Positions 1-53,031 of a stretch of DNA of 53,031 bases are shown here, in pieces. A program made the position numbers and the translations under genes. The notes beneath the pieces are model-generated. The model had not been told where the DNA came from. It worked only from the letters and a program-made list of their open reading frames with translations, and did not search any database. The stretch's first letter is position 1; each line of letters starts with the position of its first letter. The stretch covers positions 1 to 53,031 of the forward strand of contig NZ_JALCYY010000037.1 of NCBI RefSeq assembly GCF_022690685.1, read 5' to 3'. This stretch comes from Anaeromyxobacter terrae (GTDB taxonomy: Bacteria > Myxococcota > Myxococcia > Myxococcales > Anaeromyxobacteraceae).

Positions 1-1486
1 GGGTCGGCTGGCTGGCGGCAGGGGGCGGCGGGGTCGTCGGGCCGGGCGCCGGCGCGGGGGCGCCGGGGCCGGCGGGTGGGGCGGCCGCGGGCGGGCGCTG
101 CGGCGCCGGGATCTCCGGTGCTCCCGCGGACGGCGTCACGGTGAGGACGACGCGCGCGTCCTTGCGGAGGAAGCGACGGGTGGCGGCGGAGACGTCCGCG
201 GCGGTGAGGGCGCGGAAGCGGGCGAGGTCCTTCGCGAGGTAGCCCGGATCCCCGGCGCGCAGGTAGTAGTCGGCGAGCGTCGCGGCGCGGCCGCCGAAGC
301 CGCCCACCGGCTCGAGCGAGAAGATCGCGCCCGACTCGATGACGTTCTTCGCGCGCTGCAGCTCCTCCGCGGTCGGCGGCTCCGCGGCGAGCCGCGCGAC
401 CTCCTCGTCGATCTCCTTCTCGAGCCGCTCGAGCGGGACCCCCGGCTTCGGCGTCGCGACGACGAGGAAGATGCCCGCGAGCGCCTGCGGCGACTGGCCC
501 GCGGAGACGCTCTGCGCGATCCGCTCGTCCATCACGAGCCGCTTCACGAGCCGCGCGCTCTTCCCCTCCGAGAGCACCTGCCCGGCGACGCTGAGCGCCG
601 CGTCGCCGTCGGCGAAGACCTTCGGCGTCTGCCACGCCATGTAGAGGCGGGGGAGCTGCACCCGGTCCTGCATGGTCACGCGCTTCTCTGCCGTGAGGGG
701 CGCCGGCGCGGGCGCGGCCGCCGCCGGCTTCTGCTTGCCGGGGATCCCCCCGAACCACTTCTGGACGAGCGCGCGCGTCTTCCCCGGGTCGATGTCGCCG
801 GCGATGGCGAGCACCGCGTTCTCCGGGCCGTACCAGCGCTGGAAGAACTCCTTCACGTCCCCGAGCGTCGCCGCCTCGAGGTCCTCGTGGGAGCCGATCG
901 GCATCCAGTGGTAGGGGAACTCCGGGCTGAAGAGGTTCGAGAGGATCTTCTCGTAGGCCAGCCCGTACGGCTGCATCTCGTAGTTCTCGCGCCGCTCGTT
1001 GCGCACCACGTCGCGCTGGTTGTCGAGCTTGTCCTGCGTGAGCGTGGGCAGGAGGAACCCCATGCGGTCCGCCTCGACGAACAGCATCTGCTCGAGCGCG
1101 CTCGTGGGGACCTGCTCCCAGTACTGCGTCGTGTCCTGCGAGGTGGACCCGTTGCCGCTCCCGCCCGCCGCGTCGAGGAGGCGGTCCGCCTCGCCCTTCG
1201 GCAGGTGCTCCGTCCCCTGGAACATGAGGTGCTCGAAGAGGTGGGCGAACCCGGTGCGCCCCTCCTTCTCGTTCTTCGAGCCGACGTCGTACTGGACGTG
1301 GACGCCGACGATCGGCGTCGTGTGATCCTCGTGGAGGATCACGGTGAGGCCGTTCTCGAGCCGGAAGAGCGTGTAGGGGATCTCGGGCGCGCTCGCCGCC
1401 GGGCTCGCCGCGGCGGGAGCCTGCGCGCGGGGGACGGCGGGGAGGAGCGCGACGGCGAGCGCGGTCGCGACGATTCTCGGCGTCAT
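1..1486 (-). CDS. M16 family zinc peptidase, secreted (partial, C-terminus outside window)
   Basis: The ORF runs leftwards from ATG at 1486 and is still open at the window edge, so about 495 residues are seen. It opens with a signal peptide (MTPRIVATALAVALLPAVPRAQA). The inverted zinc motif HxxEH is intact in AHLFEHLMFQGTEH (H82, E85, H86), followed by the family's GGSGNGST region and the EADRM segment, so an active pitrilysin/insulinase-type metallopeptidase acting outside the cytoplasm is expected. The last ~45 visible residues are a low-complexity Pro/Ala tail. It is divergent from the DUF5916 gene; the two share a ~157-bp gap. On the coding strand a TATAAC hexamer lies only 8 nt before the ATG, which would imply a leaderless message if it is a -10 box (speculative). 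M16 peptidases often work in pairs; a partner could lie beyond the left edge. Confidence 0.93.
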   Translation of the reverse strand, partial: MTPRIVATALAVALLPAVPRAQAPAAASPAASAPEIPYTLFRLENGLTVILHEDHTTPIVGVHVQYDVGSKNEKEGRTGFAHLFEHLMFQGTEHLPKGEADRLLDAAGGSGNGSTSQDTTQYWEQVPTSALEQMLFVEADRMGFLLPTLTQDKLDNQRDVVRNERRENYEMQPYGLAYEKILSNLFSPEFPYHWMPIGSHEDLEAATLGDVKEFFQRWYGPENAVLAIAGDIDPGKTRALVQKWFGGIPGKQKPAAAAPAPAPLTAEKRVTMQDRVQLPRLYMAWQTPKVFADGDAALSVAGQVLSEGKSARLVKRLVMDERIAQSVSAGQSPQALAGIFLVVATPKPGVPLERLEKEIDEEVARLAAEPPTAEELQRAKNVIESGAIFSLEPVGGFGGRAATLADYYLRAGDPGYLAKDLARFRALTAADVSAATRRFLRKDARVVLTVTPSAGAPEIPAPQRPPAAAPPAGPGAPAPAPGPTTPPPPAASQPT

Positions 1487-1643
1487 GGCGCCGCGTTATA
1501 AGCTCCGCCCCCTCCGCCGTCACGTTCCGCAGCGGGCGCCCTCCTTTCCGCCGGCCCGCCGTGCGAGATTTCCCCCGCCGCGCAGCGCGCCGTCCCGACC
1601 TCGACCCCGACTCCAACGCCCCGCCCTGCGCCCACCAGCCCCG

Positions 1644-4250
1644 ATGGTCCGACGCTCGCTCGCGCTCCTCTCGGCCACGCTCGCCCTGCCCGCGCTCGCC
1701 GCCGCCCCGGGCGAGCCGCTCACTGCCGCGCGCCGCAGCGGCGAGATCATCCTCGACGGACGGCTCGAGGATCCGGCCTGGGATCTCGCCCCCCTCTACG
1801 ACGGCTTCGTCCAGAGCTTCCCCGCCGAGGGCGCGGAGCCGTCGGAGCGCACCGAGGTGCGCGTCCTCTTCGACGATCGCGCGCTGTACGTCGGGATCGT
1901 CGCGCACGACCGCAGCCCGGGCGAGGTGCGCCGGCCGCTCGGGCGCCGCGATCGCGCGCCCTACTCCGACGCGGTGACGGTGGTCATCGACTCGATGCAC
2001 GACCACCGCGCCGCCTACGTCTTCGAGATCAACGCGGCCGGGGTGCAGACCGACGCGCTCCTCTTCGAGGACGACTCCTCGACGAACGACTGGGACGCGG
2101 TGTGGGACGGCGCGACGGCAGCACTCCCCGACGGCTGGGGCGCCGAGCTGCGCATCCCGCTCGCCGCGCTGCGCTTCTCGAACGCCCCGGTCCAGACCTG
2201 GGGGTTCGGGGTGAAGCGCGTCATCGCGCGGCGCCATGAGCAGGTCCTCTCCGTGCTCATCCCGCGCGGCACGCGCGGGCAGGTCGCACGGCTCGGCAGC
2301 CTCGTGGGGCTCGAGGGGCTCGTGCCGGTGCAGGAGCTCGAGGTCGCCCCCTACACCGCGGCGCGGCTCGCCTTCCGGCCGCGCGTCTCCGACGCGCCGA
2401 GCCCGCGCGACGCCGATCCGGTGGGCGACGTGGGGCTCGACGTGCGCGCGTCGCTCGGCCGCGCCCTCGCGCTCCAGGGCACGCTCAACCCGGACTTCGG
2501 GCAGGTCGAGGCGGACGAGATCATCCAGAACCTCTCCACCTTCGAGATCTTCTTCCCGGAGAAGCGCCCCTTCTTCACGCAGGGGATGGATCTCTTCCAG
2601 CCGGCCGCGATCCCCGGGCGCCGCTCCCCGCAGCAGCTCTTCTACTCGCGGCGCATCGGCCTCGACGCGCCCATCCTCGGCGCCGCCAAGCTCACCGGGA
2701 AGCCCAGCGACAGGCTGCAGGTCGGCCTCGTCGACGCGCTCGTCACCGGCGCGGGCGCGGGCCTTCCGGAGGCGACGCCCGACCGCTCCTTCCGCTTCGA
2801 GGCGGCGCAGCCCCTCCACTTCGGCCCGCGCTCCTCGCTCCCGGAGCTCGCGCCGGCGCCGCGGAACTTCCTCGCCGGCGTCGCGCGCTACCAGCCTGCC
2901 CCCTCGCGCAGCTTCGGCGCGACCTTCACCTCGGCCCTGCCCCTCGGCCCGGCCTGCTCCATCACCGACGCCGAGAAGGACGACGAGGCGGAGGACCCGC
3001 GCGAGCGCCGCCCCGCGCGCTGCGACGTGCTCGGCGGCAACGCCGCCGCGCTCGACTGGAACGTCCGCTCGGCGGATGGCGAGTGGTTCCTCGTCGGCCA
3101 GGCCACCGGGTCGCAGGCCCTCGGCGGCGCCCCGTCGCGCCTGGCTCCCGGCGCGCCCGTCGCGCCCCGGTCGCGCACGCTCGCGGACGGGACGGTGCTC
3201 CAGGTGGGCGACCCCGGCTACGGCGCCCACGCGGCGCTCGGCCGCGCAGGCGGGGAGCCGTGGCGCTTCGAGGCCCACTGGGAGTACGAGTCCCCGAAGC
3301 TCGACGTCAACGCGCTCGGCTACCAGCGGACGCAGAACGAGCAGCTCGGCCGCGCGCTCGTGCGCTACGTCCGGCCCACCGGCGGCGGCCCGTTCCACTC
3401 CTACGCGCTCGTCACCGGCGTGGAGGGACATCGCACCACCGACGGGCGCGGCCTCGCGCGAACGAAGCAGTTCTGGATCGGGGGAGAGGCCCAGCTCCGC
3501 ACGTACCAGTGGCTGGGCTGCACGGCCGTCGTGGAGGGCGCCTCCTGGGACGTGCGCGAGATCTCCGAGACGGGCGTCGCGCTCGAGCGGCCAGGGTTCA
3601 CGTACGGTGAGTGCTACGTCGCGCTCGACCCCTCGAGGCCGGTCTCGCTCCAGCTCGACGCCGGTGCCGGCCGCACGGCGGCGGCGGGTCCGCTCGCGGC
3701 CGTCGGCTACTGGGGGACGAAGGGCCAGCTCGTGGTGCGGCCGCACGCGCGGCTCGAGAGCCGCCTCGACGTGGACTACGAGGCGTCGCGCTGGGGGGCG
3801 CGCTACGTCGACGAGCCCACCGCCGGCGTCTACCGGTTCGCCGGTCTCGACGCCCCCTCGCTGTCCGTCACGCTGCGCCAGCAGGTCGTCGTCACCCCCC
3901 GCCTCACGCTCCAGGGGTACGCGCAGCTCTTCACGTCCTTCGGCGAGTTCCGCGGGTTCCGCCAGGCCTCGGCGCGCGACCGGAAGGTGACGCTCGCCTC
4001 GCTCTCGCCCGCCGACGCGCCGCCGCCGAGCGAGAACGACTTCCGCGAGGGCGCGCTCAACCTGAACGCCGTGCTGCGCTGGGAGTACCGGCTCGGCTCG
4101 ACCCTCTACCTCGTCTACACCCGCGCCCAGCGCGAGCTCGACTGGGACGGCGCGGGGGCACTGCCCGCCACGCTCCGGCCGCACGCGCTCGGCTCGGGCC
4201 CGGCGACCGACACCCTCCTCGTGAAGTGGACGTACTACTGGACGCGCTGA
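1644..4250 (+). CDS. DUF5916 family protein with N-terminal CBM9-like domain
   Basis: Secreted protein of 868 residues. I chose ATG 1644 because it begins a clean signal peptide (MVRRSLALLSATLALPALAAA); the same frame is open further upstream to 1485, but that would overlap the start of the divergent peptidase. Residues ~25-210 resemble the carbohydrate-binding family 9-like domain (LDGRLEDPAWDLAP, VRVLFDDRALYVGIVAHD). The centre contains the DUF5916 hallmark (NPDFGQVEADEIIQNLSTFE, then FFPEKRPFFTQG), and the C-terminal half has alternating short hydrophobic strands ending in an aromatic residue pattern (KWTYYWTR), as in outer-membrane beta-barrels. Family members are predicted outer-membrane proteins; the substrate is unknown. 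It stands alone; the response regulator follows after 80 bp. Confidence 0.88.
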   Translation: MVRRSLALLSATLALPALAAAPGEPLTAARRSGEIILDGRLEDPAWDLAPLYDGFVQSFPAEGAEPSERTEVRVLFDDRALYVGIVAHDRSPGEVRRPLGRRDRAPYSDAVTVVIDSMHDHRAAYVFEINAAGVQTDALLFEDDSSTNDWDAVWDGATAALPDGWGAELRIPLAALRFSNAPVQTWGFGVKRVIARRHEQVLSVLIPRGTRGQVARLGSLVGLEGLVPVQELEVAPYTAARLAFRPRVSDAPSPRDADPVGDVGLDVRASLGRALALQGTLNPDFGQVEADEIIQNLSTFEIFFPEKRPFFTQGMDLFQPAAIPGRRSPQQLFYSRRIGLDAPILGAAKLTGKPSDRLQVGLVDALVTGAGAGLPEATPDRSFRFEAAQPLHFGPRSSLPELAPAPRNFLAGVARYQPAPSRSFGATFTSALPLGPACSITDAEKDDEAEDPRERRPARCDVLGGNAAALDWNVRSADGEWFLVGQATGSQALGGAPSRLAPGAPVAPRSRTLADGTVLQVGDPGYGAHAALGRAGGEPWRFEAHWEYESPKLDVNALGYQRTQNEQLGRALVRYVRPTGGGPFHSYALVTGVEGHRTTDGRGLARTKQFWIGGEAQLRTYQWLGCTAVVEGASWDVREISETGVALERPGFTYGECYVALDPSRPVSLQLDAGAGRTAAAGPLAAVGYWGTKGQLVVRPHARLESRLDVDYEASRWGARYVDEPTAGVYRFAGLDAPSLSVTLRQQVVVTPRLTLQGYAQLFTSFGEFRGFRQASARDRKVTLASLSPADAPPPSENDFREGALNLNAVLRWEYRLGSTLYLVYTRAQRELDWDGAGALPATLRPHALGSGPATDTLLVKWTYYWTR

Positions 4251-4330
4251 CCGATCGGGCGCCGGCAGGCGAGCCATCGTACGCCCCCCAGGGTTGCGCC
4301 CGCCCGCTGCGGGGGTATGCTCGCTCCCGC

Positions 4331-4720
4331 ATGACGCCCCCTTCGCAGCCCCCGCTCAGGATCCTCCTCGCAGAGGACGACGCGGCGCTCGCGAAGCTGT
4401 ACGGCAGCTATGCGACCGACCGGGGGCACGCCGTCTCGTTCGCGCGCGACGGCGTCGAGACCCTGGCCGCGGCCCTGGCGCAGCTGCCGGATGTCATCCT
4501 GCTCGACGTCGCCATGCCGACGCTCGACGGCCGCGACGTCCTCCGGCAGCTCAAGGCGGACCCTCGCACCGCGGCCATCCCGGTGCTCGTCGTCTCCGCG
4601 CTCGGGGGCGACCAGCACATGCGCGACCTGCTCGTGGAGCTCGGCGCCTCCGACGTGATGGAGAAGCCGGTCGATCTCCAGATCGCCTTCAACAAGGCCG
4701 AGCGGATGGTGCGCGGGTAG
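4331..4720 (+). CDS. Single-domain (CheY-like) response regulator
   Basis: 129 residues consisting only of a receiver domain. The acidic pocket (E15, D16, D17), phospho-acceptor D59 (VILLDVAMP), switch Ser89 (VLVVSALGG) and invariant Lys112 (VMEKPVD) are all present, so it should be phosphorylatable. It has no output domain, so it probably acts by protein-protein contact or as a phosphorelay intermediate. No histidine kinase is adjacent: the upstream neighbour is the DUF5916 protein and downstream is glgC on the opposite strand, only 26 bp away. Orphan receivers are common in Myxococcota. The partner cannot be told from the sequence. Confidence 0.93.
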   Translation: MTPPSQPPLRILLAEDDAALAKLYGSYATDRGHAVSFARDGVETLAAALAQLPDVILLDVAMPTLDGRDVLRQLKADPRTAAIPVLVVSALGGDQHMRDLLVELGASDVMEKPVDLQIAFNKAERMVRG

Positions 4721-4746
4721 AGGCGGAGCGCCGAGGCGGGTCGCTT

Positions 4747-5988
4747 TCAGCGGTCCGGCTCGATCCGCATCGCCTTCGGGATCACCACGATCCCGCTCTC
4801 GGTGACGTGGAAGCGCTTGCGGTCCTGCTCGGGGTCGTAGCCGATGGTGGTGTTCGCCGGGATCTCGACGTGCTTGTCGACGATGGCGCGGCGGATCCGG
4901 CAGTGGCGCCCGATGTTCACGTTCTCGAAGAGGATCGAGTCCTCGACCGTGGAGTAGCTGTTGATCCGCACCTTGGGCGAGAGGATGCAGTGGTGGGCGT
5001 GGCCGCCCGAGATGATGCAGCCCTCCGACACGAGCGAGTCGGTGGCGTGGCCGACGCGGCCCTCCTGCTCGTTGTTGAAGACGAACTTCACGGGCGGGAA
5101 GTTGTGCTGCGCGGTGAAGATGGGCCAGCGGTCGTTGTAGAGCGAGAAGGACGGGTCCACGTCCACGAGGTCCATGTTGGCCTGGTAGTAGGCGTCGAGG
5201 CTGCCGACGTCGCGCCAGTAGCCGCGCTCCTTCTCGCCCTGCCCCGGCACCACGTTCTTCCCGAAGTCGTAGACGAAGACGCGCTTCCCCTCGTACATCG
5301 CGGCGACGATGGACTTGCCGAAGTCGTGCGCGCTCTTGGGATCGCCGGCGTCGCGGACGATCTCCTGCACGAGCGCGTCGGTGGTGAAGAGGTAGTTCCC
5401 CATCGACGCGAGCGCGCGGGTGGGATCCCCCGGCATCGTCTTCACGTCGCTCTTCGGCTTCTCGACCCAGCCGATCATCCGCCCGTCGGCGTCCACCTCG
5501 ATGATCCCGAACTCGCTCGCCTCGTGGACCGGCACCGGGATCGCGGCGACGGTGAGGTCCGCGCGCTTCTCCTCGTGGAACTGCAGCATCTGCCGGACGT
5601 CCATCCGGTAGATGTTGTCGGCGCCGAAGATGAAGGTGTACTCGGGCTCCTCGTCGGTGATGATGTTGAGGTTCTGGTAGATCGCGTCGGCAGAGCCCTC
5701 GAACCACTTCGGGCCGACGCGCATCTGCGCCGGGACGATCTCCACGTACTGGTCGAGCAGCGCCGTGAGCCGCCAGCCGCGCTGGATGTGGGCGTTCAGG
5801 GACTCGGACTTGTACTGCACGAGCACCTTCATCTTGAGGACACCCGAGTTGGCGAAGTTCGACAGGACGAAGTCGATGATCCGGTAGCGACCGCCGAAGG
5901 GGACGGCGGGCTTGGCCCGCTCCCGCGTGAGCGGGTCGAGCCGGCGGCCCTCGCCGCCGGCGAGGATCATCGCGAGAAGCTTCGCCAT
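4747..5988 (-). CDS. glgC: Glucose-1-phosphate adenylyltransferase
   Basis: 413 residues, typical for bacterial ADP-glucose pyrophosphorylase, which makes ADP-glucose from ATP and glucose-1-phosphate as the committed step of glycogen (and trehalose-related) synthesis. The nucleotide-binding start ([14 protein letters not shown]), [16 protein letters not shown], the GSADAIYQN segment, the sugar-phosphate site region ([17 protein letters not shown]) and the C-terminal left-handed beta-helix repeats ([20 protein letters not shown]) are all visible. No other glg gene is nearby. A ~210-bp non-coding region separates it from ogt upstream and presumably holds its promoter. The start ATG at 5988 fits the family N-terminus. 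Confidence 0.97.
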
Positions 5989-6201
5989 CGGGTCACTCCG
6001 CGTGGAGGCTCTTCGAACCCTTCGAGGCTACGCACCCGCGCGAGGCGGGGCAAGGAAGCGGCCGCGCAGCGCGCGGGATGATTCTCGCTCTACCGCGAGG
6101 CCAGGCGCGCGAGCGAGGACGCGGACGCGGTCGCCCCGTCAGGGACAGTGAATCGAATTCCTGGACCGAGCCGGTCGGACGAGACGGGAGGAGGCGCGCC
6201 A

Positions 6202-6687
6202 TCAAGCGAGCCGCAGGAGCGGCCCGTGGTCCGCCTCGTGCGCGAGGAGCCAGCGCTTCACGTCGAGGCCTCCGGCGTAGCCTCCGAGCCGCCCGCCCGT
6301 CTGCACCACCCGATGGCAGGGCACGAGCAAGGCCACCGGGTTCTCGTGGTTCGCGCCGCCCACCGCGCGCGCCGCGCCGGGCCGGCCGAGGCGGGCCGCG
6401 AGCTCGCCGTAGCTCCGGGTCTCGCCCCAGGGGATCTCGAGCAGCGCGTCCCACACCGCCCGCTGGAACGGCGTCCCGCGGAGATCCAGGGCGGGCAGCG
6501 CCGGCGGGCGGCCCGCGAAGTACGCGTCGAGCGCGGCGCCCGCAGCGTCGAGGTGCCCGCGCGCGCACACGGAGGGCCCCGGCCGCGAGCCGCCGCGGTC
6601 GCCGAAGGTCACGCCGAACACGCCCGCGTCGGTCGCCTCCACGGTGAGGACGCCGATGGGGGAGCGGTAGCGGAGGCGCGCGGTCAC
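6202..6687 (-). CDS. ogt: Methylated-DNA--[protein]-cysteine S-methyltransferase
   Basis: 161 residues. The suicide DNA-repair enzyme transfers O6-alkyl groups from guanine (and O4 from thymine) to its own cysteine. The active-site motif PCHRVV is intact with Cys124, preceded by GTPFQRAVWDALLEIPWGETRSYGELA, which contains the helix-turn-helix that inserts into the DNA, and by the Asn hinge in GGANHENP. It lacks the N-terminal AraC-type regulator part found in Ada, so it is an Ogt/AGT type. It lies 10 bp downstream of adenosine deaminase on the same strand and is probably cotranscribed with it. Confidence 0.96.
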   Translation of the reverse strand: MTARLRYRSPIGVLTVEATDAGVFGVTFGDRGGSRPGPSVCARGHLDAAGAALDAYFAGRPPALPALDLRGTPFQRAVWDALLEIPWGETRSYGELAARLGRPGAARAVGGANHENPVALLVPCHRVVQTGGRLGGYAGGLDVKRWLLAHEADHGPLLRLA

Positions 6688-6697
6688 ATCCCGGACT

Positions 6698-7840
6698 CTA
6701 GCGCACCGCGGCCGCGGCGGTCACCGCGGCCCCGGCCTCCTCCGCCGCGCGGCCGCCCGCCGCCGGCGCGGCGAAGCGCGCGAGCACCGCCGCGATCTCG
6801 GCGTTCACGTCGCGGAGCAGCTCCGCCTTCTCCCGGAACGGCAGGAACGCGCTCTTGAACCCCTGCACGAGGAGCGTGCAGAGGTCCTCGAGCGTGAAGC
6901 CCATCCGCTCGTGCGCGAGGCGCAGCTCCTTCGTGAGGCTCGTGTCGGTGATGAGCCGGTTGTCGGTGTTGAGGGTCACCCGGAGCCCGAAGTCGAAGTA
7001 GAACTTGAGCGGGTGGCTCTCGTAGTCCGCGACCGAGCGCGTCTGCACGTTCGACGACGGGCACATCTCGAGCGGGATGCGGTGGTCGTTCAGGTAGTTG
7101 AGGAGGTCCCCGTTCTCGCGCAGCCGCACGCCGTGGCCGATGCGGTGGGCCCCGCAGGTGTGGACCGCCTGGGCGATCGACTCGGGGCCGAACGCCTCGC
7201 CCGCGTGGATCGTCACGTTCACGTTGTTGTCGAGGATGAGCTGCACCGCCTCGCGATGGCGCCGGGCCGGGTGCCCCTCCTCCGCGCCGGCGAGGTCGAA
7301 CCCGACCACCCCCTTGCCCTTGTAGGCGACGGCGAGCTCGGCGAGCCGCACCGAGGTCTGCGGGTCGATGTGGCGGATCCCGCAGATGATCACGTTCGAG
7401 CGGATGCCGGTCTCGCGGTTGGCCGCGCGCAGGCCGTCGAGCACCGCGTCCACGATCGCGGTGGGCTTCAGCCCCTGCCTCGTGTGGAGGACCGGCGAGT
7501 AGCGCACCTCGAGGTAGCGCACGTTCTCCGCGGCGCAGTCGAGCGCGAGCTCGTGGGCCACGCGCCGCAGCGCGTCCTCGGTCTGGAGCACCGAGAGCGT
7601 CACGTCGAAGGCGGTGAGGTACTCCTCGAGCGACTCGCACTGCGCGCCCATCCGCACCGCGCGGGCGAGCCCCTCGGGCGTGTCCGCCGGGAGGCGCACG
7701 CCCTGCGCCTCCCCGAGCTCGAGCAGGGTGCCGAGGCGCAGCGAGCCGTCGAGGTGGCAGTGCAGGTCGGTCTTCGGCAGCGCCCGGAGCAGCTCGTCGG
7801 TCACGGGAATCGCCGCGGGGCCGGTGTTCGCGGTCATCAC
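6698..7840 (-). CDS. add: Adenosine deaminase
   Basis: 380 residues. It hydrolyses adenosine (and deoxyadenosine) to inosine and ammonia in purine salvage. The zinc ligands and substrate motifs are visible: TDLHCHLDGSL near the N-terminus, TIHAGEAFGPESI, RIGHGVRL, PLEMCPSSNVQT and LNTDNRLITDTSL (the catalytic Asp region). The first two codons are both Met; either could be the start. The C-terminal ~25 residues are Ala-rich and not conserved. It is the first gene of a likely two-gene unit with ogt. The gap to the divergent CotH-type gene is ~120 bp. Confidence 0.96.
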   Translation of the reverse strand: MMTANTGPAAIPVTDELLRALPKTDLHCHLDGSLRLGTLLELGEAQGVRLPADTPEGLARAVRMGAQCESLEEYLTAFDVTLSVLQTEDALRRVAHELALDCAAENVRYLEVRYSPVLHTRQGLKPTAIVDAVLDGLRAANRETGIRSNVIICGIRHIDPQTSVRLAELAVAYKGKGVVGFDLAGAEEGHPARRHREAVQLILDNNVNVTIHAGEAFGPESIAQAVHTCGAHRIGHGVRLRENGDLLNYLNDHRIPLEMCPSSNVQTRSVADYESHPLKFYFDFGLRVTLNTDNRLITDTSLTKELRLAHERMGFTLEDLCTLLVQGFKSAFLPFREKAELLRDVNAEIAAVLARFAAPAAGGRAAEEAGAAVTAAAAVR

Positions 7841-7962
7841 CCAAGCTTAAGCCCGGCGGGGGCTCGACGGCGACGACCTGCCCGGTCGCCTGCCGCCCCG
7901 AGGTGTGGCGATCCCCGCCCGGCGGCTCCCGGATCTGCGCCCCTGGATCGCACGTTCTACGG

Positions 7963-9720
7963 GTGAAAAGGCAAGCCCCCCTGCTCGTGGCGTTCGTCCT
8001 CGCGCTCGGTTGCACCGGGGCCGTCGAGAAGCCCGGCCCCACGCCTCCCCCCGAGGAGCCGCCTCCCTACCAGGAGCTCCCCCCTTCCGGACCGTCCTGG
8101 CCCGCGGCCGGCGCGCCGGGCGAGCTCCCCTCGCCCGAGCTCCGCATCCGCCGCCTCGACGTCACGCTCGCGGCCGAGGACCTCGCCCTGCTGGAGGCGA
8201 ACCCGTACTGGGACGTCATGTACCCGGCGACCGTGAAGCTCGACGGCCGGATGGCGATGGGGCTCGTGCGCTACCGCGGCGCCTCCGCCCGCACGCGCCC
8301 GCAGAAGAGCTGGCGGATCGACCTCGACGGCGGCTACGCGCTCGAGGGGCGGGATCGCTTCGCGCTGCTCGCGGAGTACGACGACGCGGCGAAGCTCGTC
8401 GAGCGGCTCGCCGTGGACCTCTACCGCGCCCTCGGCCTGCCGGTCCCGTACGCCCGCTTCGTGAAGCTGTACGTGAACGGCGTCTACCGCGGCGTGTTCC
8501 TCGACATGGAGCGCGTCGGGGGCGAGTACCTCGTCCACCACGGCCACGAGCCGGACGCCTCCATCTACCGCTGCGGCGACCGAAACTGCGAGATGAAGCA
8601 GCTGCCGCGTGCCGAGCTGTCGTACCAGAACGACTTCACGAAGACCCGCAACGAGACGGTGCCCTGGGACGACCTCGACCGCTTCCTCGAGGTCATCAGC
8701 CGGACGGACGACGCCGACCTCGAGCGCAGGCTCGGCGAGGTGATGGACCTCGACGCGTACCTCGGGAATCTCGCCGCGAACGAGCTCATCGCGAACACCG
8801 TCCTCGAGGACGCGCGCGCGTACTGGGTGCACGAGCTGCACGGCGACCTGTGGACCTACGTGCCGTGGGACCTCAACAACGCGCAGCCCTACTGGTCCCG
8901 CGACCTCCCTGCCAGCTCGCCCCTCGGCGGCGTCTGGCGCGAGCCGCAGATCTTCTCGATCTACGACGACGCCGTGAGGCGGATCTACGACGTGCGCGTG
9001 AACGAGCGCGTGGGCCAGAGGCCGACCTGGAGCGTGCTCGCGACGCGCATCTGGGATCACCCCGCCCTGCGCGCGCGCCTGCTCGCCAAGCTCGACTCCG
9101 CCCTCCAGGGCGTCTTCACGCCGGAGCGCGTCGGCCCGTACCTCGAGGCGCTCTGGGCGGTCGTCGGCCCGGAGATCGTCCAGGATCCGTTCGTGGACGC
9201 GACGTGCGCGGAGACCGAGCCCGCCCGGCTCGTGAGGTTCGTCCACGATCGCCGGGAGATCCTCCTCCAGCGCCTGCCGGCGCTGCGCGCGCACGGCTCG
9301 GGTCCGCTCGTCGTGAACGAGATCGGGATCCCCGGCGACGCCGAGGCGGGGTACGTCGAGCTCTACAACCGCGGCAGCACGGACCTCGACCTCTCGGGCG
9401 CGCAGGTCACGGACGATCTGCGCGTCCCCGCGAAGTATGCGCTGCCGGCGGGGACGGTCCTGCCCGCGCACGGCCACCTCGTGCTCGTCGCGGACGGGAC
9501 GCCCTGGGCGCCTCCGGGTCCCGCCGCGGAGCCGCCGCACCTGCCCTTCGTCCTCTCCACGTCGGGCGGCGAGCTCGGCGTGTTCCCCCCGGCCGCCGTG
9601 CACGCTCCGTACGACCTCGTCTACTTCGGCCCGCGCGCGAGCGGCAGCGCCTATGGCCGGACGAGCGACGGCACCGAGACGTTCGGAGACGTCGCGCGCA
9701 CGCCGGGAACCGCCAACTAG
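7963..9720 (+). CDS. CotH-kinase family lipoprotein with C-terminal lamin-tail domain
   Basis: 585 residues from GTG 7963, chosen because it gives a lipoprotein-like leader (VKRQAPLLVAFVLALGC) followed by a Pro-rich spacer; the open frame extends to 7903 without a leader. Residues ~60-430 match the CotH kinase family: a beta-rich start, VRYRGASARTRPQKSWRI, KLYVNGVYRGVFLDMERVGGEYL, and the catalytic-region WTYVPWDLNNAQPYW. Residues ~450-560 look like a lamin-tail domain (VVNEIGIPGDAEAGYVELYN, DLDLSGAQVTDD). CotH proteins phosphorylate spore-coat proteins in Bacillus; in non-sporeforming Gram-negatives the role is unknown and surface attachment is inferred. Its TAG stop overlaps the TAG stop of the convergent helicase in a shared CTAG. 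Confidence 0.88.
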   Translation: MKRQAPLLVAFVLALGCTGAVEKPGPTPPPEEPPPYQELPPSGPSWPAAGAPGELPSPELRIRRLDVTLAAEDLALLEANPYWDVMYPATVKLDGRMAMGLVRYRGASARTRPQKSWRIDLDGGYALEGRDRFALLAEYDDAAKLVERLAVDLYRALGLPVPYARFVKLYVNGVYRGVFLDMERVGGEYLVHHGHEPDASIYRCGDRNCEMKQLPRAELSYQNDFTKTRNETVPWDDLDRFLEVISRTDDADLERRLGEVMDLDAYLGNLAANELIANTVLEDARAYWVHELHGDLWTYVPWDLNNAQPYWSRDLPASSPLGGVWREPQIFSIYDDAVRRIYDVRVNERVGQRPTWSVLATRIWDHPALRARLLAKLDSALQGVFTPERVGPYLEALWAVVGPEIVQDPFVDATCAETEPARLVRFVHDRREILLQRLPALRAHGSGPLVVNEIGIPGDAEAGYVELYNRGSTDLDLSGAQVTDDLRVPAKYALPAGTVLPAHGHLVLVADGTPWAPPGPAAEPPHLPFVLSTSGGELGVFPPAAVHAPYDLVYFGPRASGSAYGRTSDGTETFGDVARTPGTAN

Positions 9721-12062
9721 CCGGGCGAGAGGAAGCGGGCGAGGACGCGCTTCTGGCCCACCTCGTCGAAGACGACGGTCACCTTCGCGCCCGCGCCCGC
9801 CCCCTCGCAGGCGAGCACCGTCCCCTCGCCCAGCGAGGCGTGCGCGACGCGCGTTCCGGGCGCGAGCGCGCCCCCGGCCTCCGCCCGCTGGTCGAAGGAG
9901 TAGTCGACGACCGGCCCCTGGTGAAGCGGCGCCGCGCGGCGAGGCGGCGGCGTCTCGCGGGGGCCGTCGTCCTCGAGCTCGATGTGCGGCTCGCCCGGGA
10001 GCGAGCCCGGCGGGCGGCGGATGATCGGACCGCGCGCGGCGGGCGCGGCGGACGGCGCGAGCCTGGGCGCGAGCCCGAACAGCTCAGGCGGCAGGTCCGC
10101 GAGGAAGCGCGACGGCTCCATCGACCGGTAGGAGGGGCCGCCCTCGCCGTAGCCGATGCGGCGGCGCGCGAGCGAGAGGGTGAGCCGCTTCTTCGCCCGC
10201 GTCATGCCCACGTAGCAGAGCCGCCGCTCCTCGTCCTCCGCTGCCTCGCGCTCGGCCGGGCCCGCGTCGGACCAGGGACGCTCGTAGGGGAGCGTGCCGT
10301 CCTCGAGGCCGGCGAGGAACACCGCCTCGAACTCGAGCCCCTTCGCGGCGTGCAGCGTCATGAGCGAGACGCGCCCCTCCGGCGTCTCGGCGTCCGCCTC
10401 GCCGAGGAGCGCGATCTGCTCGAGGAAGCGCGCGAGCGGCGGGGGCCGCACCTCGTCCGGATCGCGGGGCGGCGGCTCGCCGATGAGCGACTCGTCGAAC
10501 TCGCGCGCGGCGGCGACGAGCTCGACGAGGTTCTCGGCCCGCTCGACCGCCTCGTCGGTGTGCTCCTCCTCGAGACGCGCGAGGAGCCCGGAGCGCTTCA
10601 GCGCCTCCTGCACGGCGATCCCGGCGTCGAGCGCGGGGACGTCCGCGACGAGGCCCTCGACGAGCGCGTGGAACTCGGCGAGGGCGCGGCGGGCGGCGGG
10701 CTTGAGCTCCAGGACCGCCTCGCGGTCGGCGATGGCGTCGAAGAGCGAGATCCCGCGCGCCTGGGCGTGAGCGCGGAGCCGCTCGACGGTCTTCTCGCCG
10801 ATGCCCCGCGGCGGACGGTTCACCACCCGCTCGAGGTCGAGGTCGCTCCGGGGCGAGAGGGCGAGGCGCAGGTAGGCGGCCGCGTCCCGCACCTCGGCGC
10901 GCTCGTAGAAGCTCGTGCCGCGGACGATCACGTACGGCACGCGCGCCGCGCGCAGGGCCGCCTCGATCGGGCGCGACTGCGCGTTCGTGCGGTAGAGGAC
11001 GGCGATCTCCTCGCCGGCCGTGCCGCGGGCGCGCTCCGTCTGCACCGCGCGCGCGATGCGCTCCGCCTCGTCGTGCTCGTCCTGCCCGACGACGAGGGCG
11101 AGCGGCTCGCCCGCGCCGCTCTCGGTCCAGAGCCGCTTGTCGCGCCGCCGCCGCGCCTTCGAGATCACCGCGTGCGCGGCGTCGAGGACCGTGCGCGTGG
11201 AGCGGTAGTTCTGCTCGAGCTTCACGACGCGCGCGCCGGGGAAGCCCTGGTCGAACTCGAGGATGTTCGTCACGTCCGCGCCGCGCCAGCGGTAGATCGC
11301 CTGGTCGTCGTCGCCCACCACGCACACGTTCCGCTTCTCGTTCGTGAGGAGCTTCAGGAGCCGGTACTGGGCGGCGTTCGTGTCCTGGAACTCGTCCACG
11401 AGCAGGTGGCGGAAGCGGCCCGACCAGGCGCGCCGCACCGCCGCGTCCTCCTCCAGGAGCCGCACCGGGCGGAGGAGCAGGTCGCCGAAGTCCACCGCCC
11501 CGGCGCGCGCGAGCGCTGCCTCGAAGCGGCCGTAGACCTCGCGCGCGAGCTGTCCCTCGACGTCGTACTCGCCGACGACGGCCTCGTCCGGACGCAGCGC
11601 CGCGTTCTTCCAGCGGTCGATGCGCGAGAGCGCCTGGCGCGCGGTGAGCGGCTCGCCGTCCTCGACGCGCAGCTCCTGGAAGATCCGCTTCACGAGCCGG
11701 ATCTGGTCGTCGTCGTCGTAGATCGCGAAGGACGGCGGCAGCCCGGCGCGCGCCGCCTCGCGCCGGAGGAAGCGGGCCCCGAAGGCGTGGAAGGTCTGCA
11801 CCCACAGCTCGTTCGCCTGGACGCCGAGCAGGCGCTCGAGCCGCTCCCGCATCTCGCCCGCCGCCTTGTTCGTGAAGGTGACGGCGAGGATGTGCCAGGG
11901 CATCACCCGCTCGTCGCGGACGAGCCGGGCGATGCGGTGGACGATGACGCGCGTCTTGCCGCTGCCCGCCCCGGCGAGGACGAGGAGCGGTCCCTCGCCG
12001 TGGAGCACGGCCTCGCGCTGGGCGTCGTTCAGGCCCTCGAGGAGTGGGTCGGACGTCGACAT
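9717..12062 (-). CDS. UvrD/PcrA-type superfamily 1 DNA helicase
   Basis: 781 residues, the usual UvrD/PcrA length. All SF1A motifs are readable: Q-motif and Walker A (LNDAQREAVLHGEG, LVLAGAGSGKT), Walker B (LVDEFQDTNAAQYRLLK), motif III (VVGDDDQAIYRWRGAD), motif IV (LEQNYRST), motif V (LMTLHAAKGLEFEAVFL) and motif VI (RLCYVGMTRAKKRLTL). The C-terminal ~100 residues are a Pro/Arg-rich linker and a Tudor-like end (GTRVAHASLGEGTVLACEG), as in PcrA. It is expected to be a 3'-5' helicase in nucleotide-excision and mismatch repair or in removing proteins from DNA. I cannot separate PcrA from UvrD by name. Its 3' end overlaps the CotH gene by 4 bp; its start is divergent from the PrcB-like lipoprotein. 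Confidence 0.95.
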   Translation of the reverse strand: MSTSDPLLEGLNDAQREAVLHGEGPLLVLAGAGSGKTRVIVHRIARLVRDERVMPWHILAVTFTNKAAGEMRERLERLLGVQANELWVQTFHAFGARFLRREAARAGLPPSFAIYDDDDQIRLVKRIFQELRVEDGEPLTARQALSRIDRWKNAALRPDEAVVGEYDVEGQLAREVYGRFEAALARAGAVDFGDLLLRPVRLLEEDAAVRRAWSGRFRHLLVDEFQDTNAAQYRLLKLLTNEKRNVCVVGDDDQAIYRWRGADVTNILEFDQGFPGARVVKLEQNYRSTRTVLDAAHAVISKARRRRDKRLWTESGAGEPLALVVGQDEHDEAERIARAVQTERARGTAGEEIAVLYRTNAQSRPIEAALRAARVPYVIVRGTSFYERAEVRDAAAYLRLALSPRSDLDLERVVNRPPRGIGEKTVERLRAHAQARGISLFDAIADREAVLELKPAARRALAEFHALVEGLVADVPALDAGIAVQEALKRSGLLARLEEEHTDEAVERAENLVELVAAAREFDESLIGEPPPRDPDEVRPPPLARFLEQIALLGEADAETPEGRVSLMTLHAAKGLEFEAVFLAGLEDGTLPYERPWSDAGPAEREAAEDEERRLCYVGMTRAKKRLTLSLARRRIGYGEGGPSYRSMEPSRFLADLPPELFGLAPRLAPSAAPAARGPIIRRPPGSLPGEPHIELEDDGPRETPPPRRAAPLHQGPVVDYSFDQRAEAGGALAPGTRVAHASLGEGTVLACEGAGAGAKVTVVFDEVGQKRVLARFLSPG

Positions 12063-12182
12063 GGGGGCCGGAAGGATAATCGAAGCGGGCCCGGTCCGCG
12101 CGGGGGCTGGCGAGCGAGCAGGCGATATGCTCTATTGGTGAATTGTCACGCCCGCGCCCGGGCGGCTCCCCGGAGGAAGACC

Positions 12183-12668
12183 ATGGTCCGATCGTCCGCA
12201 CTCGCCGTCACCCTCGCGCTCCTCGCCGCCTGCGGCGGAGCTGCCTCCGGCCCCGACCAGCAGCCTTCCGGGATCGTGCTGCCGCAGGCCACGGAGCTCT
12301 CGTCTCCCTACAGCGCGTTCACCGGGCCGAGCCGGCTCGTGGTGCGCGACGAGCCGACCTGGGCGGAGGCGTGGGCGACCATCCACGGTCCCGTGAGCGA
12401 GCTCCCGCCGCTGCCGGCCGTGGACTTCTCCCGAGAGATGGTCCTCGTGGCAGCGATCGGGCAGCGCCCCTCGGGCGGCTACACGGTGACGTTCTCCGCG
12501 GTGACGGCGGTCGGCGATGGCCTGCGCGCGACGGTGCAGGAGTCCGCGCCCGGGCCCGGCTGTGGGACCGCCACGGTGATCACGAGCCCGGTCGTGGCGA
12601 TCCGGGTGCCGCGGGTGGAGGGCGCGGTGCAGTTCGTGGACGGGCCCGTCGTTCGCCCCGGCTGCTGA
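12183..12668 (+). CDS. PrcB-like domain lipoprotein
   Basis: 161 residues from ATG 12183, preceded by a good GGAGGAAG ribosome site. The leader ends in a lipobox (ALLAAC, Cys17), so it is an outer- or inner-membrane lipoprotein. The second half matches the PrcB C-terminal domain seen in protease-complex subunits of spirochaetes and in many uncharacterised lipoproteins (REMVLVAAIGQRPSGGYTVT, GCGTATVITSPVVAIRVPR). The first part (RDEPTWAEAWATIHG) is also common in this group. No protease gene is adjacent. The function is not known; a role in protein-protein contact outside the cytoplasm is inferred. It converges on the unknown gene at 12686 with only 17 bp between them. Confidence 0.85.
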   Translation: MVRSSALAVTLALLAACGGAASGPDQQPSGIVLPQATELSSPYSAFTGPSRLVVRDEPTWAEAWATIHGPVSELPPLPAVDFSREMVLVAAIGQRPSGGYTVTFSAVTAVGDGLRATVQESAPGPGCGTATVITSPVVAIRVPRVEGAVQFVDGPVVRPGC

Positions 12669-12685
12669 GCCGGTGAAGCGAGCGC

Positions 12686-13807
12686 TCAGCCCCGGGCGGC
12701 GGCGCGCTTCGCCTTGCGCGCCGGCTTCTTCCTCGACGCCGGCGCGTCGTACTGGTAGTCCGACTCGGTCCGATCCACCTGCTCGAGCACCCGCGGCTCG
12801 CCCTTGGCCCCCTCGGAGTCCGCGAGCGTGGCGCGCACCGAGCGCGTCCAGACGAAGCGGTGGGGGAGCAGCGTCCCCGGCTCGGTGACGAGGAGGAGCT
12901 CGTTCTCGACGACGAGCTCGCGGAGCGCGCCCTCGGGGAGCTTCGCCTCCAGCCCGGCGAGCTTCGCCACGACGGCACCCGCGAGGCCCGGGAGCGCGGC
13001 CGGGTCCGGCGCCGCGCGCAGCGTGATCTCGACGCAGCGCTCCTCGTGGTCGCGCGCGGAGCACGGCACCCTGCGCCGGACGGAGAACTCCTGCTCGAAG
13101 TCGGTCTTGGTGCCGAGGAGCGGCACCTCCGCCTCGGTCTTCATGCCGTAGCGCTCGCCGAGCTCGAGGTCCGCGCCGATCCAGAACCCGACCGACAGGT
13201 TCCACATCTCGCGCGCCTGCGCCTGCATCGCCGCCTCGGCGAACGCCAGCGCGCGCTCGAGCTGATCCTCCGGGACCGAGCCCTCGAGCAGCCGCGCCAT
13301 CGCGGGCCGCAAGGCCTCGACGCCGTCGAGGGCGGCGAACTCGCCCTCCGGCGACACGACCTGCACGACCGACTCGGCCGCCCGCAGGATCCCGTCCACC
13401 GCCGCCGGCGGCCCCGGGTACGGGGCGTCGCCCTCCCAGGAGGTGCCGCGGGTGCGGATGCGGAGCACGCCGCCTTCCTGCTCGAGCCGCTGCGTGAAGC
13501 GGGTGGTCGTCGTGCTGGGCGGATGGCCGGTGCGGTGGCGGGTCCGTCGCTGCGTCGCCTGCACCTCGGCCGCGGCCGGCCAGGCGAAGCGCAGCCGGAC
13601 CACGTCCGAGTCGCTCCCGCCGGGTACGGCCGCGGGCGCGGGAGCGGGAGCGGACTGCCCGGTCGCCCGGGCAGGCGCGCGTGCGGGGGCGGTCGCCCTG
13701 GCGGGGCTCCCGGGCGAGGACGCGGGCCCGTCCTTCGCGCGCGCCGGATCGCCGGCGAGAGCGATGGAGAACACGAGCACGGCGGCCGCGCGGGCGAGGC
13801 TTCGCAT
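12686..13807 (-). CDS. Hypothetical secreted protein
   Basis: 373 residues that I do not recognise. It begins with a signal peptide (MRSLARAAAVLVFSIALAGDPARA) followed by a ~40-residue Ala/Pro linker. The body alternates beta-strand-like segments (DVVRLRFAWPAAAEVQATQ, LRIRTRGTSWEGDAP) with a helical middle (ALRPAMARLLEGSVPEDQLE, LAFAEAAMQAQAREMW) and ends in a basic tail (RKKPARKAKRAAARG). The arrangement resembles periplasmic DUF6263-like proteins only in general outline. Two cysteines in VPCSARDHEERCVEI could form a disulfide. It is alone on its strand, with ~218 bp of non-coding DNA between it and RNase J. Confidence 0.75.
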   Translation of the reverse strand: MRSLARAAAVLVFSIALAGDPARAKDGPASSPGSPARATAPARAPARATGQSAPAPAPAAVPGGSDSDVVRLRFAWPAAAEVQATQRRTRHRTGHPPSTTTTRFTQRLEQEGGVLRIRTRGTSWEGDAPYPGPPAAVDGILRAAESVVQVVSPEGEFAALDGVEALRPAMARLLEGSVPEDQLERALAFAEAAMQAQAREMWNLSVGFWIGADLELGERYGMKTEAEVPLLGTKTDFEQEFSVRRRVPCSARDHEERCVEITLRAAPDPAALPGLAGAVVAKLAGLEAKLPEGALRELVVENELLLVTEPGTLLPHRFVWTRSVRATLADSEGAKGEPRVLEQVDRTESDYQYDAPASRKKPARKAKRAAARG

Positions 13808-13974
13808 GGGCGGCCGAGGCTACCACGGGGCCCTCGTGACACGATCCGGCGGATGCCGGGTCTCTTCTCCCGGGAGGCGTGCCGCGGGCGGTCCGCAGCC
13901 GGTCCGCGGCCTCGCGCTTCCCGCCCGGCGAGGAGGATCTCGCCCGGGCGGAGGCGGTGGGGAGCCCGGAGCCA

Positions 13975-13989
13975 GGGAACCGGGTTCCC
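13975..13989. promoter_or_regulatory. 15-bp palindrome upstream of RNase J
   Basis: GGGAACC-G-GGTTCCC is a perfect 7+7 palindrome ending 36 nt before the RNase J start. Its position and symmetry fit an operator for a dimeric regulator; it could equally be a chance palindrome in GC-rich DNA. The rest of 13808-14025 shows no clear promoter. Confidence 0.3.
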
Positions 13990-14025
13990 GCCCCTCCATG
14001 CTGGCGCGAGGAGTAGATTCCCCGC

Positions 14026-15678
14026 GTGGCGCCTCCCGTCCGCATCGTCCCGCTCGGCGGCCTCGGCGAGATCGGCATGAACTGCATGGCGATCGAGGCG
14101 GACGGCCGGATCGCCGTGGTCGACTGCGGGATCCTCTTCCCGAACGAGCCGATCGGCGTCGACCTCATCGCGCCGGACCTCGGCTGGCTGCGCGAGCGGC
14201 GCGAGCAGGTGGGCGCGATCTACCTGACGCACGGGCACGAGGACCACATCGGCGCGATGCCGTTCCTGCTCCGGGAGGTGAAGGCGCCGGTGTACGGGAC
14301 CCGCTTCACGCTCGCGCTCCTGCGCCCGAGGCTCGACGAGGCGGGGGTCGACGCGGACCTGCGCGAGGTGGAGCCCGGCGACCTGCGCCCGGCCGGCGAG
14401 GCTTCGCCGCTCGCGGCCGAGTTCTACGCCGTCACCCACTCCATCCCCGACGCGTGCGGCCTCGCCTTCACGACGCCGCAGGGGACGATCGTGCACTCCG
14501 GCGACTTCAAGATCGACCCGCACCCCATCGCCGGGCCCGGCTTCGATCTCGCCCGCGTCGAGGCGCTCGGCCGGCGCGGGGTGCGGCTCCTCCTCTCCGA
14601 CTCCACGAACTCGGAGCGCCCCGGCTCCTCCCTCTCCGAGGCGGAGGTCGGCGCCGCGCTCGAGGAGGCGTTCGAGCGCGCTCCCGGGCGCGTCCTCGTC
14701 GCCTGCTTCGCCTCCAACATCCACCGCATCCAGCAGGTCGCGAACGCCGCGCGCGCCTTCGGCCGCCGCCTCGCGCTCCTCGGCCGCTCGATGGAGTCGA
14801 ACGTCCGGCTCGCCCAGGCGCTCGGGTACCTCGACCTGCCCGGCTGGATGCCGGTCGGGTTCCCGGAGGCGCGCGAGCTGCCGGGAAAGGAGCTCTGCGT
14901 CCTCACCACCGGGACGCAGGGCGAGCCGCGGAGCGCCCTCGCCCGCCTCGCGCGCGGCGAGCACCCGGAGCTCGACCTCGCGCCGGGCGACCTCGTCGTC
15001 CTCTCGTCGCGCTTCATCCCGGGGAACGAGGTCGCGGTCGGCGAGCTCGTGAACGCGCTCTGCCGCCGCGGCGCCCAGGTCGCCTACGAGGGACTCCGCC
15101 CGCTGCACGTCTCCGGGCACGCGCAGGAGGCGGAGCAGCGCCGGCTCATCTCGCTCGCTCGCCCCGAGCACTTCGTGCCCATCCACGGTGAGTACCGCCA
15201 CCTCGCCCGCCACGCCGCCCACGCCGCCGCTGAGGGCGTGCGCGGGCGCCACCTGCTCCTCGACGGGCAGGTGCTCGAGCTCGGCGACGGCGGGGTGGGC
15301 GTGCTCGAGGAGCCCGTGCCGGTGGGGCGCGTCTACACCGACCGGGACACGCTGCTCGGGCAGGACATCGGCGCGATGGTGGTGAAGGACCGGCGCCTGC
15401 TCGCGGAGACGGGGCTCTGCATCGCCGTGCTCGCCGTGGACAAGGCGACCGGCGCGGTGATACGCGGGCCGGAGCTCTTCGCCCGCGGCGTCGCCGGGTT
15501 CGAGGGGGCGGAGGAGGAGATCCGGGCGGAGGCCCTGCGCGCCCTCGACGAGCTCACCCCGCAGGCGCGCGTGGTGGTCGAGGAGGTGCAGGAGACGCTC
15601 CGGGTGGCGGTCCGCCGCTGGCTGAAGCGCGCGACGGGAAAGCGGCCCACCGTGCTGCCGGTGGTGCTCGAGCTCTGA
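14026..15678 (+). CDS. rnj: Ribonuclease J (metallo-beta-lactamase/beta-CASP)
   Basis: 550 residues, the normal length. It is a 5'-3' exo- and endoribonuclease of mRNA decay and rRNA processing. GTG 14026 is the start; GAGGAG lies 12 nt upstream and the protein then begins directly at the conserved VRIVPLGGLGEIGMNC. The zinc site (YLTHGHEDHIGA), motif 3 (VTHSIPDACG), motif 4 (IVHSGDFKID), the beta-CASP region (LLLSDSTNSERPGSS, ACFASNIHRIQQV) and the C-terminal PIHGEYRH motif are all present, followed by the small C-terminal domain. RNase J in place of, or next to, RNase E is usual in Myxococcota. The YajQ gene follows after 42 bp and is probably cotranscribed. Confidence 0.96.
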   Translation: MAPPVRIVPLGGLGEIGMNCMAIEADGRIAVVDCGILFPNEPIGVDLIAPDLGWLRERREQVGAIYLTHGHEDHIGAMPFLLREVKAPVYGTRFTLALLRPRLDEAGVDADLREVEPGDLRPAGEASPLAAEFYAVTHSIPDACGLAFTTPQGTIVHSGDFKIDPHPIAGPGFDLARVEALGRRGVRLLLSDSTNSERPGSSLSEAEVGAALEEAFERAPGRVLVACFASNIHRIQQVANAARAFGRRLALLGRSMESNVRLAQALGYLDLPGWMPVGFPEARELPGKELCVLTTGTQGEPRSALARLARGEHPELDLAPGDLVVLSSRFIPGNEVAVGELVNALCRRGAQVAYEGLRPLHVSGHAQEAEQRRLISLARPEHFVPIHGEYRHLARHAAHAAAEGVRGRHLLLDGQVLELGDGGVGVLEEPVPVGRVYTDRDTLLGQDIGAMVVKDRRLLAETGLCIAVLAVDKATGAVIRGPELFARGVAGFEGAEEEIRAEALRALDELTPQARVVVEEVQETLRVAVRRWLKRATGKRPTVLPVVLEL

Positions 15679-15720
15679 CCGGCGCGGCGACGCGCCGGAG
15701 AACTGGAAGGGAACGACGGG

Positions 15721-16209
15721 ATGCCGAGCTTCGACGTGGTCTCCGAGCTGAACCTCATGGAGGTGGAGAACGCCTTCAACCAGGCGCGCAAGGAGATCCT
15801 CCAGCGCTTCGACTTCAAGGGCACGAACACGGACCTGGAGCGGGACAAGGACCAGCACGTCGTCGTGAAGGCCGCCTCCGAAGGGCGCGCCGAGGCGGCG
15901 CTGCAGGTGCTCATGGAGAAGCTCGCCAAGCGCGGCGTCCCGCTCGAGGGGCTCGATCCGCAGAAGGTGGAGCCCGCCTCCGGCGGCTCGGTGCGCCAGC
16001 TCGTGAAGCTGAAGCGCGGCCTCAAGCAGGAGGACGCGAAGAAGATCGTGGCGCTCATGAAGGAGAGCGGGCTCAAGGTACAGGCCGCGATCCAGGGCGA
16101 GGCGGTGCGGGTGAGCGGCAAGAAGAAGGACGATCTGCAGGCGGCGATGCAGGCGATCCGAGGGGGCGGGCTGGGGATCCCGCTGCAGTTCCAGAACTTC
16201 AGGGAGTGA
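15721..16209 (+). CDS. YajQ-family cyclic-di-GMP/nucleic-acid-binding protein
   Basis: 162 residues, the full family length. It starts with the conserved MPSFDVVSELNLMEVENA and contains QRFDFKGTNTDLE, KRGVPLEGLDPQKVEPASGG, LVKLKRGLKQEDAKKIVALM and the C-terminal VSGKKKDDLQAAMQAIR and PLQFQNFRE. YajQ has two RNA-recognition-like domains; homologues bind nucleic acid, and a Xanthomonas member binds cyclic di-GMP as a transcription co-regulator. Which applies here is unknown. Its last codons overlap a GTG that opens a long frame into the repeat array (rejected as a gene). Confidence 0.95.
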   Translation: MPSFDVVSELNLMEVENAFNQARKEILQRFDFKGTNTDLERDKDQHVVVKAASEGRAEAALQVLMEKLAKRGVPLEGLDPQKVEPASGGSVRQLVKLKRGLKQEDAKKIVALMKESGLKVQAAIQGEAVRVSGKKKDDLQAAMQAIRGGGLGIPLQFQNFRE

Positions 16210-16229
16210 AGCGGGGCGGGCGGGGTCGA

Positions 16230-16317
16230 GACCCCGACCTCGACCCCGACCTCGACCTCGACCCCGACCCCGACCTCGACCTCGACCTCGACCCTGACCT
16301 CGACCTCGACCCCGACG
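16230..16317 (+). repeat. GACCYC hexamer array, copy 1
   Basis: About 14-15 tandem hexamers alternating GACCCC and GACCTC (one GACCCT variant), starting 20 bp after the YajQ stop. It ends in GACGTC, a palindrome, after which the array continues in the opposite polarity. Two other arrays of the same hexamer lie within 1.7 kb, all with the C-rich strand on plus. Confidence 0.9.
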
Positions 16318-16434
16318 TCGTCATCGCAATCGCGGTCGTCGTCCCGGTCGCGGTCGTGGTCGTCGTCCCGGTCGTGGTCGTCGTCCCGGTCGTCGTCGTC
16401 CCGGTCGTGGTCGTCGTCCTCCCGGTCGCGGTCT
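16318..16434 (+). repeat. Inverted-polarity hexamer array (GTCGTC / CCGGTC / GTGGTC)
   Basis: Immediately after the GACGTC pivot the 6-bp period continues for ~19 units, but with GTC-type words (GTCGTC, CCGGTC, GTGGTC, GCGGTC), i.e. the opposite strand of GAC-type words. The two arrays form a diffuse inverted repeat that could fold back. No gene is supported in 16210-16568 apart from this and the hairpin that follows. Confidence 0.8.
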
Positions 16435-16527
16435 CTTCCTCGTTCGTCAGCCGCCGCGCCGGGCCTTGCCCGTCACGGCGGCTGAATCGTTCTGCGCGGG
16501 TGGATGGGCGGCGGGCTCGAGCTGGCA

Positions 16528-16576
16528 TTGGGCATCGCGGCCTCCTGTCCGGGGTGAAGGAGGCCGCGATGCCCAA
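16528..16576 (+). promoter_or_regulatory. Leader hairpin 1: 19-bp perfect stem enclosing RBS and start codon
   Basis: Left arm 16528-16546 and right arm 16558-16576 are perfect reverse complements; the loop is the 11-nt GTCCGGGGTGA (16547-16557). The right arm contains AGGAGG (16558-16563), with the adjacent A at 16557 in the loop, and the ATG of the four-helix-bundle gene (16569). The left arm carries CCTCCT, an anti-Shine-Dalgarno mimic. Formation of the stem in mRNA would hide both RBS and start codon. A hairpin of different stem sequence but nearly the same loop precedes the paralogue at 17547. Confidence 0.85.
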
Positions 16577-17036
16577 CACCGTTCTCATCGAGCTCAACCG
16601 CAAGTTCACCCCGACCTCGACCCCGACCCTGACCTCGACCCCGACCCCGATCTCGACCACGCCCCCCATCCCCACCCCCACCTCGACCCCGCCCCTCTTC
16701 CCCTTCCAGACCCTCGACGCGTACCGCTTCGCCCGCGAGCTCGCCGTTCGCGTCCACTCCGCCCGCATCGCCGATCCCGAGCTCCGCGATCAGGCCACCC
16801 GCGCGGCGAAGAGCGCGTTCCTCAACCTGTGCGAGGGGCTCCCCGACGACCGCGCCGCCATGCGGCGCAAGTACTTCCTCTCCTCCGACGGCTCGCTCCA
16901 CGAGGTCGTCGGTGCAGCAGATCTCGCCTGCGCCATCGGGGCGGTCGGGACCGACGACGCCGCGGAGATCCAGGCCCTGGCGGTCCGGCTGCGCGCGATG
17001 CTGCGGGGGCTGCTCCGCAGCGCGCGGTCGGTGTGA
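16569..17036 (+). CDS. Four-helix-bundle protein (23S rRNA-IVS/bAvd-like), with TP/TS-repeat linker, copy 1
   Basis: 155 residues from ATG 16569, which has AAGGAGG five nt upstream. Residues 1-13 ([13 protein letters not shown]) are followed by a ~30-residue linker of Thr-Pro/Thr-Ser pairs encoded by the GACCYC hexamer repeat, then the four-helix-bundle domain from ~45 ([37 protein letters not shown]). The family is usually ~115-125 residues without this linker. Relatives include ORFs in 23S rRNA intervening sequences and the accessory Avd protein of diversity-generating retroelements, which is basic and binds nucleic acid. No reverse transcriptase is visible here. The gene converges on its paralogue (stops 49 bp apart). 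Function unknown; an RNA-linked role is inference. Confidence 0.85.
16605..16697 (+). repeat. GACCYC-type hexamer array inside the four-helix-bundle gene, copy 2
   Basis: Degenerate run of GACCCC/GACCTC-type hexamers with GATCTC, CCCATCC and ACCCCC variants, read in-frame as [16 protein letters not shown] and following residues. Six-base units keep the reading frame whatever their number, so the linker can grow or shrink by two residues at a time. Confidence 0.85.
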
Positions 17037-17088
17037 CCGCGCAGCGGCGCGCGCGTCCCTCGGGGCGCGCGCGCCGCGGGAGCGGTCA
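17034..17088. terminator. Stop-to-stop palindrome, likely bidirectional terminator
   Basis: Outer arms 17034-17040 (TGACCGC) and 17082-17088 (GCGGTCA) and inner arms 17044-17055 and 17066-17077 (12 bp, perfect) enclose a 10-nt loop. The TGA stops of the two convergent genes are the first and last three bases and pair with each other. A very stable GC stem without a T-run; it fits a bidirectional terminator or 3'-end stabiliser. Confidence 0.65.
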
Positions 17089-17547
17089 GCGGACGAGCCC
17101 GGTGAGCAAGCCCACGAGCCGGCTCACGACGCGCGCGACCTCATCGGCGCGAGCGGCCGAGGTGTCCCCGCACAGCGCGGCGATCTCGACGGCGGCGGCC
17201 GCCTCGACGGCCTCGGCGCGAGCGATGGCGAAGGCGCGGGCCTTGTCCGCGCGCGTGACGCGGCCAGCCCCTTCCGCGCAGTTGAGGCAGGCGGACTTCG
17301 CGGAGCGGACGGCCTCGTCGCGGAGCTTCGCGTCGCGGATGGAGCAGCGGAGCACGGAGAGGAGGAGGTCGCGTGCGACGGAGAAGGCGATGAGCTTGTG
17401 GTGCGGGAGAACGGGGGAGGAGGAGGAAAAGGAAGAGGAAGGCGAGGAAGAAGACGAACGGGAGGAAGAGGAAGGAGAAGAGGAAGCGGGAGAGGAAGAG
17501 ATGGAGGAGGACGGAACGGGAAAGAGCGCAGCGAGTCTGTCGGTCAT
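17086..17547 (-). CDS. Four-helix-bundle protein (23S rRNA-IVS/bAvd-like), with Ser-rich linker, copy 2
   Basis: 153 residues from ATG 17547, with AAGGAG seven nt upstream inside hairpin 2. Residues 1-12 ([12 protein letters not shown]) lead into a ~33-residue Ser/Pro linker encoded by a polypyrimidine tract on this strand, then the four-helix bundle ([54 protein letters not shown]). It is clearly a paralogue of the gene at 16569: [19 protein letters not shown] matches [19 protein letters not shown]. The linker sits at the same place but is made of a different simple sequence. The frame is open upstream beyond the hairpin through the hexamer array, but the RBS, the hairpin and homology all point to 17547. 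Function unknown. Confidence 0.83.
17413..17517 (+). repeat. Polypurine (GGAGGAAGA-type) tract coding the Ser-rich linker
   Basis: About 105 bp that is almost wholly purine on plus (runs of GGA, GAA, AGG, with isolated C or T), hence TCC/TCT serine codons on minus. Such a homopurine tract can form triplex (H-DNA). It occupies the same position in the second four-helix-bundle gene as the hexamer repeat does in the first. Confidence 0.8.
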
Positions 17548-17595
17548 GGTTCGGCTCCTTTCACCCCGGGACAAGGAGCCGAACCATGACCGACA
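17538..17595 (-). promoter_or_regulatory. Leader hairpin 2: 23-bp perfect stem enclosing RBS and start codon
   Basis: Arms 17538-17560 and 17573-17595 are perfect reverse complements; the 12-nt loop (17561-17572) reads GTCCCGGGGTGA on minus, differing from loop 1 only by one extra C. On the minus strand, the 3' arm holds AAGGAG and the ATG at 17547, and the 5' arm holds CTCCTT. The stem sequence is unrelated to stem 1, so base pairing and loop, not stem sequence, are conserved. The plus strand of the same stem also shows a mirror AAGGAG-ATG (17586), giving only a 17-codon ORF. Confidence 0.85.
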
Positions 17596-17626
17596 CGAGC
17601 CCCCGAACGCCCCCGCCCATCCGCAG

Positions 17627-17709
17627 GAACGGCGCGTAGCGACGAGAGGCGCAGGCGCAGTGCCACCCACCGGTGGCACGAGCCTGCTGACCGCCCAGCA
17701 GCGCCGTTC
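17627..17709 (+). other. Possible three-arm folded structure
   Basis: Outer arms 17627-17635 (GAACGGCGC) and 17701-17709 (GCGCCGTTC) enclose hairpin 17660-17679 (GTGCCACC, CACC loop, GGTGGCAC) and hairpin 17684-17701 (CTGCTG, six-nt loop, CAGCAG; its last base is shared with the outer arm). It lies between leader hairpin 2 and the third hexamer array. Could be a small structured RNA or single-strand DNA end; no homology known to me. Confidence 0.35.
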
Positions 17710-17722
17710 ACCCAGGGAGGAA

Positions 17723-17940
<218 letters not shown>

Positions 17941-18013
17941 CCCCGCCCCCGCCCGCCCGCCCACCCACCTCGGATTGTCCCCGCCCATCCCGTCTGTTAG
18001 ATCGGGCGCCCCG

Positions 18014-19441
18014 ATGACCACCACCCGCGTCTACCTCCACACGCTCGGCTGCCCGAAGAACCGGGTGGACAGCGAGGTCATGCTCGGCACCCTGACGGGC
18101 GCCGGCTATCGCCTCGAGCGCGACCCCGCCAAGGCGGACGTGATCGTCGTGAACACCTGCGGCTTCATCGAGAGCGCCAAGGAGGAATCGGTCGACGCCA
18201 TCGTCGAGCTCGCGGGCATGAAGCAGGAGGGGCGCTGCAAGAAGCTCGTCGTGACCGGCTGCCTCGTGCAGCGCCACGCCGAGGAGCTGTCGGCCGAGCT
18301 GCCGGAGGTGGACCACTTCCTCGGGACCGGCGCCTACGCCGACATCGCGCGCGTCGTCTCGGACGCGCAGGCGAAGCGGCTCGTCGTGCCCGACCCGGAC
18401 TTCGTCCACTCCGCCTCGACGCCGCGGGTGAACTCGCTCCCCTCGCACACCGCCTACCTCAAGATCTCCGAGGGCTGCGACAACGCCTGCGCGTTCTGCA
18501 TCATCCCGAAGCTCCGCGGCGCGCAGCGCTCGCGGCCGGTGGACGACGTCGTCGCCGAGGCGGCCGCGCTCGCGGCGCAGGGGACGGTCGAGCTCTCGCT
18601 CGTGGCGCAAGACCTCACCGCCTACGGCTACGACCTGCCCGGCAAGGTCCGGCTGCACCATCTCCTGCCCGAGCTCTGCAAGGTGGAGGGGATCCGCTGG
18701 CTCAGGCTCCACTACGCGTACCCGCGCGACGTGCCGGACGCCCTCGTGGACGTCGTCGCGCGCGAGCCGAAGATCGTGAAGTACCTCGACATGCCGCTGC
18801 AGCACTCCTCCGATCGGCTGCTCCGCTCGATGAAGCGCGGCCGCGACTCGGTGTTCCTGCGCGAGCTCCTCGCGCGCCTGCGGGCGCGCGTGCCCGGGAT
18901 CGCGCTCAGGACCTCGCTCATCGTCGGGCTCCCCGGCGAGACGGAGGAGGACTTCGAGGACCTGGTGCGCTTCGTCGAGGAGCAGCGCTTCGAGCGGCTC
19001 GGGGTGTTCGAGTTCTCGCCCGAGGACGGCACGCCCGCGGCGGAGATGGACGGGCAGCTTCCGGACGAGGTGAAGCGCGCCCGGCGCGATCGCATCATGT
19101 CGCTCCAGCAGGAGATCTCGCGCGACCACCAGCGGGCGATGATCGGGCGGCGGCTCGAGGTCCTCGTGGAGGGGCGCTCCGAGGAGACCGAGCACCTCCT
19201 CGCCGGCCGCCACGCGCAGCAGGCGCCGGAGATCGACGGCATCACCTACATCAACGACGGCGTCGCCTACCCCGGCGAGCTCGCCACCGTCGAGATCACC
19301 GACGCGTCCGAGTACGACCTCGTCGGCCGCGTGGTGGCGCGTGATCCCGAGCGGGCGCGCCGCCCGCTCCCCGCCCCGACCCAGGCTGCGACGGAGCCGA
19401 ACGGACGGCCGCGCCGCGGCGGGCTCCCCGTCGTCGGCTAG
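18014..19441 (+). CDS. rimO: Ribosomal protein uS12 methylthiotransferase
   Basis: 475 residues. This radical-SAM enzyme with two [4Fe-4S] clusters methylthiolates the conserved aspartate of ribosomal protein S12. The N-terminal UPF0004 domain shows its three cysteines ([29 protein letters not shown]), the radical-SAM motif is [13 protein letters not shown] (CxxxCxxC), followed by [13 protein letters not shown] and the C-terminal TRAM region ([10 protein letters not shown] through VGRVVARDP). Within the family the GFI after the second Cys and the DLTAYGYD segment favour RimO over MiaB. ATG 18014 follows the hexamer array closely; the open frame continues far upstream through the repeats but has no coding signature. 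It converges on the DUF6311 gene with 6 bp between stops. Confidence 0.96.
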
Positions 19442-19447
19442 CCCGCC

Positions 19448-21316
19448 TCAGGGGAGCTTCCGGGCGCGAACGGCCTCGCTGAAGGCATCCCGCCGACCCG
19501 CAGCGACGCACACCCGATCCTCGCCGACGAGGCCGCAGTCCGCGCCCGCCGCGCGGAAGCGCGCGACGGCGCTCGGGTGCACGACGTAGATCGTCGCGGG
19601 ATCGAGCGCGCCGGCGTCGAGCGCGCGGCGGTTCGCCTGGCAGGCCGCGATGGCGCGCTCGGGATCGAGGCGCGCGGTGTACGCGGCGTCGAAGGTGGCG
19701 CCGATGCGGTAGGCCACCTCCGCGAGCGGCAGGTAGCTGTCCGGCGGATACAGGTGCGGCCCGCAGAGCTCCGGCTCCGGCGCGATGGGATCCCCGCCCG
19801 CGAGGAGGTAGGGCGGGAACATCGAGAGGTGACGGTACGCGCCGCGCGCGAGCGCCCACTCCGGCGCGGGCGGCCTGGGCGCCGGGTGGATGCCGAGCGG
19901 CACGGGCGGCCTGACGTCGAGCACCTGCGCCACCAGGGCGAGCGCGAGCACGCCGCGGAGCGCGCGCGGCCGCTCGCCCAGCGCGAGCGCGGCGAGGCCC
20001 ATCCCGCCGAGGAGGAGCAGGTAGTGAAGCGGCCAGACGAACCGTCCCGAGGAGCGGAAGGTGCCGCCGAGCGCGGGCACCGCCTCGTAGAAGCGGAGGC
20101 GCCCGATGACCTCTCCGGCGGCCCGCACGGTGCCGGAGAGCGCGAAGAAGCCGAGCACGAGCGCGACGGCGACGACCGGCGCCGCGCGGGCGAGCGCGCC
20201 GGCGGCGGGGGCGCGGCGCAGCGCGACGGAGGCAGCGATCGCCGCGGCGAGCAGGAGGAGGACGCCCGCGCCGAGGTAGCCGAATCCCTCGTACTGTCCG
20301 GCGTGGACGGGGAGCCCCGCCCACAGGCGCGACCAGCCCATGGGGTTCACGAGCGTCGCGAGGTCGGCGGAGAAGTAGCCGAAGCCGTTCGCGCGCGCCC
20401 GCACGCCGTTCCCGAGGAAGCCGAAGAGGGCGAGCCCCGCCCCCGCCGCGAGGGCGATCGCCGCGAGCCCGCCGGCGAGGAGCGCGGGGCCCGCGCGCCG
20501 CTCCACGATCGCGAGCCGCACGACGAGCGCCGCCGAGAGCGCGGCCGACATCACGACGAAGTAGGGGTGCACCCCCGCGGCGGCGAAGACGAGGAGGAGC
20601 GCCCCCGCGAGCCGCCGGCCGGGGCGCGAGGCGACCGGCGCGAGCGCGAGCCAGAGGGCGAGGAGCAGGATCCACTGCGCGCAAAGGCTCGCGTGCCCGG
20701 TCCTCGGCCCCACGAGCCGGTGCAGGAGCGGCGGCGCGAGCGCGAACAGCGCGCCCCCGAGCGCCTGCGCGAGGCGGTCCTGCGTCGCGAGCCGCGCGAG
20801 CTTCGCGCCCACGAAGCCCTGGAGCGCGAAGGCGAGGACGAGCCAGGCACCCACGTACTGGAAGTCCCGCGGGAGGACGGCCGCGAAGGGGCGGAGGGCG
20901 ACCGCGACGAGCGGCAGCGAGTCGCTGAAGCCGAGTGTCGAGCCGATGGGGAACGGGTAGAGCGGGTTCGCGCCGAGCGGCAGCGCGAGCGGCGCTGAGC
21001 GGAAGAAGAGCCAGCCGACGTAGCTCGCACCCCAGTCGCTGCCCATGAGCCAGCCGGTGTTCCCGGGCGCGGCCAGGGCGAGGCCGCCGGCGTGCCAGGC
21101 GAGCCAGGCGACGCCCGCGAGCCCGGCGCCGAGCGCGGGGACGTGCGGCGCGAGGAGCGCGCGCACGGCGGCACCGGAGCGCCCGCTCGCCGTCCCGCCC
21201 GCGCCACGCGGGCCCGGGCCATTCGAGCCGTCATCGGCGGTGTCGGGCCTGCGTTGCACGCGCCCGCGAGGATCCGTGCGCCCCACGGGCGTGTCAATGT
21301 GCTGGCCCGGTCGCAT
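19448..21316 (-). CDS. DUF6311 family multi-pass membrane protein
   Basis: 622 residues as drawn from ATG 21316. The first ~50 residues are hydrophilic and may not be translated: a GTG at the VRALLAPHVPAL segment (near 21167) is an alternative. About a dozen hydrophobic helices follow, with the characteristic loop LPLGANPLYPFPIGSTLGFS and a C-terminal soluble part containing Cys residues (LCGPHLYPPDSYLP, DCGLVGEDRVCV). DUF6311 proteins resemble GT-C-type glycosyltransferases or YfhO-like membrane proteins, but no substrate is known. Divergent, 26 bp apart at the annotated starts, from a methyltransferase and a glycosyltransferase, which suggests a joint role in glycan or lipid-linked sugar assembly. 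Confidence 0.85.
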   Translation of the reverse strand: MRPGQHIDTPVGRTDPRGRVQRRPDTADDGSNGPGPRGAGGTASGRSGAAVRALLAPHVPALGAGLAGVAWLAWHAGGLALAAPGNTGWLMGSDWGASYVGWLFFRSAPLALPLGANPLYPFPIGSTLGFSDSLPLVAVALRPFAAVLPRDFQYVGAWLVLAFALQGFVGAKLARLATQDRLAQALGGALFALAPPLLHRLVGPRTGHASLCAQWILLLALWLALAPVASRPGRRLAGALLLVFAAAGVHPYFVVMSAALSAALVVRLAIVERRAGPALLAGGLAAIALAAGAGLALFGFLGNGVRARANGFGYFSADLATLVNPMGWSRLWAGLPVHAGQYEGFGYLGAGVLLLLAAAIAASVALRRAPAAGALARAAPVVAVALVLGFFALSGTVRAAGEVIGRLRFYEAVPALGGTFRSSGRFVWPLHYLLLLGGMGLAALALGERPRALRGVLALALVAQVLDVRPPVPLGIHPAPRPPAPEWALARGAYRHLSMFPPYLLAGGDPIAPEPELCGPHLYPPDSYLPLAEVAYRIGATFDAAYTARLDPERAIAACQANRRALDAGALDPATIYVVHPSAVARFRAAGADCGLVGEDRVCVAAGRRDAFSEAVRARKLP

Positions 21317-21342
21317 CGATCTGCGAGAAAGTCCCCTTCACC

Positions 21343-22095
21343 ATGGACCTCGTCGAGCTCGCGCGCGCGCCCGTCCGCCGCCACCCCTGGGAGGAGGCGC
21401 GGGTCGCCTTCTTCCTGCGCGTGCTGCGCGGCGCGGGCCTGCTCGCGCCGGGGGTCGCGGTGCTGGACGTGGGCGCGGGCGACGGCTTCTTCTCCCGCCG
21501 GCTCGCCGAGGCGCTCGGCGCCGGCGCCTCGGTCACCTGCTGGGACGCGAACTACACCGACGCCCACCTCGCCTCGGCGGCGTTCGCGCCCTCCGCGCGC
21601 CTGCGCTTCACCCGCGCCGCGCCGGAGGGCGCATTCGGGCTCGCCCTCCTCCTCGACGTCCTCGAGCACGTCGAGGACGACGTCGCGTTCCTCTCGGAGG
21701 TTGTGGAGGCGCGGCTCGCGCCCGGCGGGCACGCGCTCGTGTCGGTGCCGGCCTGGCCCGCGCTCTTCTCGAGCCACGACGCGAAGCTCCGACACCACCG
21801 GCGCTACGCGCCGCGCACCGCGCGGGCGGTCCTCGCGGGCGCCGGGCTCGAGGTGGTCCGCGGCGGCGGCCTCTTCCACGCCCTCGTCGCGCCGCGCGCC
21901 GCGCAGGTCGCCCTCGAGCGGCTCTCCCGCGCGGCCCCCCCGCCGAGGGATCTCGGCGAGTGGGACGCCCCCGGCGCCGTGACCGCGCTCGTCCGCGGCG
22001 CGCTCGCGCTCGACGCGTCCCTCTCGCTCCTCTGCGCGCGGCTCGGGCTCGACCTGCCCGGGCTGAGCTTCTGGGCCCTATGCAAGAGGCCGTAG
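21343..22095 (+). CDS. Class I SAM-dependent methyltransferase
   Basis: 250 residues. The SAM site is plain: motif I VLDVGAGDGFFSRRLAEAL, acidic motif II CWDANYTD, and LLLDVLEHVEDDVAFLSE with the post-motif LAPGGHALVSVPAWPALFS. The segment HDAKLRHHRRYAPRT is typical of methyltransferases that sit beside glycosyltransferases in surface-polysaccharide clusters. The substrate is unknown. Its last 16 bp overlap the start of the GT2 gene, so the two are translationally coupled; the DUF6311 membrane protein is divergent. Confidence 0.9.
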   Translation: MDLVELARAPVRRHPWEEARVAFFLRVLRGAGLLAPGVAVLDVGAGDGFFSRRLAEALGAGASVTCWDANYTDAHLASAAFAPSARLRFTRAAPEGAFGLALLLDVLEHVEDDVAFLSEVVEARLAPGGHALVSVPAWPALFSSHDAKLRHHRRYAPRTARAVLAGAGLEVVRGGGLFHALVAPRAAQVALERLSRAAPPPRDLGEWDAPGAVTALVRGALALDASLSLLCARLGLDLPGLSFWALCKRP

Positions 22096-22835
22096 CGCTC
22101 GTCATCCCCTGCTTCGACGAGGCGGACCGGCTCGACCGAGCCGAGCTCCTCCGGCTCGTCCGCGCGCGCGAGGGGCTCGCGCTCGTGCTCGTCGACGACG
22201 GCTCCACCGACGCGACCCCCACCGTGCTGGAGGAGCTCCGCCGGGCGGAGCCCTCGCGGATCTCGGTCGTGCGCCTCCGGGAGAACCGCGGCAAGGCGGA
22301 GGCGGTCCGAGCGGGGCTCCGCGGCGGGCTCTCGGGCGGGGCCGCGATCGTGGGCTACGCCGACGCCGACCTCTCCACGCCCGTCGACGAGCTCCTCCGG
22401 CTCGTCGACACCGCGCTCGCCTCGCAGCGCGACGTCGTGCTCGGCTCGCGCGTGCGGCTCCTCGGCAGGCGCATCGAGCGGCGCGCGCACCGGCACTACC
22501 TCGGCCGCGTGTTCGCGACCTTCGCCTCGCTCGCCCTCGGGCTCCCGGTCTACGACACCCAGTGCGGCGCGAAGCTCTTCCGCGCGACGCCCGCCCTCGC
22601 GGCCGCGCTCGCGGCGCCGTTCCGCACGCGCTGGATCTTCGACGTCGAGCTCCTGGGACGGCTCCGCGGCGGCGCTCCGGGGATCCCACCCCTCGGGGAG
22701 GACGCGTTCGAGGAGGTACCCCTCCGCGCCTGGCGCGACGTGGGCGGCTCTAAGCTCGGCCCCGGCGCGATGCTCGCCGCCGGCGTGCAGCTCCTCGCGC
22801 TCGCCGCGCGGCTCCGGCTGCGCTCCGGGCGCTGA
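22080..22835 (+). CDS. Family 2 glycosyltransferase (dolichyl-phosphate-mannose synthase-like)
   Basis: 251 residues from ATG 22080. GT-A motifs are visible: LVIPCFDEADRL, LVLVDDGSTDATPTVL, LRENRGKAEAVRAGL, GYADADLSTPVDEL (the metal-binding DxD) and TQCGAKLFRA, all typical of DPM1/GtrB-like enzymes that load a sugar onto a polyprenyl phosphate. GtrB-like enzymes usually carry C-terminal transmembrane helices; here only one weakly hydrophobic C-terminal stretch (GAMLAAGVQLLALAARL) is present. Cotranscribed with the methyltransferase by overlap. The product may feed the adjacent DUF6311 membrane protein (inference). Confidence 0.9.
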   Translation: MQEAVALVIPCFDEADRLDRAELLRLVRAREGLALVLVDDGSTDATPTVLEELRRAEPSRISVVRLRENRGKAEAVRAGLRGGLSGGAAIVGYADADLSTPVDELLRLVDTALASQRDVVLGSRVRLLGRRIERRAHRHYLGRVFATFASLALGLPVYDTQCGAKLFRATPALAAALAAPFRTRWIFDVELLGRLRGGAPGIPPLGEDAFEEVPLRAWRDVGGSKLGPGAMLAAGVQLLALAARLRLRSGR

Positions 22836-22848
22836 CCGCCCGCGGCGC

Positions 22849-24321
22849 TCAGCGGGTCCGGCCGCCCCCGAACATGGAGCCCAGGATCCCGCGCATGATC
22901 TCGCGGCCGATCTGGGTCCCCGCGGCGCGCATGGCGCTCGTCGCCATCTTGCCGAGCATGTCGCCGGCCTGGCCGAGGGCGCCCGCCTCCTGGCGGCCGC
23001 GCTGCGCGCCGCGCGGCTCCGGGGCGCGCTCCGCCTCCCGCTCCGTCGCGCGCTGCTGCAGCCGCTCGTAGGCCGACTCGCGGTCGGCCGGGGCGTCGTA
23101 GCGGCCCCGCAGCGGCGAGGCGGCCAGCACCTGCGCGCGCTCCTCGGGCGTGAGCGGCGTGAGCCGCGAGCGTGGCGGCACGACGAGCGCGCGCTCCACC
23201 GGGGCGGGCGTACCGCGCGCGTCGAGGAACGACACCAGCGCCTCGCCCACGCCGAGCTCGGTGATGGCCGCCTCGACGTCGACGCCGGGGTTCGCGCGGA
23301 AGGTCTCCGCCGCGGCGCGCACCGCCTTCTGGTCGCGCGGGGTGAAGGCGCGCAGCGCGTGCTGCACCCGGTTGCCGAGCTGGCCGAGCACCGCGTCCGG
23401 CACGTCGAGCGGGCTCTGCGTGACGAAGTAGACGCCGACGCCCTTCGAGCGGACGAGCCGCACCACCTGCTCGATCTTGGCGCGCAGCTCCTCCGGCGCG
23501 TCGTCGAAGAGCAGGTGCGCCTCGTCGAAGAAGAAGACGAGCCGCGGCTTCTCCGGGTCGCCCACCTCCGGCAGCTGCTCGAACAGCTCGGAGAGGAGCC
23601 AGAGGAGGAGCGTGGCGTAGAGCTGCGGCGAGCGGACGAGCCGCTCCGCGTGGAGGATCGTCACCTGGCCGCGGCCGGAGAGATCGGTGCGGAGGAGGTC
23701 CTCGAGCGCGAGGGCCGGCTCGCCGAAGAGCCGGTCGGCGCCCTGCGACTCGAGCGCGAGGAGCGCGCGCTGGATCGCGCCGACGCTCGCCGAGGAGACG
23801 TTCCCGTAGCGCGCGCGGAGCTCCGCTGCGCGCTCGGTGAGGTGCTCCAGCATGGCCCGGAGGTCCTTCACGTCGAGGAGCAAGAGCCCGCCCTCGTCCG
23901 CCACCCGGAACGCCATCTGCAGCACGCCCGCCTGGGTCTCGTTGAGCCCGAGCACCCGCGCGAGGAGCAGCGGCCCCATCTCGGAGATCGTGGTCCGGAG
24001 GGGGTGGCCCGCCTCGCCGAACACGTCGAGGAAGACGACCGGGCTCGCCTCCGCGGCGAGCGGGACGCCGAGCTCGCGGGCGCGCTCGGCGAGCTTGGGC
24101 GAGTCGCCCCCCGGGCGCGCGAGCCCGGAGAGATCGCCCTTCACGTCGGCGAGGAACACCGGCACGCCGATGCGGCTGAAGCCCTCGGCGAGGACGCGCA
24201 GCGTGACGGTCTTGCCGGTGCCGGTCGCGCCGGCGACGAGGCCGTGCCGGTTCGCGAGACCCGGGAGGAGCAGCAGCTCGTTCGTGCCCTTGGCGACGAG
24301 GAGGGGAGCGGGAGGGGCCAT
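22849..24321 (-). CDS. DUF853 / HerA-helicase-like ATPase
   Basis: 490 residues of the DUF853 (YjgR) family. The P-loop [34 protein letters not shown], the Walker [17 protein letters not shown], and the sensor-type [12 protein letters not shown] with [20 protein letters not shown] are all seen. Such proteins belong to the FtsK/HerA superfamily of hexameric ATPases; the role of this branch is unknown, and it is not linked here to NurA. The C-terminus has a basic/Glu-rich segment, then SMFGGGRTR. It starts 10 bp after the lolA stop on the same strand and is probably in an operon with it. Confidence 0.93.
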
Positions 24322-24331
24322 GCCCCTCTCT

Positions 24332-24955
24332 TTACCGCTCCCCGCCGGGCGGCGCGATCCTGCGGACGTCCTTCGGAAGCTTCACCTCGAAGGCCGCGTC
24401 CGAGAGCCCGGCGTTGCGCTTCACCTTCTCGAAGCGGATCTCGTTCACGTTGCCGGCCCCGTCCACGACGCGCGTGGCGCGCACCTCGCCGTCCGCCCCG
24501 ACGGTGAGCGCGATCGACTCGACGCGCGGATCCTCCTCCTTCGGCCGCAGCAGGAGCGCGCCCGTGCCGTCCACCGAGAGGGCGAACTCGCGGGCGAGGT
24601 CGCCCTTGCCGAGGAGGAAGGTGACCGCCGCGCTCATCGCGGTGGCGTCGAAGTGCTCGTCCACGTAGGCCTGGTTCTCCTCGGGCTCGTACTGCACGAG
24701 CCGCGAGCCCTTCACCGCGACGGTCTTCGGGGTCGGCGTCTCGTAGTCCCAGCGCATCATCCCCGGCTTCCTCACGCGGAGCGTGCCGGCGGAGACCTGC
24801 CGCCGGCCGAAGCCGGAGTAGGTGTAGGTCTGCTGGAAGCGCGCCTCGAGATCGCGGGTGCGCTCGTAGAACGTCTGGACCTTCTTGGCGAGCGCGCTCG
24901 CGTCCGCGGGGGGCGGGGCGGCGACGAGGAGGAGGGCGGCGAGGGCGGGGATCAT
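24332..24955 (-). CDS. lolA: Outer-membrane lipoprotein carrier protein
   Basis: 207 residues. LolA is the periplasmic chaperone that takes lipoproteins from the LolCDE transporter to the outer membrane. A signal peptide ([19 protein letters not shown]) is followed by the LolA start ([20 protein letters not shown]), [18 protein letters not shown] and a C-terminal [20 protein letters not shown]. The half-barrel fold residues fit the family although identity to enterobacterial LolA is low. The many lipobox proteins in this window are its expected cargo. First gene of a likely unit with the DUF853 ATPase. Confidence 0.9.
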
Positions 24956-25056
24956 GTCGAGCTAGATAGCAGACGGGCGGACCCGCGGCGGCATTCACGG
25001 CGGCGCCCCTGGCGCCTTGACGCGGCGGGCGCCCCAGGTGATCCTCCCCGGCTCCG

Positions 25057-25359
25057 ATGCGCGCCCTCCTCGCCGCCCTCGCCCTCGTCGCGCTCTCCGC
25101 CTGCACCGAGCCCTGCCAGGAGCTCGCGAACCGCCTGTGCGAGTGCTCCGGCGGCGGCAGCGCCCGCGACGCCTGCCAGCGCGGCGCCGAGGACCGGCTC
25201 TCCACGGTCGGCGCCGGCGACGCGAAGCAGAAGCAGTGCGACGCCTGGCTCGGCACCTGCCACGCGCCGGACGGCGCGAAGTTCTGCGAGTGGATCACCA
25301 CCACCGACGCCAAGGTGGCCTGCGGGATCTCGCTCGAGGCGCCCGCCACCACGCCGTGA
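25057..25359 (+). CDS. Small cysteine-rich lipoprotein, hypothetical
   Basis: 100 residues. The leader ends in a proper lipobox (VALSAC, Cys16). The mature part has eight further cysteines (20, 28, 30, 40, 61, 68, 77, 89), enough for four disulfides, spread through a short helical protein (CQELANRLCECSGG, QCDAWLGTC, FCEWITTT). Proteins with this spacing are scattered in myxobacteria but I know of no function. Divergent from lolA (101 bp apart) and convergent with amrS. Composition matches its neighbours, so it is taken as real. Confidence 0.75.
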   Translation: MRALLAALALVALSACTEPCQELANRLCECSGGGSARDACQRGAEDRLSTVGAGDAKQKQCDAWLGTCHAPDGAKFCEWITTTDAKVACGISLEAPATTP

Positions 25360-25410
25360 GGATCGGGGGGCGCCGCGCCGCCCCGCCGAGCAGAGCCCGT
25401 CGGCGCCCGT

Positions 25411-26484
25411 TCAGACCTCCGGCAGCCCCAGCATGACGCGCCGCCCGGCGGTCGGGGCGACCTCCCCCTCCGCGAAGCGCCCCGCGATCCGCTCGCCGCA
25501 GGCGGCGCAGGCGCCGGCCTTCATCCACACCGCGCGCACGGCGTGCCAGTCGCGCTCGATGACGCGCGCGCCGCAGCGCGGGCAGAAGGTGGTCTGGCCG
25601 TCGGGGTCGTGCACGTTGCCGGTGTAGACGTGGCGGAGGCCCGCGGCGCGGGCGATGGCGCGCGCGCGGGTGAGCGTCGCAGCCGGCGTCCGGGGCCGGT
25701 CGAGCAGCTTGTAGTCCGGGTGGAAGGCCGTGAAGTGCAGGGGCACGTCCGGGCCCATGTGCTCCGCCACCCAGTCGGCGAGCCGACGGGTCTCGTCCGG
25801 CGCGTCGTTGAGGCCGGGGATGAGGAGGTTCGTCACCTCCACCCAGACGTCCGTCTCCTTCGCGAGCCAGGCGAGCGTGTCGAGGACTGGCGCGAGGTGC
25901 GAGAGGGTGACGCGGGCGTAGAACTCCTCGGTGAACGCCTTCAGGTCCACGTTCGTCGCGTCCATGTGGCGGAAGATCTCGGCCCGCGCCTCGCCCGCCA
26001 CGTAGCCGCTCGTCACGAACACCGTGAAGAGGCCGCGCGCGTGCGCCTCCCTGGCGACGTCGATCGCGTACTCCGCCCAGATGATGGGATCGTTGTAGGT
26101 GAAGGCGATGCCCGGCGCACCGCGCGCCACGGCGAGGTCCACCACCCGCTCCGGCGTCCAGCGATCCTCGGAGGCGCGGTCGTCGAGGCGGGCCTTGGAG
26201 ATGTCCCAGTTCTGGCAGAAGCGGCAGCCGAGGCAGCAGCCGGCGGTCCCGAACGAGAGGACGCTCGAGCCCGGCAGGTAGTGCGCGAGCGGCTTCTTCT
26301 CGATGGGATCCACCGCGAACCCGGTGGAGCGGCCGTAACCGGCGGTGACGAGCCGGCCCCCGCGGTTCTGGCGGATGAAGCAGAACCCGGCCTGCCCCTC
26401 CCCGATGCGGCACGCCCGCGGGCAGAGCGTGCAGAGCAACCGTCCGTCGGCGGTGGGCTGCCAGTGGCGCGCCTCGTGGAGCAC
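25411..26484 (-). CDS. amrS: AmmeMemoRadiSam-system radical SAM enzyme
   Basis: 357 residues from GTG 26484; the frame is open far upstream, but the homologous N-terminus begins near LHEARHW and LLCTLCPRACRIGEGQAGFC. The radical-SAM cysteines are in GCCLGCRFCQNWDIS (CxxxCxxC); GIAFTYNDPIIWAEYA, KAFTEEFYARVT, VEVTNLLIPGLND and LHFTAFHPDYKLLD are family hallmarks, and the C-terminus has CxxC pairs (FCPRCGARVIERDWH, ACAACGERIAGRF). The family is named for co-occurrence with Memo and AMMECR1 domains; neither is next to it here. The biological substrate is unknown. Divergent from metH with ~204 bp between. Confidence 0.92.
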   Translation of the reverse strand: MLHEARHWQPTADGRLLCTLCPRACRIGEGQAGFCFIRQNRGGRLVTAGYGRSTGFAVDPIEKKPLAHYLPGSSVLSFGTAGCCLGCRFCQNWDISKARLDDRASEDRWTPERVVDLAVARGAPGIAFTYNDPIIWAEYAIDVAREAHARGLFTVFVTSGYVAGEARAEIFRHMDATNVDLKAFTEEFYARVTLSHLAPVLDTLAWLAKETDVWVEVTNLLIPGLNDAPDETRRLADWVAEHMGPDVPLHFTAFHPDYKLLDRPRTPAATLTRARAIARAAGLRHVYTGNVHDPDGQTTFCPRCGARVIERDWHAVRAVWMKAGACAACGERIAGRFAEGEVAPTAGRRVMLGLPEV

Positions 26485-26645
26485 GCGGTGATCGTAGCGG
26501 CCCGGGCTCGCCGGGGCAGCGGGCGGGCCGGCGGGGCCCCGCCCGCGCGTCCCCCCGCCGCGGGGTCCCGAAGGCGCGTCCCCCGCCCGCGCCGGGTCGT
26601 CCGCGCGCTCGATCGATGCGCACGGCGGTGCTATCAGTCGAGGAC

Positions 26646-26668
26646 GGCCCGCGCCGCTCGCGCGGGCC
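26646..26668 (+). other. Hairpin in the metH leader
   Basis: GGCCCGCGC (26646-26654) and GCGCGGGCC (26660-26668) form a perfect 9-bp stem with a 5-nt loop, ending 20 nt before the metH GTG. It lies just upstream of the RBS and could affect translation or mRNA stability. No cobalamin or SAM riboswitch signature was seen in 26485-26688. A weak TGCTATCAG (extended -10-like) lies at 26629-26637. Confidence 0.4.
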
Positions 26669-26688
26669 TGCCATTTTCGAGGAGCCCC

Positions 26689-29600
26689 GTGACCTTTCGC
26701 GAAGCCATCGACCGCCGCCCCCTCGTGTTCGACGGCGCGATGGGCACCCAGATCCAGCGCCACCAGCTCACCGCCGCCGAGTTCGGCGGCAAGGAGGGCG
26801 CGAACGATCTCCTCACGCTGACGCGGCCCGATCTCGTCGAGGACATCCACGCGCGCTACTTCGCGGCCGGCTGCGACGCCGTCGAGACCAACACGTTCGG
26901 CTCGTCGCGCCTCAAGCTCGACGAGTACGGCCTCGGGCACCGGACCTACGAGGTGAACTTCCGCGCCGCCATCCTCGCCCGCCGCGCCGCGGAGCGCTTC
27001 CAGACCCCCGAGCACCCCCGCTTCGTCGCCGGCTCCATCGGGCCGACCGGGATGCTGCCCTCCTCCTCCGACCCGGCGCTCGGGAACATCACCTCCGACG
27101 CGCTGGAGCGGATCTTCTTCGAGCAGGCGAAGGGGCTCATCGAGGGCGGCGTCGACGCGATCATCATCGAGACCCAGCAGGACATGCTGGAGCTGCGCGC
27201 CGCCGTGCTCGCCGCGGACGCCTGCCGCAGGGAGTGCCTGCGCGACGTCTTCATCATCGCCCAGCCGACGCTCATCGACGCGAACGGCCGGATGCTGCTC
27301 GGCACCGACGTCGGGAGCGCCCTCGCCACGCTCGAGCGGCTCCCGGTCGACGCCGTCGGCCTCAACTGCTCCACCGGCCCCGCCGAGATGCGCGCGGCGG
27401 TGCGCTACCTCGCGGAGCGGTCCTCCCACTACGTCTCGGTCCTCCCGAACGCGGGGATGCCCGAGAACGAGGACGGGCACGCGGTCTACAAGCTCTCGCC
27501 GGACGCCCTCGCCGACGCGCTCGCCGGGTTCATCGCCGAGTACGGCGTGGACATCGTGGGCGGCTGCTGCGGGACGACGCCCGAGCACCTGCGCAAGGTC
27601 GTCGAGCGGGTGCGCGCGCTCCACGCGCCACGGCGCGCCCGGACGCGTCCCGCCGCCGAGCTGTCGAGCGCCATGAAGGCGGTCCCGCTCGCGATGGAGC
27701 CCCGCCCGCTCATCGTGGGCGAGCGGCTCAACAGCCAGGGCTCGAAGAAGGTGAAGGAGCTGCTCCTCGCCGACGACTACCCCGGGCTCGTGCAGATCGC
27801 GCGCGGCCAGGTCGAGGCCGGCGCGCACGTGCTCGACGTGTGCGTGGCGCTCAACGAGCGCGACGACGAGGGCGCGCAGATGCGCACGCTCGCGAAGCTC
27901 CTCGCCCAGTCGGTGGACGCGCCGCTCATGATCGACTCGACCGAGGCGGACGTGGTCGAGGGCGCGCTCAAGGTGTACCCGGGCCGCTGCATCGTGAACT
28001 CGGTGAACCTCGAGAAGTCGGGCGAGCGCGTGAAGCGGGTCCTGCCGCTCGTGCGCCGCTACGGCGCGGCGGTGGTCGCCATGACCATCGACGAGAAGGG
28101 CATGGCCCAGACCGGCGAGCGCAAGGCGGAGGTGGCCCGCCGCACCGTGGCGATCGCGAAGGACTACGGCGTCCCGCCGGACAGCCTGGTGTTCGACGCG
28201 CTCACCTTCACGCTCGCGACCGGCGGCGAGGAGTACCGCCGGAGCGCGCTCGAGACGCTCGAGGGGATCCGCCGCATCAAGGCGGAGAACCCCGGCGTCC
28301 TCACCACCCTCGGCGTCTCGAACGTCTCGTTCGGCCTCGCGAAGAGCGCGCGCGAGGTGGTGAACTCGGTCTTCCTCTACCACGCGGTGCAGGCGGGCCT
28401 CGACCTCGCCATCGTGAACCCGAAGGACATCCGCCCCTACCCCTCCATCGTGGAGGAGGAGCGCGCCCTCGCCGAGGACCTCCTCTTCGACCGACGCCCC
28501 GACGCGCTCGCGCGGCTCATCGCCCACTTCGGCGCGAAGGGCGCGCCGGAGAAGGCGGCGGTGGACCCGCTCGCCGGGGCGGGCGGTAGGAGCGCGGAGG
28601 AGCGGATCCACCTGCAGATCCTCCACCGCCGCCCGGAGGGGATCGAGGCGCTCATCGACGACGCGCTCGCCAGCCGCTCGGCGGTGTCGGTGCTGAACGA
28701 GGTGCTCCTGCCGGCGATGAAGGACGTCGGCGACCGGTTCGGCGCGGGCGAGCTCATCCTGCCGTTCGTGCTGCAGTCGGCGGAGGTGATGAAGAAGGCG
28801 GTCGCCCACCTCGAGCAGTTCCTCGAGAAGAAGGCCGGCTCGACGAAGGGCACGGTCGTGCTCGCCACGGTCTACGGGGACGTGCACGACATCGGCAAGA
28901 ACCTCGTGAAGACCATCCTCTCGAACAACGGCTTCACGGTGCACGACCTCGGCAAGCAGGTGCCGGTCGCGACCATCATCGAGAAGGCGGTCGCCACCAA
29001 CGCCGACGCGATCGGCCTCTCCGCCCTGCTCGTCTCGACCTCCAAGCAGATGCCGTTCTGCGTCGAGGAGCTCGCCCGGCGGAACCTCGCCTTCCCCATC
29101 ATCATCGGCGGCGCGGCCATCAACCGGCGCTTCGGCTACAAGGCCCACTTCACGCAGGGCGGGACGCCGTACGCGGGCGGGGTCTTCTACGCGAAGGACG
29201 CCTTCGAGGGGCTCGAGATCGTCGAGCAGCTCGTCGATCCGGCGAAGCGCGACGCGCTCAAGCACGGGGTGCTGCAGAAGGCCATCGCGAACCGCGACCT
29301 GCCGGCCTCCCCGGCGCCGCCGCCCGCGCCCAGGAAGCGCGCGTCGTCCGTCGCGGCCGCGCCGCGCATCCCGGCGCCGCCGTTCTGGGGACCGCGCGTG
29401 GTGCCCGCCGGGCAGATCGAGCTCGCCGACGTGTGGCCGATGCTGGACCTGCCGGAGCTCTTCAAGCTGCAGTGGGGCGTGAAGGCGAAGGGCGAGGAGT
29501 ACGAGAAGCTCATCCGCGAGGAGTTCGGGCCGAAGCTCGAGGAGCTGAAGAGCGAGGCCCAGGCGCAGGGCTGGCTCGTGCCGAAGGTCGTCTACGGGTA

Positions 29601-30141
29601 CTTCCCCTGCCACGCCGAGGGGAACGACCTCGTGGTGCTCGACCCAGCGCACCGCAAGGCCGAGGTCGCGCGCCTCAGGCTCCCGCGCCAGCCCGACGAC
29701 CGGAACCTCTGCATGGCGGACTGGTTCCGCGAGGAGCGCGGCGCGGACGTGTGCGCCTTCCAGGTCGTCACGGTGGGTGACCAGGCCTCCAGGGTCGCGC
29801 ACGAGGCGCAGGAGCGGGGCGACTACACGCGCGCGCTCTTCCTGCACGGCCTCGCCGTCGAGACCGCCGAGGCCATGGCGGAGTACTGGCACCGCCAGGT
29901 GCGGAAGGAGCTTGGGCTCCCCGACGGTCAGGGCAAGCGCTACTCGCCGGGCTATCCGTCCTGGCCGGACCTCGCCGACCAGCGGCAGCTGTGGAAGCTG
30001 CTCGAGCCCGACCGCACCATCGGCGTCTCGCTCACCGAGGCGAACCAGATGGTCCCGGAGGCGTCGACGTCGGCGATCGTGCTGCACCACCCGGACGCGA
30101 TCTACTTCCTCGTGCGGGGGCTGGAGAGGGCGGCGGGGTAG
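26689..30141 (+). CDS. metH: Cobalamin-dependent methionine synthase
   Basis: 1150 residues from GTG 26689 (GAGGAG at 26679-26684). It methylates homocysteine using methyl-tetrahydrofolate through B12. Four modules are in order: homocysteine domain (1-~300; DGAMGTQIQ, zinc ligands C227 in LNCS and C293/C294 in GGCCGTT), pterin domain (~335-600; IVGERLNSQGSKKVKE), B12 cap and binding domain (~640-880; D731-x-H733 in DVHDIGKN, GLSALLVSTSK) and AdoMet activation domain (~895-1150; ADVWPMLDLPELFKLQWG, RYSPGYPSWPD). It is slightly shorter than the ~1227-residue E. coli enzyme, mostly in linkers, with a Pro/Ala linker near 865-890. Reactivation by SAM should therefore work. A hairpin lies in the leader. 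Confidence 0.97.
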   Translation: MTFREAIDRRPLVFDGAMGTQIQRHQLTAAEFGGKEGANDLLTLTRPDLVEDIHARYFAAGCDAVETNTFGSSRLKLDEYGLGHRTYEVNFRAAILARRAAERFQTPEHPRFVAGSIGPTGMLPSSSDPALGNITSDALERIFFEQAKGLIEGGVDAIIIETQQDMLELRAAVLAADACRRECLRDVFIIAQPTLIDANGRMLLGTDVGSALATLERLPVDAVGLNCSTGPAEMRAAVRYLAERSSHYVSVLPNAGMPENEDGHAVYKLSPDALADALAGFIAEYGVDIVGGCCGTTPEHLRKVVERVRALHAPRRARTRPAAELSSAMKAVPLAMEPRPLIVGERLNSQGSKKVKELLLADDYPGLVQIARGQVEAGAHVLDVCVALNERDDEGAQMRTLAKLLAQSVDAPLMIDSTEADVVEGALKVYPGRCIVNSVNLEKSGERVKRVLPLVRRYGAAVVAMTIDEKGMAQTGERKAEVARRTVAIAKDYGVPPDSLVFDALTFTLATGGEEYRRSALETLEGIRRIKAENPGVLTTLGVSNVSFGLAKSAREVVNSVFLYHAVQAGLDLAIVNPKDIRPYPSIVEEERALAEDLLFDRRPDALARLIAHFGAKGAPEKAAVDPLAGAGGRSAEERIHLQILHRRPEGIEALIDDALASRSAVSVLNEVLLPAMKDVGDRFGAGELILPFVLQSAEVMKKAVAHLEQFLEKKAGSTKGTVVLATVYGDVHDIGKNLVKTILSNNGFTVHDLGKQVPVATIIEKAVATNADAIGLSALLVSTSKQMPFCVEELARRNLAFPIIIGGAAINRRFGYKAHFTQGGTPYAGGVFYAKDAFEGLEIVEQLVDPAKRDALKHGVLQKAIANRDLPASPAPPPAPRKRASSVAAAPRIPAPPFWGPRVVPAGQIELADVWPMLDLPELFKLQWGVKAKGEEYEKLIREEFGPKLEELKSEAQAQGWLVPKVVYGYFPCHAEGNDLVVLDPAHRKAEVARLRLPRQPDDRNLCMADWFREERGADVCAFQVVTVGDQASRVAHEAQERGDYTRALFLHGLAVETAEAMAEYWHRQVRKELGLPDGQGKRYSPGYPSWPDLADQRQLWKLLEPDRTIGVSLTEANQMVPEASTSAIVLHHPDAIYFLVRGLERAAG

Positions 30142-30492
30142 AACGCGGCCCCGTCACATCTGTCCCGCAGACAGCCGGGCGGAGAAGCTTCGCGCGCCGC
30201 TGGCGACGCGATGAGGCCCTATCCAGCTGGAGTGGGATTGCGGGTCGGCTTCGTTCTGCGCAGGCGACGATGAAGCGGCCAGGCGGCGTGGGCGTGACCG
30301 AGGGTGTGTCTCGTGCTCTACTGACCGTGACGGACCGCGCTGAAGGGAATCGACGTTGGCCTGCCTGCGGGCCCGAGCACTCGCGCGACCGGACGGGAAG
30401 TGTCCGCGGTGCGTCGCAGGCGGTGCGCCTTGCGGCGATCGCAGCGCGCGCCCATGTGCGCCCAGCGCGGGCGCCTACCTCGGGAGGGGAAC
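30142..30492 (+). other. Non-coding gap, no recognised feature
   Basis: 351 bp between metH and the zinc-ribbon gene. Short open frames occur in several phases, but none has an RBS plus coding bias. Base use is a little less GC-extreme than in flanking genes. I see no tRNA, repeat or transposon end. GGAGGGGA at 30483-30490 is the RBS of the next gene. Confidence 0.5.
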
Positions 30493-31644
30493 ATGACGCA
30501 GTGGACCGTCTGCCGGGCGTGCGGCCTGCGCCACTCCCGAGGGCAGGACAAGTGCCCGCGGTGCAGGTCCCGCGCTGAGGGAGCCCCGGCCCGCGCGACC
30601 TCCGCCTCCCCGGCCACCGCGGCGTCGCGGACGGCTCCGACGAGCGAGCCAGCTTGCCGCGCGCGCCGATCATCACGTCTCTCGACCATCCTGGCGCTCG
30701 TCAGTACGGCGGTGCTCCTGGCAGCAGCGAACAGGGCCGGTCGATGCGGTGGCACGGAGGCCGTGCGTCACGTCCACTGGCGCGATCCCGCGCTCCTGAG
30801 GGCCGAGGAGGAGCTCGAGGCCCAGCTCCGGACGCTTCGGGCGTTGGAACGATCGCTGGAGCCACTGAGGGCCACGGCCGCCGAGGACGAGCGCGCCCTG
30901 AAGCAGCGTGCTGCCGCGCTCGCGCGCGCCGTCGGTGGCCTCGAGGACGTGGTCGTGGCCGCCGGGCTCGAGCTCGAGGAGCGGCTCCCCGCGCGGAAGA
31001 ACGGACGGTGGACCACCACCTCGGTCCGCGTGCGAACTGGCCCCAAGCCGGCCGAGCTGCTGGACCTCGTGGGGCGGATCTCGCTCCCGGAGGGAGCCTG
31101 GCTGGAGGCGGCGAGATGCACAGGCGCTGGCTGCAGCTTGGTTCTCTCGGCTGCCACGAGGGAGGAGCCGCAGCGATCACCGACTGCCGCTCGGCCACGC
31201 CAGCTGCCCCCGAAGCCGTGGTGGCCCCCCAGCGCCAAGGTCTGGGACCGGGTCCGTCAGGCCAGCGAGGAGTGCACGCGCCTCACGACGGCGGTCAACG
31301 AGCTGAACGTGCTCAGGGAGACGCAGCAGGCAGGCACGCTGGTGGAGCTTGTCATCGGGGCGACGCGCAACGAGGAGCATCGCACCGTGATCGCCCGTGC
31401 CGTCGGCGCCGCCCTGGCCGCGGGGATGACCGAGGTAGAGGTGATGCGGCGCCCCGAGGGGTTGCACGTCTCCGTGCCCCAGCGGTCCGCCGCGCTCAGG
31501 TCCCGGCTAGACGACCTCGGCCGCATCTCGGAGGAGCGCTCCACCAAGTCCGCCACGACGTACGTCCTGACGTTGGGACGCGGCCAGGTGCGGTCGGTCG
31601 GCTGGTCCACCGACCTGCCCGCCGGCTACTCATCGGGTTTCTGA
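30493..31644 (+). CDS. Hypothetical membrane protein: zinc ribbon, one TM helix, coiled coil
   Basis: 383 residues from ATG 30493, preceded closely by GGAGGGGA. The N-terminus is a zinc ribbon (Cys7, Cys10, Cys21, Cys24: CRACG then CPRC). After a Ser/Thr/Ala linker comes one hydrophobic helix (~64-80, ILALVSTAVLLAAA). Residues ~90-145 are heptad-like (EEELEAQLRTLRALERSLEP) and a second helical part lies at ~245-275. The rest is mixed alpha/beta and unrecognised. This looks like a cytoplasmic metal-binding head anchored by one helix with a large outer domain. Codon use is less biased than in neighbours (more A/T third positions), which may mean recent acquisition. Function unknown. Confidence 0.7.
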   Translation: MTQWTVCRACGLRHSRGQDKCPRCRSRAEGAPARATSASPATAASRTAPTSEPACRARRSSRLSTILALVSTAVLLAAANRAGRCGGTEAVRHVHWRDPALLRAEEELEAQLRTLRALERSLEPLRATAAEDERALKQRAAALARAVGGLEDVVVAAGLELEERLPARKNGRWTTTSVRVRTGPKPAELLDLVGRISLPEGAWLEAARCTGAGCSLVLSAATREEPQRSPTAARPRQLPPKPWWPPSAKVWDRVRQASEECTRLTTAVNELNVLRETQQAGTLVELVIGATRNEEHRTVIARAVGAALAAGMTEVEVMRRPEGLHVSVPQRSAALRSRLDDLGRISEERSTKSATTYVLTLGRGQVRSVGWSTDLPAGYSSGF

Positions 31645-31839
31645 CCGCTGCAGCCTCGAGAGCGATGCGGCAGGTCCTACCCCTCTTCGTTCCTCAGGCA
31701 GTCTCAGCTGGCTCGGCACCCGGCGGCGCTACCTCGCGGCCGCCGCGGCACGACCCCCGACCGGGAGTGGCACACCCCGCCCGCCTCCGAAACCACGCTG
31801 CTCCGGGGCGGCCCTGAGCGTCGGCGCCCGGAGCGGAAG

Positions 31840-32661
31840 ATGCCTGACGAGCGGTCGGTGCACGACGTGTGGGCGGTTGGAGCGGCGTACGAGGCGTACG
31901 TCGGCCGCTGGAGCCGGCTCGTCGCGCGCGAGTTCGTCGGCTGGCTCGGCGTACCGCCTCACCGGCGCTGGCTCGACGTCGGGTGCGGCGCTGGCGCGCT
32001 CGTCGACGCGATCGCCGGAGGCGCCGAGCCGAGCGCGGTGCTGGGAATCGATCGCTCGAGCAGGTTCGCCGCGCACGCACGCGCAGCCGTGACGGACGCG
32101 AGGGCGGCGTTCGGAGTCGGGGACGCCCGGGCGCTGCCCGTCGCATCCGCTCGGTTCGACGCCGTCGTCTCCGGGCTGGTCCTGAACTTCGTGCCGGAGG
32201 CGGCGCGCATGGTCGCGGAGATGGCGCGCGCCGGACGGCCGGGGAGCACGATCGCGCTGTACGTGTGGGACTACGCCGCCGGGATGGAGCTCGTGCGCCG
32301 GTTCTGGGACGCAGCGAAGGAGCGGCATCCCGGGGCGGCTCCTCTCGACGAGGGCGAGCGCTTTCCGATCTGCGCGCCCGCGCCGCTCCGGGCGCTGCTC
32401 GATGCGGCGGGCCTCTCGGGGATCGCCTCGCGCGCCGTCGACGTCCCCATGCACTTCCGCGACTTCGACGACCTGTGGTCCCCGTTCCTCGGCGGGCAGG
32501 GCCCGGCGCCGGCGTACGTCATGTCGCTTCCGGAGGACCACCGCGCCGCGCTGCGCGAGGGGTTCCGCCGGATGCTGCCGGTCGAGGCGGACGGATCCAT
32601 CCGGCTCACCGCACGCGCATGGGCCGTGCGTGGGTCCAAGCCGGGCAGGAGCGCGCGTTGA
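31840..32661 (+). CDS. Class I SAM-dependent methyltransferase (Methyltransf_11 type)
   Basis: 273 residues. Motif I is RRWLDVGCGAGALVDAIA, motif II LGIDRSSRFAAHAR, then VGDARALPVASARFDAVVSG (motif post-I/II region) and LVLNFVPEAARMVAEMARAG, as in UbiE/COQ5-like enzymes of small-molecule metabolism. The N-terminus (AYEAYVGRWSRLVAREFVGWL) is typical of a large family of uncharacterised bacterial methyltransferases. The substrate cannot be inferred. It stands apart from its neighbours: a 195-bp non-coding stretch with no visible feature before it, and a convergent winged-helix gene after it. Confidence 0.88.
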   Translation: MPDERSVHDVWAVGAAYEAYVGRWSRLVAREFVGWLGVPPHRRWLDVGCGAGALVDAIAGGAEPSAVLGIDRSSRFAAHARAAVTDARAAFGVGDARALPVASARFDAVVSGLVLNFVPEAARMVAEMARAGRPGSTIALYVWDYAAGMELVRRFWDAAKERHPGAAPLDEGERFPICAPAPLRALLDAAGLSGIASRAVDVPMHFRDFDDLWSPFLGGQGPAPAYVMSLPEDHRAALREGFRRMLPVEADGSIRLTARAWAVRGSKPGRSAR

Positions 32662-32729
32662 TTCGCGACTCTCGTCTCGCGGCCGGCCCCGCCGAGCACG
32701 AGCCGGCCTGATCGCCGACGCCTCTGGGC

Positions 32730-33164
32730 TCAGCGCCCCGACCTCTTCGCGCCTCGCAGCCGGAAGGCCTCCGCGAAGGTGCGCAGCGCCGACCTGCGGA
32801 TCCGGCTCATCGCGTTCGCGCTCATGAGATCGATCACCGCCACGCGGCGCTCGGCGTACGCGCGGGCGAGCCGGCCGACGACGTCGGCGGTGGCCGGATC
32901 GGCTGGCGCGTAGCGGTAGCTCCGCTCGCTCCGCCCCGTGGCCGAGAGGAGCCCCCGCCCGGCGAGCTCGTCGAGCGAGCGCTCCGCCGACGCGAGCGGG
33001 AGCCGGAGGGCCTCCGCGACGCGCGCCGCCGTGAAGGGCCCCGCCGCCTCGCGCCGCAGGAGCAGCAGGACCTCGAGCTGCTCGTAGGAGTCCACGCAGG
33101 CGAGCATGAACGCCTGGATGTCGGCCGCGATCTCGTCGGACAAAGCGGCGCGCAGACTATGCAC
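32730..33164 (-). CDS. Winged-helix DNA-binding protein, hypothetical regulator
   Basis: 144 residues from GTG 33164, chosen since the conserved-looking part begins at LRAALSDEIAADIQAFML; the frame stays open to 33296 but that extension is basic and unlike a domain. A helix-turn-helix is suggested by AARVAEALRLPLASAERSLDEL, followed by a wing (GLLSATGRSERSYRYAP) and a C-terminal helix (AYAERRVAVIDLMSANAM), as in small MarR/PadR-like or DUF-type regulators of myxobacteria. Targets unknown. A TGACGTCA palindrome 10 nt upstream could be an autoregulatory operator. Convergent with the methyltransferase. Confidence 0.7.
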   Translation of the reverse strand: MHSLRAALSDEIAADIQAFMLACVDSYEQLEVLLLLRREAAGPFTAARVAEALRLPLASAERSLDELAGRGLLSATGRSERSYRYAPADPATADVVGRLARAYAERRVAVIDLMSANAMSRIRRSALRTFAEAFRLRGAKRSGR

Positions 33165-33173
33165 CCGACCATA

Positions 33174-33181
33174 TGACGTCA
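33174..33181. promoter_or_regulatory. TGACGTCA palindrome upstream of winged-helix gene
   Basis: A perfect 8-bp palindrome lies 10 nt upstream of the GTG start of the winged-helix gene, in a local AT-richer patch (CATATGACGTCAAACG). It is a reasonable operator candidate but too short to exclude chance. Confidence 0.25.
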
Positions 33182-33336
33182 AACGTTCCCGGAGGCAGCC
33201 GCGGGTCTTCGCGCGGGCGGACACCCTCGCGGGATCGCTCGTCACGCGCGGGGCCCGACCTCGGGGGGGCGGCCGCTGCGAGGCTCCCTCGGCCACGTGC
33301 TAGAAGACCGCACCCCCGATGTCCTGGGAGGCCATG

Positions 33337-33708
33337 ATGGACGTCAGCCGCCGCGCCCGTTTCATCGAGCACAAGGGGAAGCGCCTCTACCTCATCGACG
33401 CCGAGGGGCTCGGCGCGGACGGCGTCGTCGCCCTCGCCGCGCAGGTCGCGCGAGACGTGCGCTCCCAGCCGCTCGGCTCGGTCCTCACCATCACGAACGC
33501 GAAGAACGTCGTGGCGGACATGAAGCTCATCGAGGCGCTGCGCGCGCTCACCGACGGGAACCGGCCTCACGTGAAGGCGGCGGCCGTGACCGGGCTCTCC
33601 GGCATGCACCGCATGGTGTTCAACACGCTCAAGATCCTCGCCCGGCGCGACTTCCACGTCTTCGACACCGTGGACGAGGCGAAGGAGTTCCTCTCGAAGC
33701 TCGAGTAG
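33337..33708 (+). CDS. Hypothetical STAS/SpoIIAA-like small protein
   Basis: 123 residues from ATG 33337, placed 5 nt after GGGAGG (33326-33331); ATGs at 33334 and 33319 are in frame but badly spaced. The pattern of strands and helices (RARFIEHKGKRLYLIDAEGL, SVLTITNAKNVVADMKLIEAL, KAAAVTGLSGMHRMVFNTL, DFHVFDTVDEAKEFLSKL) resembles STAS or SpoIIAA-like folds, which bind partner proteins or lipids. This is fold-level resemblance only; no phosphorylatable Ser motif of anti-sigma antagonists is evident. It converges on the M16 operon 31 bp away. Confidence 0.75.
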   Translation: MDVSRRARFIEHKGKRLYLIDAEGLGADGVVALAAQVARDVRSQPLGSVLTITNAKNVVADMKLIEALRALTDGNRPHVKAAAVTGLSGMHRMVFNTLKILARRDFHVFDTVDEAKEFLSKLE

Positions 33709-33739
33709 GAGCGCCTCGTCCGCGCCGGCGCGCGGTCGC

Positions 33740-35224
33740 TCAGGGCCGCTTGCCGGGCGGCCGCTGCTTCGCCGGCGCGGGGGCCTTCGGCGGAGCCGGG
33801 GGGACGGGCGGCGTGGCCTCCGGCGGAGGCGCGGCCGGCGGCGGCGCCGGGACGATCTCCCCGAATGGCCGCACCTGCTCCGTCACCTGGGCCGGATCTC
33901 CCACCACCACCGCCGTCATCCGAGCGGGGTCGAGCCAGGTCTGCGCCATGCGCCTCACGTCCTCGGGCGTGACGGCGCGGACGTTCCTCACGTAGTCCTC
34001 GAGCCACCTCTCGCCGAGGCCGTGCAGGTCCACGAAGCGCAGGCGCGCGACGAGCCCGTCGCGATCGGAGGTCTGCAGGACGAAGGTGCCGGCGAGGAAC
34101 GCCTGCACCGCGCGCAGCTCCTCCTCGCGCGGCGCCTCGGCGCGGAGCCGCTCCACCTCGCCGAGGACCTCCCCGAGCGCCGCCCCCGTGACCGCCGTGG
34201 TGACGTCGGCGACCTCCGCCCAGTAGCCGGTCCCGGCGCGCACCGAGACGACGCTCGTGGGCGAGTAGGTGTAGCCCTTCGCCTCGCGGATGTTGGCGGT
34301 GATGCGCGAGGAGAAGTAGCCGCCGAGGAGCGTGTTCGTGACGGCGAGCTTCAGGTAGTCCGGGTGGACCGGATCGAGGACCGGCAGCCCGAGGTAGAGC
34401 GAGGACTGGACCGCGCCCGCCCGCGCGACGAGCTGGACGGCGCGGCGCGCCGCCGGTGCGGGCGGTGCGACCACGCGCGGCGTGCCGGGCGGGAGCGAGG
34501 CGAGCGCCGCGCGGATGCGGGCCTCGGTCGCGGCGCGGTCGAAGCGCCCGGCGACGTAGAGGTGCGCCCGCCGTGCCCCGTAGCTCGCGGCCTGGAAGGC
34601 CCGGGCCTCGTCGACGGTGTAGCCGCGGACGATCTCCGGGGTGGGGAGGAGCTTGCCGTAGGGGTGGTCCGGGTAGAGGGTCGCGAGGAACCGCTCCTGG
34701 GCGAGCACCTGCGGCTGGCTCCGCGCGATGGTGATCGAGCGGAGCGTGTCCTGCCGCACGCGCTCCACCTCGCGCGGCGGGAAGGCCGGGTTCATGGCCA
34801 CGTCGGCGACGAGCGCCACGAGCTCCGGGGCGAACTCCGAGAGCACCGTGCCGCCGACGATCGTCTCGTCGGGCGTCACGTTCGTCTCGATCGCGCCGCC
34901 CCAGCGCGCGGCGGCGCCGGCGATCTCGGCGGCGCTGCGCGTCTTCGTGCCCTCCGTGAGGAGCGCGGCGAGGAAGCTCGAGAGCCCGGTCTTGTCCGCC
35001 GGGTCGTCGCCCGTGCCGGCGCGGAACACGAGCGCCACGGTGGCCTTGGGGAGCTCACCCATCTCCACCAGCGTGACGGCGAGCCCGTTGGGGAGGGTGA
35101 AGTCGTGGGTCCGCGGCAGGCGGAAGTCCGCCGGCGGGCGCGGCGGCGGCGGCGTCTCCCTGGCAGCGGGCGCGGCGGGGGCCTGGGCGACGGCCAGCGC
35201 GAGGGCGGCGGCGAGGAAGGTCAT
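33740..35224 (-). CDS. M16 family peptidase-like protein lacking the zinc motif
   Basis: 494 residues from ATG 35224, which overlaps the stop of the upstream M16 gene (ATGA), so the two are translationally coupled. It has a signal peptide (MTFLAAALALAVAQAPAAPAA), two M16-type halves (HDFTLPNGLAVTLVEMGE, YTVDEARAFQAASYGARRAHLYVAGRFD) and a Pro/Ala tail. Where an active enzyme has HxxEH, this protein reads GLSSFLAALLTEGT: both histidines and the metal-site glutamate are missing. It does keep the C-half region with TANIREAKGYTYSP, the substrate-binding R/Y motif of M16 inactive subunits. It is therefore the expected non-catalytic partner of the 35221-36615 product, as in mitochondrial processing peptidase and bacterial M16B heterodimers. 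Confidence 0.93.
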   Translation of the reverse strand: MTFLAAALALAVAQAPAAPAARETPPPPRPPADFRLPRTHDFTLPNGLAVTLVEMGELPKATVALVFRAGTGDDPADKTGLSSFLAALLTEGTKTRSAAEIAGAAARWGGAIETNVTPDETIVGGTVLSEFAPELVALVADVAMNPAFPPREVERVRQDTLRSITIARSQPQVLAQERFLATLYPDHPYGKLLPTPEIVRGYTVDEARAFQAASYGARRAHLYVAGRFDRAATEARIRAALASLPPGTPRVVAPPAPAARRAVQLVARAGAVQSSLYLGLPVLDPVHPDYLKLAVTNTLLGGYFSSRITANIREAKGYTYSPTSVVSVRAGTGYWAEVADVTTAVTGAALGEVLGEVERLRAEAPREEELRAVQAFLAGTFVLQTSDRDGLVARLRFVDLHGLGERWLEDYVRNVRAVTPEDVRRMAQTWLDPARMTAVVVGDPAQVTEQVRPFGEIVPAPPPAAPPPEATPPVPPAPPKAPAPAKQRPPGKRP

Positions 35225-36615
35225 GGCGCTCTCCCCTGGTCCTTCGTCTTCACGAGGAACACGGTCCGGTTCGTCGGGCGGAGCCACTCGCGCGCCGTCT
35301 CGAGCACGAGCGCCGGGGTGACCGCCTCCAGCTCTCCCTCGATCCGGTTCACGCGCGCGGGATCGTCGTCGAAGAGCGCCTGCGCGGCGAGGAGGTCCAC
35401 GAGGCCGAAGCCCGCGAACTGCTCCATCTCGGCGTAGAGCGCGGAGCGCGCCTTCACCTTGGCGCGCGCGAGCGTCTCCGCGTCCACGGGCTTCTCGACG
35501 TACGGCGCGAGCGCCTCGTCGACGGCGCGCAGGAGCTCCTCCGCCCCCTTGTCCGCGTCGTGGAAGAGGTAGGCGATCTCCAGCATGGGACCCTGGTAGT
35601 TCCAGGGGTTCCCGAGCAGGTTCAGCCCGCCGGACACGTCGCCGGTGAGCCCCTTCTCCTGCACGAGCTTCTGGTAGAGCGCGGAGTCGCGCCCCTGGAG
35701 GATCATCTGGTCGAGGAGCACGAACGCCGCGTGCTCGGGCGTACCCCGCGGCGGCGCGTGCCAGGCGAGCGCGAGCGCGGGCCGCTCGGCGAGCGAATCC
35801 AGCTTCTCGACGCGCTTCTCCCGCTCCTGGCGCGGCTCGGTGAGGTCCGGCCGCGCGGGCTGCGCGGAGGGACGGATGTCGCCGAAGTAGCGCTTCACCC
35901 AGCCGAGCGCCTCCTTCGGGTCGAAGTCGCCCGCGAGCGCCACGACCGCGTCGTTCGGCGCGTAGTAGGTCTCGAAGAACTTCTGGACGTCCGGGAGCGT
36001 CGCCGCCTGGATGTCGGCGAGGTCGCCGTAGAAGTTGTGGGCGTTGTACCAGTTCTCGTTCGCGACCTGCGGCAGGTCGAGCCAGGGGAACCCGCCGTAC
36101 GGGCGGTTGAGGACGTTCACCTTCACCTCGTTCGAGACCACGCCCTTCTGGTTGTCGAGGTTCTCCTGCGTGACGGCGAGGCCGCGCATCCGGTCGGCCT
36201 CCGCCCAGAGGATCGTCTCGAGCACGTTCGAGGGGACGACCTCGTAGTAGTTCGTGAAGTCGAAGCGGGTGGACCCGTTGACCGTCCCGCCGTTCGACTG
36301 CACGAGCTTGATGAACTGCATCTTCCCGAGGTTCCGCGAGCCCTGGAACATCATGTGCTCGAAGAGGTGGGCGAAGCCGGTGCGGTCCTTCGGCTCAACG
36401 CGGAAGCCGATGCCGTAGTACACGCCGACCGCGACCTTGGGCACGCTCCGGTCCGGCGAGAGCACGACGCGCAGCCCGTTGTCGAGCTTGTGGTACTCGA
36501 CGGGCACGGCGAGGCGCGCGCCGGGCGGGTGGGCGGCGGGCGCGCGCGCGGCGCCGCGCGACGACGCGCAGCCGAGCGCGGCCGCGAGCGCGAGGACCAG
36601 CAGGACGGGCTTCAT
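35221..36615 (-). CDS. M16 family zinc peptidase, lipoprotein (catalytic partner)
   Basis: 464 residues from ATG 36615 (GGGAG seven nt upstream; a GTG two codons earlier is worse spaced). The leader MKPVLLVLALAAALGC has a lipobox-like end at Cys16. The zinc motif is intact: FAHLFEHMMFQG (H83, E86, H87), followed by NGGTVNGSTRFDFTNYYE and the downstream EADRMRGLAVTQENLDNQ with the third ligand region. The C-terminal half contains VALAGDFDPKEALGWVKRYF. Coupled by a 4-bp overlap to an M16 protein with a degenerate active site, so a two-chain protease in the periplasm or outer membrane is expected. Together with the gene at 1-1486, the window has three M16 proteins. Confidence 0.94.
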   Translation of the reverse strand: MKPVLLVLALAAALGCASSRGAARAPAAHPPGARLAVPVEYHKLDNGLRVVLSPDRSVPKVAVGVYYGIGFRVEPKDRTGFAHLFEHMMFQGSRNLGKMQFIKLVQSNGGTVNGSTRFDFTNYYEVVPSNVLETILWAEADRMRGLAVTQENLDNQKGVVSNEVKVNVLNRPYGGFPWLDLPQVANENWYNAHNFYGDLADIQAATLPDVQKFFETYYAPNDAVVALAGDFDPKEALGWVKRYFGDIRPSAQPARPDLTEPRQEREKRVEKLDSLAERPALALAWHAPPRGTPEHAAFVLLDQMILQGRDSALYQKLVQEKGLTGDVSGGLNLLGNPWNYQGPMLEIAYLFHDADKGAEELLRAVDEALAPYVEKPVDAETLARAKVKARSALYAEMEQFAGFGLVDLLAAQALFDDDPARVNRIEGELEAVTPALVLETAREWLRPTNRTVFLVKTKDQGRAP

Positions 36616-36733
36616 CGGCACTCCCTTCGCGGAGGCGCTCGCCTCCGGAGCCCCGAGCCATACCGGAGGTGACGTCGAGCGTGAACGGCCCGCTCGGGCC
36701 CCAGCGGGGGCCGATCCCGCCGCAGGCGGTCGG

Positions 36734-38053
36734 CTACAGCCCGAGGATGAGCCGCGCGGCGGTGAAGTAGATGACGATCCCGCAGACGTCGACGAGGGTC
36801 GCGATGAACGGCGCCGAGGCGCTCGCCGGGTCGAAGCCCAGCCGGCGGATGAGCATGGGCAGCATCGATCCCATGAGCGTGCCCCAGGTCACGACGAGCA
36901 CGAGCGAGCTCGCCACCGTGAGCGCGATGGAGGGGGTGCGCGGGCCGTACGTCCCGAACAGCCCCTGCCAGGCGAAGATGCGCAGGGAGCCGATGATCGC
37001 GAGGATGAGACCGAGGGCGAGCCCGGAGAGGACCTCCCGCCGGGCGACGCGCAGAGCATCCCGCACCGCCACCTCGCCGAGCGCCATCGCGCGGATGACG
37101 AGCGTCGAGGCCTGCGAGCCGGAGTTGCCGCCCGACGAGATGATGAGCGGGACGAAGAGCGCGAGGACGACCGCGCGCCCGATCTCGTCCTCGAAGCCGG
37201 CCATCGCGGTCGCGGTGAACATCTCGCCGATGAAGAGCGCGGCGAGCCAGCCCGCGCGCTTCTTCACCATGGCGAGGAAGCCCGTGTCGAGGTAGGGCGC
37301 GTCGAGGGCCTCCATGCCGCCGATCTTCTGGATGTCCTCGGTCGCCTCCTGCTGCACGACGTCGACGACGTCGTCGACCGTGACGATGCCCTGCATGCGG
37401 CCCTGCCCGTCCACGACCGGGATGGCGTTCACGTCCTCGTGCGCCATGATGCGCGCGACCGCCTCCTGGTCGAGCGTGTCCGGAACGCTCACCACCTCGC
37501 GCTTCATGAGGTCGGCGATGCGGCGGTCCGGCGGCGCGGTGAGGAGGTCGCGGAAGGACACGACGCCGACGAGCTTCTGGTCCGGGTCGAGCACGTACGC
37601 GTAGTAGATGGTCTCCGCCTGCTCGCGGGCCTGGCGCCGCAGGTAGCGGATCGCCTCGTCCACCGTCATCTCCGGGCGCAGCCGCGCGAAGCGCGGGCTC
37701 ATGAGGCCGCCGGCGGCGTCCTCGGCGTAGGCGAGGAGCGCGGTCACCTCGCGGCGCGCCACCGGGTCGAGCAGCTCGATGAGGCGGGGCCGCTCCTCCT
37801 CGGGCGTGTCCTGGATGACGTCGGCCGCGTCGTCGGGAGCGAGGAGCCGGATCCACAGCCGCCGCTCGGGGGGCGGCAGGGCGAGGAGCAGCGCCGCCTC
37901 GTCGGCGGGGGGCAGCTCGAGGAAGAAGTCGTCCGCCTCGGCGCGGACGAGCCGGTGGAACCCCTCGATCCGCTCCTCCCAGGAGAGGGCCGGCCAGGCG
38001 TCCCGGAGCTCCTCCGCCGTGAGCGGCACGTCGACCAGCTGTTCCGCGTCCAT
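36734..38053 (-). CDS. mgtE: Magnesium transporter
   Basis: 439 residues, the usual MgtE length. The N-terminal alpha-helical domain (superhelical repeats through LLALPPPERRLWIRLLAPDDAADV), two CBS domains (~135-255, LVGVVSFRDLL, INAIPV-type DVNAIPVVDGQGRMQGIVT) and five C-terminal transmembrane helices with the pore signature SSGGNSGSQASTLVIRAMALGEV are visible. Mg2+ bound between N and CBS domains closes the channel in the family. No M-box riboswitch is seen upstream. It stands alone downstream of a LEA-type lipoprotein on the same strand. Confidence 0.96.
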   Translation of the reverse strand: MDAEQLVDVPLTAEELRDAWPALSWEERIEGFHRLVRAEADDFFLELPPADEAALLLALPPPERRLWIRLLAPDDAADVIQDTPEEERPRLIELLDPVARREVTALLAYAEDAAGGLMSPRFARLRPEMTVDEAIRYLRRQAREQAETIYYAYVLDPDQKLVGVVSFRDLLTAPPDRRIADLMKREVVSVPDTLDQEAVARIMAHEDVNAIPVVDGQGRMQGIVTVDDVVDVVQQEATEDIQKIGGMEALDAPYLDTGFLAMVKKRAGWLAALFIGEMFTATAMAGFEDEIGRAVVLALFVPLIISSGGNSGSQASTLVIRAMALGEVAVRDALRVARREVLSGLALGLILAIIGSLRIFAWQGLFGTYGPRTPSIALTVASSLVLVVTWGTLMGSMLPMLIRRLGFDPASASAPFIATLVDVCGIVIYFTAARLILGL

Positions 38054-38163
38054 GCCGCTCCCTTCGCGACGCGGAGGCTAGTCTCGGGGTGGCAGTGCGT
38101 AAAGCGAAACGCTCCTCGTGGAGCGCGTCGCCGGCGCGGCCGCCTCGCGGGGCGGTCCGGTCG

Positions 38164-39003
38164 TCAGCGCCGGACCGGGACGGTCGCGTCGAGGTCGAGC
38201 GGGAGCGGGATGCCCGCCACCTCGGCGGTCCCGGCGATGCCGAGCCGGACCGGCGCGCCGCGGGCGAGCTCGGTGGCGGCGCGAGCGGCGCGCAGGACGT
38301 CGAGGCGCACCGGGATCGCGATCGTCTGCGCGCCGCCGCCCGCCACCCGCGCGAGCGCGGAGTCCCGCGCGCGCGCCACCTCGGAGCCCGCGAGCGACAG
38401 GGCGTAGTCGAGCCGCCCGGGCGGGAGGGGAAAGGCGTTCGGGTTCTTCACGCGGACCTTCACGTCGAGGGCCATCTCGGTGAGGGACGCCGTGCGGAGC
38501 GACACGCCCTCGAGCGAGAAGCTCGGCAGGCCCGGCAGCGCGAGGCGGTCGGAGTGCGAGACCGGCAGATCCACGACGCCAATGGGCGTGCGGACGCCCA
38601 CCTTGCCGGAGAGCCGGTAGGCGATCGCGTCGCGCCGGCTCGTGAGCAGGCCGACGATGCCCGGCACGTCCTGGAACCGGACGCGGACCGGGATGGTGAG
38701 CGGGGCGACGCCGTTCGCCGGGATGGCGAGCCCCCCCGGCATGTCGCCCGTCGCGATGCGGGTCCCCTCCACCTCGACCCCCCAGGCGACGCGGGCGACG
38801 TCGAGCCCGAAGCCGTTCGGGTTCTCGAGGTCGAACTTCACGCCGAGGGTGGCGCCCTCGAGATCGAGGGCCTCGACGGTCGCCGTCCGGAAGGTGAGCT
38901 TCGGATCCTTGAACGCGACGCGGGCGAGATCCGTGAGGCCCGCGCAGCCGGAGGCCGCGAGGGCGACGACGGCGAGAAGGGCGAGGGCGGCTGTCTTCTT
39001 CAT
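38164..39003 (-). CDS. LEA-type-2 (WHy) domain lipoprotein
   Basis: 279 residues from ATG 39003. The leader MKKTAALALLAVVALAASGC ends in a lipobox (Cys20). Two tandem copies of the LEA14/WHy-type immunoglobulin-like domain follow: first FDLENPNGFGLDVARVAWGV (~55-130), second VRVKNPNAFPLPPGRLDYAL (~175-265); each has the NPN signature. Bacterial members are outer-membrane or periplasmic lipoproteins linked to stress or phospholipid matters, but no defined role is known. Likely exported and carried by LolA. Its upstream region is shared with dnaB, which is divergent. Confidence 0.86.
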   Translation of the reverse strand: MKKTAALALLAVVALAASGCAGLTDLARVAFKDPKLTFRTATVEALDLEGATLGVKFDLENPNGFGLDVARVAWGVEVEGTRIATGDMPGGLAIPANGVAPLTIPVRVRFQDVPGIVGLLTSRRDAIAYRLSGKVGVRTPIGVVDLPVSHSDRLALPGLPSFSLEGVSLRTASLTEMALDVKVRVKNPNAFPLPPGRLDYALSLAGSEVARARDSALARVAGGGAQTIAIPVRLDVLRAARAATELARGAPVRLGIAGTAEVAGIPLPLDLDATVPVRR

Positions 39004-39146
39004 GGTGGGAAGTTCTAGCAGCGGGGGGAGTCGCGCCGCGAGGTGGGAGGCGGTCGCCCTCCGGCGTGGCACGGGCGCCCGATCCGCCGGCGGTAGCCCG
39101 CGCGCAAGGGACGGACGGTCCGGGCGAGGGCGGCATTCACGGCCCA

Positions 39147-39219
39147 TCCACACGCCGTCCACAGCCGCTCCACAGCGATCTCCCCCACGATTTCCGACGT
39201 TTTCCACCGGCCATCCACG
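39147..39219 (+). promoter_or_regulatory. Phased DnaA-box-like TCCACA cluster upstream of dnaB
   Basis: Exact TCCACA hexamers start at 39147, 39158 and 39169, each 11 bp apart; TCCACC starts at 39203 and TCCACG at 39214, again 11 bp apart. The best nonamers are CCATCCACA and TTTTCCACC, each 7/9 to the DnaA consensus TTATCCACA. All are on the same strand, in the non-coding stretch before dnaB. One helical turn per step would place bound proteins on one DNA face. Confidence 0.45.
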
Positions 39220-39259
39220 GTGATCCCGTCGGACGTCGCTGGTAGGCTGCGCCGGTTCC

Positions 39260-40684
39260 ATGGCCGAGCTCGATCCCGCCCGACGCGCCTCCGAGGCGCT
39301 CGTCGCCCCGCTGCGCAGCGCCCGCGACCTGCCCCACAGCCTCGACGCCGAGCAGGCGGTCCTGGGCGCGATCCTGGTCGAGGAGACCGCGTTCGACCAG
39401 GTCGCCGCGCTCATCAAGTCGGGCGACTTCTACCTGCTCCAGCACCAGCACGTGTACGCGGTGTGCGAGGAGCTCGCGCGCGAGTCGAAGACCCTCGACC
39501 CCATCCTCGTCCAGCAGCGGCTCGACGCGAAGGGGCTCCTCGGCAGCGCGGTTCCGCGCGAGCTGCCGCTCTCGCTCGCCCGCGCCATCGGCACGACCGC
39601 CAACGTGCAGCACTACGCGCGCGCCGTGCAGGAGCTCGCCCGGCTGCGCCAGATGATGCTCACCGCCCAGCGGGTGGTGGAGCGCGGCTACGAGGCGGGC
39701 CCGAACGTCCAGCAGTTCCTCGACTCCGCCCAGCAGGACGTCTTCGGCGCGGCGGCGGGCACCGGCACCGACACGCTGAAGAAGATCGCCGAGCCGGTGA
39801 TGCGGGCGATCGAGAACCTCGAGGCGGTCCAGAAGCGCGTCCAGGCCGGCCTCTCGCCCATCACCGGCGTCCCGACCGGCATCCAGTCGCTCGACAAGAA
39901 CACCCTCGGCTTCCAGCCGGGCACGCTCATCGTCCTTGCCGCGCGCCCGTCGGTCGGCAAGACCGCCTTCGCGCTCAACATCGCCACCCACGCGGCGATC
40001 AAGGCGGCGAAGAAGGTGGCGTTCTTCTCGCTCGAGATGCCCTCCGACCAGCTCGCGCTCCGCATGCTCGCCTCCGAGGCGCGGCTCGACTGGCGGCGGC
40101 TCTCGGCGGGTCAGCTCTCCGCCTACGACTGGCAGAAGATCGCCACCCACGCCGACAAGATCGGCGCCGCCTCGATCTGGCTCGACGACAACTTCGTCCT
40201 CACCCCGGTCGAGCTCCGCTCGAAGTGCCGCAAGCTGAAGCGCGAGAACGGCGGCCTCGACCTCGTGATGATCGACTACCTCCAGCTCATGCACGCCCCT
40301 TCGGACCGGGCGACCCAGTCGCGCGAGCAGGAGATCGCCACCATCAGCCGCTCGCTCAAGTCGCTCGCGAAGGAGCTCGAGTGCCCGATCGTGGCGCTCT
40401 CGCAGCTGAACCGGAGCGTGGAGAAGCGCAAGGGCGAGCCGCCGATGCTCTCCGACCTGCGCGAGTCGGGCGCGATCGAGCAGGACGCCGACATCGTCAT
40501 GTTCCTGCACCGGAACGACGAGGACAACAAGGACGTCCAGGCCGGCACGGCGAGCGGCGACACGCTCGAGGTGCAGCTCGTGGTGGCGAAGCAGCGCCAG
40601 GGCCCCACCGGCACGATCCCGCTCGTCTTCTTCAAGACGACGACCTACTTCGCCGAGATGGAGAAGCGGCGCGACGGGCCGTGA
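39260..40684 (+). CDS. dnaB: Replicative DNA helicase
   Basis: 474 residues. The hexameric helicase unwinds DNA ahead of the replisome. The N-terminal primase-interaction domain begins at LPHSLDAEQAVLGAILVEET; the RecA-like domain shows Walker A (LAARPSVGKTAFALNIA), the FFSLEMPSDQLALRML segment, Walker B (LDLVMIDYLQLM), and the C-terminal SQLNRSVEKRKGEPPMLSDL and ESGAIEQDADIVMFLHR. There is no intein or frameshift. The gap upstream carries a row of TCCACA motifs spaced by 11 bp that resemble DnaA boxes, so DnaA-dependent control is possible. It converges on an outer-membrane-like protein gene 34 bp away. Confidence 0.97.
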   Translation: MAELDPARRASEALVAPLRSARDLPHSLDAEQAVLGAILVEETAFDQVAALIKSGDFYLLQHQHVYAVCEELARESKTLDPILVQQRLDAKGLLGSAVPRELPLSLARAIGTTANVQHYARAVQELARLRQMMLTAQRVVERGYEAGPNVQQFLDSAQQDVFGAAAGTGTDTLKKIAEPVMRAIENLEAVQKRVQAGLSPITGVPTGIQSLDKNTLGFQPGTLIVLAARPSVGKTAFALNIATHAAIKAAKKVAFFSLEMPSDQLALRMLASEARLDWRRLSAGQLSAYDWQKIATHADKIGAASIWLDDNFVLTPVELRSKCRKLKRENGGLDLVMIDYLQLMHAPSDRATQSREQEIATISRSLKSLAKELECPIVALSQLNRSVEKRKGEPPMLSDLRESGAIEQDADIVMFLHRNDEDNKDVQAGTASGDTLEVQLVVAKQRQGPTGTIPLVFFKTTTYFAEMEKRRDGP

Positions 40685-40718
40685 GGCCGTCCGCCCCGCC
40701 CGAGGCCGGGGCTCTCTC

Positions 40719-41360
40719 TCAGCGCCGGCCGGTGCGGAGCGCCCCGCCGACGCCGATGAAGACGCCGGGCAGCATCGCCCTCCAGGCGTCCCGGAGCGGC
40801 ACCCGGCCCGCGGCGTCGGCGCCGGAGAACGAGTCCGCGAGCAGCGGCAGGCCGAGGTGGACCTCGGCGGCCACGCCCGCGGCCGTCGTGTAGCGGTAAC
40901 CGACGAGCGGACCGGCGCCGCACATGAGGTGCGGGCCGATGCGCCGGAAGTCGAGGACGCCGCCGATGAACAGCCCGCGCTCGAAGTCCCCCAGCGCGTA
41001 CCAGCGGCCCTGACCGCTGAACCCGAGCGCCCACTCCTCCGGGTAGCCCTTCACCGCCACGCTGCCGCCGCCGATCACCACCGCGGACGAGAGGCGGCGG
41101 CCCTCCGGCCGTCGCTCGATGCCCGCCTCGAGCCGCCAGCCGCGATCGCCGTCGAAGGGGTTCCCGGCGAGGCCGGCGACGTTGAACAGGAGAACGAGGT
41201 TGCGCTCGGGCGGCGGCCGCGTCGAGGGGACGGGGCGCTCCCCCCGCTCGATGAAGGGCACCTGCTCGCCGCGCGCGGGGAGCGGCGCCGTGGCGGCGAG
41301 CGCGACGGCCAGCACCGCCGCGGTGACGGCGCGGGAGCTCCGCGAGCGGTTCCACCTCAT
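40719..41360 (-). CDS. Hypothetical outer-membrane beta-barrel-like protein
   Basis: 213 residues from ATG 41360, with GAGGGGG six nt upstream; earlier in-frame starts (to 41381) lack this spacing. After a signal peptide (SRAVTAAVLAVALAATAPLPARG) comes a run of amphipathic strands (NLVLLFNVAGLAGNPFDGDR, GWRLEAGIERR, SAVVIGGGSVAVKGYPEEW, GLFIGGVLDFRRIGPHLM), and the protein ends in GVFIGVGGALRTGRR. The strand pattern fits an 8-10-strand outer-membrane barrel or OmpW-like protein. The last residue is not aromatic, so barrel assembly by BamA is uncertain. Function unknown. It lies downstream of the thiE-thiD operon on the same strand, 22 bp from its last gene's stop. Confidence 0.72.
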   Translation of the reverse strand: MRWNRSRSSRAVTAAVLAVALAATAPLPARGEQVPFIERGERPVPSTRPPPERNLVLLFNVAGLAGNPFDGDRGWRLEAGIERRPEGRRLSSAVVIGGGSVAVKGYPEEWALGFSGQGRWYALGDFERGLFIGGVLDFRRIGPHLMCGAGPLVGYRYTTAAGVAAEVHLGLPLLADSFSGADAAGRVPLRDAWRAMLPGVFIGVGGALRTGRR

Positions 41361-41382
41361 GCGCACCCCCTCGCGCCGCATT

Positions 41383-42183
41383 CTAGCGCGCCGCGCGGTC
41401 GAGGTAGCGCTCCACGGCGCGCTTACCTGCGCGCACCGCCTCCTCGAGCGACGCGCCGCGCGCGAGGAGCGCCGCGATGGTCGAGGCGAGCCTGCAGCCG
41501 GTGCCGCGCGCGGTCCCGCCGCGCCGGCGGCCGGCGATCCGCGTCACTCCGCCGCGCGTCACGAGCAGATCGAGCGGCGCGCCCGCCCGGTGCCCGCCCT
41601 TCACGAGCACCGCGCGCGCGGGGAGCGCGCGGGCGGCGCGCACCGCCGCGTCGTCCGTCGAGACGTCGAGGCCGGTGAGCGCCGCGAGCTCGGGCAGGTT
41701 CGGCGTGACCAGCCGGGCTCGGGCGAGGAGCGGCGCGAGCGCCTCGCCCGGCTGCTGGCCCTCGGCGTCGAAGAGCGACGCGCCGGAGGAGGCGGCGAGG
41801 ACCGGGTCGACGACGAGCGGGACCTTCTCGAGCGGGCGCTCGCCGAGCCGGATGGCGAGCGTACGGGCGAGCGTCGCGCCGGCGAGCATGCCGGTCTTCA
41901 CCGCCCGCGGCCGCTCGGCGCCGAGCACGAGCGCGTCGATCTGGGCGAGCAGGATCCCGGGGCTCGCAGGCTCGAAGCCGCGCGCGCCGCCCGGTCCCTG
42001 GGCGGTCAGCGCGGTCGCGACCGCCCAGCCCTCCGCGCCGACCGCCCGGATCGCCTCGACATCGGCGAGGAGCCCGCCGCCGCCGGAAGGATCGAGGCCG
42101 GCGACGACGAGGACGCGCGGCGGGGAGCCTCGCGCGGGCCGGGGCGCCCGCGCCGCCCTGGCCGCGGCGGCGCGCGCCCTCAC
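41383..42183 (-). CDS. thiD: Hydroxymethylpyrimidine (phosphate) kinase
   Basis: 266 residues from GTG 42183, which overlaps the TGA of the preceding amidotransferase gene (GTGA). ThiD phosphorylates HMP and HMP-phosphate to HMP-PP for thiamine synthesis. Ribokinase-fold motifs: substrate-site VLVVAGLDPSGGGGLLADVE (canonical SDPSGGAG is here LDPSGGGG), AVKTGMLAGATL, VPLVVDPVLAASSG, VTPNLPELAALTG, ARAVLVKGGHR and the anion hole GTARGTGCRLASTIA. The usual GTGCTLASA is slightly altered to GTGCRLAST, keeping the Cys. The first ~20 residues are an Ala/Arg extension. Last gene of the thiE-amidotransferase-thiD operon. Confidence 0.93.
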   Translation of the reverse strand: MRARAAAARAARAPRPARGSPPRVLVVAGLDPSGGGGLLADVEAIRAVGAEGWAVATALTAQGPGGARGFEPASPGILLAQIDALVLGAERPRAVKTGMLAGATLARTLAIRLGERPLEKVPLVVDPVLAASSGASLFDAEGQQPGEALAPLLARARLVTPNLPELAALTGLDVSTDDAAVRAARALPARAVLVKGGHRAGAPLDLLVTRGGVTRIAGRRRGGTARGTGCRLASTIAALLARGASLEEAVRAGKRAVERYLDRAAR

Positions 42184-42893
42184 CGGCGGCGGTCCTGCGC
42201 CGCGGCGACGAGCCCGCGGTACAGCGCCGCGTGGCGCGGCTCGTGGCGAAGTGCGGCCTCCGGGTGCCACTGGACGCCGAGCGCGAACGGCAGGTCCGGC
42301 AGCTCGATCGCCTCGGCGATCCCGTCCGGCGCGCGGGCGGACACGAGCACGCCGGCGCCCGGCTCGCGGATCGCCTGGTGGTGCGTCGAGTTCACGGAGA
42401 GCGCGCCTGGGCCGACGAGGGCGGCGAGGTGCGTGCCCGGCTGGACCGCCACCTCGTGGGAGGGGACGTCCTTCGGCGCGGGCTGCTCGTGGCCCTGGAT
42501 GCCCGCCTCGAGCGGCAGGTCCTGGTAGAGCGTGCCACCGCGGACCACGTTCAGGAGCTGCATGCCGCCGCACACGCCCAGCACCGGGAGGCGCGCGGCG
42601 AGCGCAGCCTCGAGGAGGTCCTTCTCGAACGCGGTCCGCTCGGGCTTCGTCGCGCCGCACCCGTCGCGGCGCGCGTCGCCGTAGAGCTCCGGCGGCACGT
42701 CGAAGAATCCGCCCGTCACGACGAGCCCGTCGAGGAGCGCGAGGTAGGCGGCGGCGGCGTCCTTCGCGTGGGGGAGCAGGATGGGGAGCCCACCCGCGGC
42801 GAGCACCGCCTCGATGTAGGCGCGGCCGAGGAAGTAGCGCCCTTCCCCCTCGTCCGCGTCGAGCGTGAGGCCGATGCGCGGGCGTGCCCTCAT
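42180..42893 (-). CDS. Class I glutamine amidotransferase-like (PuuD-type gamma-glutamyl hydrolase)
   Basis: 237 residues. The peptidase C26 family motifs are clear: RIGLTLDADEG at the start, the nucleophile Cys in VLGVCGGMQLLNVV, GGTLYQDLP, VNSTHHQAI and the catalytic His-Glu in FALGVQWHPEAAL. PuuD-type enzymes hydrolyse gamma-glutamyl-GABA in putrescine breakdown; other members act on small gamma-glutamyl conjugates. The gene sits between thiE and thiD with 4-bp overlaps on both sides (ATGA with thiE, GTGA with thiD), so it is translated with thiamine genes. No puu genes are nearby; the substrate here may differ (inference). Confidence 0.92.
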   Translation of the reverse strand: MRARPRIGLTLDADEGEGRYFLGRAYIEAVLAAGGLPILLPHAKDAAAAYLALLDGLVVTGGFFDVPPELYGDARRDGCGATKPERTAFEKDLLEAALAARLPVLGVCGGMQLLNVVRGGTLYQDLPLEAGIQGHEQPAPKDVPSHEVAVQPGTHLAALVGPGALSVNSTHHQAIREPGAGVLVSARAPDGIAEAIELPDLPFALGVQWHPEAALRHEPRHAALYRGLVAAAQDRRR

Positions 42894-43558
42894 GGCGTCG
42901 TCCCCTGGAGCAGTCGGCCTCGCTCGAAGCCCTCGGCGAGCCGGGCGGCGTTCTCGCGCGGCTCGCCCGCACCGAAGATCGCCTCGATGACGGCGGCGCA
43001 GGCCGCGCCCGCGCGGGCCACCTCGCCGATGTTCGCGAGGCCGATCCCGCCGATGGCGACCACCGGCGCGCCGAGGGCCGAGGCGACCTCGCGGAGCATG
43101 GCGGGCCCCCGCGGCGGAACGGCGAGGTCCTTGGAGCGCGACGCGAAGATCGGCCCGAAGCCGACGTGGTCGGCGCCCTCGGCGATCGCGGCCCGCGCCT
43201 CCTCGAGCGTGCGGGTGGTGCGGCCCACGAGGAGCTCCGGGCCGACGAGCCGGCGCGCCTCGGCCGGGGGAAGATCGTCGTCGCCGAGGTGGACGCCGTC
43301 CGCGCCGGCGAGGAGCGCGAGGTCGGCCCGGTCGTTCACGATGACGAGGGCGCGCCCCCGCGCGAGGGCCACGATCTCCCGCGCCGCGGCGAGCACCGCG
43401 CCCGCGGGAGCGTCCTTGATGCGGACCTGCACGACGCGCGCGCCGCCCGCGATCGCGGCTCGCGCCTCTCGCACCGCGTCTCCGCCCCCCACGATGGCGT
43501 AGAGCCCCGCGAGCCGCGCGCGCCGCGCGGCGCCCGCCGAGGCATCGGAAGTGGGCAT
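42890..43558 (-). CDS. thiE: Thiamine-phosphate synthase
   Basis: 222 residues from ATG 43558 (the frame is open to 43639, but that would run into the promoter of the divergent operon). ThiE joins HMP-PP and thiazole phosphate to thiamine phosphate. TIM-barrel motifs: LAGLYAIVGGGDAV, ARVVQVRIKDAPAG, ALVIVNDRADLALLAGADGVHL, VGRTTRTLEEARAAIAEGADHVGFGPIF and VVAIGGIGLANIGEVARAGA. The conserved Thr-rich phosphate loop of many homologues (TxTK) is reduced to FASRSKD. First gene of a three-gene overlap operon. No TPP riboswitch is possible in the 79 bp upstream. Confidence 0.92.
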   Translation of the reverse strand: MPTSDASAGAARRARLAGLYAIVGGGDAVREARAAIAGGARVVQVRIKDAPAGAVLAAAREIVALARGRALVIVNDRADLALLAGADGVHLGDDDLPPAEARRLVGPELLVGRTTRTLEEARAAIAEGADHVGFGPIFASRSKDLAVPPRGPAMLREVASALGAPVVAIGGIGLANIGEVARAGAACAAVIEAIFGAGEPRENAARLAEGFERGRLLQGTTP

Positions 43559-43579
43559 GAGCACAGCGCTAACACGCGC

Positions 43580-43609
43580 TTGACGGCCCCGCAAGGCGCC
43601 GCATATTTT
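43580..43609 (+). promoter_or_regulatory. Sigma-70-like promoter for the small acidic protein-htrA-DUF1844 unit
   Basis: TTGACG (43580-43585; 5/6 to the -35 consensus), 18-bp spacer, TATTTT (43604-43609; 4/6 to the -10), 28 bp before the ATG at 43638. It is the clearest promoter in the window and the A/T-rich -10 stands out from the GC-rich context. Confidence 0.55.
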
Positions 43610-43637
43610 GCCCGCCTCCCGCGTTCCAGGTGGACCC

Positions 43638-43871
43638 ATGGCCGATCAGCCCGAGAACAAGCTCGTCGACAAGCGTGTCGCGAGTCGCTACGTCCGCAAG
43701 GGCGTCCTCGACGAGAAGGAATACGAGAAGCACCTGAAGACCCTCCCGGACCTCGCGGATCAGGCGATGCCCATCGAGGCATCGATGGACTCCGACGACT
43801 ACGACGATCTCGATGACGTCGACGACGAGCCCGAGTCGCCCGCCCCCGGCGGCGAGACGCCTCCCGCCTAG
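43638..43871 (+). CDS. Small acidic protein, hypothetical
   Basis: 77 residues. The first half is basic-mixed and helical (NKLVDKRVASRYVRKGVLDEKEYEKHLKTLPDLAD); the second is strongly acidic (SMDSDDYDDLDDVDDEPESP) and ends in a Pro-rich tail. No known domain. It has its own promoter and is followed by htrA after only 4 bp, so the two are cotranscribed; the pairing suggests a link to envelope stress, but that is inference. The acidic tail is like that of small proteins which bind basic partners or RNA polymerase (for instance RpoE-delta), which I note only as a resemblance. Confidence 0.82.
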   Translation: MADQPENKLVDKRVASRYVRKGVLDEKEYEKHLKTLPDLADQAMPIEASMDSDDYDDLDDVDDEPESPAPGGETPPA

Positions 43872-43875
43872 AGTC

Positions 43876-45258
43876 GTGCGCGCGCACCGCGCGATCCTCG
43901 CCTCACTCGCGCTCGGGGCGGCCCTCGCCGCCCCGGGCGCCTCCGCCGCCCGACCGAACGCCCTCCCCCGCCCCGACGAGCGGCCGTCGCCGAACCGGCG
44001 CACGCCCGTCGTCCTCGCGGTGGAGAAGGTGCGCGGCGCGGTGGTGAACGTCTCCGCCGAGGAGCTCGTCCGCATCCGCGTGCCGTCGCGGGGGAGCTCC
44101 GTGGCGGAGCTCCTCTTCGGCGACTTCTTCGAGCACCCGCGCTACCGCAAGGGCTACGCGGTCTCCTCGCTCGGCTCGGGCGTCATCGTCTCGCCCGACG
44201 GCTACGTCCTCACGAACAATCACGTCGTCGAGCGCGGCGCCCGCTTCCGGGTGGGCCTGCTCGACGGGCGCGAGATCATCGCCAAGGTGGTCGGGACCGA
44301 TCCGTCGAGCGACCTCGCCGTGCTGAAGCTCGAGACGAAGGAGAAGCTCCCCTTCGCCACCACCGGCCGCTCCGACGACCTCCTCATCGGCGAGACCCTC
44401 ATCGCCATCGGCAACCCCTTCGGCCTCTCGCACACCGTCACCACCGGCGTCGTCTCCGCCGTGCACCGCAACTTCAAGGCGGGCGAGCGGACGCTCTTCG
44501 ACTTCATCCAGACCGACGCGTCGATCAACCCGGGGAACTCCGGCGGCGCGCTCCTCGACATCGAGGGGCGCCTCGTCGGCATCAACACCGCCATCCTGGG
44601 CGACCGGAACGCCGGCATCGGCTTCGCCATCCCCATCGACCGCGCCCGGCGCATCGCCGAGGACCTCATCGAGCACGGCGAGGTGCGCGAGGGCTACCTC
44701 GGGGTGGCGGTCGACGACCTGCCCGCGAAGGAGGGCGCGGCGGCGGGCGCGACGGGCGGCGTGGTCGTCACCGCGGTGGATCCCGGCTCGCCGGGCGCGA
44801 AGGCGGGCGTCCGGAAGGGCGACGTCGTCGAGACGGTGCAGGGGTTCGCCCCGCAGAGCGCCGAGGAGTTCCGCTTCCGGGTGCGCGACCTCCCCATCGG
44901 CAGCGCGGCGAAGCTCGAGCTCGCCCGGCGCGGCCAGCGGCTCGCGCTGTCGGTGCCTTCGGTGGAGCTCTCGGCGCAGGCCGCGGCCGAGCTCGCCGCG
45001 CGCGCGACGGGCCTCACGCTCGGAGAGGAGCGCGTGCAGGGCGGGTCGGTGCTGGTCGTGAAGAGCGTCGCCGCCGGCTCGGCCGCCGCGCAGGGGGGCA
45101 TCCGGCCGGGCGACCTCGTGCGCGAGGTGAACTCGACCGAGGTCTCGACCCTCTCCGCGTTCCGCCGCGCCGCCGCGCGCGCGCGCCGGAGCGGTCAGCT
45201 CGTGCTCCTCGTCCAGCGCGGCTACGCGGCGGAGCGGATCGCGTTCGACTTCCAGTAG
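43876..45258 (+). CDS. HtrA/Deg serine protease with two PDZ domains
   Basis: 460 residues from GTG 43876; a signal peptide (AILASLALGAALAAPGASA) follows. It is a periplasmic quality-control protease. The trypsin-like triad is His116 (VLTNNHVV), Asp146 (SSDLAVLKL) and Ser222 (NPGNSGGALLD), all intact. PDZ1 begins near GYLGVAVDDLPA (VVTAVDPGSPGAKAGVRKGD) and PDZ2 near TGLTLGEERVQGG (VKSVAAGSAAAQGGIRPGD), so the layout is DegP/DegQ-like. The Q-linker/LA-loop between strands is short. Whether it is DegP, DegQ or MucD in role is undecided. Preceded by the small acidic protein (4 bp) and followed by a DUF1844 protein (51 bp). Confidence 0.95.
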   Translation: MRAHRAILASLALGAALAAPGASAARPNALPRPDERPSPNRRTPVVLAVEKVRGAVVNVSAEELVRIRVPSRGSSVAELLFGDFFEHPRYRKGYAVSSLGSGVIVSPDGYVLTNNHVVERGARFRVGLLDGREIIAKVVGTDPSSDLAVLKLETKEKLPFATTGRSDDLLIGETLIAIGNPFGLSHTVTTGVVSAVHRNFKAGERTLFDFIQTDASINPGNSGGALLDIEGRLVGINTAILGDRNAGIGFAIPIDRARRIAEDLIEHGEVREGYLGVAVDDLPAKEGAAAGATGGVVVTAVDPGSPGAKAGVRKGDVVETVQGFAPQSAEEFRFRVRDLPIGSAAKLELARRGQRLALSVPSVELSAQAAAELAARATGLTLGEERVQGGSVLVVKSVAAGSAAAQGGIRPGDLVREVNSTEVSTLSAFRRAAARARRSGQLVLLVQRGYAAERIAFDFQ

Positions 45259-45309
45259 ACTCGGGGGCGCCTGGGCCGCGACCGGGTTCGCGCCCTTCGG
45301 GAGGTCGCC

Positions 45310-45585
45310 ATGGACGAGAAGAAGGCCGGCGGGATCGACTTCTACACCTTCGTGCTCTCGCTCGCCTCGAGCGCGTTCATCCACCTCGGCGACGCCCCGC
45401 ACCCCGACACGGGCGTCCCTGGGAAGCCCGACCTCCCGCTCGCGCACCAGACCATCGACATCCTCGTCATGCTCCGCGAGAAGACGAAGGGCAACCTCAC
45501 GCCGGAGGAGGAGCAGTTCATGGAGCACCTCCTCACCGATCTGCGCCTACGCTACGTGACGAAGCAGGGCGGCAAGGCGGGGTGA
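45310..45585 (+). CDS. DUF1844 domain protein
   Basis: 91 residues. The family pattern is plain: IDFYTFVLSLASSAFIHLGD, then KPDLPLAHQTIDILVMLREKT, and NLTPEEEQFMEHLLTDLRLRYV. DUF1844 proteins are short, helical and widespread in deltaproteobacteria and planctomycetes; no function is established. A good GGGAGG precedes the ATG. It follows htrA by 51 bp on the same strand and probably belongs to its transcript. The 164 bp after it hold no visible gene. Confidence 0.92.
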   Translation: MDEKKAGGIDFYTFVLSLASSAFIHLGDAPHPDTGVPGKPDLPLAHQTIDILVMLREKTKGNLTPEEEQFMEHLLTDLRLRYVTKQGGKAG

Positions 45586-45749
45586 GCTTCCGATCGCTCC
45601 GGATACCCGCCTCGGCCGCCCCGGAGTAGTTCCCCGAGGGGAAGCGGCGGATCAACCGGGGCTCGGCCAGGCGCGACGGTCACGGCTCTCCCCTCGACAG
45701 GCTGCGCGCGACGGTGAACCACTCGAGGTGAGCCTCGCCGCGGCCGCGG

Positions 45750-46022
45750 CTACACCCCCGCCTGCAGCATCGCCTCGGCGAGCAGCCGGATGAGCTCGCG
45801 GCGGACCACGCGGCGGGTGCGGGAGAGGGCGTTCGGGTCGCGTCGCGCGTGGGGTCCGGCCTTGCGGCGCGCCGCCTGGACCACCCAGGCGATGCGGCGC
45901 GCGTCGAGCTTCGGCGCGCGCGACGAGGCGAGGAGGAAGAAGCCGAGGCCGCGCTCCTCGAGGACCTGCTGGAGGACGCGGCGGGCGCGGGAGACGAGCG
46001 TGAGGTCGACGACGTTCGGCAC
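45750..46022 (-). CDS. Hypothetical small basic protein downstream of bioD
   Basis: 90 residues from GTG 46022. It is rich in Arg and Leu (LVSRARRVLQQVLEERGLGF, RRVVRRELIRLLAEAMLQAG), largely helical, and has no domain I know. It follows the bioD stop by 53 bp on the same strand, so it may be the last gene of bioA-bioD. A 7-bp hairpin lies just before its start. The Arg-rich composition is what a random GC-rich frame also gives, so it might not be real. Confidence 0.45.
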   Translation of the reverse strand: MPNVVDLTLVSRARRVLQQVLEERGLGFFLLASSRAPKLDARRIAWVVQAARRKAGPHARRDPNALSRTRRVVRRELIRLLAEAMLQAGV

Positions 46023-46035
46023 GCGGCGATCTCTA

Positions 46036-46063
46036 GGATCGATCGCGGGCTCGATCCAATTTT
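46036..46063 (+). other. Hairpin with trailing AATTTT between bioD and small ORF
   Basis: GGATCGA (46036-46042), 8-nt loop, TCGATCC (46051-46057), then AATTTT on plus. It looks like an intrinsic terminator on plus, but no plus-strand gene ends there; on minus it would be a leader hairpin 14 nt before the GTG of the small ORF. Confidence 0.3.
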
Positions 46064-46075
46064 CGCGCGCCGCGC

Positions 46076-46753
46076 CTAAAACTGGATCTTGCCCGCGAGC
46101 CTGGATCGCAGAAACCGCTGGCGCTCAGCGATATCGCGCGTGTGCGGCAAGCTCGCGAGCGGTTCACGCCCCGTCACCCGCGCGATCTCCGCCGCGTTGT
46201 AAGGGATGGACGGATCGTCCGTGTCGCACGCGCTGTTGAGGACGATCCCCGCGAGGGCCAGCCCGCGCGCGCGGAGCGCCTCGACCGTCAGCGCTGTGTG
46301 ATTCACGGTGCCGAGCCCCGCCCGCGCGACCAGGAGGACCGGCAGCCCCAGCGCGACGGCGAGGTCGGCGTAGGTGTGCGTGTCGGTGAGCGGCACGATG
46401 AGCCCGCCCGCGCCCTCGACCAGCACCGCCTCGTGGCGCGCGGCGAGCGCGCGCACCCGCTCGACGAGCGCCCCGAAAGAGACCGAACGGCCTTCCAGCC
46501 GGGCGGCGACCGCCGGCGCGAGCGGCGCGGCGAAGGAGTATGGGCACAGGACGTCGAGCGGCTCGACGCCGTCGCAGGCGGCGTGCAGCCGGTCCGCGTC
46601 GGTCGGCTCGCCGGGCGCGACGCCGGACTGGGCCGGCTTCATCGCGACGGCGTCGACGCCCGCGGCGCGCGCGTTCGCGACGAGCGCGCAGGTGACCTCG
46701 GTCTTGCCTATTCCGGTGTCGGTCCCGGTGACGAAGAGCCCGCGCAGGGTCAT
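46076..46753 (-). CDS. bioD: Dethiobiotin synthetase
   Basis: 225 residues. BioD makes dethiobiotin from DAPA, CO2 and ATP. P-loop GLFVTGTDTGIGKTEVTCALV, VDAVAMKPAQSG (KPxQSG), VLVEGAGGLIVPLTD, LLVARAGLGTVNHTALTVEAL (GLGTxNHT) and LAGIVLNS are intact. The ATG at 46753 overlaps the bioA stop in ATGA, so it is coupled to bioA. bioB, bioF and bioC are not in the window. Confidence 0.96.
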   Translation of the reverse strand: MTLRGLFVTGTDTGIGKTEVTCALVANARAAGVDAVAMKPAQSGVAPGEPTDADRLHAACDGVEPLDVLCPYSFAAPLAPAVAARLEGRSVSFGALVERVRALAARHEAVLVEGAGGLIVPLTDTHTYADLAVALGLPVLLVARAGLGTVNHTALTVEALRARGLALAGIVLNSACDTDDPSIPYNAAEIARVTGREPLASLPHTRDIAERQRFLRSRLAGKIQF

Positions 46754-48144
46754 GCTCCTAGCCGCGCCGTGACCTTCTCGATGCTCGCGAGCGCGATCGC
46801 GGCGAGCTCCTCGAGCTGCCCTTCGGTCATGGCGAGGGGCGGCATGAGCACGACCACGTTGCCGAGCGGCCGCAGGATGGCGCCCAGCCTGCGCGCCTCC
46901 AGGGTCACCTCGTGGCCGGAGCGGAGCGCGTAGGCGTACTCCTCCTTCGTGGCGCGATCGCGCACGAGCTCGATGCCCACCATGAGCCCGCGCTGGCGGA
47001 CCTCGCCCACGTGCGCCATCCGCTGCGCCGGCTCGAGCGCGCGCGAGAGGGCGGCGATCTTCGCGGGCAGCCCCTCGATGACGCCCCCCTCGCGCAAGAG
47101 CTGCATCGAGGCTTTCGCGGCGGCGCAGGCGAGCGGGTTCCCGGCGTAGGTGTGGCCGTGGAAGAAGGTCTTCTTCTCCTCGTACGGCGCGAGGAACGAC
47201 TCGAACACCCGCTCGGTGGTGACGGTCGCCGCGAGCGGCAGGTAGCCGCCGGTGATCCCCTTCGCCATGGTGAGGATGTCCGGGGCGACGCCCTCCTGCT
47301 CGACGGCGAAGGTCGTGCCGGTCCGGCCGAAGCCAGTCGCCACCTCGTCGCAGACGAGGAGCGCCCCGTGCCGGTCGCAGATCTCCCGCATCCGCCGCAC
47401 GTAGCCGGGCGGCTGGGCGATCATCCCGTCCGCGCCCTGCATCAGCGGCTCCAGGACGAGCGCGGCGATCTTCCCCGGCCGCGCGACGAACACCTCCTCG
47501 ACCGCGTCGGCGCAGGCCATCCGGCAGGACGACGGCTCCTTCGCGAGCGGGCAGCGGTAGCAGTACGGCTGCGGCGCGTGGTGCACGTCGAAGAGGAGCG
47601 GCTTGAAGATGCGGTGGAAGAGGTCGATGCCGCCCACGGACACCGAGCCGATCGTGTCCCCGTGGTAGCCGCCGCGGAGCGCGACGAACTCGGTGCGCGC
47701 GGCGTCGCCGCGGAGCTGGTGGTGCTGGAAGGCCATCTTGAGCGCGATCTCCACCGCGGTCGCGCCGGCGTCGGAGAAGAACACGCGCGTGAGGCCGCGC
47801 GGCAGGTGGCGCACGAGCTCCTCGGCGCACTCGATCGAGGCGGTCGAGGCGAGCCCGAGCAGCGTCGAGTGGGCCACGCGGTCGAGCTGGGCGCGGATGG
47901 CGTCGTCGATCGCCTTCACCCGGTGGCCGTGCACGTTGCACCAGAGCGAGGAGACGCCGTCGAGGTACCGGTTCCCGAGCGTGTCGACGAGGTGCACGCC
48001 GTCCGCCGCGTCGACGACGAGCGGCTCCTCGGCGAGCCAGTCCTGCATCTGCGTGAACGGGTGCCAGAGGTGGCGGTGATCGGCCTCGCAGAGACGGCGG
48101 TGGCGCGCGGCGCGCGCGGCGGGAGAGCCCGGCGGGTGGTCCAT
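46750..48144 (-). CDS. bioA: Adenosylmethionine--8-amino-7-oxononanoate aminotransferase
   Basis: 464 residues. BioA transfers the amino group of SAM (or Lys in a variant) to KAPA to give DAPA. The class III PLP fold is visible: HLWHPFTQMQDWL at the start, YLDGVSSLWCNVHGH, FFSDAGATAVEIALKMAFQ, RGGYHGDTIGSVSVGG, VCDEVATGFGRTGTTFAVEQ and the PLP lysine in LTMAKGITGGYLPLAAT, then FFHGHTYAGNPLACAAA. The VSSLWCNVHGH and WHPFTQMQDW signatures are those of the SAM-using BioA. First gene of bioA-bioD; divergence from others leaves ~85 bp before the GDSL esterase stop. Confidence 0.96.
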   Translation of the reverse strand: MDHPPGSPAARAARHRRLCEADHRHLWHPFTQMQDWLAEEPLVVDAADGVHLVDTLGNRYLDGVSSLWCNVHGHRVKAIDDAIRAQLDRVAHSTLLGLASTASIECAEELVRHLPRGLTRVFFSDAGATAVEIALKMAFQHHQLRGDAARTEFVALRGGYHGDTIGSVSVGGIDLFHRIFKPLLFDVHHAPQPYCYRCPLAKEPSSCRMACADAVEEVFVARPGKIAALVLEPLMQGADGMIAQPPGYVRRMREICDRHGALLVCDEVATGFGRTGTTFAVEQEGVAPDILTMAKGITGGYLPLAATVTTERVFESFLAPYEEKKTFFHGHTYAGNPLACAAAKASMQLLREGGVIEGLPAKIAALSRALEPAQRMAHVGEVRQRGLMVGIELVRDRATKEEYAYALRSGHEVTLEARRLGAILRPLGNVVVLMPPLAMTEGQLEELAAIALASIEKVTARLGA

Positions 48145-48228
48145 GGGGGCGCGAGGCTATCCCGCGCCCGCGGGCGAAGGGAAGGTGTCGGGCCGCCCCG
48201 CGGCGGGCGCGGCGCCGCCTCGAGCGGC

Positions 48229-48954
48229 CTACCGCTCGCCCGCCGCGGCAGCCGTCCGACGCGCCTGCACGCGCGGGTGCACCACCGCCCGTTCGACGTC
48301 CGGCCACATCGCCTCGGCCCAGACCTCGTACCCGGCGGACGACGGGTGGAAGCCGTCCTTGCCGAAGAGCTCGCCCTGACGGTCGCGGAGCTGCCCGCGG
48401 CTCTTGCCGTACACGTCCGCGAGCACGAAGCCGTGCCGCTCGGCGACGCGCGCGATGGTCGCGTTGTACGCCTCGATGCGCCGCCCGAGCGAGGGCGGCG
48501 CGCCGTAGCCGGCGGGCGAGAAGGTGAGGTCGGGGAGCGTCTGCAGCACCACCGTCGCCTTCGTGCGCCGCACGAGGTCCGCGACGACCTCGAGGTCGCG
48601 CGCGAACTCGGACAGCTTTCGCCCCTGCATGAGGTCGTTGATGCCGGTGCCGATGGTGATGAGCGCCGGGCGCGCCGCCAGCACCTTCGGGAGCTGGTCG
48701 CGCCGGAGCTCGGCGGTGGTCGCTCCGCTCACCCCGAGGACCGTGAGCTTCACCGGGACGCCGCTCGCCTCGAGGCGGCGCGCGAGCCGCTGCGGGTAGC
48801 CCCCGCCCGTCGCGGCGCCCACGCCGACGGCGGTCGAGTCTCCCAGGGCGAGGTAGACGAGGGCCGCTTCGCGCGCGGGCGCGGCCTGCGCGGAGGCGGT
48901 GCCCGCGCCGAGGACGATGACGACGAGCGCGAGGCGACGAAGGTGCGAGCTCAC
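48229..48954 (-). CDS. GDSL-family esterase/lipase (SGNH hydrolase), secreted
   Basis: 241 residues from GTG 48954; this start begins a signal peptide (LRRLALVVIVLGAGTASAQA). SGNH blocks: block I LVYLALGDSTAVGVGA (nucleophile Ser), block II GVSGATTAEL (Gly), block III ITIGTGINDLMQ (Asn), block V GKDGFHPSSAGYEVWA (Asp and His). Acts as an esterase or thioesterase/arylesterase outside the cytoplasm; the substrate is unknown. Its start is 10 bp after the YgiQ-type stop, so they are likely cotranscribed. Confidence 0.92.
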   Translation of the reverse strand: MSSHLRRLALVVIVLGAGTASAQAAPAREAALVYLALGDSTAVGVGAATGGGYPQRLARRLEASGVPVKLTVLGVSGATTAELRRDQLPKVLAARPALITIGTGINDLMQGRKLSEFARDLEVVADLVRRTKATVVLQTLPDLTFSPAGYGAPPSLGRRIEAYNATIARVAERHGFVLADVYGKSRGQLRDRQGELFGKDGFHPSSAGYEVWAEAMWPDVERAVVHPRVQARRTAAAAGER

Positions 48955-48964
48955 GGCGACAAAG

Positions 48965-50926
48965 CTAGGCACCGCCGCGGCGGCGGGGCCCGTCACCGGA
49001 GCCCTGACCGGGGCCGCGCCTCTTCGGGGCCCCGCGCGCCGGCCGCATCCCCGGCCCGAGCCGCTCGCCGGGCCTGAGCCGCCCGAGCTTGCGGAGCGCC
49101 TTCTCGATGAGCGGACGGTTCGCCGGGTCGCCCCACCGGAGCAGCGCCTTCTGCATCCGCTTCTCCTCCATGTCGCGCGTGACGTGCACCGGCTCGCCGG
49201 TCATCGGGTGGTAGCCCGAGAAGTACATGTCCGAGGCGAGGGTCATGGGCGTCGGCATGAAGTCCTGCACCTGCTGCGGCTTCCAGCGGTTGTCCTGCAG
49301 GTACTCCATGAGCTCCGCCGCCTGCTCGAGCGAGGCGCCCGGGTGCGAGGAGATGAAGTACGGGACGAGGTACTGCTCCTTGCCCGCCTCCCGCGAGTAG
49401 CGCTCGAAGTCCTTGCGCAGCTTCTCGAACGACGAGACGCCCGGCTTCTTCATGAGCTTCAAGACCGGCTCGCAGACGTGCTCGGGGGCCACCTTGAGCT
49501 GACCGGAGACGTGGTGCTGCACGAGGGTCTTGAGGTAGCGGGCGCCGTTCTTCGTGTCCGCCTGGGCGAGGTCGTAGCGCACCCCCGAGCCGACGAAGAG
49601 GTGCTTCACGCCCTTCACCTTGCGGGCCTTCTCGTAGAGGTCGACGAGCGGGCCGTGGTCCACCGCGAAGAACTTGCAGACGGTGGGGTAGACGCAGGAG
49701 GCGCGCCGGCAGACCGCGTGCGCCCCCGCGTCCGTGCAGCGCATCCCCCACATGTTGGCGGTCGCGCCGCCCACGTCGGTGATGGTGCCCCTGAAGTTCT
49801 CCTTCGAGGCGAGCGTCGCGAGCTCGCGCAGCACGCTCGCCTCCGAGCGGCTCGCGATGTCGCGCCCCTGGTGCTCCGTGATGCAGCAGAACGCGCACCC
49901 CGCCGCGCAGCCGCGCAGGATCTGGATCGACCAGCGGATCTGCTCGAGCGCGGGGATGTGGGCCCCGCGGTAGGACGGGTGCGCCTCGCGCACGTAGGGC
50001 AGCTCGGCGATGCGATCGAGCTCCTCGGTCGAGGGCGCCGCCATCGGCTCGTTCACCACCACGTAGCGGGCCCGCTCCCCGCGGCCGTGGCGCTGCACGA
50101 GCACGCGGGCGTTCTCGCCGTTGTGCTCGAGGTGGTAGAGGCGGCTGAACTCGGCGAAGCGCCTCTTGTCGAGCGCGATCTCCTCGTAGGCGGGGAGCTC
50201 GAGCGTCTTCCGCGCCCGCCCTTCCAGCATGGCGAGCGCGAGGTCCGGCACCGCGAGCGCGGTGCCCGGCACGTCCACGAGCCCGCAGATGTCCTCGCCC
50301 GAGGCGAGCCGGCGCGCGATCTCCAGCACAGGCTTCTCGCCCTGCCCGTACACGAGCAGGTCCGCGCCGGAGGGGACGAGCACCGAGGGCAGCACGCGGT
50401 CGTCCCAGTAGTCGTACTGGGCGATGCGCCGGAGCGAGGCCTCGATGCCGCCGAGGACGATGGGCGTCGTGGGGCCGAACGCCTCCCGGCAGAGACGCGC
50501 GTAGACCGTGGCCGCGCGATCGGGCCGCTTCCCCGCCGTGGCGTGCGGGGTGTAGGCGTCGTCGGAGCGGCGCCGCTTGTGCGCCGTGTAGTGGTTCACC
50601 ATCGAGTCCATCGCGCCCGAGGTGATCCCGACGAAGAGGCGCGGCCGGCCCATGCGCGAGACGTCGGCGGTGCTCCGCCAGTCCGGCTGCGCGACGATCC
50701 CCACCTTGTAGCCCTGGGCCTCGAGCACGCGACCGATGACCGCCGCGCCGAAGCTCGGGTGGTCGACGTACGCGTCGCCGGTCACCAGCAGGACGTCGAG
50801 CGCGCTCCAGCCGCGGGCGCGGACCTCGTCCGGGGTGGTGGGCAGGAACGCGTCGGGGCCGGCCGCGGGCGGCTTCGCGCGGCCGTTCTGGAGCACCGGC
50901 AGGGGACTCATGAGCGCGCCATACAT
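48965..50926 (-). CDS. YgiQ family radical SAM protein
   Basis: 653 residues from ATG 50926; ATG 50911 is equally possible, and neither has a clear RBS. The N-terminal part has [20 protein letters not shown] and [20 protein letters not shown], as in Ygi[21 protein letters not shown] and [13 protein letters not shown] are family hallmarks. The radical-SAM cluster is [20 protein letters not shown] (CxxxCxxC). The C-terminal part ends in a basic Gly/Pro/Arg tail ([14 protein letters not shown]). YgiQ proteins are conserved in many bacteria but have no proven reaction. The GDSL esterase follows after 10 bp. It is divergent from the WDPNA-repeat gene. Confidence 0.94.
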
Positions 50927-50964
50927 GGCCGCCGGAGTTGGGGAAATCAAGGAGGCCTCGCCTT

Positions 50965-50992
50965 TTGTGGGCTCCGGCCGGCGAGGTATCAT
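50965..50992 (+). promoter_or_regulatory. Possible sigma-70-like promoter for the WDPNA-repeat gene
   Basis: TTGTGG (50965-50970), 16-bp spacer, TATCAT (50987-50992; 5/6 to the -10 consensus). A start near 50999 would leave a ~44-nt leader to ATG 51043, which has GGAAG upstream. The -35 is weak (3/6). Confidence 0.4.
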
Positions 50993-51042
50993 CCGCCGTC
51001 TCGCTCGGCCCCTCCCGGCCGGCTTCTCCCCCGGAAGACCCG

Positions 51043-53031
51043 ATGCCCGATCCGCGCAGCGTGATGCAGGAGTTCCGGACCCTCGACGCCAAGCGGCTCG
51101 CGAAGGGGCTCTCGCCAGAAGAGGAGCGCCGCCACGCCGAGCTTCGCGACCTCGTCGGCGGCGAGGCCGGCGCGGGCGCGCCGCGCGGCGGGTTCGACGT
51201 GAACGCGGCCGCGGAGCGGCTGCGCGAGTCGCTCCTGCCTGCCGGGCTGCGAAACCGCCCGCCCCCGCGTCCCGAGCTCTCCCCGGAGCCGGAGCCCGAG
51301 CCGTTCTTCCCCGCGCCCGAGGCGCCGGCCGAGGTCGCCTTCGACGCCGCGCTGCCGGACGCCCCCGAGGTGCAGCAACCGCTCGACGACGGCGCAGCCG
51401 CGGCGGACCTGTTCGATCCCGCCCTCCTCGGCTGGGAAGGGGAGCCCGCCGCGGCGCCCCCGCACGATCCCGCCGCCCTCGGCGGCGCCTGGGACCCGAA
51501 CGCCGCGTGGGATCCGAACGCCGCGCAGGCGTGGGATCCCAACGCCCTTCCCCAGGATCCGGGCGGATGGGACCCGAACGCCGTTCCGCTCGACGCCGCC
51601 GGGCAGCCCTGGGATCCGAGCACGGCCGGCTGGGATCCTGCCGCAGGCGCGCTCGGGGCGGGCGGCGCCGCGGGCTGGGATCCGAGCGCGCACGCAGACC
51701 TTGCCGTGGCCGGCCAGTGGGACCCGAACGCGTATCCCACCGGCACCGCGCCGCTCGACCTCTCCGCCGAGCCGGACGGCACGTTCGATCCCGCCGCGCT
51801 CGCGGGCGAGGAGACCGCCCAGGCGGCGCCCCTCGAGGCGGGGCTCGAGCCGGCGTGGGACCCCACGCTCGCGCCGGACGCCCCCGAGCCGACGCTCGCG
51901 CTCGACCTCGGCGCGGCGACGCCCGAGCTCGGCGCGGCGGAGGCCGAGCTGCCCGCGCTCGAGCTCGAGCCGCTCGACGACGCGGCCTTCGAGCTCGCGC
52001 CGGCGCCGGACGACGCGCTCGCCGGATTCGATCCGACCGCGCTCGACGCCGCCGCGACGCCCGAGCCGACCCAGATCCTCGGCCTCGCCGCCGAGCCGGA
52101 GCCCACGCTCACGATGCCGCTCACCGGCGACGCCGGTGAGCTCCCGCCGGCGGGCTGGGAGCCGACGCCCGCAGCCGAGCACGCGCCGGAGGGTGCCGCG
52201 TTCGGCGCCTACGACGAGCTCGCGAGCGGCGCCGCTCCCGCGTTCGGGGACGGCACCGACGACCTCGCGGCGGAGATCGACGCCGGCCTCGACGCGAGCC
52301 TCGATCCGTCCGCGCCGGCGCCGGTGTTCGCGCCCGCGGCGGGCGAGCTCGGCGGCGAGTACGACGACGCGGCGGCCTTCGACGTGGCCGCCGCCCTCGC
52401 CTCGCCGGGGGACGGCGGCTTCGAGACCGGCCAGCCGCTCTCGCTCTCGACCGACGGCACGGGCGAATGGCATGGCGACAGCGCGCTCGAGGAGGGCTTC
52501 GCGCTCGCCTCGGGCGGCTCGTTCGACGCGCATGACCCGACCGCCGGGTGGGCGACCGCGGAGGCGCCCGCTCCGTGGGAGGCCGCGCCCGCGGAGGGCG
52601 CCGGCCCGCCGGCCCCCGCGGCCGCCGGCACCACCGCGGGCGCGGGTGGCCTCGAGCCCGAGGCCGACCCCGTGACGGAGAGTCATCGCCTCTCCGCGGC
52701 GCCCGCGGACGACGACCTCGCCCTGCCGGAGATCGTGGAGGAGCTGCCGACCGTGGACGGGGCGGAGATCCTCGAGGAGATTCCCGCCGACGAGGCGGAC
52801 ACGCCGCCGCCGTCGCTCGACTTCGGCGCGCTCCCGCCCGTCGCCGCCCCGCTCGTCACCGCGTCCGCGCCGCTGCCGGTCGCGGCGCCCGCGCGCGGCG
52901 CTGGGCCCGTCCCCAGAGCGTCCTCTCCCACCGCCTCACCTGCCCTCGTCCCCGCCCCGAGCGCGGCCAAGCCCGCCTCGCCGGCCGTGGCGCCGCCCGC
53001 GCCCGCCCCTCGGCGCGGCGCCGCCCCGGCC
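51043..53031 (+). CDS. Large acidic Ala/Pro-rich protein with WDPNA repeats (partial, C-terminus outside window)
   Basis: 663 residues are visible from ATG 51043 with no stop at the right edge. The N-terminus is a compact helical piece ([38 protein letters not shown]) of a kind found in myxobacterial proteins whose C-terminus carries a PilZ or similar domain; that domain would lie beyond the window, so this is a guess. From ~145 to ~230 there are at least six WDPN/S repeats ([43 protein letters not shown]). The remainder is a long disordered, acidic Ala/Pro/Glu/Asp linker with further FDPAAL/FDPTAL-like echoes. No signal peptide or TM helix. Probably a cytoplasmic scaffold or signalling protein. 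Confidence 0.85.

Follow-up and report, generated by a model that had tools for sequence, protein, structure and literature searches.

The nearest known kind of sequence to the locus described here is the intervening sequence (IVS) of 23S rRNA genes that encodes an S23p protein, for example in Coxiella burnetii (PMC4990558), and a role of its open reading frame in mobility is a proposal that has stood open since 1993 (Ralph and McClelland 1993, as cited in PMC4990558). In REP/REPIN systems with a RAYT (TnpA-REP) gene, the gene is flanked by inverted structured palindromes and gene-less palindrome derivatives occur; IS200/IS605 elements carry hairpins at or near their ends, and MITEs are short, with inverted terminal repeats and no transposase. 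The PF05635 family includes RNA-associated members, S23p and the Avd proteins of diversity-generating retroelements (DGRs), and we know of no function of the S23p/IVP proteins.

The window, that is, the whole 53,031-nt stretch of Anaeromyxobacter terrae DNA (own genome, G000) that was analyzed, carries at 16447–17711 a cassette with two convergent PF05635/TIGR02436 four-helix-bundle genes, located in the intergenic region between yajQ and rimO and not in rRNA. An IVS resembles this cassette in its protein family, in being a short selfish segment with complementary ends, which in an IVS are cleaved by RNase III, and in the mobility role proposed for its ORF, whereas the cassette differs in its intergenic position, its multiple copies, the palindromes at its gene starts (H), a separate motif (M) and, often, two convergent genes. 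It is not an IVS, because an IVS occupies helix 25 or 45 of 23S rRNA. Comparison of copies placed the core common to the window and the other copies between TCAGCCGCCGCG (16447) and GCGCCGTTCAC (17711), a length of 1265 bp, in which the two PF05635 genes were the only genes identified, with no transposase and no reverse transcriptase inside the element. The features are as follows:

16230–16433, no strand: left hexanucleotide array (GACCTC.., then GGTCGTCGTCC..), found by TRF and missing at the syntenic G005 site
16447–16485, plus strand: motif M of the left end, TCAGCCGCCGCGCCGGGCCTTGCCCGTCACGGCGGCTGA (motif script, inverted repeat I3, CM match of 37.7 bits)
16528–16576, plus strand: palindrome H1 with the SD and ATG of gene 1 in its 3' arm (inverted repeats; architecture kept in other genera)
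16569–17036, plus strand: gene 1, 155 aa, PF05635/TIGR02436 (profile matches, dN/dS)
16608–16695, plus strand: in-frame hexamer-repeat linker of gene 1 (TPTSTP..), found by TRF and varying in length among copies
17044–17077, no strand: central palindrome between the two stops (inverted repeat I7, 16 bp, 94%)
17086–17547, minus strand: gene 2, 153 aa, PF05635/TIGR02436 (profile matches, dN/dS, AF2, fold match)
17417–17500, minus strand: in-frame simple-repeat, Ser-rich linker of gene 2 (TRF, translation)
17538–17595, minus strand: palindrome H2 with the SD and ATG of gene 2 in its 3' arm (inverted repeats; conserved architecture)
17627–17711, minus strand: right-end module, an inverted repeat GAACGGCGC (17627–17635) .. 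GCGCCGTTC (17701–17709) around M (sequence reading, predicted fold)
17651–17687, minus strand: motif M of the right end, GCAGGCTCGTGCCACCGGTGGGTGGCACTGCGCCTGC (motif script, CM match of 40.3 bits)
17724–17932, no strand: right hexanucleotide array (CGACCC), 35 copies, found by TRF and missing in G005

The mirror layout of hairpin, ATG, repeat linker and bundle domain in two convergent genes, which the initial annotation had proposed, was present in every part, and both proteins scored above the profile cut-offs (gene 1, 39.4 bits for PF05635 with a cut-off of 33.8 and 34.4 bits for TIGR02436 with a cut-off of 24; gene 2, 38.4 and 41.7 bits, respectively). The start hairpins had also been taken as the outer ends of the unit, which they are not, as the two M motifs lie outside both. 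The palindromic stop-to-stop center exists in the window (arms 17044–17059/17062–17077 by inverted-repeat detection) and is probably a bidirectional terminator, but it is not conserved: it is confined to Anaeromyxobacter, the congener G006 has a different palindrome at the equivalent place, and the pairs in G029 and G040 lack it, their genes overlapping stop to stop. Three features had escaped this earlier reading of the letters: motif M, the hexamer arrays and the inverted repeats at the termini of solo elements. At about 7230–7470 of locus L030, a nested insert, AAACCATGGTTCG..GTTTA, splits the center of G006 copy D; it resembles another small palindromic repeat.

Relatives of the cassette, searched with the profile of both genes, were found in 27 of 145 genomes of the order (14 of 46 genera), either as convergent pairs, in several genera, or as solo genes, and the highest copy numbers (10–16) were reached in G010, G011, G014 and G030. 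Named relatives include Anaeromyxobacter oryzisoli, Labilithrix, Polyangiaceae and other Myxococcales MAGs; no relatives were found among viral contigs, and a phage origin was rejected. The inverted gene pair is not confined to this locus. The comparison used one genome per species and included draft assemblies. The own genome contains two convergent pairs, the second ending at a contig edge, and the complete genome of G006 contains four intact pairs, one decayed pair (with a frameshift in gene 2 and only a fragment of gene 1) and one solo left end. The four intact G006 cores are 96.3–97.9% identical over about 1.15 kb, the window core being ~78% identical to them, and the copies adjoin unrelated genes (by eye, yebC, cydB, malQ, a phosphoesterase and a hydrogenase).

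The comparison of syntenic loci with and without the cassette, suggested together with the initial annotation, revealed empty sites. In the sister genome G005, which matches the window at rimO with about 98% identity and has no PF05635 match, the yajQ–rimO spacer measures 73 nt, with neither cassette nor arrays, versus 1804 nt in the window; two further sites, G006 A and B, have no element in either G005 or G000. Near-identical copies at unrelated sites, empty sites in relatives, inverted M motifs, H at the gene starts, nested and decayed derivatives and purifying selection together make it very probable, from sequence comparison, that these loci form a family of mobile elements; the earlier suggestion of a mobile element without its own transposase is borne out by the multiple copies, the empty syntenic sites, the recurring hairpins and inverted pairs and the absence of a transposase inside. 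Mobility is well supported by such comparison (site polymorphism and copy number), and the mechanism is what we infer. The family was previously unrecognized: the open-access literature, to which our search extended (subscription papers lay outside it), yielded no paper describing such elements or linking PF05635 proteins to REP-like ends or to Anaeromyxobacter.

The SD and ATG of each gene are enclosed in a perfect palindrome H of 19–23 bp, with a 19-bp stem (16528–16546/16558–16576, 100%) and an 11-nt loop in H1 and a 23-bp stem (17538–17560/17573–17595, 100%) and a 12-nt loop in H2. A perfect stem of at least 12 bp at the start codon was found in 39 of 91 family matches (fragments included) versus none of the 415 control ORF starts taken from the same loci; by eye, some members missed by the stem script have loops exceeding 21 nt (in L175 and L176) or stems with interruptions (in L167 and L170), and L177, L182 and L186 are examples of family members without detectable M or H. 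Such hairpins beside four-helix-bundle ORFs, for which a pattern search had been proposed, are present across Anaeromyxobacter and other Myxococcota, and H recurs in other families with different stem sequences of 9–24 bp and the ATG ~10–15 nt into the 3' arm. The loop sequence GTCCCGGGGTGA, which had been expected to be shared, is not conserved: only its 3' end, commonly TGA or CGA beside the SD, recurs across members, and the fixed DNA pattern of loop and SD gave only one exact site in the own genome. Translational coupling to a leader ORF ending at the H-loop TGA was rejected; such an ORF is present in the window, yet several loops end in CGA. An integron attC site was likewise rejected on sequence inspection, the 7-bp core not being kept (H1 of the second own copy, GTTGGGC/GCCCAAC; G006, GTTTGGC/GCCAAAC). 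Because the arms are perfect, the opposite strands of 16528–16576 and 17538–17595 also present SD and ATG, facing outward and opening short ORFs of 20 and 17 residues.

Outside each H lies the second structured motif, M, an undescribed sequence of 37–39 nt that is inverted at the two ends and consists, in order, of an outer stem, (T)CGCGCCA, an inner stem, a loop, the inner stem, TGTCACTG and the outer stem. Among 26 distinct sequences, stem covariation was 0.310 versus 0.101 after shuffling, a value reached in 0 of 500 shuffles; 32 cells had changed on both sides of the stems, and slid controls gave at most 0.097. The alignment was built from matches to a pattern requiring some complementarity, by which the percentage paired is biased upward. 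M had no Rfam match at E ≤ 0.1. CM searching located it in 13 of the 145 genomes; almost all occurrences adjoin PF05635 genes, there are at most 16 per genome and three in G000, and it was not found in members of the genus without these four-helix-bundle genes. The two M ends of the window are inverted but different in sequence, and the right-end module terminates in ..GCGCCGTTCAC, its GTTCAC end being common to the G006 copies. Left of M in L027–L030, the G006 copies have in common an extra left repeat, GTTAG..CCGCTCGTCCCGAGCG..GGACGGCGCGGAGTCGAGGGGCGA, missing from the window copy.

The solo elements of G010, G011 and G014 carry M upstream of the gene and an inverted, near-identical M just past the stop. 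In L184, L194, L196, L197 and L200, near-identical terminal inverted repeats of 80–110 bp contain M, as in a MITE or TIR transposon; unlike MITEs, the cassette encodes a protein under purifying selection. Derivatives include an internal deletion (L235), gene-less M within arrays (L236, L238) and a decayed element keeping both ends (L234). No target-site duplication could be defined in the comparison with the G005 empty site, because the element edges are lost in the hexamer arrays into which they merge. Neither an excised nor a circular form of the element was observed.

Copies of gene 1 encode 133–166 aa, with linkers of different length. Its dN/dS was about 0.2–0.36 in most comparisons (~0.3), and that of gene 2 was 0.05–0.16 in most comparisons (NG86, short sequences in both cases); judged by these ratios, both genes are under purifying selection and gene 2 is the more conserved partner. 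The AF2 model of the gene 2 product comprises a disordered linker followed by a confident four-helix bundle (pLDDT ≥ 90 in 100 residues), with 2gsc/XCC0516 as the best fold match (TMt about 0.8, E 9e-5) and BT_0352 (2rld) also close. According to Lin et al. 2006 (as cited in PMC4990558), XCC0516 forms a homopentamer.

Our preferred explanation, which we consider likely, is that the cassette belongs to a family of small Myxococcota mobile elements (about 0.5–1.4 kb) that lack a transposase and carry only one or two S23p/IVP-family genes. In single-stranded DNA, M and H would fold into hairpins serving as recognition ends, as in the IS200/IS605 and REP systems; whether the ends do act as DNA hairpins we regard as an even question. 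The four-helix-bundle protein, probably an oligomer, would bind these structures and recruit a host or in-trans recombination or replication activity. Family membership and linkage indicate that the protein probably binds its own palindromes, M or H, and its action on the element ends is put forward tentatively. The same protein may control its own translation through H, because the H stem sequesters the SD and ATG, and such control is likely in addition to mobility. The hexamer arrays at the edges would be either the place where the element lands or the result of slippage during insertion. A bolder version, in which the S23p/Avd-family protein is the only mobility protein, recognizes the start and end palindromes as DNA hairpins and transposes via host replication or repair, generating the hexamer arrays, is possible, though we do not favor it. 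If it were true, the elements would constitute a transposon class without a recognizable recombinase, and the orphan S23p/IVP family would have a purpose.

The question of S23p/IVP mobility becomes testable outside rRNA in these elements, which lie between genes in multiple copies, encode proteins of that family under selection and have both empty sites and defined ends (M and H). The family also makes it possible to ask how elements move without a visible transposase, and a start codon within a perfect palindrome could tie expression to single-strandedness.

Among the other explanations, the one surviving best is that these are self-regulated RNA-binding genes in which H hides the SD and ATG, M is a protein-bound operator and the protein level gates translation, genomic spread being a side effect. 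The fixed offset of ~10–15 nt at which H holds the SD and ATG in its 3' arm, the position of M ~80–150 nt upstream of the gene in the sense orientation, and the RNA-associated members of the protein family all accord with it. So do the Labilithrix-type loci, in which M lies inside H, within one long hairpin enclosing the start; the inverted repeat there spans ~80–150 nt, and for L115 the predicted MFE is −120.6 kcal/mol with an RNA z of −10.8. However, an inverted M is also present past the stop in solo elements, which have no second gene start there, and the stems lack the excess of G·U over A·C expected from selection on a sense-strand RNA: non-Watson–Crick cells numbered 12 G·T and 12 A·C in H stems, and 11 and 19, respectively, in long hairpins. 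These two observations hint that the palindromes act as DNA. A regulatory leader alone, moreover, leaves the empty sites and the multicopy spread unexplained. RNA self-regulation is thus rather unlikely as the whole account, and it is compatible with the elements being mobile.

It appears less likely still that a Y1 (RAYT-like) transposase resident in the genome recognizes M or H and mobilizes the element in trans, the four-helix-bundle protein being an accessory. The hairpin ends do resemble IS200/IS605 and REP substrates, every Anaeromyxobacter genome searched, with one exception, has weak Y1 matches, and G010, G011, G014 and G015 have at least 13–21 Y1-like genes each. The distribution of Y1 genes nevertheless does not track that of the element: G001, G002, G005, G007 and G018 have Y1 without the element, G017 has the element with no Y1 among the matches listed, and no Y1 gene among these matches shares a contig neighborhood with M. 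The cassette also differs from REP/RAYT systems in that the flanked gene belongs to PF05635, encoding a four-helix bundle and not a Y1 transposase, and in that M occurs in few copies linked to the gene, three in G000 and at most 16 in any genome, compared with the more than 100 palindromes of REP systems. It differs from IS200/IS605 in having neither Y1 TnpA nor TnpB, only the two PF05635 genes being found in 16447–17711, as well as in the inverted, TIR-like ends of the solo elements and the gene start inside a palindrome. G018 is among the genomes with at least 13–21 Y1-transposase-like genes, together with G010, G011, G014 and G015, in another family of the order.

Passive spread, with the genes as cargo and homologous recombination acting between scattered hexanucleotide arrays, is improbable. 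At 49 of 70 loci there are arrays no more than 450 bp away, and they cover 11.5% of bases in that range versus 0.5% farther away; G006 copies sit within same-orientation arrays, and G000 and G006, where most copies of the genus are located, are very rich in arrays. The pattern matches numbered 1292 in G006, 1063 in G000, 149 in G008, 59 in G005, 44 in G004, 10 in G003 and 0 in three genomes (G000–G008), the two highest values being those of the genomes with convergent cassettes. Yet the empty sites of G005 have no array to recombine with, several G011 elements with little or no array keep their inverted M ends, and the near-identical TIRs and conserved M and H would be unexplained. The hexamer unit differs by lineage. 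In Anaeromyxobacter, arrays also occur without the element and as coding linkers; therefore, they are a target or by-product of the element and not a unique part of it.

That the genes are ordinary 23S rRNA intervening-sequence protein genes or DGR accessory (Avd) genes is highly improbable: protein family and four-helix-bundle fold are the same, with the Avd-type chains of the DGR reverse-transcriptase complex 8ub7 as more distant matches (target-normalized TM ≤ 0.78, weak E-values), but the genes lie outside rRNA, RVT_1 is absent from G000, the canonical IVP genes of G003, G004 and G008 have no adjacent M and, by eye, those of G003 and G004 have no start hairpin.

Hexamer arrays were also observed as in-frame TPTSTP-type linkers or inserts in lysA-, DNA polymerase III alpha-, ABC transporter- and chemotaxis-like genes (L099–L102). 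Other array-flanked segments, in L098 (G006:C1:397500-402500), at about 8000–9300 of L029 and in L055, contain HNH-endonuclease-like coding remnants, one lying beside cassette copy C and one beside a solo left end, and are possibly a second repeat family using the same hexamer arrays.
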